NCBI GenBank assembly: GCA_947631105.1
Contig: CANRKD010000004.1
Location: forward strand, 1-45,077
Length of the DNA: 45,077 nucleotides
Reading direction: 5' to 3'
Origin: an uncultured Bacilli bacterium
GTDB taxonomy: Bacteria > Bacillota_I > Bacilli_A > RF39 > UBA660
Numbering within the stretch: the first letter of the stretch is position 1; every line of letters begins with the position of its first letter. Below the pieces are notes generated by a model that saw only the letters and a program-made list of their open reading frames with translations, made no database searches and was not told where the DNA came from. This document shows, piece after piece, positions 1 to 45,077 of the stretch. The position numbers and the translations under genes are program-made.

Positions 1-1107
1 AAAATATTTTTTAACCATAGAAATCGTACGATTTACTAAGTTTCCTAAAATATTCACTAAATCTCCATTAATTCGCTCAATTAATAAATCTTTAGTAAAG
101 ACTCCATCCGTGGCAAAAGGAATTTCATGTAACAAATAATAACGAACAGCATCAACACCAAATTCGTATACTAAATCATCTGCATATAACACATTTCCTT
201 TAGATTTACTCATCTTTCCATCCGCCATAATAAGCCATGGGTGACCAAATACTTGTTTTGGAAACGGTAAATCTAAACTCATTAGAAAACAAGGCCAATA
301 AATCGTATGAAAGCGAATAATATCTTTACCAATCAAATGTAAGTCTGCTGGCCAACGATATTGAAATTCTTCACTGCTACCATCCGGATCATATCCGATA
401 TTTGTAATATAGTTAGTTAAAGCATCTAACCATACATAAACTACATGTTTAGGGTCAAAATCTACTGGAATTCCCCAAGAAAAAGAAGTACGAGATACAC
501 ATAAATCTTGTAAACCGGGTTTTAAAAAATTATTAATCATTTCATTCTTACGAGATTCTGGTTGTATAAATTCTGGATGTTTTTCAATATATTCTATTAA
601 ACGATCTTGATATTTACTTAATTTAAAAAAGTATGCCTCTTCACTTTTTAATTCTACTTCTCTGCCACAATCAGGGCATTTTCCTTCTAGAAGTTGGCTT
701 TCTGTCCAAAATGATTCACACGGTGTACAATAAAGACCCTTATATTCTCCTAAATAAATATCTCCTTGATCATACATTTTTTTGAATATTTTTTTAACAA
801 TTTTTTCATGATTTAAATCAGTAGTTCTTACAAATTTATCATAACTTGTATTCATAATATCCCAAATTTCTTTAATTTGACTTGCAATTTCATCTACAAA
901 TTCTTTTGGTGTGACTCCTATTTCTTTTGCTTTTAATTCAATTTTTTCTCCATGTTCATCAGTTCCAGTTTGAAAATATACATCATATCCTTTTAAACGT
1001 TTATAACGTGCAATCGCATCTGCAAGAACAATTTCATATGTATTACCAATATGCGGTTTTCCGGATGTATAAGCAATGGCTGTTGTAATATAATATTTTT
1101 CTTTCAT
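1..1107 (-). CDS. metG: Methionyl-tRNA synthetase, C-terminal part truncated by window edge
   Basis: Not in the ORF track (runs off the edge). Reverse strand from ATG at 1107 reads MKEKYYITTAIAYTSGKPHIGNTYEIVLADAIARYKRLKGYDVYFQTGTDEHGEKIE..., with Zn knuckle CTPCESFWTESQLLEGKCPDC and KMSKSKGN. Confidence 0.96.
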   Translation of the reverse strand, partial: MKEKYYITTAIAYTSGKPHIGNTYEIVLADAIARYKRLKGYDVYFQTGTDEHGEKIELKAKEIGVTPKEFVDEIASQIKEIWDIMNTSYDKFVRTTDLNHEKIVKKIFKKMYDQGDIYLGEYKGLYCTPCESFWTESQLLEGKCPDCGREVELKSEEAYFFKLSKYQDRLIEYIEKHPEFIQPESRKNEMINNFLKPGLQDLCVSRTSFSWGIPVDFDPKHVVYVWLDALTNYITNIGYDPDGSSEEFQYRWPADLHLIGKDIIRFHTIYWPCFLMSLDLPFPKQVFGHPWLIMADGKMSKSKGNVLYADDLVYEFGVDAVRYYLLHEIPFATDGVFTKDLLIERINGDLVNILGNLVNRTISMVKKYF

Positions 1108-1577
1108 TTTCTTTCCTCTTTTCTAAGTTTTTTTCGACTACTACCTTGATAAATCACTTTTTCTAAATAATTATTAATAATGGTTTTAGAAGGAATACAT
1201 AAATTATTGGGTAAATCCTCTAAAGAAAAAAAGTCATAAGAAACTTGTTCTTCTGAATGTCCTAAATTTATTTCTCCGATAAATTTATTTGCTAAAAAAC
1301 CTATAGTCACAAAATGTGCATAATTGTTTATATCATCTGCTATTGAAACTATTTCTAATTCAACAATATCTAAATTTGTTTCTTCTTTAACTTTTCTTTT
1401 TGCTGCCTCCAATAAAGTTTCTCCGTACTTTACTTTTCCTGCTGGTAAAGTCCAAGTTCCTTCAAGATGCATATCACTTTTAGCCTTATCTGGATTAGCA
1501 TTTCTTAAAAGCAACAATACTTCGTTATTTTCATTGAATAACATTACTCCAATTCCTACACCTGGCATTTCAAGCAT
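1104..1577 (-). CDS. NUDIX hydrolase (MutT-like)
   Basis: Nudix box GKVKYGETLLEAAKRKVKEETNLDI; stop overlaps metG start (ATGA). Confidence 0.9.
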   Translation of the reverse strand: MLEMPGVGIGVMLFNENNEVLLLLRNANPDKAKSDMHLEGTWTLPAGKVKYGETLLEAAKRKVKEETNLDIVELEIVSIADDINNYAHFVTIGFLANKFIGEINLGHSEEQVSYDFFSLEDLPNNLCIPSKTIINNYLEKVIYQGSSRKKLRKEERK

Positions 1578-1592
1578 TATAAACCTCCTAAA

Positions 1593-1790
1593 AAAAGAAA
1601 AAAATCATAAACTAAGGGCGAAAAAAACCGCGGTACCACCTTAATTCATGATTTTATCATGCGCTTTAAATTCGTAACGAGAATGACTCGATTTAGTTCC
1701 AGAACCATGTTCACAAATTTTCTTTTATTTGTTTTCACCAACCACAAATTCTCTTTAAAAAAGAAAAAAAGCTACTCTTTCCTTCATCGC
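1593..1790 (-). promoter_or_regulatory. T-box riboswitch, Met (AUG) specifier
   Basis: Minus strand GCGATGAAGGAAAGAGTAGC...GGTTGGTGAAAA...GTGAACATGGTTCT...AAGGTGGTACCGCGG. T-box sequence at 1628-1642; candidate specifier ATG at 1706-1708 after GAAC and before a purine; followed by terminator and NUDIX-metG. Confidence 0.93.
1603..1652 (-). terminator. T-box intrinsic terminator
   Basis: ATCATGAATTAAGG ... CCTTAGTTTATGAT stem followed by TTTTTTT; 5' arm mutually exclusive with the T-box antiterminator. Confidence 0.85.
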
Positions 1791-1822
1791 TAATTAAAAT
1801 TATAGTAACATAAATTCAGCTA

Positions 1823-2347
1823 CTAAGCAATATCAATTTTACTAATAATTATGTTAGATAGTAATTTTAATAAATCAAACTGATATTCTGGAATAGAACT
1901 TTCTTCTTGATACAATAAAATAAGTCCTAAACAATCAATAGAAGAAATAATAGGTAAAATCAAAAAATACCCTGTTAAACTTTCTTCTTTAAAAGTATAT
2001 GTTTCTAAACTACTTTTTGATACTGATTCTCGATTATGAATATACTTTATTAACTTTTCGCCAATATCTTGGCCTGCAACAATTGATTTTACACCAGAAT
2101 AAAGAACTTTATCTCGATCCGTAATTATAATTTTAAAATTATACGTATTATCTACAATATTAGCCAAATTTTTAACTATTTCACTATAATCTTGCATTTT
2201 AGAATATTTTTTTAATAAAATATGATCATTTTCTACAAATATTTCTAAATTTTCGCCATCTCGTATTCCTAAATTTCTTCGAATTTCTTTAGGCAAAACA
2301 ATTCTTCCTAATTCATCAATTTTTCTAATAACTCCTGTAGATTTCAA
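1823..2347 (-). CDS. spoVT: Stage V sporulation protein T (AbrB N-terminal domain plus GAF-like C-terminal domain)
   Basis: MKSTGVIRKIDELGRIVLPKEIRRNLGIRDGENLEIFVE swapped-hairpin AbrB domain plus about 110-aa C-terminal domain; location near mfd as in Bacillus. Confidence 0.88.
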   Translation of the reverse strand: MKSTGVIRKIDELGRIVLPKEIRRNLGIRDGENLEIFVENDHILLKKYSKMQDYSEIVKNLANIVDNTYNFKIIITDRDKVLYSGVKSIVAGQDIGEKLIKYIHNRESVSKSSLETYTFKEESLTGYFLILPIISSIDCLGLILLYQEESSIPEYQFDLLKLLSNIIISKIDIA

Positions 2348-2436
2348 AAGAAAACCAACTCCTCTGTTTTTTAGTTTGAGTAAAGTTGATTTTTTTATTC
2401 GAAAATATTTATAAAAATACTGTATTTTGACAACAA

Positions 2437-3000
2437 TTAATTTTCTATAATTTCTTCTACATCTAAATAATATCCTAAAACTTCGCCAACATCCGTGATT
2501 TTTCCTTTAACAATTATGTCTTGATCTTTTTTTAATGTTTTTAATTTTTCTTTTTGATCATTATTTTTAATATCACAATGTATTCCTAATATATCCCACT
2601 CATCTGTTGAGGACATTAAAGAAAAATACTTCATATCAGAATCAATAGTTCCTAATTTCCCACTAATTTCAACATATTTTTTATAATATTTTTCTTTTGC
2701 ATTAGCGGCATTACTTTCTAAATCTTCATCTAAATCATCTTTAGTAACTTTCATATATTCTTTTATTTCTTCTTTATCTTCTTGATTAGTAAATGTCTCC
2801 TCAGTCTTAACTATAGAAGAACTTTCAGATTCAGAACTTTCATTACTAACACTATTAATAACTATACAAACAAACAAAAATATTAATATAAGTGCTAATT
2901 TAGAAAATTGTTGCTTTGAACCACATTTTGGACAAACTTTTGCACTTTTATTAATTTCTTCTTTACATTTTTTACAAATTTTAGACTTTTCTTTATTCAT
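2437..3000 (-). CDS. Zinc-ribbon membrane protein with OB-fold (tRNA_anti-like) C-terminal domain
   Basis: KICKKCKEEINKSAKVCPKCGSKQ, one TM segment, then YVEISGKLGTIDSD...DQDIIVKGKITDVGEVLGYYLDV. Confidence 0.7.
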   Translation of the reverse strand: MNKEKSKICKKCKEEINKSAKVCPKCGSKQQFSKLALILIFLFVCIVINSVSNESSESESSSIVKTEETFTNQEDKEEIKEYMKVTKDDLDEDLESNAANAKEKYYKKYVEISGKLGTIDSDMKYFSLMSSTDEWDILGIHCDIKNNDQKEKLKTLKKDQDIIVKGKITDVGEVLGYYLDVEEIIEN

Positions 3001-3095
3001 TATTTTCTCCTTTCCAAAACAATTATACCATCAAAACTTCATACAGACGACATATTTTTTGAAAAAATTATGGAATAATTCTTAAAAGAAAGAAA

Positions 3096-3347
3096 GTGAA
3101 TCCTTTGAACAGTCGATATTCTAAAGAAAATTTATCTTTAATGGTAAGAAAAAATATAAGAAAATATAGACTTATGAGAAAATACACACTTCAAGAATTA
3201 GCAGATTTAACTGGATTAACTCACGGATATGTCAGAGATCTAGAATGTTTATCAATCGATAAGACTCCATTATTAGAAACAATAGGTAAATTTGCTGATG
3301 CTTTAGAAATAGATATAAGACAATTATTTGATGATATAAAAAATTAG
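3096..3347 (+). CDS. XRE-family HTH regulator
   Basis: GTG start; IRKYRLMRKYTLQELADLTGLTHGYVRDLECLSIDKTPLLETIGKFADALEIDIRQLF. Confidence 0.8.
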   Translation: MNPLNSRYSKENLSLMVRKNIRKYRLMRKYTLQELADLTGLTHGYVRDLECLSIDKTPLLETIGKFADALEIDIRQLFDDIKN

Positions 3348-3381
3348 AAGATGTTGTTTTTTAATTCTTAACATCTTCTAA
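3344..3381. terminator. Convergent (bidirectional) terminator between XRE gene and mfd
   Basis: 12-bp perfect stem TTAGAAGATGTT / AACATCTTCTAA flanked by A/T runs; the right arm lies inside the last mfd codons. Confidence 0.65.
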
Positions 3382-6300
3382 ATCTTTTAAAATAATTTCT
3401 AATAAAGGTACAATAGAGTATAAAAAATGTTTATCATTAGTTCTTAAATTTAGAGTAATTACTATCCTTTTATTAACATATTTAAATTTAAAATTAGGAT
3501 TAATATTATAGGATTCTAAAAATAATTTATCTCCTTTTATTAAATTGGAATATTTTTCTGGAATTTCAATTTCAATAGATCGTTCACTTTGATGAACATT
3601 AGTTATTTCTAAACTTTTTGCCAGTTTTTCAAACCATTCTTCATACATATAAATTTCCATATCTTCAGTAATTCTACCAAACCTATCTTCTAAAATACGT
3701 TTAATTCTTTGTAATGACTCTTTATTTTCTACTTCATTTATCAGTTGATGAATTTCTATTTTCACTTCTTCATCACTTACATAATCATCACTAATATGAG
3801 TACTTACATTTATTAAAGATTTTGTATCATTATCTTCTTCTTCAACTTGTTCTCCATTTAAACGCCTAATTTCTTCATCAATCATTTGCATATAAAGAGA
3901 AATACCAACAGAATCTACAAACCCTGCCTGTTCACTACCTAAAATATCTCCAGCACCTCTTAAAGACAAATCACGCATAGCAATACGATAGCCACTACCA
4001 AGCTCAGTAAAATCTTTAATTGCTTGTAAACGTTTAACAGCAATATCATTTAAAACTTTTTTCTTATCATATAATAAATATGCATATGCAATACGATCGC
4101 TTCTTCCTACTCTACCTCGCAATTGATACAATTGACTTAATCCAAAATGATCAGCATCATAAATAATTAAAGTATTTGCATTAGGAATATCTATACCAGT
4201 TTCAATAATAGTTGTACATACTAAAATATCAAATTCTTGATTTATAAATGCCTCCATTATTGAATCTAATTCTTTTTTAGTCATTTGGCCATGAGCAAAA
4301 TTAATATTAGCTTCCGGAATCATTAAACGTACGCGATTGCAAAATTCTTCAATAAAAGCTACTTTATTATACAAAATAAATATTTGTCCTTTACGAGATA
4401 ATTCTTTATAAATTGCATCTTTAACTATCAAATCGTTCTCACTAGTAACATAAGTTTGAACAGGATAACGATTTATAGGAGCTGTATCAATAATAGATAA
4501 ATCTCTTAATCCACTCATCGCCATTTTTAAAGTTCGAGGAATAGGTGTTGCAGATAAAGTTAAAACATTAACATCATTTTTAAATTCTTTAATTTTTTCT
4601 TTATGGGTTACACCAAAACGTTGCTCCTCATCTACAACAAGTAATCCTAAATCTTTACAATGAATATCATTACTTAACAAGCGATGTGTTCCGAAAAGAA
4701 TATCTATTTTACCACTTTTTAAATCTTCTAAAATTTTTTTTGTTTCTTTTTGAGAAGTAAAACGATTCAATAAGGCAATTACTATAGGATAAGAAGAAAA
4801 ACGTTTTAAAGCTGAAGTATATTGTTGTTTAGATAAAATAGTGGTTGGACATAAATACAATACTTGCTTATTATTTAAAACTGTTTTAAATACAGCCCGA
4901 AATGCTACTTCTGTTTTTCCAAATCCAACATCCCCGCACAATAAACGATCCATTGGAATTTGACTACGTAAATCTGACTGAACTTCTTCTATAGCTCGAA
5001 GTTGATCCTTCGTTTCTACATACGGAAATTCTGTTGCAAACACTTCTTCTTCAGGATAATCAATATAAGAAACTCCTTTTGTATTACTTCGAATAGCATA
5101 CAATTTCATTAGTTCTTCTGAAATATCTCGAATTTTCTTTTGAACTTGTCTTTTCTTAATTTCCCAAGCAGTACTATTTAATTTATTAATTTTTGGTTTA
5201 AGACCATCATTATCTGTATATTTAAAAATAGTATTAATTTTCTCTACTGGAATATATACTTTATCACTTCCATAATAATTAATTTGAATAAAATCTTTCA
5301 TTAAACCTTTTTGATTTAAAGTAACGACGCCATTATAAATTCCTATTCCATGACTTCGGTGAACTACATAATCTCCAAGTTTTAAATTATTAACAGAATT
5401 TACTTTTTTTCCTATTTTTAATGTATTACGATACTTAATTTGAACATTTTTTACTTCATCTATATCATATTCCGATAATACTACTAAATTATTAATTTCA
5501 AAACCACGGTTTAATCGTTTCATAATAATCGTTACTCCATTTTCAACTGGAGTATCTTTTAAAAGAGCATTAGGAAATAATGTCATAATATGCTTTTTCT
5601 GAGACTCCTTAGATAAACAAAAAACCACCGATTTTTTATTGATTAACCATAAATGCACTTTATCTTTTAACAATTCATAATTTCCTCTAAAATTATCAAT
5701 ATCTAAAGATATAAAACGTTTTAAAGGATAAGAAGAATTAGATAAATTATTTAAATGATCTAAAAATATTAATTTATTTGAAAACATTTCCTCCAATGTA
5801 AACATATACTTTTCTTCAATAGAAATATTATTTGTCTCTTTATATTCTAAAATATCTTCACACATTTTTTTATAACCAGCTTCTATTTGCTCATAATCCT
5901 TAAATATTATTATAGGATCATTTAAATAACTTAATAGAGAGCTATGTTCCCTATTGATTACTTCTTTATAAGGATAAATAGTAAATTTAGAGATATTTTG
6001 AAGTGATAATTGACTATTTTCATCAAAATAACGAATAGATTCAATAATATCCCCAAAAAATTCTATCCGAATTGGATGATCCTCATCAATAGGAAAAATA
6101 TCTAATATAAATCCTCGAACAGCATAATCACCTGTAGATGTTACTATGCTATCTCTTTTATAGCCAAATTCATCGAGTAGTGTTATAATTTCTTCACGAT
6201 TTATGGAATGATTTATTATTAAATTTAATTCTTGTTTCTCCTTTTTTGAAGGCAAAAATTTCAAATAACCCGACAAATTGGTTACTACTATGTGCGGTTC

Positions 6301-6588
6301 TTTTTGTAGTAAACGTAATGTCTCTAATCTTTTTACTTGCAAATCAGGAGATTGTGCCAATGCTACACTTGATAAAAAATCATCCATTGGAAAAAGAAGT
6401 ACATCATTTGTATATGTACTTAACAAAGAAAATAATTTATTACACTCAAATAAAGAATTAGTAACCACTAATAAATTATCTTTATATGAAGTAAACATCT
6501 TTAAAATATATTGTACATTTAATTCCTCAGTTAAACCAGTTATTCGTAGATTCAAATCTTTAGGAAAATTTTGCCATAACCATTTCAT
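3361..6588 (-). CDS. mfd: Transcription-repair coupling factor Mfd
   Basis: 1075 aa; RID domain (GDYVVHRSHGIGIYNG), RecG-like helicase motifs GDVGFGKTEVAFRA, VVDEEQRFGV, QLRGRVGRS. Confidence 0.97.
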   Translation of the reverse strand: MKWLWQNFPKDLNLRITGLTEELNVQYILKMFTSYKDNLLVVTNSLFECNKLFSLLSTYTNDVLLFPMDDFLSSVALAQSPDLQVKRLETLRLLQKEPHIVVTNLSGYLKFLPSKKEKQELNLIINHSINREEIITLLDEFGYKRDSIVTSTGDYAVRGFILDIFPIDEDHPIRIEFFGDIIESIRYFDENSQLSLQNISKFTIYPYKEVINREHSSLLSYLNDPIIIFKDYEQIEAGYKKMCEDILEYKETNNISIEEKYMFTLEEMFSNKLIFLDHLNNLSNSSYPLKRFISLDIDNFRGNYELLKDKVHLWLINKKSVVFCLSKESQKKHIMTLFPNALLKDTPVENGVTIIMKRLNRGFEINNLVVLSEYDIDEVKNVQIKYRNTLKIGKKVNSVNNLKLGDYVVHRSHGIGIYNGVVTLNQKGLMKDFIQINYYGSDKVYIPVEKINTIFKYTDNDGLKPKINKLNSTAWEIKKRQVQKKIRDISEELMKLYAIRSNTKGVSYIDYPEEEVFATEFPYVETKDQLRAIEEVQSDLRSQIPMDRLLCGDVGFGKTEVAFRAVFKTVLNNKQVLYLCPTTILSKQQYTSALKRFSSYPIVIALLNRFTSQKETKKILEDLKSGKIDILFGTHRLLSNDIHCKDLGLLVVDEEQRFGVTHKEKIKEFKNDVNVLTLSATPIPRTLKMAMSGLRDLSIIDTAPINRYPVQTYVTSENDLIVKDAIYKELSRKGQIFILYNKVAFIEEFCNRVRLMIPEANINFAHGQMTKKELDSIMEAFINQEFDILVCTTIIETGIDIPNANTLIIYDADHFGLSQLYQLRGRVGRSDRIAYAYLLYDKKKVLNDIAVKRLQAIKDFTELGSGYRIAMRDLSLRGAGDILGSEQAGFVDSVGISLYMQMIDEEIRRLNGEQVEEEDNDTKSLINVSTHISDDYVSDEEVKIEIHQLINEVENKESLQRIKRILEDRFGRITEDMEIYMYEEWFEKLAKSLEITNVHQSERSIEIEIPEKYSNLIKGDKLFLESYNINPNFKFKYVNKRIVITLNLRTNDKHFLYSIVPLLEIILKDLEDVKN

Positions 6589-7142
6589 AATTTATCCCTA
6601 CTTTGATAATAATTAACAGTTTTATCAAATCCATCTTTTATAAAAGAAGAAATAATATTAAAATATAAATCCATATGATTATCTATATATTCTCTTTCTT
6701 CTTTTGTAAATTTACCTAACACATAATTTATAGTATCTCCAGATTTTGAATGAGAAATACCAATTTTCAATCGACAAAAAGATTGCGTTTTTAAATATTG
6801 AATTATAGACTTTATGCCATTATGTCCACCAGAAGAACTATTTACTTTTAATTTAAAAGTTTGAAAAGGCAAATCCATATCATCATGAATAATTAAAATA
6901 TCTTCAGGAGATATATTATAAAAATTAACTGCTTGAGAAACAGATATGCCGGAATTATTCATATAAGTTAATGGTTTTAGAAACAATACTTTCTCTCCAT
7001 CAATAGATTGAATTTGATACATTCCTTCAAACTTATTTTTCCACTCATTTTTTAAAAAAGAGTCTAAAATCATAAATCCAATATTATGCCTTGTATTCTC
7101 ATACTCTTTTCCCGGATTCCCTAAACCTACTATTAATTTCAT
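6585..7142 (-). CDS. pth: Peptidyl-tRNA hydrolase
   Basis: MKLIVGLGNPGKEYENTRHNIGFMILD; HDDMDLPF; GGHNGIKSI. Confidence 0.97.
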   Translation of the reverse strand: MKLIVGLGNPGKEYENTRHNIGFMILDSFLKNEWKNKFEGMYQIQSIDGEKVLFLKPLTYMNNSGISVSQAVNFYNISPEDILIIHDDMDLPFQTFKLKVNSSSGGHNGIKSIIQYLKTQSFCRLKIGISHSKSGDTINYVLGKFTKEEREYIDNHMDLYFNIISSFIKDGFDKTVNYYQSRDKL

Positions 7143-7146
7143 ATGA

Positions 7147-7854
7147 TCACTCCCTAAAAATATTTTTAAAAGATTTATTATTTTCTATAAATAATGGAGG
7201 CAAAACTTTTAAACCATTTTTTGCTCCTTTTACACATTTGATCAAAACTATAATAGCATCTTTATCATTTTTTGTATAAACAAATTGTATTTTTTTAGCT
7301 ACAATGTTATATTTTTCACATAAATATAATATTTCTTCTAATCGTTGAGGAATATGAACTAAAAAAAAACTCCCCTTATTTTTAAGAGCATAATTTGCAG
7401 TATTAAATAATTGCTCTAAGGTTAATAATAATTCATGCCTTGCTATAGCCTTAGTGACATTATTATTAATTTTAGAGTTTTTTACATATTTAAAATATGG
7501 CGGATTTACTACAATTATATCAAAATTATTTCCCGGGAAATAATTTTTTATATTTTTTATATCATCATTAATAATATTAATCTGATTTTCTTTATGATTC
7601 ACAATAATTGATTCTTTTGCCAATTGATAAATTTTTTTTTGAATTTCAAAAGAAACAATGCTATTTGAATAATAATAAGACAAAATTAGAGAAACAGCAG
7701 CATTGCCACTACAAAGTTCTAAAATAGAATCTGATTTATGCACATTATCCACAAATTCTGCTAATAAAATAGAATCTAAAGAAAATTTAAATGAATTATC
7801 ATCCTGAAAAATTTTATAGTTTTCATAATCATACAAATCATTTAACTTCTTCAT
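7147..7854 (-). CDS. tRNA1(Val) (adenine(37)-N6)-methyltransferase, YabB/TrmN6-like
   Basis: SAM motif LELCSGNAAVSLIL, NPPYFK; synteny ricT-trmN6-pth. Confidence 0.87.
   Translation of the reverse strand: MKKLNDLYDYENYKIFQDDNSFKFSLDSILLAEFVDNVHKSDSILELCSGNAAVSLILSYYYSNSIVSFEIQKKIYQLAKESIIVNHKENQINIINDDIKNIKNYFPGNNFDIIVVNPPYFKYVKNSKINNNVTKAIARHELLLTLEQLFNTANYALKNKGSFFLVHIPQRLEEILYLCEKYNIVAKKIQFVYTKNDKDAIIVLIKCVKGAKNGLKVLPPLFIENNKSFKNIFRE
7522..7547. promoter_or_regulatory. Noc-binding site (NBS), within trmN6 coding sequence
   Basis: 26-bp perfect palindrome AAAATTATTTCCCGGGAAATAATTTT with core ATTTCCCGGGAAAT (7528-7541), identical to the B. subtilis Noc consensus. Confidence 0.85.
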
Positions 7855-8629
7855 TTTTTAAATCAATCTCCACTATTTCATTTCCTATATCTACTTTAAT
7901 TTTACGATTTAATATATCTACAAATACAACTTTACCTTCTATTTCATCATATTTTACTTTGGAACCAACATTAGGTATTCCTTTACGAGATTCAAAATAG
8001 TTAGCATCCTCATATGCTAAACAACACAATAATCTACCACAAACTCCATTAATTTTTGTTGGATTTAAAGCTAAATTCTGATTTTTAGCCATATTCATTG
8101 TAACAGATTCCAATGTTTTTAAAAAAGAACTACAACATAAATTTCTACCACATTGACCAATTCCACCCACTGAACAAGCCTTATCACGTGCACCTATTTG
8201 ACGTAACTCAATACGGGTTTTATATAAACTAGCTAACTTTTTCGTTAATTCTCTAAAATCCACCCTTTCATCGGCAGTAAATTGAAATAAAAGTTGTTTT
8301 CTATCAAACGTGTATGCGGATGATAAAAATTTCATTTCTAATCCTAATTCTTTTGACAAAATTTCTGCTGTTTTTAATGCTTGATCAGCTTCTTTTAAAT
8401 TTTTTAAATATAATTGATAATCTTTTTTGGAAGCTACACGAATAATTTTTTTAATATTTTCAGGCAATTCTTTAACTTCAGATTCTTTTATTTTTTCAAC
8501 AACTTGACCATATTGTAAACCTTTTTCAGTTTCTACAATAACATTCAAATTCAAATTTATATCCATATCTTCCGCATTAAAATAATATATTTTTCCACTA
8601 TTACTAAATTTTACTCCATATAAATTCAT
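7838..8629 (-). CDS. ricT: PSP1-domain protein RicT (YaaT)
   Basis: CSVGGIGQCGRNLCCSSFL...NGVCGRLLCCLAYE cysteine clusters; synteny with holB. Confidence 0.93.
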   Translation of the reverse strand: MNLYGVKFSNSGKIYYFNAEDMDINLNLNVIVETEKGLQYGQVVEKIKESEVKELPENIKKIIRVASKKDYQLYLKNLKEADQALKTAEILSKELGLEMKFLSSAYTFDRKQLLFQFTADERVDFRELTKKLASLYKTRIELRQIGARDKACSVGGIGQCGRNLCCSSFLKTLESVTMNMAKNQNLALNPTKINGVCGRLLCCLAYEDANYFESRKGIPNVGSKVKYDEIEGKVVFVDILNRKIKVDIGNEIVEIDLKNEEVK

Positions 8630-8630
8630 A

Positions 8631-9464
8631 TTAGTCCTCCAAGCTCAAAACATAATAATCCAACAATAAATTTATATTAACATTATAATTTAATTTATCT
8701 ATTATTTCATTAATTAATTGAATTCTTTGAATAATTTCAGTTACAGATAAAGTTTTCAATTTATTTAAATTAGTATAATGTAAACTTCCATTTAATAAAT
8801 CTAAATATATTTGTAAAATAATTTGAAAAAATTGAATCATTTGATTTTTATCTAATCTAGAATCAATGATTTTCTTGTTAATAAGTATGCTTTTATTTTT
8901 TATTATCTCTACATCATAAATATAAGAAATTGCTTTTTGGAATAATTCTTCATTTAAAATTTCCGAACTTTTTTCTTCATAATAACATTTAATAAGTTCA
9001 CAACGACTTTTTATTGTACTTATAACATTTTCTTTATTATTGGTTATTAAAAATCCAATAATATTTTCTTCAGGTTCTTCAATAAATTTCAAAATTGTAT
9101 TTGCTGATGAAGCATTAAATTTCTCAGCATCATTAATAACATAAGTATTATATTTAGAAACATATGGTTTGTGAGTAAAGAAAAATTTTAGTTCTTCCAT
9201 TTGACTTTTTTTAATAGCTTGTCCATCTGGATAAATAACAAATAAAGTTGGTAAAGTATTAGATTCAATTAAATGACAAATATTACACTTTTGACATTCT
9301 TCTTCATATGTTTTAGGACAATTGATATATTTTATTATTTGTAATACATCATTTAAGGCCATTTCTTTATTGTTTGTTTCAATTAAAAAAATATGAGAAA
9401 GTTTATTCTCATGATATCTATTTTTCATTTGATTGATATTTGAATTTTTAATCATTTTTATCAC
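8631..9464 (-). CDS. holB: DNA polymerase III delta' subunit
   Basis: AAA+-like clamp loader: CPKTYEEECQKCNICHLIES, SSANTILKFIEEPEENIIGFLITNN, STIKSRCE. Confidence 0.88.
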   Translation of the reverse strand: MIKMIKNSNINQMKNRYHENKLSHIFLIETNNKEMALNDVLQIIKYINCPKTYEEECQKCNICHLIESNTLPTLFVIYPDGQAIKKSQMEELKFFFTHKPYVSKYNTYVINDAEKFNASSANTILKFIEEPEENIIGFLITNNKENVISTIKSRCELIKCYYEEKSSEILNEELFQKAISYIYDVEIIKNKSILINKKIIDSRLDKNQMIQFFQIILQIYLDLLNGSLHYTNLNKLKTLSVTEIIQRIQLINEIIDKLNYNVNINLLLDYYVLSLED

Positions 9465-9468
9465 CTAT

Positions 9469-9657
9469 TTATCTTATAATAAAAAACATTGCAATTAAAG
9501 ATAATAATCCAGGAATACCTAAAAATGCTGTTGTCCCTAATGTAAATATATTAATAGGAATCAATACATTTAACGAATTTACTAATAAATCTAAACCATA
9601 TAAAATTAAAAAAGCAAAAACAACTTTTCGAACTAGATTAAAAACAATTTTTAACAT
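9469..9657 (-). CDS. bofA: Pro-sigmaK processing inhibitor BofA family protein
   Basis: 62 aa, two hydrophobic segments, NIFTLGTTAFLGIPGLLSLIAM; located next to recR as in Bacillus. Confidence 0.82.
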   Translation of the reverse strand: MLKIVFNLVRKVVFAFLILYGLDLLVNSLNVLIPINIFTLGTTAFLGIPGLLSLIAMFFIIR

Positions 9658-9698
9658 TGGACAATCACCTATAATAAATATATTTAAAAATTAAAAAC

Positions 9699-10301
9699 TT
9701 ATTCCGATATTTGTTTTCGATCATCTAATGCTTTGTCTAATGTCATGACATCAATATAATCAATATCAGCTCCTATTGGAATTCCATAGGATAATCTTGA
9801 AATTAAAACATCTTTTCCTTCTAAAATTTTAGTAATAAATAATGTAGTAGTCTCTCCTTCTATATTAGATTTTAACGCTAAAATAAGTTCTGGTTTTTCT
9901 AATTTTTCTACTCGTTCTATCAAAGATGTTAAATTGATATCTTCATATCCAATATCTTCTGTAGGAGAAATAAGACCATTTAAAACATGATAATTTCCCC
10001 TATAATTACCTAATTTTTCAAAAGCAAACACACTTTTATAATCTTCTAGAACACAAATTAAATTTTTATCTCTAGTTTCATCATTACAAATATCACAGAT
10101 TTCTTTATCAGTTATATGACCACAAATCTTACATGGTTTTAAATGTTCTTTAGCCTCTACCAAAGATAAACTAAAATTATTAATCTGTTCAAACGGTAAT
10201 TCTAAAGTAGCCAATGCCATTCTTTCAGCACTCTTTTCTCCTATACCGGGTAATTTTTTATAAAATTCTATTATATCTTCTAGTTTTTTAGGATAAACCA
10301 T
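9699..10301 (-). CDS. recR: Recombination protein RecR
   Basis: LPGIGEKSAERMAL; CKICGHITDKEICDICND Zn finger; Toprim. ATG at 10301 preferred over the track's GTG at 10316, which falls in the AGGTGG RBS. Confidence 0.95.
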   Translation of the reverse strand: MVYPKKLEDIIEFYKKLPGIGEKSAERMALATLELPFEQINNFSLSLVEAKEHLKPCKICGHITDKEICDICNDETRDKNLICVLEDYKSVFAFEKLGNYRGNYHVLNGLISPTEDIGYEDINLTSLIERVEKLEKPELILALKSNIEGETTTLFITKILEGKDVLISRLSYGIPIGADIDYIDVMTLDKALDDRKQISE

Positions 10302-10302
10302 A

Positions 10303-10599
10303 TTAAAATAAACCACCTAATCCAGACCCTATTGATCCTAATTTATTTTCTATTTCTTTATCAACTTTGGATAATGCATCTTTAGATGCGATTAAAATCA
10401 TATCTTCTAACATTTCAATATCATCAATGTCATATTGCTGAGAATGTATTTTAATTGATACTAATTCTTTTTTACCATTATATTCTACATCCACTAACTC
10501 GCTTTTTCCTGTGAATATAGTTTTATCTATTTCCTCTTTCTTTTTTTGCATATCACGTTGCATTTTTTGAGCTTGCGCCATTAAATTTTGCATATTCAT
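10303..10599 (-). CDS. YbaB/EbfC family nucleoid-associated protein
   Basis: MNMQNLMAQAQKMQRDMQKKKEEI; dnaX-ybaB-recR operon. Confidence 0.93.
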   Translation of the reverse strand: MNMQNLMAQAQKMQRDMQKKKEEIDKTIFTGKSELVDVEYNGKKELVSIKIHSQQYDIDDIEMLEDMILIASKDALSKVDKEIENKLGSIGSGLGGLF

Positions 10600-10615
10600 A
10601 TTTATTCCTCTTTCT

Positions 10616-12217
10616 CTATTTAATTACTATTTTTTCTTTTTTAAATATATCCGCTATATCTAAACTAGAGACTGCTTCATCTGGCTGATTATTTATATGT
10701 TCATAAGTAGGCTCATCCTGATAAATATATTGTATTCCATTTTTTATATTTCTTATATAAGCCTCTTTTTGAAATTCCCAATTTTCTTTAGACAATGCAA
10801 TAAATTTCATATCTAAATTTAAACATTTTTTATATTCATTTTCAATTATTTCTAACTCCTTATTAAATAAATTAGCTACACTTTGTTGGTCATGTATAAT
10901 AATATTTATATTTTCAGAAGATAAAACAACATCACAATCAATAATAAAACTTTTAATATTATTTATTAAATCATTTGCACTTAAAAAGTTTTGCCAATTT
11001 TTTTTACTTTCATTTAAATATTTCTTATTAGCATTTGTAAAACAATTATTTATACGTACTGATGTTAATTTATCAATATATTCATTATAATACAAATTTT
11101 CTTTTAACTCATTTTCATTTAATACCCTATCTTCTGTTGACATATCCTTTAATTTTGGTTCTGAAATTTCTTTATTATCAGACTTTTCTATATTCAATTT
11201 CATATTTTCTATAAATATCATAGAAATTAATAAAAAAGGATCTATATTAATATTAATCTTATTAATCAAATCATTTAATTCAAAAATAATTTTCTTCAAA
11301 ACAGAATATTTTTCATCATTTAAATCATTTTTATAATCTATTGCTTTTATAAAAAGTTCATCTATCATTTTTTTTATAAAAGTTTTATAATCAACTGCAC
11401 CTTGAGATAATTCAGTAAATTTTGATTTCAAATTGGTAAAATCATTATCCAAAAAATATTGTATTATATTTTTAATTTGAATCATTGATACAGAACCATA
11501 ACTTTCAAGAACCGTTTCTAATGATATTGAAGAATTACTTGTGGATAACTGATTTAATATACTTAAAGCATCTCTTAATCCGCCATCAGATAAATAACTA
11601 ATTTCTTTTAACGCATCATCAGAAATTTCAATATTTTCTTGTTCACATACATATTTCAAATGATTTTCTATATCATCATTACTAATTTGTTTAAAATCAT
11701 ATCTTTGACAACGAGACAATATAGTAATAGGAACATTTTCTATATTAGTCGTAGCTAAAATAAAAATAACATGGGCAGGAGGCTCTTCTAAAGTTAATAA
11801 AAGGGCATTAAAAGCACTTGCAGATAACATATGTACTTCATCAATTATATAAACTTTAAATTTACTATATGAAGGAGAAACTTTAACATTGTTAATAAGT
11901 TCTCTTATTTCATCAACACCATTATTTGAAGCAGCATCTATTTCAATAATATCAGCATTTTCATTTATATGCTTACAACTATCACAACTATTACAAGGAT
12001 TTCCATCCTTTAAATGTTCACAATTTACTGTTTTAGCAAAAACTTTAGCTGTACTAGTTTTTCCAGTTCCTCTAGGTCCAGTAAAAATATACGCATGAGA
12101 TATTTTATCATTAATAATAGCATTTTTTAGCATAGAAATTGCATATTTTTGACCAACTATCTCATCAAAATTGCTAGGACGATATTTTCTATAAAGCACT
12201 TTATAATCTGTTTCCAT
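10616..12217 (-). CDS. dnaX: DNA polymerase III gamma/tau subunit
   Basis: YRKYRPSNFDEIVGQ, GPRGTGKTSTAKVFAK, CDSCKHI, DEVHMLS. Confidence 0.96.
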   Translation of the reverse strand: METDYKVLYRKYRPSNFDEIVGQKYAISMLKNAIINDKISHAYIFTGPRGTGKTSTAKVFAKTVNCEHLKDGNPCNSCDSCKHINENADIIEIDAASNNGVDEIRELINNVKVSPSYSKFKVYIIDEVHMLSASAFNALLLTLEEPPAHVIFILATTNIENVPITILSRCQRYDFKQISNDDIENHLKYVCEQENIEISDDALKEISYLSDGGLRDALSILNQLSTSNSSISLETVLESYGSVSMIQIKNIIQYFLDNDFTNLKSKFTELSQGAVDYKTFIKKMIDELFIKAIDYKNDLNDEKYSVLKKIIFELNDLINKININIDPFLLISMIFIENMKLNIEKSDNKEISEPKLKDMSTEDRVLNENELKENLYYNEYIDKLTSVRINNCFTNANKKYLNESKKNWQNFLSANDLINNIKSFIIDCDVVLSSENINIIIHDQQSVANLFNKELEIIENEYKKCLNLDMKFIALSKENWEFQKEAYIRNIKNGIQYIYQDEPTYEHINNQPDEAVSSLDIADIFKKEKIVIK

Positions 12218-12260
12218 ATTCTAACACCACTAAATAGTATTATAACATAAAAAAATATTA

Positions 12261-12683
12261 TTATCGTTTATTTTGAAAAAAATTTGACAATAATTGTTGA
12301 TAAGTAACTGAATAATCACTAAAATCAGATACTTCAAACTTTGTTTTATAATATTCTTTTTTAAACTCTGGTTTATCTAATAAATAATAAACTTTACTAA
12401 TACGACTTTGATTAATAATTTCATTGCACATAGAACATGGTTTTAACGTTACATAAAGAATACAATCGCTTAAATTCCATCTTTTCAATTTTTTCGCTGC
12501 CTTTTTTATTGCTAATATTTCGGCATGAGATGTAATATCCTGAGTTTTTTCTTTTTTATTATAAGATATTGATAAAATTTTATTATCTTTCATAACAAGA
12601 GCTGCTACTGGAATTTCTCCTTTTTTATATGCTTTTGTAGCTTGTTTAAGTAATTTTTTATATATATTAGCTTCTAAATTCAT
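12261..12683 (-). CDS. tadA: tRNA-specific adenosine deaminase (start corrected)
   Basis: MNLEANIYKKLLKQATKAYKKGEIPVAALV...HAEILAI...PCSMCNEII. AGGTGA RBS precedes ATG at 12683; upstream residues in the track ORF are the SRP RNA. Confidence 0.93.
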   Translation of the reverse strand: MNLEANIYKKLLKQATKAYKKGEIPVAALVMKDNKILSISYNKKEKTQDITSHAEILAIKKAAKKLKRWNLSDCILYVTLKPCSMCNEIINQSRISKVYYLLDKPEFKKEYYKTKFEVSDFSDYSVTYQQLLSNFFQNKR

Positions 12684-12702
12684 AAAATCACCTATAAAAA
12701 AA

Positions 12703-12773
12703 GTGCACACAAACAGGGATTGATATGGCTGCTGTCTTCCAACTCTGACCAAGTTACAATATATTTGTTGCAC
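12703..12773 (-). ncRNA. ffs: SRP RNA (short, Alu-less 4.5S type)
   Basis: GTGCAACAAATATATTGTAACTTGGTCAGAGTTGGAAGACAGCAGCCATATCAATCCCTGTTTGTGTGCACTTTTTTT: conserved GGTCAG-GGAA tetraloop-AGCAGCC, ends pair (GTGCAACAAA / TTTGTGTGCAC), then T-run; located between gyrA/tadA/dnaX genes. Confidence 0.92.
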
Positions 12774-12779
12774 AAATAG

Positions 12780-12808
12780 ATACTACCATTTTTTAATTTT
12801 TTTTTCAA
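12780..12808 (-). promoter_or_regulatory. SigA-type promoter for ffs
   Basis: Minus strand TTGAAA (12808-12803), 17 bp, TAGTAT (12785-12780), expected TSS at about 12773, exactly the RNA 5' end. Confidence 0.75.
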
Positions 12809-12810
12809 TA

Positions 12811-12826
12811 TGTTTCACGTGAAACA
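12811..12826. promoter_or_regulatory. parS site 1
   Basis: Perfect consensus TGTTTCACGTGAAACA. Confidence 0.96.
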
Positions 12827-12877
12827 TCACATTATAAATAAAAATATATTAAATCATTTAAAATAACAAAATAAAAA

Positions 12878-12893
12878 TGTTTCACGTGAAACA
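12878..12893. promoter_or_regulatory. parS site 2
   Basis: Perfect TGTTTCACGTGAAACA inside a 36-bp perfect palindrome (12868-12903). Confidence 0.96.
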
Positions 12894-12896
12894 TTT

Positions 12897-15365
12897 TTAT
12901 TTTTCTTCTATATTCGAAATATTTTCATTTTCATTTTCTTCATTAAATATTTCAGGTGTTTTTTCAACTAAACTTATATTTGATACTTCTTGATTTTCTT
13001 TTAAATGGATTAAACGAACTCCTTGAGTCACTCTACCTAAAGTATTAACTTGTTCTAAAGGAACTCTAATAATCATACCTGTATCCGTTACAACAACTAA
13101 ATCGCAATTATCTTCAGCTAATTTAAAGGCTGCCATATCACCATTTTTTTCAGTTACTTGTAAAGCTTTAACACCTTTACTTCCACGTTTTGTTTGACGA
13201 TAATCCGAAACAGCGGTTTGTTTACCATAACCTTTCTTGGTAACAATAATTAAAGAATCCTGATCGGTTGCTTTTTCAGCACCAATGCAAGTACTATTTT
13301 CTAATGTAATTCCTCGAACTCCACTAGCAGTTCTTCCCATTATACGAATATCACTTTCAATAAATTTTACCATTCGACCTGCACTAGAACCTAACAGGAT
13401 ACAATCTTCTCCACTAGTTTTTAATACAGAAATTAACTCATCATTTTCTTTTAAATTAATGCAAATTTTACCATTTGTTCGAATATTCTCAAATTCTTTA
13501 ATATTTGTTCTTTTTACTATTCCACATCTTGTAGCAAATATTAAATATTTTGCCATTTCTTCTTTCTTTATACATAAAATAGAATTAATTTTTTCTTCCT
13601 TTTCAATTTGAAGAAGATTAATAATTGGAATTCCTTTGGATTGTCTTCCAAATTCAGGAATTTCATATCCTTTTAAGCGATAAACTTTACCTTTATTTGT
13701 AAAGAATAAAATGAAATCATGAGTAGATAATGATTCTAGATGTTCAACAAAATCTTCTTCATTTGTGTTCATTCCTTTAACACCTACTCCACCACGATTT
13801 TGTAATTTAAAAGTATCAGAAGTAGTTCGTTTTACATAACCATTGTGAGTAAGTGCTATCATTATATCTTCTTCAGGTATTAATGATTCATCTTCTATAA
13901 ATTCAATAGCAGTCATATCTATTTTTGTTCTTCTTTCATCTGCATACTTATTTTTGATTTCAAGCAATTCTTTACGAATAATTGATAATACTCTTGCTTC
14001 ACTACCTAAAATACTACGATATTCTTCAATTGCTTTTAATAATTCAGCAAGTTCATTTTCAATTTTATCACGTTCTAAACCAGTCAAACGGCGAAGCCTC
14101 ATATCCAAAATAGCAGTTGTTTGAATTTCATCAAGCCCAAAACGTTTCATTAATTGTTCTTTAGCAACTACATCCGTTGCAGCTTCACGAATAATTTTAA
14201 TCACTTCATCTAAATGATCAAGTGCAATTTTTAAACCCTCTAAAATATGTACTCTTTCTTCTGCTTTAGATAAATCATATTGAGTTCTTCTTATAATAAT
14301 TTCTTTTTGATAATCAATATATTTTGAAATAATCTCTTTAAGTGGAAGAATTTTTGGACTATTTTGATCAATCATTAAGAAATTAATACCATATGTTGTT
14401 TGCAATTGAGTATATTTATATAAATTATTTAGTACTACATTAGCATTTGCATCTCTTTTAATGTATATAACTACACGTACTGGATTTTCTAAATTTGATT
14501 CTTCATGAATATCACTAATACCATCAATAATCTTATCTCGAACCAACTCTCCTATTCTAGTTTGAAACTCTGATTTATTAACTTTATAAGGAAGTTCTGT
14601 AACAATTATTCTTGTTTTCCCATTTTCTTCTTCAATATTAGCAGTACCTCGAATAGTAATAGTTCCTTTACCTGTTTCATAAGCTTTTTTAATCCCACTA
14701 TTACCTAATATTGAAGCTCCTGTGGGAAAGTCTGGTCCTTTAATATATTGCATTAATCCATCTGTATCTATTTCTGGATTATCAATATAAGCAACACATC
14801 CATCAATTACTTCTCCTAAATTATGAGGAGGAATATTGGTAGCCATACCAACAGCGATACCCATTGTACCATTAACCAAAATATTTGGAAATCTACTTGG
14901 TAAAATCACTGGTTCATTTTCAGTTTCATCAAAATTTTCTTTAAAATCAACTGTATTTTTATTCAAATCACGAACCATTTCTAAAGATAATTTAGATAAT
15001 CTGGCTTCGGTATAACGCATTGCTGCTGCTCCATCACCATCCATATTACCAAAATTTCCACGACCATCTACTAACATATGTCGATAAGTAAAATTTTGAG
15101 CCATACCAACCATTGCTTCATAAATAGAAGAATCTCCATGTGGATGATATTTACCCATTACATCCCCAACAATTCTAGCACTTTTACGATGAGGCTTATC
15201 AGGAGTATAGCCAGACTCAAACATAGAATATAAAATACGACGATGCACAGGTTTTAGTCCATCTCGTAAGTCTGGTATTGCTCGAGCCACAATAACACTC
15301 ATAGAATATCGTCCAAAGGAATTCTTAAACTCTTCTACTATATTCTTTTCGACAATTTTATCCAT
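12897..15365 (-). CDS. gyrA: DNA gyrase subunit A
   Basis: [60 protein letters not shown]-terminal blades with QTKRGSKG. Confidence 0.98.
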
Positions 15366-15378
15366 TTAGATCACCTTC

Positions 15379-18392
<3,014 letters not shown>

Positions 18393-18481
18393 ATTTAGCC
18401 TCTTTTACGCCCTATAATAAAAATAATAGGTATTTATGTACTCCTATACCTATTAAAATTATATCACAATAAAGCTTTTTT

Positions 18482-18934
18482 TTAAATCTTTTTTTCTATT
18501 TTTCTTCCATTTAAGACAGATTCTAATCTAGTTGATCTTAAAACTTGATTATCTACTATACCATAAGACGTATCTAATACAATTTTATCTTTATTTTTAA
18601 ATTCAACAATCAAATGATTATTTTCATAATAATATCGATCTATATAGCTTAATCTTAACCAAGAACAATCAGCTAATCTTGGCGAAGAAGTTGGAAAAAA
18701 TATAATATTACTACTTTCTTCTACAATAATTGGTGCTTTATAAGAAACTCCAATTAAATTTTCTGTACCCTTTTTTCTACCAGCTAAGGAACTACCAAAA
18801 TATTTACAACTTTCTTCCATAATTTGATTTGCTGATTTGTTTACAATAAAATTTTTGTCTTCTTCATATACTCTAGTTTTATTCCCCATAGCATATAAAG
18901 CAACTGTATTACTATTTATTTCATAACTTTCCAT
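18482..18934 (-). CDS. comK: ComK-family competence transcription factor
   Basis: ESYEIN...SCKYFGSSLAGRKKGTENLIGVSYKAPIIVEESSNIIFFPTSSPRLADCSW...NQVLRSTRL matches the B. subtilis ComK core (SCRFFGSSYAGRKAGT..KPPIMV..FLFPTLSS..CGW..NQVYRTAWL). Confidence 0.88.
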   Translation of the reverse strand: MESYEINSNTVALYAMGNKTRVYEEDKNFIVNKSANQIMEESCKYFGSSLAGRKKGTENLIGVSYKAPIIVEESSNIIFFPTSSPRLADCSWLRLSYIDRYYYENNHLIVEFKNKDKIVLDTSYGIVDNQVLRSTRLESVLNGRKIEKKI

Positions 18935-19011
18935 AAAATTTCACCCCCTAACTCCGGAAAATTGTGTTCTACATTAACAAATAAATAAATAAGATTTTGT
19001 CGAAAAAAGAA

Positions 19012-19038
19012 AAAACTTATTATAAATTAATAAGTTTT
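19012..19038 (-). terminator. dnaN terminator overlapping the dnaN stop codon
   Basis: 10-bp stem AAAACTTATT/AATAAGTTTT followed on minus strand by TTTTTCTTTTTT. Confidence 0.7.
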
Positions 19039-20145
19039 AATAGGTAAAATTAATTGAATTAATGTTTCATCTGTTAAAGATTTAATAACAATAGGTTTTA
19101 CATCATTAGTTAATAGTAATAAAATTTCATCTTCTTTAATTGTTTTTAATGCTTCTAACATATACTTAGAGCTAAAAGAAATATCAATATTTGAACTAGG
19201 ATCTGTATCAATTGATAATTTTTCTTCCACCTTTCCTATTTCTGAAGCATATGAATTGATAATCATTTCTTTATTTTCTATTTTCATTTTAATAATATTC
19301 TTATCTTTTCCTTGAGTTAATAAAGCTGCTCTATCCACACTAGCCATATATTCATTTTTATCAATTTTTACGATAATACTAAATTCATTAGGTATTAAAT
19401 TAGTTGTATTTGGATAAGTTCCAGAAAGTAAATTTGTTTGAAATTTAATATTTTTATATTTAAACAAAACTTTATTATTAAAAATATGCATTTCCACTTC
19501 TTCATCATCATTAATTATTTTTTCTAATTCAATAATATTTTTTCCTGGTATAACAATATTAATATCGGAAGCAACTGAAGTAGATAATTTTATTGTTTTT
19601 TTAGCTAAACGATAAGAATCTGTAGCAATAAATTCCATTAAATTTCCAAATATTGTAACATTTATACCAGTTAATAATGGTCGTAATTCTTGAGTTGAAA
19701 TAGCGAATACTGTTTGATTAATTAATGATTTCAAAATATCTCCTTTTATGATGATAGGATCTTTATGTTCTTCCATCTTCATATTTGGATAATCGTTAGC
19801 ATCTAAACAATTCAAATTATATTGATTATTATCCGTATATATTCTTATTTTTAAACGATCTATAGCTTCAAAATAAATTATATCTGCGGGCATTTTTCGA
19901 ATAATTTCTAAAATATATTTACTTTGAATAACAATAATTCCTTCTTTTTCAATATTTTTTATATCTTTTTTATCAATAAATGAATTTATTGTTAATTCAC
20001 TATCACTAGCAGTTAAAGATAAACCATTCTTAGTTAATTCAAATTTAATCCCTCCTAATATGGGGATTACATTTTTAGTCGATACTCCTTTTATTACATT
20101 ATTTAAATTTTCTAATAAAATCATTTTATCAATTGTAAATTTCAT
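19027..20145 (-). CDS. dnaN: DNA polymerase III beta sliding clamp
   Basis: MKFTIDKMILLENLNNVIKGVSTKNVIPILGGI...; C-terminus VIKSLTDETLIQLILPIKTY. Confidence 0.97.
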   Translation of the reverse strand: MKFTIDKMILLENLNNVIKGVSTKNVIPILGGIKFELTKNGLSLTASDSELTINSFIDKKDIKNIEKEGIIVIQSKYILEIIRKMPADIIYFEAIDRLKIRIYTDNNQYNLNCLDANDYPNMKMEEHKDPIIIKGDILKSLINQTVFAISTQELRPLLTGINVTIFGNLMEFIATDSYRLAKKTIKLSTSVASDINIVIPGKNIIELEKIINDDEEVEMHIFNNKVLFKYKNIKFQTNLLSGTYPNTTNLIPNEFSIIVKIDKNEYMASVDRAALLTQGKDKNIIKMKIENKEMIINSYASEIGKVEEKLSIDTDPSSNIDISFSSKYMLEALKTIKEDEILLLLTNDVKPIVIKSLTDETLIQLILPIKTY

Positions 20146-20284
20146 TTTCTTTCCTTCTTTCTTTTATAATAATATTTATAATGGTGTGAATAACTTGAAT
20201 AACTTAATTATTTATTATATTTTCTAATGAAATTATAAATATTAAGAGTGAATAACTATGTTTTTATAATTTAATTTATCCACA
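20146..20284. promoter_or_regulatory. dnaA-dnaN intergenic region, candidate oriC sub-region and unwinding element
   Basis: Very AT-rich; consensus DnaA box TTATCCACA at 20276-20284 plus degenerate GTGAATAAC motifs. Confidence 0.6.
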
Positions 20285-21637
20285 TTATATTTTATTTTTT
20301 ATTTCTTTGATTTCAAATTCTAATTGCTTATCCATTTTTTGATCGTTTTCTATTTTATCACAAGCATGTATAACTGTTGAATGATCTCTACCTCCAAATT
20401 CTAATCCTATCCGAGGAAATGTTTCATCTGTAAGCATTCGTGACAAATACATTGCAATTTGTCGTGGTAAAGCAATCCGTGCACTTCTTTTTTTTCCTTT
20501 TAAATCTTCAACTGTAATCTTATAATAAGATGCCACTGCTTTTTGAATATTTTGAATACTATTTTCTGAATAAATATTTTTATTAATAAAATCTTTTAAT
20601 GCTTCATTTGCAAACTCTAAATTGATTTTATCCGGTACAATCATAGCAGTATAAGCCATTAATCTATTTAATGCTCCTTCTAAAAAACGTACATCATTTT
20701 GACAACTATTTGCAATGAATTCAATAACATTTTCGTCTAATTTGTCAGCAATACTGGTATTTTTAATTTTTTGCTTGATAATTCTGCATCTTAAGTCAAA
20801 ATCAGGAGGATAGATATCCACAGGTAATCCCCACATAAATCGACTTCTAAGTCTTTCTTCTAGTATTTTTAAATCGTCTGGACTTCGATCTGAACTGATA
20901 ATGATTTGTTTATTAGCTTGATGAAGTGCATTAAATGTATGAAAAAATTCTTGTTGAGTTTTTTCAGCACCTACCAAATATTGAATATCATCAATGATTA
21001 GAACATCCACATTTCTATATTTGTTTTTAAAATTATTGGCATAATCAATAGTATTTTGCCCTTTTTCTAAATTTGCAATTCCTGTATAGTCATTCATAAA
21101 CATATCACTAGTTGTGTATAAAACTTTTTTATTTGTATGTTCCGTTATAAAATTCCCAATAGCATGCATAAGATGAGTTTTCCCTAATCCACTTTTTCCA
21201 TATATAAATAAAGGATTATGAATTTTGCCGGGTTGTTCAGCAACTGCCATACCAGCTACTTTAGCAAGTCTATTTGAATCTCCAACAATAAAATTATCAA
21301 AATTCAAGGTAGGTATCAAATTTGTTTCCCATGTTTCATTTTTTGGTAAGTTTTCCACAACTTGTTTGTCTTGCTCTACGATAAATTCTTTTTCCTCTTC
21401 TAAAATAAATTTTATATCATAATTAATGCCTGAAAGTTTGTATAATGTATCTTCAATAAGAGAATAATAGTTATCACCTAATATCTTTTTGTGAATTTCC
21501 ATAGGGACCTGAATTGTAATGGATTCATTATCTATATTAATAAGAGTTAAATCATTAAACCATGCATGAAAAGAGGCAGGATTTATTTCATTTTTAATAT
21601 TTTCTAAAAAAGATTGCCAAAGATCTTCAACTAACAA
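20285..21637 (-). CDS. dnaA: Chromosomal replication initiator DnaA (start corrected to TTG at 21637)
   Basis: LVEDLWQSFLENIKNEINPASFHAWF; GKSGLGKTHLMHAIGN; LIIDDIQYL; GGRDHSTVIHACDKI. GGGGTGAGG RBS upstream of TTG at 21637; the track start at 21685 is less plausible. Confidence 0.96.
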   Translation of the reverse strand: MLVEDLWQSFLENIKNEINPASFHAWFNDLTLINIDNESITIQVPMEIHKKILGDNYYSLIEDTLYKLSGINYDIKFILEEEKEFIVEQDKQVVENLPKNETWETNLIPTLNFDNFIVGDSNRLAKVAGMAVAEQPGKIHNPLFIYGKSGLGKTHLMHAIGNFITEHTNKKVLYTTSDMFMNDYTGIANLEKGQNTIDYANNFKNKYRNVDVLIIDDIQYLVGAEKTQQEFFHTFNALHQANKQIIISSDRSPDDLKILEERLRSRFMWGLPVDIYPPDFDLRCRIIKQKIKNTSIADKLDENVIEFIANSCQNDVRFLEGALNRLMAYTAMIVPDKINLEFANEALKDFINKNIYSENSIQNIQKAVASYYKITVEDLKGKKRSARIALPRQIAMYLSRMLTDETFPRIGLEFGGRDHSTVIHACDKIENDQKMDKQLEFEIKEIKNKI

Positions 21638-21689
21638 AATCCTCACCCCACTATCGTTACATTTACCAATTTCATTGTAGCTCAAACTT

Positions 21690-21985
21690 TTTGAAATTAA
21701 AAGTCAAAAAGCTCCTTTTTATTTTAATAACATGTTATCAACAGAAATTAACCTTTATAATAACTAACTTTTTTTTATTTATCAACATTATCCACAAATT
21801 TTCAATTAATTATTATCAACAAGTTGATAAATTTATGCACATGCTTGTTTATAAAGTGGATAATTCTTTTTTATAAAGAAAAATCAATAAATTAGATGAA
21901 CAATTTTATCCACAAATTAAAATTTCTTGACTTTTTTAAATGACTAATATTATAATAAAAAAGCTTTATGTTTTAAGGAGGAATC
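21690..21985. promoter_or_regulatory. oriC: oriC DnaA-box cluster (rpmH-dnaA intergenic)
   Basis: DnaA boxes: TTATCAACA 21735-21743, 21779-21787, 21813-21821; TTATCCACA 21788-21796 and 21906-21914; TTATGCACA 21833-21841; reverse boxes at 21822-21830 and 21855-21863; divergent dnaA/rpmH. Confidence 0.92.
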
Positions 21986-21988
21986 ATT

Positions 21989-22114
21989 ATGAAAAGAACA
22001 TATCAACCAAATAAAAGAAAAAAAGCAAAAAAACATGGCTTTTTTGCCCGTAAAGAATCAAAAATATTAAAAAGTAGAAGAAAAAAAGGACGTAAGAATT
22101 TAATAACAAAATAA
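21989..22114 (+). CDS. rpmH: 50S ribosomal protein L34
   Basis: 41 aa, below track threshold: MKRTYQPNKRKKAKKHGFFARKESKILKSRRKKGRKNLITK; AAGGAGG RBS. Confidence 0.95.
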   Translation: MKRTYQPNKRKKAKKHGFFARKESKILKSRRKKGRKNLITK

Positions 22115-22134
22115 ACCACATTAGTGGTTTTTTT
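22113..22134 (+). terminator. rpmH terminator
   Basis: AAACCAC-ATTA-GTGGTTT stem followed by T-run. Confidence 0.8.
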
Positions 22135-22160
22135 GATATGATGAACATAGGAGTGAAATT

Positions 22161-22487
22161 ATGAAAAAGTATGAAGTAGTCAAAAAGAAACAAGATTTTA
22201 ATTTAATTATTAATACTTGTTCATACATAAAAAATAAATACTTTACTATATATATAAAGGAAAGAGAAAATAATTTCGCTCGTTTTGGACTAGCAATTAG
22301 TAAAAAAGTTGGAAATGCAGTAACAAGAAATAATTTAAAAAGAAAGATAAGATCAATTATAGATCAACATAAAGAAAACTTTGCAAAAAATTGTGATTAT
22401 ATTATAATAATAAAAAGGAAATGTGTCTTAATTTCCTTTCATGAATTAGAGAAAAATTTAGTTGATTTAATAAAGGAGAAAAAATGA
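22161..22487 (+). CDS. rnpA: Ribonuclease P protein component
   Basis: FARFGLAISKKVGNAVTRNNLKRKIRSII. Confidence 0.95.
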   Translation: MKKYEVVKKKQDFNLIINTCSYIKNKYFTIYIKERENNFARFGLAISKKVGNAVTRNNLKRKIRSIIDQHKENFAKNCDYIIIIKRKCVLISFHELEKNLVDLIKEKK

Positions 22488-22561
22488 AAAAGAAAAAAAT
22501 AATAATTTTAACTGTAGTAAGCCTTTTATTTGTTACAGGTTGTGGAAGTTCCAATTATTAA
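22484..22561 (+). other. YidC lipoprotein signal peptide in a different frame from the YidC body (apparent frameshift)
   Basis: AAAGGAG RBS and ATG at 22484: MKKKKIIILTVVSLLFVTGCGSSNY-stop; lipobox VTGC. Body continues in the +1 frame. Confidence 0.8.
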
Positions 22562-23435
22562 TAAGAAAATCGTAACCAATGAAGAAACAGGTCAAAGTTT
22601 ACAAAATAATATATTATGTAAACCCACCGAAAAAAATTTATATGAGAAATATGAAAAATATGATGGACAATTAAAAACAAGATTAAAAGATTTACCCGAA
22701 TGTACGGATTTTAAACCAAATGATATAAAATATTCTAGTTTGTGGGAATCAATATTTGTAAAGCCTTTAGCTTTTCTAATTCTTCAATTAGGTAAAATAA
22801 TAAAAAATTACGGAGTATCTGTGATGTTAGTAGGTTTAGGGATTCGTTTAATATTAATGCCTTTTTCTAAAAAAACTATCGATCAGTCAGAAAATATGAA
22901 AAAGGCCACTCCTGAAATACAAAAAATTGAAAAAAAATATGCGAATAAAACAGATAGTGATTCTATGATGATGAAAAGTCAAGAAACTATGTTAGTATAT
23001 AAAAAATATAAAATTAATCCAATATCAGGATGTTTAATTGCATTTTTACAATTACCTTTATTCTTTGCTTTTTTACAAGCAATTAATAGAGTACCAGCTA
23101 TATTTGAAGATAATTTATTTGGTATGAAATTAGGTATGACTCCTTGGATAGGTATTAGTAAAGGAAATTATTTATATATTATATTGATTTTATTAATAAT
23201 ATTTACAACATATTTATCCTTTAAAAATTCAATGAAACAAACCGGAACAAATAGTGAAATGGAACGTCAAATGCAATTTTCTTTAAAATTTATGATTATT
23301 ATGATTTCGATAGCATCTTTTAGCTTACCTACAGCAATAGCATTATATTGGGTAGTTACAAATGGTTTTATTGTTATTCAGAATATAATATTTAAAAAGA
23401 TTAACGATAATAAATCAAATAAGAAACGAGGTTAA
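22530..23435 (+). CDS. yidC: Membrane protein insertase YidC/Oxa1/SpoIIIJ (body; N-terminus frameshifted)
   Basis: SLWESIFVKPLAFLILQLGKIIKNYGVSVMLVGLGIRLILMPF...; five hydrophobic segments; rnpA-yidC-jag synteny. Confidence 0.93.
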   Translation: MLQVVEVPIINKKIVTNEETGQSLQNNILCKPTEKNLYEKYEKYDGQLKTRLKDLPECTDFKPNDIKYSSLWESIFVKPLAFLILQLGKIIKNYGVSVMLVGLGIRLILMPFSKKTIDQSENMKKATPEIQKIEKKYANKTDSDSMMMKSQETMLVYKKYKINPISGCLIAFLQLPLFFAFLQAINRVPAIFEDNLFGMKLGMTPWIGISKGNYLYIILILLIIFTTYLSFKNSMKQTGTNSEMERQMQFSLKFMIIMISIASFSLPTAIALYWVVTNGFIVIQNIIFKKINDNKSNKKRG

Positions 23436-23436
23436 T

Positions 23437-24048
23437 ATGCAAGGTGTAGTAGTAGAAGCAAAATCGAAAGAGGAAGCAATAAAAAAAGCCGCTGAAGAAT
23501 TAAATGCATGTGAAAAAGAGATAATATATTCTATTAAAGAAGAAAAAGAAAAACTTTTTAAAGGAAAACTAATAAAATTACAAGCAACAACATTATCAGA
23601 GGTAAAAAAGGATTTAAATCAATTCTTAGTAAATATAATTGAAAATTTAGGTTTACGCGTATCTATTGATAGTAAAATAGAGGATAGAAGAATAAATGTT
23701 AATATGACTTCAGACAATAATCAAATATTGATAGGAAGAAATGGTCAAACTTTAAAATCCATAGAAATTTTATCAAAACAATATTTATTAAAACAATATA
23801 ATTTTCCCATATTAATAAATTTAGATGTTGAAGACTATAAAAAACAAAAAGTTAAAAAATTAGAAAATTTGTCGAAAAAATTAGCAAAGGAAGTTATTAT
23901 AACAAAAATAGAAGTAACATTAGATAATATGAATTCATTTGAAAGAAGAGTAATTCATAATACATTAACAGATGTTAAAGGGGTAACGACAATAAGTGAA
24001 GGAGAAGAACCAAATAGACACGTAATTATAAAACCTACAAATTTTTAA
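23437..24048 (+). CDS. jag: RNA-binding protein Jag/KhpB (Jag_N, KH, R3H)
   Basis: MQGVVVEAKSKEEAIKKAAEEL; ILIGRNGQTLKSIEILSKQYL; NSFERRVIHNTLTDVKGVTTISEGEEPNRHVII. Confidence 0.93.
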   Translation: MQGVVVEAKSKEEAIKKAAEELNACEKEIIYSIKEEKEKLFKGKLIKLQATTLSEVKKDLNQFLVNIIENLGLRVSIDSKIEDRRINVNMTSDNNQILIGRNGQTLKSIEILSKQYLLKQYNFPILINLDVEDYKKQKVKKLENLSKKLAKEVIITKIEVTLDNMNSFERRVIHNTLTDVKGVTTISEGEEPNRHVIIKPTNF

Positions 24049-24061
24049 AATGACTAATTAG

Positions 24062-24096
24062 ACCCTAATTAAGTTCTATACTTGATTGGGGTTTTA
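24062..24096 (+). terminator. jag terminator
   Basis: 13-bp stem ACCCTAATTAAGT / ACTTGATTGGGGT followed by TTTT. Confidence 0.8.
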
Positions 24097-24111
24097 TAAT
24101 ATAAAACAGTA

Positions 24112-24135
24112 AAATTATTTCCCGGGAAATAATTT
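24112..24135. promoter_or_regulatory. Noc-binding site (NBS) overlapping mnmE promoter region
   Basis: 24-bp perfect palindrome AAATTATTTCCCGGGAAATAATTT, core ATTTCCCGGGAAAT at 24117-24130; TATAAT -10 at 24142-24147. Confidence 0.9.
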
Positions 24136-24170
24136 ATATGGTATAATAACCCGCAAAAGGAGAATATTTT

Positions 24171-25520
24171 ATGGAAGAAACAATAGCAGCTATTTCTACA
24201 GCATCTGGACAAGGGGCTATTTCGATAATACGTGTAAGTGGTAAGGATGCAATAAAAATTGTGAATTCTATTTTTAAAGGTAAAAATATTGAAAAAGTAA
24301 AATCTCATACAATTCATTATGGATTTATTGTAAATAATCAGGAAGAAATCGATGAAGTTTTAGTTACTGTAATGCATTCTCCTAAAACTTTTACAAAAGA
24401 AGATATTGTAGAAATTAATTGTCATGGTGGGATCGCAACAACAAATAAAATATTAGAAATTTTGCTGGAAAAAGGTGCACGACTTGCAGAACCAGGAGAA
24501 TTTACCAAAAGAGCTTTTTTGAATGGGAGAATAAGTCTTTTAGAAGCAGAATCTGTTGGAGATTTAATTGAAGCAAAAAGTGAAGCACAAAGAAGAATGG
24601 CATTAAATGGTATGAGTGGAAGACTTACAAATATTATACGAAATATAAGAAATGAAATACTAGATATTATAGCAAATATTGAAGTGAATATTGATTATCC
24701 AGAATATGATGATGCACCTAACGTTACACCTCAGTTATTAAAAGATAAGACAATTAAGATAGAAAAAGATTTACAATTATTACTAGATAATTCTAAAATA
24801 GGAAAAATGATTAAATCAGGAATAGATATTGCTTTAGTAGGAAGACCTAATGTCGGAAAAAGTAGTATTTTAAATGCTTTACTTAATGAAGAAAAAGCAA
24901 TAGTAACAGATATTTGTGGAACAACCAGAGATTTAATTGAAGCAAAAATGAATTTAAATGGAATTTTATTTAATTTAATTGATACTGCAGGGATAAGAGA
25001 ATCAGAAGATATTGTAGAAAAAATAGGTGTTAATAAAAGTAAACAAGTAATTGAAACAGCTGATTTGGTTATTTTAGTTTTAAATAACAATGAAGAATTA
25101 ACTTCTGAAGATCAAGATTTATTAAAAATGATTCAAGAAAAAACACATCTAATTTTTATCAATAAGACAGATTTAGAAACTAAATTAAAATTAAGTATAA
25201 ATGAAAATGTAATTAAAGGAAATACTAAAGATTTAAATGGATTAGAAAAACTTAAAAAGAAAATAATGGAACTTTATCACTTTGATAAATTGAAGGAAAA
25301 AGATTTAACATATTTATCAAATATACGTCAAATAAATTTAGTAAAGGAATCAATAAAAAGCATTGAACAAATACATATTGATTTAAAAAAAGAAATTCCT
25401 GTAGATATGTTAGAGATTCATTTAAGAAATGCTTTTGATAATTTGGGAATTTTAATTGGGGAAAAATATGAAGATGAACTCATCGATAAATTATTTAAAA
25501 ATTTTTGTTTAGGAAAGTAG
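24171..25520 (+). CDS. mnmE: tRNA uridine-5-carboxymethylaminomethyl(34) synthesis GTPase MnmE
   Basis: ETIAAISTASGQGAISIIRVSG; GRPNVGKSSILNALL; C-terminal FCLGK. Confidence 0.97.
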   Translation: MEETIAAISTASGQGAISIIRVSGKDAIKIVNSIFKGKNIEKVKSHTIHYGFIVNNQEEIDEVLVTVMHSPKTFTKEDIVEINCHGGIATTNKILEILLEKGARLAEPGEFTKRAFLNGRISLLEAESVGDLIEAKSEAQRRMALNGMSGRLTNIIRNIRNEILDIIANIEVNIDYPEYDDAPNVTPQLLKDKTIKIEKDLQLLLDNSKIGKMIKSGIDIALVGRPNVGKSSILNALLNEEKAIVTDICGTTRDLIEAKMNLNGILFNLIDTAGIRESEDIVEKIGVNKSKQVIETADLVILVLNNNEELTSEDQDLLKMIQEKTHLIFINKTDLETKLKLSINENVIKGNTKDLNGLEKLKKKIMELYHFDKLKEKDLTYLSNIRQINLVKESIKSIEQIHIDLKKEIPVDMLEIHLRNAFDNLGILIGEKYEDELIDKLFKNFCLGK

Positions 25521-25530
25521 ATGAAAACTT

Positions 25531-27396
25531 ATGAAATATGATTGTATAGTTGTTGGTGGAGGACATGCTGGTTGTGAAGCCGCACATATTTCTGCTTTTT
25601 TAGGGAAGAAAACCTTGCTTATAACAATGAACAAAAAAAATATTGCCGATATGCCTTGTAATCCATCTATTGGAGGAACTGCTAAAGGAGTAATTGTTCG
25701 TGATATAGATGCTTTAGGTGGTCTTATGGGGAAAGTTGCAGATGAATCACATTTTCAAATGAAGATGCTAAATAGTAAAAAAGGACCTGCTGTGCAATCA
25801 CTTCGTTGTCAAGCGGATAAAACAACTTATCCTAAAAATATGTTAAAACGATTAGAAAATACTACAAATTTAACGATTCAAGAAGGGTTAGTAGAAAACT
25901 TAATCGCTGAAGAAAATAAAATAAAAGGAATTGTGTTAGCAAATAATGAAAAAATAAAATGTGATGCCCTAATATTAACAACAGGAACGTATTTAAAAAG
26001 TAATATTTTAAGAGGTGCTGTTTCAACAGAAGGTGGACCACATGGGGAAGGAAGAAGCAATCATTTAAGTGATAATTTAAAACGTTTAGGATTTACCATT
26101 CAACGTTTAAAAACCGGAACTCCTCCTAGAATTAAAGCGGACTCTATTGATTTTTCAAAATGTAGTATTGAAGAAGGAGATAAAAAATATTACACTTTTT
26201 CTCATGATGATAAGCCAAAATACAAAATAGAAGAACAACAAAAATGTTATTTAATCTACACCAATCAAGAAACACATCAAATTATTTTAAATAACTTAGA
26301 AAAATCTAGTATGTATGGAGGTTATGTAACAGGCATTGGTCCAAGATATTGCCCTTCTATTGAAGATAAAATTGTCCGTTTTAAAGACAAAGAAAGACAT
26401 CAACTTTTCTTAGAACCAGAAAGTATGTTTTATGATGAATGGTATATTCAAGGATTTTCTACAAGTATGCCAGAAGATGTTCAAGAAAAAATGGTTCATA
26501 GTTTAAGTGGACTTGAAAATGCTATTATTACAAAATATGCCTATGCTATAGAATATGATGCTATCGATCCATTACAATTAAAACCCTCTTTAGAAACAAA
26601 AGTGATAGAAAATTTATTTACAGCGGGACAAATTAATGGAACAAGTGGTTATGAAGAAGCCGCTGGTCAAGGATTAATAGCAGGAATTAATGCAGTAAGA
26701 AAATTAAATAATCAAGAGCCATTTATTTTAAAAAGAAATGAATCATATATTGGTGTTTTAATTGATGATTTAGTAACAAAAGGAACAAAAGAGCCTTATC
26801 GAATGCTTACCTCTCGTGCCGAGTATCGTCTTTTGTTACGTCATGATAATGCAGATCTACGTTTAAGAGGCTATGCCCACGAACTGGGAACCATTACGGA
26901 TGAAATGTATCAAAATTATTTAAATCGAGTACAAAAAATAGAAGAATTAAATAACTTTTTAGATACCACAAAGTTGGAACTAACGAATGATGTAAAAGCA
27001 AAATTTCAAGAACAAAACTTTAATTTACCTTTAAATAAAATGAGTTTAAAAGAACTTTTAAAAAGACCGGAAATTACGTTTGAATTTTTAGATACACTTT
27101 TAAACATCCCATTTGAAGAAGATATCAAAGAAGTTGTAAGTATTGCAATTAAGTATGATGGTTATATTAAAAAAACAAATAAAGAAATAGAAAAAATGTT
27201 AAAACTTGAAGAAAAACAAATCCCTAAAGATATTAATTATCAAAAAATCAAAAATTTAGCCAGTGAAGCAAGAGTAAAACTAGAACAAATAAGACCTATT
27301 TCTATCGGGCAAGCTGCAAGAATTAGTGGTGTAAATCCATCAGATATTTCTATTTTAGCGATATATTTAAAGAAAGAGTATGGAAAAAATGACTAA
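25531..27396 (+). CDS. mnmG: tRNA uridine-5-carboxymethylaminomethyl(34) synthesis enzyme MnmG
   Basis: YDCIVVGGGHAGCEAA; MPCNPSIGGTAKG; GQINGTSGYEEAAGQGLIAGINA. Confidence 0.97.
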   Translation: MKYDCIVVGGGHAGCEAAHISAFLGKKTLLITMNKKNIADMPCNPSIGGTAKGVIVRDIDALGGLMGKVADESHFQMKMLNSKKGPAVQSLRCQADKTTYPKNMLKRLENTTNLTIQEGLVENLIAEENKIKGIVLANNEKIKCDALILTTGTYLKSNILRGAVSTEGGPHGEGRSNHLSDNLKRLGFTIQRLKTGTPPRIKADSIDFSKCSIEEGDKKYYTFSHDDKPKYKIEEQQKCYLIYTNQETHQIILNNLEKSSMYGGYVTGIGPRYCPSIEDKIVRFKDKERHQLFLEPESMFYDEWYIQGFSTSMPEDVQEKMVHSLSGLENAIITKYAYAIEYDAIDPLQLKPSLETKVIENLFTAGQINGTSGYEEAAGQGLIAGINAVRKLNNQEPFILKRNESYIGVLIDDLVTKGTKEPYRMLTSRAEYRLLLRHDNADLRLRGYAHELGTITDEMYQNYLNRVQKIEELNNFLDTTKLELTNDVKAKFQEQNFNLPLNKMSLKELLKRPEITFEFLDTLLNIPFEEDIKEVVSIAIKYDGYIKKTNKEIEKMLKLEEKQIPKDINYQKIKNLASEARVKLEQIRPISIGQAARISGVNPSDISILAIYLKKEYGKND

Positions 27397-28102
27397 GGAT
27401 GAATTTTATAATTATTTAGAAAAATTAGAAATTGTTTTAAATGAAACGCAAAAAAATCAATTTGAAATTTATAAAGATTTTTTATTACAATATAATGAAC
27501 ATACTAATGTAACAGCTATTCGTGATGAAAAAAGTATTTATTTAAAGCATTTTTATGATTCTTTAACTTTAAATAACTATTTAAAAGCAAAGGATAAAGT
27601 ATTGGATATTGGAACAGGTGCTGGTTTTCCTGGAATGGTACTGGCAATTATATGTGAAAAAAATTATTTTGTTCTTTTAGACTCTAATCATAAAAAAACA
27701 GATTTTTTAATAGCATTAAAAGAAAAATTAGGTTTAAAAAATGTAGAAATTATAAATAGTAGAGCAGAAGAATATGTAAAACAACATATAGAAGAATTTG
27801 ATGTAGTTACTTCACGAGCTGTAGCTCACTTGCGAATTTTATCTGAACTTTCTTTACCTGCTTTAAAAATAGGTGGTTTATTTCTGCCTATGAAAGCAAA
27901 TGTTGCAGGAGAATTAAAAGAAAGTTTAGAAACTTTAGAAGTTTTAAATAGTAAAATAATAGATAAAATAGAAATTTGTTTACCTTTTGAAAATAGTAAA
28001 AGGACAATTTTAAAAATAAAACGTATGGGTGCTATCAATGCAATTTATCCTCGTAGTTATGACAAAATTCTCAAAAAGCCGTTGAAAAAAGCAAATAAAT
28101 AA
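27380..28102 (+). CDS. rsmG: 16S rRNA (guanine(527)-N7)-methyltransferase
   Basis: LDIGTGAGFPGMVLAI; TSRAVAHLRILSELSLP. Confidence 0.95.
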   Translation: MEKMTKDEFYNYLEKLEIVLNETQKNQFEIYKDFLLQYNEHTNVTAIRDEKSIYLKHFYDSLTLNNYLKAKDKVLDIGTGAGFPGMVLAIICEKNYFVLLDSNHKKTDFLIALKEKLGLKNVEIINSRAEEYVKQHIEEFDVVTSRAVAHLRILSELSLPALKIGGLFLPMKANVAGELKESLETLEVLNSKIIDKIEICLPFENSKRTILKIKRMGAINAIYPRSYDKILKKPLKKANK

Positions 28103-28138
28103 GGTATATTAATTATAGGCTAAAGGGGCTGATTAGTT

Positions 28139-29554
28139 ATGGATACAGAAAAAAATATTCAACAAATTCCTATAGAAGATATTATTCCTAACCGCTTTCA
28201 ACCAAGACTAACTTTTAACGAAGAAGGTTTAAATGAACTATCAGAATCTATAAAACAACATGGAATTATTCAACCATTAGTGGTAAGAAAACTAGGAGAT
28301 AAATATGAAATAATTGCCGGAGAACGTCGTTATAAAGCAGCTACTCAAGCAGGATTAACAAAAGTTCCAGTGATTATTTCCGATTTAGATGATAATAAAA
28401 GTGCAGAAGTAGCCTTAGTAGAAAATATTCAAAGAAGAAATTTGACCTCAATTGAAGAAGCAAAATCATATAAAAATTTATTAGATAGAGGATATTTGAC
28501 TCAAGAACAATTAGCTGCAAAAATGGGAGTTTCTCAATCAGCAATTGCCAATAAATTAAGACTTTTAAATTTAGATCCAGAGGTACAAGATGCTTTATTA
28601 AATGAGAAAATATCAGAACGCCATGCTCGTGCTTTATTAACTTTAGATAATAGTGAAGATCAAAAAAAATGGTTAAATCGAATTATTAATGAGAGGATGA
28701 CAGTTCGTCAGTTAGATATGGAATTAAAAAAATTAAAAGAAGATAATGAAGACGATGGAGGTATACCTTTAGTAAATATTAATCCAAATATTGATGATAT
28801 TTTAAATAATGCAGAAGATATTAATTCAGTAAGACAAGTGCATGATGTTCGAAGTATGATGATTCCCGATGAAATTGTAAAAACACAAGAACAAAAAACT
28901 ACTCCTTTAACTAATAATCAGCCTTCTCCTAAACAAAATTCAAATAAATTTTTTAATTTTTTAGAGGATGAACAAGTGAATATGGATGTGGGAGATCCAG
29001 AAGAAATATTTAATAACTTTGTTCCAGCAAATCCAACGATTGTAGAACAAAAAGAAGATGTTACTCCTAAAAATATGAATAATGTTGAAATATTAGATGA
29101 TTTAGATAGTATGAATAATGTTCAATCAAATAAAACAGATTTAGAAATAACTCAGCCTCAAGAAGTACCAGAATCAAATGTAATAAATGAGGAAATATCT
29201 TCTCCAGAATCATCTGAAAATTTTGAGCCTTTTAAACCAGTCTTTTTTAGTCAATTAGAACAAAAAGAAGACAAACCAGAACCAGATGTGCCTAATGATG
29301 TTTCTAATAATATTATAGAAGAATATAAACCAATAAATGAAGAAGTAATAGTTGATCCAATGGATAGTGTTATTAAATTAGATCCTTTATACGAAGAAAA
29401 ACAAGAAGAAATTGCAGGTACAGACTTAAAAAGTGCTATTAATAAAATTAGGGATACTGTAGAAGAATTGAATAAAAAAGGTTTTGAAATAGATACTGAA
29501 GAGGCAGATTTAGAAGATTTATACCATATTACAATAAAAATTCCTAAAAAATAA
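28139..29554 (+). CDS. noc: Nucleoid occlusion protein Noc (ParB paralogue) with long acidic linker
   Basis: QQIPIEDIIPNRFQPR; AGERRYKAA; HTH MGVSQSAIANKLRLLNL...SERHARAL is Noc-type; C-terminus DLEDLYHITIKIPKK matches Noc (EEYIQLTIRIPKK); directly after rsmG. Confidence 0.85.
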   Translation: MDTEKNIQQIPIEDIIPNRFQPRLTFNEEGLNELSESIKQHGIIQPLVVRKLGDKYEIIAGERRYKAATQAGLTKVPVIISDLDDNKSAEVALVENIQRRNLTSIEEAKSYKNLLDRGYLTQEQLAAKMGVSQSAIANKLRLLNLDPEVQDALLNEKISERHARALLTLDNSEDQKKWLNRIINERMTVRQLDMELKKLKEDNEDDGGIPLVNINPNIDDILNNAEDINSVRQVHDVRSMMIPDEIVKTQEQKTTPLTNNQPSPKQNSNKFFNFLEDEQVNMDVGDPEEIFNNFVPANPTIVEQKEDVTPKNMNNVEILDDLDSMNNVQSNKTDLEITQPQEVPESNVINEEISSPESSENFEPFKPVFFSQLEQKEDKPEPDVPNDVSNNIIEEYKPINEEVIVDPMDSVIKLDPLYEEKQEEIAGTDLKSAINKIRDTVEELNKKGFEIDTEEADLEDLYHITIKIPKK

Positions 29555-29618
29555 AAAAACTAAATAAAAAAAAATGTACTCCAATTGTGACTACATCAAA
29601 AAATTTATTTAGTTTTTT
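29554..29618. terminator. Convergent terminator between noc and PBP1A
   Basis: AAAAAACTAAATAAA ... TTTATTTAGTTTTTT inverted repeat with inner ATGTA...TACAT pairing. Confidence 0.5.
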
Positions 29619-31563
29619 ATTCTTCATTTATTTCATTATTAACTTCTATACTTTTAGAATTTCCTTCACTACCTTTAACATAATAAAATATGGCCGCATT
29701 ATTATTTGTTGCAATCTCTCCAGTAATAGGATCTTCCAAAACTCCTATTACATTTGGAGGTGTTTCATACCAATTATTTTCTTTATCGGATAAATAAGAT
29801 TCCATGGTATTTACCCAGATATTTTTTGCCCATTTACTAGCATCAGAAGTGATTTCTAAAGAATCATCGTATCCTAACCATAACATTAATAAAGCATCTT
29901 TATTATAACCAACAGTCCAATAATCTGTATTTGTTGTACCAGTTTTTAAAGCATATTTTTTAGTCATTTTATTAGCAATAGATAGAGCAGTAGGTGTATT
30001 ATAATTTTGAAATTTTATATTACTTGTATTTGTTAATAATTCATTTAAAATATATACATAATTATTATTTAAAACTAATTTTTTTTTATTTTTATGTTCA
30101 TATAAAACATTTCCATCTAAATCTTCAACTTTGCGAATTAAAAAATTATCTGTTTGATATCCACCATTTGAAAGTGTCGTATATCCTTGAGCAAAATCCA
30201 TCATATTTAATTCACTTGTACCTAATGCTAAAGAGGGGTTAGCAGTTAATTCGCCTTGTATTCCTGCTTTTTTTGCAGTGTCTACTAAAGTTTCCTCTCC
30301 TAAAAATAAATGGGTTTTCACTGCATAGATATTATCTGAATAAGCTAAAGCTGCTGCCATCGTAATATTTTTATTTGCATAAATATCATTATAGTTTGAA
30401 GGACTATAAATTTTATTATTTGAAAAAACAAAATTTGTTTTTTCACTATAAAAAGTTGAAGAACTAGTCATACCATTTTCTAAAGCAGCATAATAGAGAA
30501 AAGGTTTCATAGTAGAGCCAACTTGTCTTTTTGAACTTATAGCACGATTAAATTGGCTTTCAATATAATTTTTTCCGCCTGTTAATGCTTGGATAGCACC
30601 TGTATCAGGATCTATTAAAACACCAGCTACTTGTAAATTTTCATCTTGTATAGTGTTTAAAATATTATGTTCTAAGTTTTCTTGAGCTTCTAAATTCAAA
30701 TTTGTATAAATTTTAAGACTTCCAGAATCTAACAATGAAGTAGGAATTCCTTTTAAAGTTTCCAATTCTTTTAATACAGCATCTTGATAGTACATTAACA
30801 TTTGTAAATTATTTTGATCTCTTTTTCCATAAATTTCAATTTTATCATTAAAAAGTGAATGATAGGTTTCTTCGTCAATGAAGTTATTATTATACATTGC
30901 TAAAGCTACTATTTTTGCTCTATTGATACAATCATCATAATGTGTAACAGGATTATAATTACTTGGATTTTTAGGAATACCTGCTAAAATAAGAGCTTCT
31001 TCTAAAGTTAAATCTTTAGCATCCTTATTAAAATAGTATTGACTAGCATTCATAACACCATAATTTCCTGCTCCAAAATTAATAGTATTCAAATAACCCT
31101 CTAGAATTTCGTTTTTATCATAGTGAACTTCTAATTCTAAAGTAAGAAATGCCTCTTCAATTTTTCTAGACCATGTTTTATCAAAATCTAAATACATATT
31201 TTTTATATATTGTTGACTAATAGTTGATGCTCCTTGAACAATTGCCTTATTTTTAATATTTAAAAACATTGCTTTAGCAATTCGAAGATAATCAAAACCT
31301 TGATGTTGATAAAAATTTTTATCTTCAACACTGATAACAGCATTAATTAAATAATCAGATATATCATCTAAATTTGTCCATTCACTAGAACCACTACCTT
31401 GATAAACCAAAGTATCATCTTGATCATAAATATACATTTGACCAATATTTGTTAATTCTAGTTTTGGACTAAAATAGGCATAAATATATAAACCACTGAT
31501 ACATATTAAAAATATAAAAAATAAAAAAATAATAGATTTTGTAAAAAAGAAAAATTTTTTCAT
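29617..31563 (-). CDS. Class A penicillin-binding protein (transglycosylase/transpeptidase, PBP1A family)
   Basis: GT51 motifs SVEDKNFYQHQGFDYLRIAKA, GASTISQQYIKNMYL; transpeptidase GSTMKPFLYYAAL, KTGTTN. Confidence 0.94.
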   Translation of the reverse strand: MKKFFFFTKSIIFLFFIFLICISGLYIYAYFSPKLELTNIGQMYIYDQDDTLVYQGSGSSEWTNLDDISDYLINAVISVEDKNFYQHQGFDYLRIAKAMFLNIKNKAIVQGASTISQQYIKNMYLDFDKTWSRKIEEAFLTLELEVHYDKNEILEGYLNTINFGAGNYGVMNASQYYFNKDAKDLTLEEALILAGIPKNPSNYNPVTHYDDCINRAKIVALAMYNNNFIDEETYHSLFNDKIEIYGKRDQNNLQMLMYYQDAVLKELETLKGIPTSLLDSGSLKIYTNLNLEAQENLEHNILNTIQDENLQVAGVLIDPDTGAIQALTGGKNYIESQFNRAISSKRQVGSTMKPFLYYAALENGMTSSSTFYSEKTNFVFSNNKIYSPSNYNDIYANKNITMAAALAYSDNIYAVKTHLFLGEETLVDTAKKAGIQGELTANPSLALGTSELNMMDFAQGYTTLSNGGYQTDNFLIRKVEDLDGNVLYEHKNKKKLVLNNNYVYILNELLTNTSNIKFQNYNTPTALSIANKMTKKYALKTGTTNTDYWTVGYNKDALLMLWLGYDDSLEITSDASKWAKNIWVNTMESYLSDKENNWYETPPNVIGVLEDPITGEIATNNNAAIFYYVKGSEGNSKSIEVNNEINEE

Positions 31564-31664
31564 AAAAATTCACCTTTTTTTAGTATGAAAAAAATAATGA
31601 AATTTATGAGTGCAATTAATAAACCTTTATGATATAATGTCCTAGAAAAAAAGAGGTGTAATAA

Positions 31665-32012
31665 GTGCCAAATAAAAATTTTACTTTTACATTCTTTAAA
31701 AATGATGACAAAATTATTGAAAAAAATTATAATGAGATAAATTCTGTGAATAATCGATTTAAATTTATGTTATTTGAATGTGAAACTGTAATCGATTTTG
31801 AAAAATACATTTTCACCAGAGAAAATGATGAGTATATTTTTACTTTAGATATGTTAAATAAGACCTGCCATATAAAATTAAAAAAAGAAAATGTGGTGAT
31901 TCCTATACAAGTAGATTATTGTGACATAATAAAAGAAAAAAATAGATATATTATAGATTATAGTATTGAATCAGAAGATGCGCATATAAAAATGATAATT
32001 GATCAAGGGTGA
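31665..32012 (+). CDS. DUF1934 family protein (YwiB-like)
   Basis: About 115-aa beta-rich protein directly upstream of argS, as ywiB in Bacillus; GTG start with AGAGGTG RBS. Confidence 0.6.
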   Translation: MPNKNFTFTFFKNDDKIIEKNYNEINSVNNRFKFMLFECETVIDFEKYIFTRENDEYIFTLDMLNKTCHIKLKKENVVIPIQVDYCDIIKEKNRYIIDYSIESEDAHIKMIIDQG

Positions 32013-32016
32013 TAAA

Positions 32017-33708
32017 ATGAATAAAGAATTAAAAGAAATTATAAGAAAGTTATTAAAAATTAACGAAGAAATAGAAGTATTAATCAAAAAATCTAATCGT
32101 CCGGATTTATGTGATTATCAATATGATGGTATATTTGATTTAGCAAAAAAACTTCATCAAAATCCTTTTGATCTAGGATCAGAAATTGTTAATCAATTAA
32201 ATAAATATTCAAGTTGTTCATCAAAATTTTCTAAAATAGAATGCATACGTCCTGGATTTATTAATTTTACATTAAAAGATGATTATATTAATGATTTATT
32301 AAACAAGATGATTTTGAAACCAAAATATAATATAAATATACCTAAACAAGAAACAATAATTCTTGATTATGGAGGGGCTAATGTTGCAAAACCCTTACAT
32401 GTTGGACATTTAAGACCAGCTATAGTTGGTGAGTCAATCAAAAGACTTTTAAAATATATGAATCAAAAAGTTATCTCAGATGTTCATTTAGGAGATTATG
32501 GACTACAAATTGGCCAAGTAATTTATGGATTACAACAAGAAAATTGTACAATAGAAGAAATTACTTTAGAAAAATTGTCACAGATTTATCCAAAAATGAG
32601 TGCTCTTTGTAAAGAAAATGAAAAAATAAAAGAGCAATGTGCAAATATTACTAAACAATTACAAGATGGAGATGAAGAATATCAACAATATTTTAAAAAA
32701 ATACTAGAAATTTCTAAAAAAGATATAAAAAAAATGTATGATTTTTTAGGAGTTTCCTTTGATTTATGGTTAGGAGAATCTGATGCTTATAAATATATTG
32801 CAGATTTAACTAAAGAATTAAATTTACAAAATATGTTACAAGAAAGTGAAGGAGCTAAAATAGTTAATATTTCTCAAAAAGAAGATAAAATTGAAATTCC
32901 TCCATTAATATATCAAAAAAGTAATAAAGCATATTTATATAGTACAACTGATTTAGCAACAATTTATCAAAGACAATTAGATTATCATCCTAATCATATT
33001 TTATATGTTGCAGATAGCCGTCAAGAACTACATTTTACTCAAGTTTTTCGAGTTAGTAAAAAATTAGAAAGAACAAAAAATATAGAATATGAATTTTTAG
33101 GATTAGGAACTATTAATGGTTCCGATGGAAAACCTTTTAAAACAAGAGCGGGAAATACACCAAAATTAGAGCAATTAATTAAAGAAATAAAAGAAATATT
33201 TTTACATAATGAAGAACATGAAAATAATTATTCAGAAGAAGAATTAAATAAAATAGTCAATGCAATTATAAAATTTGCTGATCTTCAAAATAATCGCGAA
33301 AAAGAATACATATTTGATATAGAAAAATTTTCTAAAACAACTGGTAAAACGGGTCCATATGTATTATATACATATTTAAGAACAAAAAAAATTCTTAAAA
33401 ATAATGAAACGTATATAGACAACTTGAGTAAAACAATATATAATGAACACGATCGTGGCTTAAGAATGAAAATTTTAGAATTAGATGAAGTTTTAAATTA
33501 TGCATTTAAAACAAGAATGCCATCGATAGTTGCCAATTATTTATATGAGCTATGCGTTTTAATGAATGCATTTTATGAAAATAATCATATAAATAATTTA
33601 GAAGATATGAATAAAAAGAAAGATTGGGTAACATTATTAGATTTGACAACCAAAATCATTTATGATTTATTAAATATTCTAGTGATAGAAATACCTAATA
33701 AAATGTAG
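32017..33708 (+). CDS. argS: Arginyl-tRNA synthetase (start corrected)
   Basis: YGGANVAKPLHVGHLRPAIVGE; GLGTINGSDGKPFKTRAG; ATG at 32017 with AAGGGTGAT RBS. Confidence 0.95.
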   Translation: MNKELKEIIRKLLKINEEIEVLIKKSNRPDLCDYQYDGIFDLAKKLHQNPFDLGSEIVNQLNKYSSCSSKFSKIECIRPGFINFTLKDDYINDLLNKMILKPKYNINIPKQETIILDYGGANVAKPLHVGHLRPAIVGESIKRLLKYMNQKVISDVHLGDYGLQIGQVIYGLQQENCTIEEITLEKLSQIYPKMSALCKENEKIKEQCANITKQLQDGDEEYQQYFKKILEISKKDIKKMYDFLGVSFDLWLGESDAYKYIADLTKELNLQNMLQESEGAKIVNISQKEDKIEIPPLIYQKSNKAYLYSTTDLATIYQRQLDYHPNHILYVADSRQELHFTQVFRVSKKLERTKNIEYEFLGLGTINGSDGKPFKTRAGNTPKLEQLIKEIKEIFLHNEEHENNYSEEELNKIVNAIIKFADLQNNREKEYIFDIEKFSKTTGKTGPYVLYTYLRTKKILKNNETYIDNLSKTIYNEHDRGLRMKILELDEVLNYAFKTRMPSIVANYLYELCVLMNAFYENNHINNLEDMNKKKDWVTLLDLTTKIIYDLLNILVIEIPNKM

Positions 33709-33720
33709 GAGGAAAGTGCT

Positions 33721-34149
33721 ATGAATTTAAAAAAAATGAATAAAGAAGAATTAGAAAATATGTCATATGATGATTTAGCTTATGAACTATTATTAGATAA
33801 AAAAAAGCCAATGAAAATAATCGATTTATTTAAAGAAGTGGGAAAATTAATTCATTTATCTACTTCAGAAATTGAAGAAAAAGTAGTCGATTTTTTTGAA
33901 ATATTAACTTTGGATAAAAGATTTATTATGTTAGAAGATGGTTCGTGGGATTTGAAAGATCGTCATATTCAAAATGTAATCATAGATGAAGAAGATGAAG
34001 ATTTAAATATAGAAGATATAGATGAGACAGAAGAAAAAGAAGATGAAGAAAATATATTTTATGATGAAGATAATGATGATGATTCAGAAGATGATTTAAA
34101 AGATTTAGTTGTAATTGATGAAAAGGAAGAAGAGGAGTCAAGTTTTTAA
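33721..34149 (+). CDS. rpoE: DNA-directed RNA polymerase delta subunit
   Basis: HARE-HTH N-terminal domain (YDDLAYELLLDKKKPMKIIDLFKEV...FIMLEDGSWDL) plus strongly acidic tail. Confidence 0.92.
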   Translation: MNLKKMNKEELENMSYDDLAYELLLDKKKPMKIIDLFKEVGKLIHLSTSEIEEKVVDFFEILTLDKRFIMLEDGSWDLKDRHIQNVIIDEEDEDLNIEDIDETEEKEDEENIFYDEDNDDDSEDDLKDLVVIDEKEEEESSF

Positions 34150-34192
34150 AATCACTTTATTCTATAAAAATAGAAAAGAAAGAGGATAGAAA

Positions 34193-35248
34193 ATGGAAGA
34201 AAAATTATCAACAATTGAGGAAAGATATAAAGAAATTTCAGAGGAATTAATGAAACCAGAAGTGATGAATGATTTTAAAAAATTAAAATCTTTATCAAAA
34301 GAGCAAAGTGATTTAAAAGAAATAGTCGAAAAAAAAAGTGAATTAGATGCTTGTAAAAAATCAATTGAAAAAGCAAAATTACTACTAAATGATATCGATT
34401 TTAGGGAAATGGCAGAATTAGAAATTGCTGAAAATACAGAAAAATTGGAACAAATAAATAAAGAGTTGGAAATTTTATTAATTCCTAAGGATGAAAATGA
34501 TGGAAAAAACATAATTATGGAAATCCGTGGCGCAGCAGGTGGAGATGAAGCAAATATTTTTGCAGGAGATTTACTGCGAATGTATACTTATTATGCAGAA
34601 AAACAAGGCTGGAAAATTGAAATTGAGCATGAACTTGAAGGAACAAGTGGAGGATTCTCTCAAGTAGAATGTACTATTAAAGGTGAAAATGTTTATAGTA
34701 AAATGAAATATGAAAGTGGAGCACATCGTGTACAAAGAGTACCTCAAACTGAAACACAAGGTAGAATTCATACATCCACTGCAACAGTGCTTGTAATGCC
34801 TGAAGTTGATGATATAGATATTGAAATAAAAGAAAGCGATTTAAAAATAGATGTATATCACTCTAGTGGAGCAGGAGGGCAATCTGTTAATACCTCTAAT
34901 TCAGCGGTGCGAATAACACATTTACCAACTAATACAGTAGTAACATGTCAAAATGAAAGAAGTCAATTAAAAAATAAAGAAAGAGCGCTAAAATTATTGA
35001 AAATCAGAATCTATGATAAATTACAACAAGAAAAAGAAAATGCTGAAGGAACGGAAAGAAAAAGTAAGATAGGAACAGGAGATCGTTCAGAAAAAATTAG
35101 AACTTATAATTATCCCCAAAATCGTGTAACAGATCATCGCATAGGTTTTTCCGTTATGAATTTAGATCGAGTAATGGATGGAGATTTAGAACCAATAATT
35201 GATGCTTTAATAACAGAGGATTTAAAACGAAAATTAGCAGGGGAATAA
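34193..35248 (+). CDS. prfA: Peptide chain release factor 1
   Basis: GGQSVNTSNSAVRITHLPTNTVVTCQNERSQLKNKERA. Confidence 0.97.
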   Translation: MEEKLSTIEERYKEISEELMKPEVMNDFKKLKSLSKEQSDLKEIVEKKSELDACKKSIEKAKLLLNDIDFREMAELEIAENTEKLEQINKELEILLIPKDENDGKNIIMEIRGAAGGDEANIFAGDLLRMYTYYAEKQGWKIEIEHELEGTSGGFSQVECTIKGENVYSKMKYESGAHRVQRVPQTETQGRIHTSTATVLVMPEVDDIDIEIKESDLKIDVYHSSGAGGQSVNTSNSAVRITHLPTNTVVTCQNERSQLKNKERALKLLKIRIYDKLQQEKENAEGTERKSKIGTGDRSEKIRTYNYPQNRVTDHRIGFSVMNLDRVMDGDLEPIIDALITEDLKRKLAGE

Positions 35249-35266
35249 CTTGCTTTTTTTATAGAG

Positions 35267-35998
35267 GTGATGATTATAAAACCAGAGGGAATAACAAAAA
35301 TTGACTGGGAAATACTAATAAAGAAGTATCCTGGTTCATTAAAAGAAATTGAAAAAAAAATAAGGAATCATTATCCAGTTCAATATTTAATTGGAAATGT
35401 AGAGTTTTGTGATACAAAATTAGAAGTAAGTGAAGACGTTTTAATACCTAGATTTGAAACGGAATATTTAGTAGAAAAAGTATGGAATAAAATAAAGAAA
35501 TATCCTGAAAATTCTCTAAATATTTTGGATATTGGAACGGGAAGTGGATGCATTTGTATAAATTTAGCCAAAAAATTAAGCCAATCTTTTTTTGCTCTAG
35601 ATATATCTGAAAAAGCATTAGAAGTAGCCAAAAAAAATGCTAAATATAATAAAGTAAATATAAATTTTTTTCAAATGGATATCCTAAAAGAAAAAATAAA
35701 AAAAAATTATGATATTATTATTTCTAATCCACCTTATGTATCTGAAAATGAAGAAGTAGATCCGGCTACAAAATATGAGCCACAATATGCTATTTTTGCT
35801 AAAAAAGATGGATTAGAGTTTTATGAAAAAATTTTAGAACATATACCAAATATTCCAAAGTTAATAGCTTTTGAAATAGGTTATAATCAAAGAATAGATG
35901 TTATTAATTTAGCTAAAAATAGATTTCCAACTGCCAAAATAATTTGTGAAAAAGATTTATCTGGAAAGGATAGATATATATTTATAGAAAATGAATAA
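35267..35998 (+). CDS. prmC: Release factor glutamine N5-methyltransferase
   Basis: VQYLIGNVEF; LDIGTGSGCICINLAK; SNPPYVSENE. Confidence 0.94.
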   Translation: MMIIKPEGITKIDWEILIKKYPGSLKEIEKKIRNHYPVQYLIGNVEFCDTKLEVSEDVLIPRFETEYLVEKVWNKIKKYPENSLNILDIGTGSGCICINLAKKLSQSFFALDISEKALEVAKKNAKYNKVNINFFQMDILKEKIKKNYDIIISNPPYVSENEEVDPATKYEPQYAIFAKKDGLEFYEKILEHIPNIPKLIAFEIGYNQRIDVINLAKNRFPTAKIICEKDLSGKDRYIFIENE

Positions 35999-36024
35999 AA
36001 TTAGAATATAAAATTTATTTTACT

Positions 36025-36053
36025 TGACAGTCTTGAAGAACATATATAAAATG
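36025..36053 (+). promoter_or_regulatory. SigA-type promoter for the GT2 gene
   Basis: TTGACA near 36025, then TATAAA after about 17 bp. Confidence 0.55.
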
Positions 36054-36102
36054 GTAATTAGGTTAAAAAATAGAATTTCAAAATTTCAAAGGAGTAAATG
36101 TT

Positions 36103-37329
36103 ATGATCCAAATAATTTATTATATTCTCTTTTTTATCACTCTATTTTATGGTATTTACTTTGTTGTTACAGGACTTTTGGCATTTAAAAATAGTGATTT
36201 ATCGCTAAAAGTTCATAAAGAAAAAGTCAAATTTGCTATACTTATTGCAGCAAGAAATGAAGAAAAAGTAATTGGAGACTTAATTAAAAGTTTAAAAAAT
36301 CAAAATTATTCAACTGAATTGTATGATATATATTCTTTAATAAACAATTGCTCGGATAATACTTTAGAAGTAGCAAAAAAAGCTGGTTCTAAAATTATAA
36401 ATGTTACTACTCCTGTGAAATCTAAAGGTGATGCTTTAAAGTTTGCTTTTAGAAGATTAAAAAAGAAAAATTATGATGCTTATATTATTTTTGATGCAGA
36501 TAATATTGTTCATCCAGATTTTTTAAAAAAAATGAATGATGCTTATTTATCCGGATATAAAGTAGCTCAAGGGAGAAAAGATAGTAAAAATGTATCAGAT
36601 AATTGGTTAAGTGGTAGTGCTACTTTGTTTCATTATATTCAAAATTTTTTCTTTAATAAATCTCGAATGAATATTGAAGCTGCTTCGGCTATAAATGGAA
36701 CAGGATTTATGGCTGCAAAAGAAGTAATAGAAGAATGGTTTGACCCCAAAACAGTCACAGAAGATATAGAATTTTCAATTATGTGTGTTTTAAAAGATAT
36801 TAAAATTGCTTACATTGATGATGCCATTACTTATGATGAACAACCAACAAATTTTGTAGATTCATGGAATCAAAGAAGTCGATGGAGCAAGGGTATTATT
36901 GAATGTAATCGACTTTATAGAAAAAAATTATTAAAAAAATTTATTAAAAATAAGGATTTTTCAGCTTTAGATAAATTTTTATTTACTGCTGCGCCTTATT
37001 TTAGTACATTATCGGTATTGTTAACATTAACTTTAGGAATATTTTATGTAATAGGGATTGAATTAAATGATATTTTTTCTTATTTTTTCTCTTTAGGTTA
37101 TATTTGTTTTATGATAGGTTATTTAATTGGTGTTATTATAAATATGTTTGTTTTAATATATTATAAGAGAGATTTATATGATGTTTTACATGGTATTTTC
37201 CTATTTTCTCTATTTATGATAACCTGGATTCCAATTAATATAATTTGTTTATTTAAAAAAGAATTAAAGTGGGTTCCAATTGAACATAATAAAAAAGTTA
37301 AATTAGATGCTTTGTTAAGTGAAAAATAA
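36103..37329 (+). CDS. Membrane family-2 processive-type glycosyltransferase
   Basis: ILIAARNEEKVIGDLI; DADN; TEDIEFS; QRSRW; C-terminal TM segments. Confidence 0.88.
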   Translation: MIQIIYYILFFITLFYGIYFVVTGLLAFKNSDLSLKVHKEKVKFAILIAARNEEKVIGDLIKSLKNQNYSTELYDIYSLINNCSDNTLEVAKKAGSKIINVTTPVKSKGDALKFAFRRLKKKNYDAYIIFDADNIVHPDFLKKMNDAYLSGYKVAQGRKDSKNVSDNWLSGSATLFHYIQNFFFNKSRMNIEAASAINGTGFMAAKEVIEEWFDPKTVTEDIEFSIMCVLKDIKIAYIDDAITYDEQPTNFVDSWNQRSRWSKGIIECNRLYRKKLLKKFIKNKDFSALDKFLFTAAPYFSTLSVLLTLTLGIFYVIGIELNDIFSYFFSLGYICFMIGYLIGVIINMFVLIYYKRDLYDVLHGIFLFSLFMITWIPINIICLFKKELKWVPIEHNKKVKLDALLSEK

Positions 37330-37379
37330 AAAATGTATAAAAAATAAAAAATAATGACATAATTACTTAGGTGATAAAA

Positions 37380-37883
37380 ATGAAAAAAGTAATAATTGTC
37401 TTATTTTTTTTAACAATATTATTAATAAACCAAGAAAATGAAGAATTTATAATTCCAGACGATGCTATTAGATTTCGAGTAATAGCAAATAGTAATACTT
37501 TTGAAGATCAAGCTTTAAAAATAGAAATAAAAAATAATGTCGAAAATATTATAGAAAATGACTTACTGGCTGTTAAAAATAAACAGGAAGCCACAAAAAC
37601 ACTTAAAGAAAACATTCCTGTAATTGAAAATATGATAAATAATTATAATATTCCTTTTAAAATTAATTATGGTGATAATTATTTTCCAGAAAAAAAATAT
37701 AAAGGAGTGACATACAAAGAGGGATATTATGAATCATTAGTTGTTACTTTAGGAAGTGGAGAAGGAGATAATTGGTGGTGTTTAATGTTTCCTCCATTAT
37801 GTTTAATGGAAAAAGAAACAACTAATCTAAAAAATAATGATTATCAATTCTTTATTAAAGACATTTTTGAAAAATATATGTAA
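37380..37883 (+). CDS. spoIIR: Stage II sporulation protein R
   Basis: AIRFRVIANSNTFEDQALKIEIKNNVENII; GEGDNWWCLMFPPLCLME. ATG at 37380 with AGGTGATA RBS. Confidence 0.9.
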   Translation: MKKVIIVLFFLTILLINQENEEFIIPDDAIRFRVIANSNTFEDQALKIEIKNNVENIIENDLLAVKNKQEATKTLKENIPVIENMINNYNIPFKINYGDNYFPEKKYKGVTYKEGYYESLVVTLGSGEGDNWWCLMFPPLCLMEKETTNLKNNDYQFFIKDIFEKYM

Positions 37884-37928
37884 TTATTTTAAAATTCTTC
37901 TAATATCATTTATTAGGAGGATTTTTTT

Positions 37929-38465
37929 ATGAAAGAAATCATTACACTGTTTATCGTAGCAATTGCATTAAGTATGGATACATTTTCTTTATCATTAGGT
38001 ATTGGAACTGGTAATCTGTCAAAAAAGAAAATGTTTATATTTTCAATTATAGTTGGAATAATGCATTTTATGATGCCTTTAATAGGAAATTTTGTGGGAG
38101 GAAAAATAATATCTATATTTACAATTAATAGCAATTTTTTATTAGCGATAATATTAATATATTTAGCTGTAACAATGTTAATAGAATTAGTAAAAAAAGA
38201 AGAAAAGAACTTAAATTTAAAAATATGGAATATGATTTTATTTGCAATTGGGGTATCAATAGATAGTTTTTCAACCGGCATAGGACTTCAAGCAATCACA
38301 AATAATATGTTTATAGCTGTAATGATTTTTTCATTAACAAGTTTTTGTTTTACATATATTGGATTATTAATAGGTAAATATGCAAATTCGTTATTAGGAA
38401 TTTATGCCACTATATTCGGTGCTTTGCTCTTAATAATTATTGGCATTTTATATCTTTTGAAATAA
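37929..38465 (+). CDS. mntP: MntP-family manganese efflux pump
   Basis: Six TM segments; ALSMDTFSLSLGIG and GVSIDSFSTGIGL repeats. Confidence 0.83.
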   Translation: MKEIITLFIVAIALSMDTFSLSLGIGTGNLSKKKMFIFSIIVGIMHFMMPLIGNFVGGKIISIFTINSNFLLAIILIYLAVTMLIELVKKEEKNLNLKIWNMILFAIGVSIDSFSTGIGLQAITNNMFIAVMIFSLTSFCFTYIGLLIGKYANSLLGIYATIFGALLLIIIGILYLLK

Positions 38466-38529
38466 AAAGGTTTCATTGACAAATGAAAGATAATATATTT
38501 AAATTAAAAATGAAAGAATGTGGGACTTT

Positions 38530-39786
38530 ATGAAAAAAATGATAATACAAGGTGGTAACAAATTAAATGGTTCTATAAAAATCAATGGCGCGAAAAATAG
38601 TGCAGTATCATTATTGCCAGCAGCTATTTTATCTGATGAGTATACTATAATAAAAAATATACCAGAAATTACAGATATTGAAGTTTTAAAAGATATAATT
38701 ACTCTTTTAAATGGAAAAATAACGAAAGAAAAAAATCAGTTAATTATTGATTCCAGTCAAATCATAAATACAACAATACCAAAAAATTTATCAAATAAAT
38801 TAAGAGCTTCTTATTATTTTATGGGAGTACTTTTGGCAAAATTTAAACATGTTGAAATCTATTTTCCAGGTGGATGTAATTTTGGAGCTCGTCAAATTGA
38901 TTATCATTTAAAAGGTTTTGAGGCCTTAGGAGCTAAAATAACTGTTGAAAATGAAAAATTAATTATTCATGCTGATAATTTACAAGGGTCTGAAATTCAA
39001 TTGCCTTTTCCAAGTGTTGGAGCCACGATAAATTTAATTTTAGCAGCTACAAAAGCAGACGGAACTACAATTATCAAAAATGCTGCGAAAGAGCCAGAAA
39101 TCATTAATTTAGTTGAGTTTTTAACTAATATGGGTGCAAAAATAACAGGAGAAGGGACAGATTGTATTAAAATTATTGGAGTAAAAAAACTTAAATCAGC
39201 TACTATAAAAATTATACCGGATCGAATTGAAGCAGGTACGTATATTATTGCAGGAGCATTAATGGGAGACAAATTAAAAATAAAAAATATAAATGCTGAA
39301 CATATTAAAAGTCTTCTCGATACATTAAGGAAAATGAATATAGATTATAATTTAGAAGATGATAATATTACAATTAGTCAAGCTAAAAATATAAGTCCAA
39401 TACAATTAAAAACAAGTGTTTATCCTGGATTTCCAACAGATTTAGCGCAACCTATAACGGTTTTATTAGCAAAAGCAAATGGCATATCAACTATTCAAGA
39501 AACAATTTATCAAAAACGAATGGGGCATGTAGAATATTTAAAAAAAATGGGTGCGGATATAGAAATTAAGGATAATATCGAAATAATAAAAGGGCCAATA
39601 GACTTTCAAGGGACTGAAGTATTAGCAAGTGATTTAAGAGCAGGAGCAACATTATTCTTAGCAGCTTTAACTTCGGAACAAAAAACAGTTATATCAAATG
39701 TAGAATTTATTTTAAGAGGATATGAAAAAATAGTAAAAAAATTATCTTCAGTTGGTGCTAATATATCAATAGAAGAAATAAAATAG
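38530..39786 (+). CDS. murA: UDP-N-acetylglucosamine 1-carboxyvinyltransferase
   Basis: GGNKLNGSIKINGAKNSAVSLLPAAIL; PDRIEAGTYIIAG; DLRAGATLFLAAL. Confidence 0.95.
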   Translation: MKKMIIQGGNKLNGSIKINGAKNSAVSLLPAAILSDEYTIIKNIPEITDIEVLKDIITLLNGKITKEKNQLIIDSSQIINTTIPKNLSNKLRASYYFMGVLLAKFKHVEIYFPGGCNFGARQIDYHLKGFEALGAKITVENEKLIIHADNLQGSEIQLPFPSVGATINLILAATKADGTTIIKNAAKEPEIINLVEFLTNMGAKITGEGTDCIKIIGVKKLKSATIKIIPDRIEAGTYIIAGALMGDKLKIKNINAEHIKSLLDTLRKMNIDYNLEDDNITISQAKNISPIQLKTSVYPGFPTDLAQPITVLLAKANGISTIQETIYQKRMGHVEYLKKMGADIEIKDNIEIIKGPIDFQGTEVLASDLRAGATLFLAALTSEQKTVISNVEFILRGYEKIVKKLSSVGANISIEEIK

Positions 39787-39817
39787 TATAGAAATATACT
39801 ATTTTTTTGGGGGATTT

Positions 39818-40495
39818 ATGAAATATAAAATATTAATTACACTTATTTTAGGTTTTATAATCACATCGGTTATTTATTTTAGTGTCGACGATTCTAAATT
39901 AAGTCTATTAGCACTAGGAGATGGTATTTCAACAGGAATGACCGCTTATCATGTAGAAGGATATAACTTTAATGATTATTTAATTGATTATTTGAACGAA
40001 CAAGATAAATTAGAAACATATTATAAATATTTTAATGAATCTGAAGAGACAACAAATAATCTTTTAAATAAAATTAATAACAATACATTTAACGTTGAAC
40101 AAAAGTATAGAATAAAACATGCTATTAAAGAAGCTGATATCACTACTATAGCAATAGGAATGGATGAATTAAATAATTATGCCTTAAAAAATTATTTAAG
40201 TACCTCTAAAATAAATGAATTTATAAATAAATATCAAGAAATAGTCACAAAAATAAAATCTTTAAATAATAAAAAAATATTTATGATAGGTCTTTATAGC
40301 ACATCAATTATAAATTCCAATAAAATAAATAAAATTAATTTGGAATTAAAAAATATATGCGAAAGTAATAATATAATCTTTATCGATATTCAAAGAATTA
40401 TTGAAGAAAAAGGATTTTTTCTTCTTCCGAAAAATTATTATATAAATTATAAAGGACAAAAATATATATTTGAAAAAATAAAAAAATTCTTATAA
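39818..40495 (+). CDS. Membrane-anchored SGNH/GDSL-fold protein, catalytic residues apparently lost
   Basis: N-terminal TM; block I LALGDGISTG (Ser replaced by Gly), AIGMDELNN, terminal YYINYKGQKYI without catalytic His. Confidence 0.6.
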   Translation: MKYKILITLILGFIITSVIYFSVDDSKLSLLALGDGISTGMTAYHVEGYNFNDYLIDYLNEQDKLETYYKYFNESEETTNNLLNKINNNTFNVEQKYRIKHAIKEADITTIAIGMDELNNYALKNYLSTSKINEFINKYQEIVTKIKSLNNKKIFMIGLYSTSIINSNKINKINLELKNICESNNIIFIDIQRIIEEKGFFLLPKNYYINYKGQKYIFEKIKKFL

Positions 40496-40618
40496 AATCA
40501 ATAACTTTTAAGTGATATATAAACAAAATATATTGATAAATTAAAAACTTATGATATAATACATAAGACAAAGAAATTACTATGCCTAAAAATTAGGTAT
40601 GGCGAAAGGAGCGTAAAT

Positions 40619-40837
40619 ATGAAAGCAAATATTCATCCAGAAATGAAAGAAACTACAATTACATGTGCTTGCGGTGCTTCATTCAAAACAAAGTCTACTA
40701 AAGAAAATATTAATGTTGAAATTTGTAGCGAATGTCATCCTTTTTATACAGGAGAACAAGGAAAAGCAAAAAAAGCTGGAAATATTGAAAAATTTAATCG
40801 TAAATATGGATTAAATGACAATAATAAAGCTGCATAA
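40619..40837 (+). CDS. rpmE: 50S ribosomal protein L31 (Zn-binding type)
   Basis: [27 protein letters not shown]...[12 protein letters not shown]...FNRKYG. Confidence 0.94.
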
Positions 40838-40869
40838 GCAGTCTTTTTTAATTTTAAACAGAGGGATTT

Positions 40870-41874
40870 ATGAAAAAAATAAAATATTTATTCAATAGAA
40901 TAAAAAACATGAATTATAAAAATTTTTTTAAAACTATTCAACAAATACATAAAAAAACAGGTAAAAATAGAATTTTAATCTTCATCGATATTATAAATTG
41001 TGGAATTAAATATCAAGCAGGATATATAGACTATAATTTATTTGAAATGTATCGAATGAATGCATTTGAAAGAAAAACTATAATTACAAGAGGAATTAAT
41101 AATGAATATATAAAAAAATATAATAATTCTAAATATATGAAATATTTTAATAACAAACTTGAATTCAATAAAGCATTTAATCAATATTTAAATCGTGAAT
41201 GGTTAGAATTAACCGGTAATAATATAAAGGAATTTAAAAATTTTTGTTTGAAACATGAAAATATTATAGTAAAACCGGTTAATGATTCCTGTGGACATGG
41301 TGTAGAGCTAATTGATACAAATAAAAAAGATTTGAAACACCTTTATCAAGTTTTATTGGAAAAAAAGCAAATATTAATAGAAGAAGTAGCAATACAATGT
41401 AAAAAAATAAATGATTTACATCCAGATTCTGTTAATACGATTCGAGTTGTAACACTACTAGGCAGTGTAGTAGTTGCCTTTTTAAGAATTGGAAATAATC
41501 ATAATCGTGTAGATAATTTTAATAGTGAAGGACTTGTAGTTCCAATCGATATTGAAACCGGTATAATTGAGTATCAAGCAATTGATAAACAAAAAAATTT
41601 ATATAAAAAACACCCTATAACACATAAGGATATTGTAGGTATAACAATACCTAAATGGAAAAAGGTGAAAGAATTATGTGAAACAGCAGCTTTAGAAATA
41701 CCAGAAGTTGGTTATGTTGGATGGGATGTTTGTATTGGAACAAAAAAATGCTTTTTAATAGAAGGAAATGAATTCCCTGGACATGATTTATATCAACTTC
41801 CACCGCATCGTCAATCCAATATAGGATTATTACCATTATTTAAACAAGTAGAAGAAAGGAAAATTGGAAAATGA
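40870..41874 (+). CDS. Sugar-transfer-associated ATP-grasp family protein
   Basis: ENIIVKPVNDSCGHGVELI; EEVAIQ; LHPDSVNTIRVVTL; WDVCIGTKKCFLIEGNEFPGHDLYQ. Confidence 0.75.
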   Translation: MKKIKYLFNRIKNMNYKNFFKTIQQIHKKTGKNRILIFIDIINCGIKYQAGYIDYNLFEMYRMNAFERKTIITRGINNEYIKKYNNSKYMKYFNNKLEFNKAFNQYLNREWLELTGNNIKEFKNFCLKHENIIVKPVNDSCGHGVELIDTNKKDLKHLYQVLLEKKQILIEEVAIQCKKINDLHPDSVNTIRVVTLLGSVVVAFLRIGNNHNRVDNFNSEGLVVPIDIETGIIEYQAIDKQKNLYKKHPITHKDIVGITIPKWKKVKELCETAALEIPEVGYVGWDVCIGTKKCFLIEGNEFPGHDLYQLPPHRQSNIGLLPLFKQVEERKIGK

Positions 41875-42326
41875 GAATATTTATTGGGGCTGATCATAGA
41901 GGAGTAGAATTAAAAAAATTAATAATAGAAAATTTAAAAGAAGATGGATTTGAAGTAATTGATACAGAACATACAAATGATGAATCAGATGACTACCCAG
42001 ATTTTGCATTCGAAGTGGGAAATAATTTATTAAAAAATAAAGGGGATTTAGGAATTTTAATTTGTGGTAATGGTATAGGAATAAGTATAGCTGCAAATAA
42101 AGTTAAAGGTATACGTTGTGCTAGAGTATTATCGGAAGATGATGCATTTAAAGCCAAAAATCATAATGGTGCAAATTGTATTGCTTTAGGTGCTGATCAA
42201 AAGATAGAAGAAGTAATGGAAATTATTAATGTATTTATAAGTACTAAATCTGCAGATGAAGTGCGTCATTTAAAAAGAATTGACAAAATCATAAAATATG
42301 AAAATGGAGAATATAATGAACTATAA
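41871..42326 (+). CDS. rpiB: Ribose-5-phosphate isomerase B (RpiB/LacA/LacB)
   Basis: MRIFIGADHRGVELKK; DYPDFAFEV; GILICGNGIGISIAANKVKGIRCA. Confidence 0.94.
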   Translation: MRIFIGADHRGVELKKLIIENLKEDGFEVIDTEHTNDESDDYPDFAFEVGNNLLKNKGDLGILICGNGIGISIAANKVKGIRCARVLSEDDAFKAKNHNGANCIALGADQKIEEVMEIINVFISTKSADEVRHLKRIDKIIKYENGEYNEL

Positions 42327-42513
42327 ACTATTTTTATATGTATTTAATATAATGTTATCATTATATGCTTTAAGCGGGATTAATTTCAATAATATTATAA
42401 AAACAAATAAAATAGTTGAAGTTAGATTATTAGTGTTAATAATGGGTTTCATTTTAGCTTATCTTTTAACTAACTTTATATTTGATTTTTTAAATGTAAG
42501 TGCAATCATTTAA
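42316..42513 (+). CDS. DUF1146 (YwzB-like) membrane protein
   Basis: About 65 aa, two TM; LYALSGINFNNIIK...; neighbour of murA/spoIID region as in Bacillus. Confidence 0.65.
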   Translation: MNYKLFLYVFNIMLSLYALSGINFNNIIKTNKIVEVRLLVLIMGFILAYLLTNFIFDFLNVSAII

Positions 42514-42523
42514 GGAGAATAAT

Positions 42524-43438
42524 ATGAAAAATAAAATACTATTATCTATCGTAGTAATTTTAAGTTTCGTATATATGGCGGTGATTAGTTTCAATAAAGA
42601 AACAGATCACTCTTTTTTTTCTAAGGAAAAAAATATTAAAATAAAGGATAAAGAAAACAATATTCAAAATTTAAATATGGATGAATATCTTATAGGAGTC
42701 TTAGCAGCTGAAATGCCTGCCTCTTTTCATGAAGAAGCTTTAAAAGCTCAAGCGGTAGCTGCAAGAAGTTATGCAATATATAAAATAAATCATACCTCCA
42801 ATAATGACTACAATGTTTTAACGGATGTTACGGATCAATCTTATATAACCATTGATGAAATGAAAAATAAATGGCAAGAAGATTTTGAAAAATACTATGA
42901 AAAAATAAAAAACGCTGTAGAAAATACAGAAGATGAAGTCATGTTTTATAATAATGAAGTAATAGAAGCTTTTTATTTTTCAATGAGTAATGGTCAAACA
43001 GAAAATGCTTTGAGTGTTTTTCAAGAAAATTTACCATATATTCAATCCGTACCTTCTTCTTGGGACAACGAAAATATTAAAAATTTTACTGTAACTTCAG
43101 AATATTTAAAAACTGATTTTTGTTCTAAATTATCTTTAAATAATTGTGATCAAATTGTCATTAAAGATATCGAAAAAAGTGAAGGAAATCGGATAGAAAA
43201 AATAAAAATTAATAATCAAATATTTTTAGGTACAACAATCAGAAAATTATTATCCCTACGTTCTACTGATTTTAACATACAACAAAATAATGACAAAATA
43301 ATAATTACAACTAAAGGTTATGGACATGGTGTTGGAATGAGTCAATATGGAGCAAATGGCATGGCTAATGAAGGATATAATTATAAGGAAATTTTAAATT
43401 ATTTTTATAAAGATATCTCCATAAATAAAATGGTATAA
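42524..43438 (+). CDS. spoIID: Stage II sporulation protein D (SpoIID/LytB lytic transglycosylase)
   Basis: MDEYLIGVLAAEMPASFHEEALKAQAVAARSYA; GYGHGVGMSQYGANGMANEGYNYKEIL. ATG at 42524 after AAGGAG. Confidence 0.93.
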   Translation: MKNKILLSIVVILSFVYMAVISFNKETDHSFFSKEKNIKIKDKENNIQNLNMDEYLIGVLAAEMPASFHEEALKAQAVAARSYAIYKINHTSNNDYNVLTDVTDQSYITIDEMKNKWQEDFEKYYEKIKNAVENTEDEVMFYNNEVIEAFYFSMSNGQTENALSVFQENLPYIQSVPSSWDNENIKNFTVTSEYLKTDFCSKLSLNNCDQIVIKDIEKSEGNRIEKIKINNQIFLGTTIRKLLSLRSTDFNIQQNNDKIIITTKGYGHGVGMSQYGANGMANEGYNYKEILNYFYKDISINKMV

Positions 43439-43481
43439 AACAAAAAAATTAGTTAAAACTTACTAATAGGAAGGTGAGTTA

Positions 43482-44108
43482 ATGACTAATAGAAAGTTAA
43501 AGAAAAATGTAAAATCAGTAATATTTATGGCCAGTATCAGTTTAATAGCAATTCTGTTAATGGTTATTACAAAAGATTTAAAGACCTCTAATGATGAAGA
43601 ACAAACATATGTAATGAATACAGTTGTAGATAATATAACACCAGTTGTGAGTACCAATACAGATAGTATAATAAAACCATTTACGAACAGTAATGTATCT
43701 ATTAATAAAACTTATTATGATAAAGATGCGTCACAAGAAGAGCAAGAAAAATCTTTAATATATTATGAAGATACATATTTAAAAAATAGTGGCATCATTT
43801 ATTCAAGTAATGAAGATTTTGACGTGGTGTCTGTATTAAATGGAACAGTTATTGATATAAAAGAAGATGAATTGTTAAATACAGTAGTATACGTTTCTCA
43901 TGATAATAATATAACAACAATTTATTATGGTTTAAAAGATGTAAATGTAAAAGTCAATGATCAAGTTACTCAAAATCAAATTATTGGAAAAAGTAATATG
44001 AATAAATTTTGCTCAGAGGGCTATTCATTATTATTTGAAGTAAATAATAACGGAAAAGTTATAAATCCTGAACAATTTTATACAATGAATTTAAATGAAT
44101 TAAATTAA
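43482..44108 (+). CDS. spoIIQ: SpoIIQ-like protein with degenerate LytM (M23) domain
   Basis: N-terminal TM; VSVLNGTVIDIKEDELLNTVVYVSHDNNITTIYYGL; located between spoIID and spoIIID. Confidence 0.82.
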   Translation: MTNRKLKKNVKSVIFMASISLIAILLMVITKDLKTSNDEEQTYVMNTVVDNITPVVSTNTDSIIKPFTNSNVSINKTYYDKDASQEEQEKSLIYYEDTYLKNSGIIYSSNEDFDVVSVLNGTVIDIKEDELLNTVVYVSHDNNITTIYYGLKDVNVKVNDQVTQNQIIGKSNMNKFCSEGYSLLFEVNNNGKVINPEQFYTMNLNELN

Positions 44109-44114
44109 GAATAG

Positions 44115-44152
44115 ACAACCCCGGATAGAAATATATTTTATCAAGGGGTTGT
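44115..44152 (+). terminator. Hairpin between spoIIQ and spoIIID (terminator and/or SD-sequestering structure)
   Basis: ACAACCCC-GATA ... TATC-GGGGTTGT inverted repeat; weak U-run; 3' arm contains AAGGGG upstream of spoIIID ATG. Confidence 0.6.
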
Positions 44153-44159
44153 TTAAATA

Positions 44160-44408
44160 ATGAATAAAAAAATAGCAGATAGAATTAAAAAAGAAGCTTT
44201 ATATATAATTAAAACTAAAGAAACAATAAGAAATGCTGCTAAAAAATTTAAAGTAAGTAAAAGTACAGTTCACAAAGATATTAATGAAAGATTAGATAAG
44301 ATATCTCCAATTTTATTCAATCAAGTAAGAATTGTTTTAAATGAACATTTAATGACTAGACATATAAAAGGAGGAGAATCTACTAAAATAAAATATCAAA
44401 AAGCTTAA
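44160..44408 (+). CDS. spoIIID: Sporulation transcriptional regulator SpoIIID
   Basis: ALYIIKTKETIRNAAKKFKVSKSTVHKDINERL...VRIVLNEHLMTRHIKGGESTKIKYQ. Confidence 0.94.
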   Translation: MNKKIADRIKKEALYIIKTKETIRNAAKKFKVSKSTVHKDINERLDKISPILFNQVRIVLNEHLMTRHIKGGESTKIKYQKA

Positions 44409-44424
44409 TGATAAAGGTGATTAT

Positions 44425-45015
44425 ATGTCTAAGATACGATATAAATTATTTATAAATGATAATCAAATGTATTTGTTAGATACAAAGAAAAATAAAAAAT
44501 ACGAAAAAGTATTTATAAATTTAAAAAAAGATGAAATAACAGATGAACAAAAATTTTATTTTGAGTTAAATCAGTTTATTCGAAAAAGTAAAATAAAAAT
44601 ACCTTTATTTGGCTATAAAGTTTTATTTTATATAAATGATAATATAAATGATATTCAAAAAAATAAATTTAAAGAATTCTTAGAAGATTATTTTCAAAAA
44701 GTTATATTTTTGAAATTGTCCAATCAACTACCATTAAATAAAAATACAGTAATTTTAAACGTGACAGAAAATTATATAGATATTTTTGGAATAAAAAAAA
44801 GTGAAAAATATGTTTTAAGAATTGAAAATGTAATTTTTAATAATAATCCATTTAATACAATAAAGCATATAATACAAACCCTTATAAAACCTAAAAAAAT
44901 TATTTTATTTGGTACAAACAATAAAATTCCTAAACTAACAGATAAAATAAATAAAGAATTAAATATTAATAGTTATTATTATGAAGATTATACAAATTAT
45001 TTTTTAGAAGAATAA
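44425..45015 (+). CDS. Degenerate MreB/Mbl-like actin-fold protein (putative pseudo-actin)
   Basis: Position of mbl after spoIIID; segment-by-segment similarity to Mbl (KVLFYINDNINDIQKNKFKEFLEDYFQKVIFL vs RMLICCPTNITSVEQKAIKEAAEKSGGKHVYL) but no DLGT, DIGGGT or TGGGA motifs. Confidence 0.6.
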   Translation: MSKIRYKLFINDNQMYLLDTKKNKKYEKVFINLKKDEITDEQKFYFELNQFIRKSKIKIPLFGYKVLFYINDNINDIQKNKFKEFLEDYFQKVIFLKLSNQLPLNKNTVILNVTENYIDIFGIKKSEKYVLRIENVIFNNNPFNTIKHIIQTLIKPKKIILFGTNNKIPKLTDKINKELNINSYYYEDYTNYFLEE

Positions 45016-45043
45016 AAAGAAATAGAAAAAATAATAAAGAAAG

Positions 45044-45070
45044 AACACTCAAATAAAGAGTGTTTTTTAT
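45044..45070 (+). terminator. Terminator after mbl-like gene
   Basis: AACACTC-AAATAAA-GAGTGTT followed by TTTTTT. Confidence 0.85.
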
Positions 45071-45077
45071 AATGAAT

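Follow-up and report, generated by a model that had tools for sequence, protein, structure and literature searches.

The 45,077-bp stretch of DNA analysed here (hereafter the window) comes from a member of a family of small-genome gut Bacilli and carries, directly upstream of mnmE, a palindrome that raises the question of what a Noc site (NBS) does at this position. An earlier note on this DNA had read the palindrome as an operator at which Noc would repress the mnmE-mnmG-rsmG-noc operon, and hence itself. The analyses described below point to another answer, namely that the palindrome is probably a parS-like, origin-proximal loading site for Noc, and they suggest that it mainly marks origin-adjacent DNA rather than switching its own operon.

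The palindrome and its surroundings in the source genome

The sequence check showed that AAATTATTTCCCGGGAAATAATTT is perfectly self-complementary and that it contains the exact NBS 14-mer ATTTCCCGGGAAAT (24117-24130), in agreement with the earlier claim of a 24-bp perfect palindrome that would be bound by Noc. Among 93 distinct exact sites of the family (one per genome plus hand-picked second sites, many of them picked for lying on other contigs), the base flanking the 14-mer was T on the left and A on the right in 97%, with a weaker A/T preference further outside, and the conserved core is therefore the 16-bp TATTTCCCGGGAAATA. On the basis of composition, the exact 14-mer is expected about 0.002 times per 960 kb, while two copies were observed and the reversed-pattern control gave none.

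Table 1. Position, strand and supporting evidence of the features of the window.
Feature	Position	Strand	Evidence or context
Left-hand NBS, in the CDS of a trmN-like methyltransferase	7528..7541	none	14.3 kb left of oriC
Canonical parS TGTTTCACGTGAAACA, copy 1	12811..12826	none	beside gyrA
Canonical parS TGTTTCACGTGAAACA, copy 2	12878..12893	none	exact match
Probable oriC, between dnaA and rpmH	21735..21914	none	five DnaA-box-like 9-mers at the GC-skew switch
Right-hand NBS, 24-bp palindrome AAATTATTTCCCGGGAAATAATTT with core TATTTCCCGGGAAATA	24112..24135	none	2.3 kb right of oriC, over the mnmE -35 position
Extended -10 of the mnmE promoter, TGGTATAAT	24139..24147	+	TATAAT preceded by TGG
mnmE, operon gene 1	24171..25520	+	TIGR00450, above cut-off
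mnmG, operon gene 2	25531..27396	+	TIGR00136, above cut-off
rsmG, operon gene 3	27380..28102	+	TIGR00138, above cut-off
noc, operon gene 4 (471 aa)	28139..29554	+	ParB_N and ParB-type HTH, NBS-specifying residues

The mnmE promoter has a TATAAT (24142-24147) preceded by TGG, and the centre of the NBS lies 18 bp upstream of this extended -10. The best -35 overlapping the NBS is TTTCCC, which scores only 3/6, and no good -35 was found outside it, so that the NBS covers the -35 position of what is the only evident mnmE promoter of the source genome, as had been described. The order, spacing and families of the genes also bear out the description of noc as the fourth co-directional gene: mnmE and mnmG are separated by 10 bp, mnmG and rsmG overlap by 17 bp, and rsmG and noc are separated by 36 bp. 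The statement that the operon has no obvious internal terminator agrees with a scan of 23900-28300, which returned no terminator-like site; the same scan also left unflagged the jag terminator, which is readable by eye as a stem with a short T tract at about 24061-24096.

The genome-wide scan of the source assembly (960 kb in 62 contigs, 88% complete) detected NBS, with one mismatch allowed, at only two positions, which are both within the window. The left-hand copy, which is identical to the one upstream of mnmE, lies in a trmN-like methyltransferase gene (7147-7854, minus strand), and two exact copies of parS are located 9 kb left of oriC; neither this second NBS nor the parS pair appears in the earlier note. 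In other genomes, the gyrA-side interval that holds parS in the window carries interleaved arrays of parS and NBS. A Soj-Spo0J pair, whose ParB has parS-type residues, is encoded on another contig of the source genome (L131). An arrangement with Noc as the only ParB of this organism and NBS in place of parS was consequently rejected, since both Soj-Spo0J and parS are present.

The conservation of the left-hand site was analysed at the codon level in the 20 genomes of the genus that have the trmN gene. An exact NBS occurred at the homologous codons in 17 of them, always written TTC CCG GGA; one further genome has CCA, giving one mismatch, and the remaining two lost the NBS together with the amino acids. 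In the window, TTC accounts for 6% of Phe codons and CCG for 5.6% of Pro codons, and the fixation of such rare codons indicates that the DNA, and not merely the protein, appears to be conserved at this position. A promoter role for an NBS inside trmN is not likely.

NBS across the family and the class

The 145 genomes of the family were scanned for NBS at up to one mismatch, and sites were detected in 128 of them, mostly one to four per genome, with the reversed control almost always at zero. Most of the 17 genomes that returned no NBS at this threshold encode Noc, and degenerate or shifted sites that the exact pattern misses may therefore exist; since most family genomes are drafts, some NBS may also be unseen. 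Two NBS-rich genomes were observed, one with 23 sites at up to one mismatch (G058) and one with 10 exact sites, some of them in tandem next to gyrA where contigs end (G300).

An origin-region gene was found in the flank of 89 of the 93 distinct exact sites, a set that is not strictly random, and 31 of the 93 fall within coding sequences. The sites were located in trmN (15), in the pth-trmN interval (13), in dnaX (9), in the region of gyrA and its neighbour (24), between jag and mnmE (6; 6-7 when counted as upstream of mnmE) and in rsmG (5), in addition to other positions. The four that are not beside genes of the origin set (on L166, L167, L170 and L171) comprise sites within a helicase-like gene in two related genomes (L166:3354 and L167:3730), one in or at the end of a polC-like gene (L170:2141) and one near and upstream of eno (L171:3580). 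On a near-complete contig of 1.04 Mb (L050), all four one-mismatch sites fall between 56.8 and 77.3 kb, a 20-kb stretch that also contains dnaA (73.5-74.9 kb), and in six more family genomes (G142, G093, G062, G049, G074 and G072) NBS are found about 7-27 kb from dnaA. As far as sequence can document it, NBS are thus origin-restricted across the family, and the palindromes have the distribution expected of parS-like sites, being few, conserved, near oriC and tolerated inside genes. In several genomes NBS are also interleaved with parS (L122, L099, L092 and L084). In the first of these, a 1.1-kb stretch next to gyrA (867-1975) contains five exact NBS in alternation with eight parS-like sites, forming a combined Noc/ParB array.

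In the class-wide sample, NBS were present in families having Noc but absent from those that have a single ParB. One genome with NBS (G239, 75% complete) is not among the listed Noc carriers, though its family has Noc. Six genomes with classical Noc from other Bacilli families, complete or nearly so (G034, G185, G196, G207, G213 and G320) carried only 0-2 exact NBS cores, and in the complete genomes of these families the exact cores lie away from dnaA. With so few exact cores, the exact pattern is a poor gauge of the number of NBS in those families, suggesting that their sites may be degenerate or different.

Autoregulation and other explanations of the site

The proposal that Noc regulates its own operon was analysed in 45 loci with a readable region upstream of mnmE, 19 of which have an NBS there. 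The first form of this proposal holds that the site exists as a dedicated operator, where bound Noc blocks RNA polymerase at the mnmE promoter and so sets its own level. Consistent with it, the promoter of the window has no good -35 outside the NBS, noc is fourth in a run without detected terminators, and KorB, a relative of ParB, is able to repress promoters (PMC11790492). The geometry of the window, with the NBS centre 17-18 bp from the -10 and over the -35, was also found in L003, L004, L014 and L071, but these loci and the window make up only 5 of the 19, whereas in 10 others, L005 and L016 among them, the NBS centre lies 35-123 bp from the -10, with an intact -35 in between, and in four there is no promoter between the NBS and mnmE. 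The overlap with the promoter of its own operon that would be expected of an autoregulatory operator is therefore not conserved. The presence of the NBS was also independent of whether noc belongs to the operon: where noc adjoins rsmG, 13 of 34 loci have an NBS at mnmE, and where the two are separated, 4 of 9 do (Fisher p = 1, which is only descriptive because the loci are related). Three loci keep the NBS at mnmE despite opposite-strand genes separating noc from rsmG (L020, L023 and L026), while 21 loci in which noc still adjoins rsmG lack it. Furthermore, the identical NBS inside trmN cannot be a noc operator, and in Staphylococcus aureus Noc restrains replication mainly post-translationally, even though DnaA was 1.7-fold higher without Noc (PMC5540599). 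A dedicated operator is therefore improbable, autoregulation probably does not explain the retention of the site, and as a conserved function it was rejected, given the variable promoter geometry and the lack of association with noc operon membership. The conservation check that the earlier note had proposed thus gave a divided result, as the NBS recurs between jag and mnmE in many relatives at distances from the promoter that vary, and the loss of the palindrome in close relatives, named there as grounds against autoregulation, has in part occurred. Searches of the open-access literature turned up no description of Noc autoregulation.

A combined explanation, which overlaps with the preferred one, would have the palindrome act both as an origin-loading site and, in the clade with the -35 overlap, as a working autoregulatory operator. 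Every point in favour of the origin-site reading counts for it as well, and the promoter of the five overlapping loci seems reliant on its extended -10. Against this, 25 of the 26 loci that lack an NBS have an extended -10 too, as do loci whose NBS is distant, so that this element is no adaptation to the site. Coexisting autoregulation in this clade is accordingly a tentative possibility, somewhat short of an even chance. Since the NBS copy lies over the -35 position, transcription of mnmE-mnmG-rsmG-noc may fall when Noc is bound, both in this genome and in its closest relatives, and such repression may be a lineage-specific by-product rather than the reason for which the site was kept. An explanation unrelated to Noc, in which the palindrome is a transcription terminator or arose by chance, finds a point in its favour in L045, where, directly behind jag, the palindrome precedes a stretch of five T. 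This terminator-like look is confined to L045 and its near relatives, and a terminator function was rejected on that ground; a chance origin was rejected by the controls, which are near zero while the exact core occurs in most family genomes. As NBS are also restricted to Noc-bearing families and conserved within genes, this explanation retains only a very slight probability.

Noc as a candidate origin-loading protein

The best family match of the predicted Noc is nucleoid_noc (TIGR04285), with 299 bits against a cut-off of 315, the score being slightly under the curated cut-off because the match spans residues 6-205 only. The closest solved structures are Noc (7ng0, 7nfu and 7ol9), and alignment to them placed Q133, K139, N144 and R161 at the specificity positions. 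The published code for NBS specificity consists of Q173, K179 and/or K184, and R201, where one lysine suffices (PMC7383237). The window protein carries this code at Q133, K139 and R161, and on this match it should bind NBS. The NBS-specifying residues were invariant in 16 aligned proteins, as were the GERR and ENIQR residues of the CTP-binding region. The sequences thus document the NBS itself and its pairing with an NBS-type Noc, together with the family-wide origin restriction and the codon-level conservation of the second site.

On the origin-loading reading, Noc would recognise the 16-bp core, probably load there as a CTP-dependent clamp and then spread, and loaded Noc would mark or anchor the surroundings of oriC in a manner similar to that of ParB at parS. 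The downstream effect may be a local division block, a membrane tether or a control of replication such as the restraint reported in S. aureus (PMC5540599). The resemblance to the ParB(Spo0J)-parS centromere lies in the few sites near oriC, often in genes or small arrays and in several genomes interleaved with parS. The differences are that the NBS core is not that of parS, that the protein is another one, with a separate Soj-Spo0J and two parS in the source genome, and that no ParA gene lies beside noc. By analogy, Noc would also resemble KorB-type repressors in being a CTP-clamp protein of the ParB fold able to act at promoters, but KorB belongs to a plasmid system that works with KorA on operators, whereas here the promoter overlap is not conserved.

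The common NBS core, the Q/K/R specificity residues, the CTP-binding region and the position of noc beside rsmG are shared with the Noc-NBS systems of Bacillus subtilis and S. aureus. In B. subtilis, about 70 NBS (PMC4331003) are widely spread over the chromosome, and in S. aureus nearly all of the 41 Noc ChIP loci lie in the origin-proximal half (PMC5540599), while the family described here usually has one to four NBS, mostly within about 27 kb of dnaA. The tens of sites over the chromosome, absent near ter, that would be expected of an occlusion system were not found in the source genome, where the exact pattern gives two sites in 960 kb and degenerate ones may exist. This parS-like distribution and the missing N-terminal helix described below identify the system as a variant of Noc-NBS. 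In a broader reading, which may be right or wrong with about equal chance, Noc in this family would be a second origin-restricted, centromere-like system rather than a chromosome-wide occlusion factor, with NBS interleaved with parS and a linker motif in place of the N-terminal helix.

According to a published account, parS is confined to the surroundings of oriC and NBS are widely spread (PMC7383237), and a family in which exact NBS are held at the origin, some of them fixed in genes, breaks this contrast; no earlier report of origin-restricted NBS was found in the open-access literature. The finding bears on the origin of Noc from ParB by duplication. If Noc is indeed origin-restricted here, the system would be an intermediate between ParB and classical Noc or else a reduced form of classical Noc. 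The family also makes testable whether Noc had an older job at the origin, in segregation, anchoring or replication control, before chromosome-wide occlusion.

The N-terminal region sets this Noc apart from those of B. subtilis and S. aureus. An amphipathic membrane-targeting helix at about residues 1-14 has been reported in all Noc homologues examined (PMC4331003), whereas the window protein begins directly at the N-terminal domain, its residue 4 aligning to residue 27 of the 7ol9 chain, and none of 58 relatives has an N-terminal helix extension. Its linker is long and, although otherwise variable, contains the near-invariant motif NKFFNFLEDE (residues 269-278; 28943-28972 in the window), which was found in 52 of 59 proteins. 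It is a guess from the sequence that this motif might replace the missing membrane helix; its hydrophobic moment is unremarkable. The structure model (mean pLDDT 66) showed a ParB-like C-terminal domain and, with low confidence, a short helix at 271-281 in the otherwise disordered linker. The motif resembles the N-terminal membrane helix of B. subtilis Noc, which is rich in phenylalanine (F5, F8 and F9).
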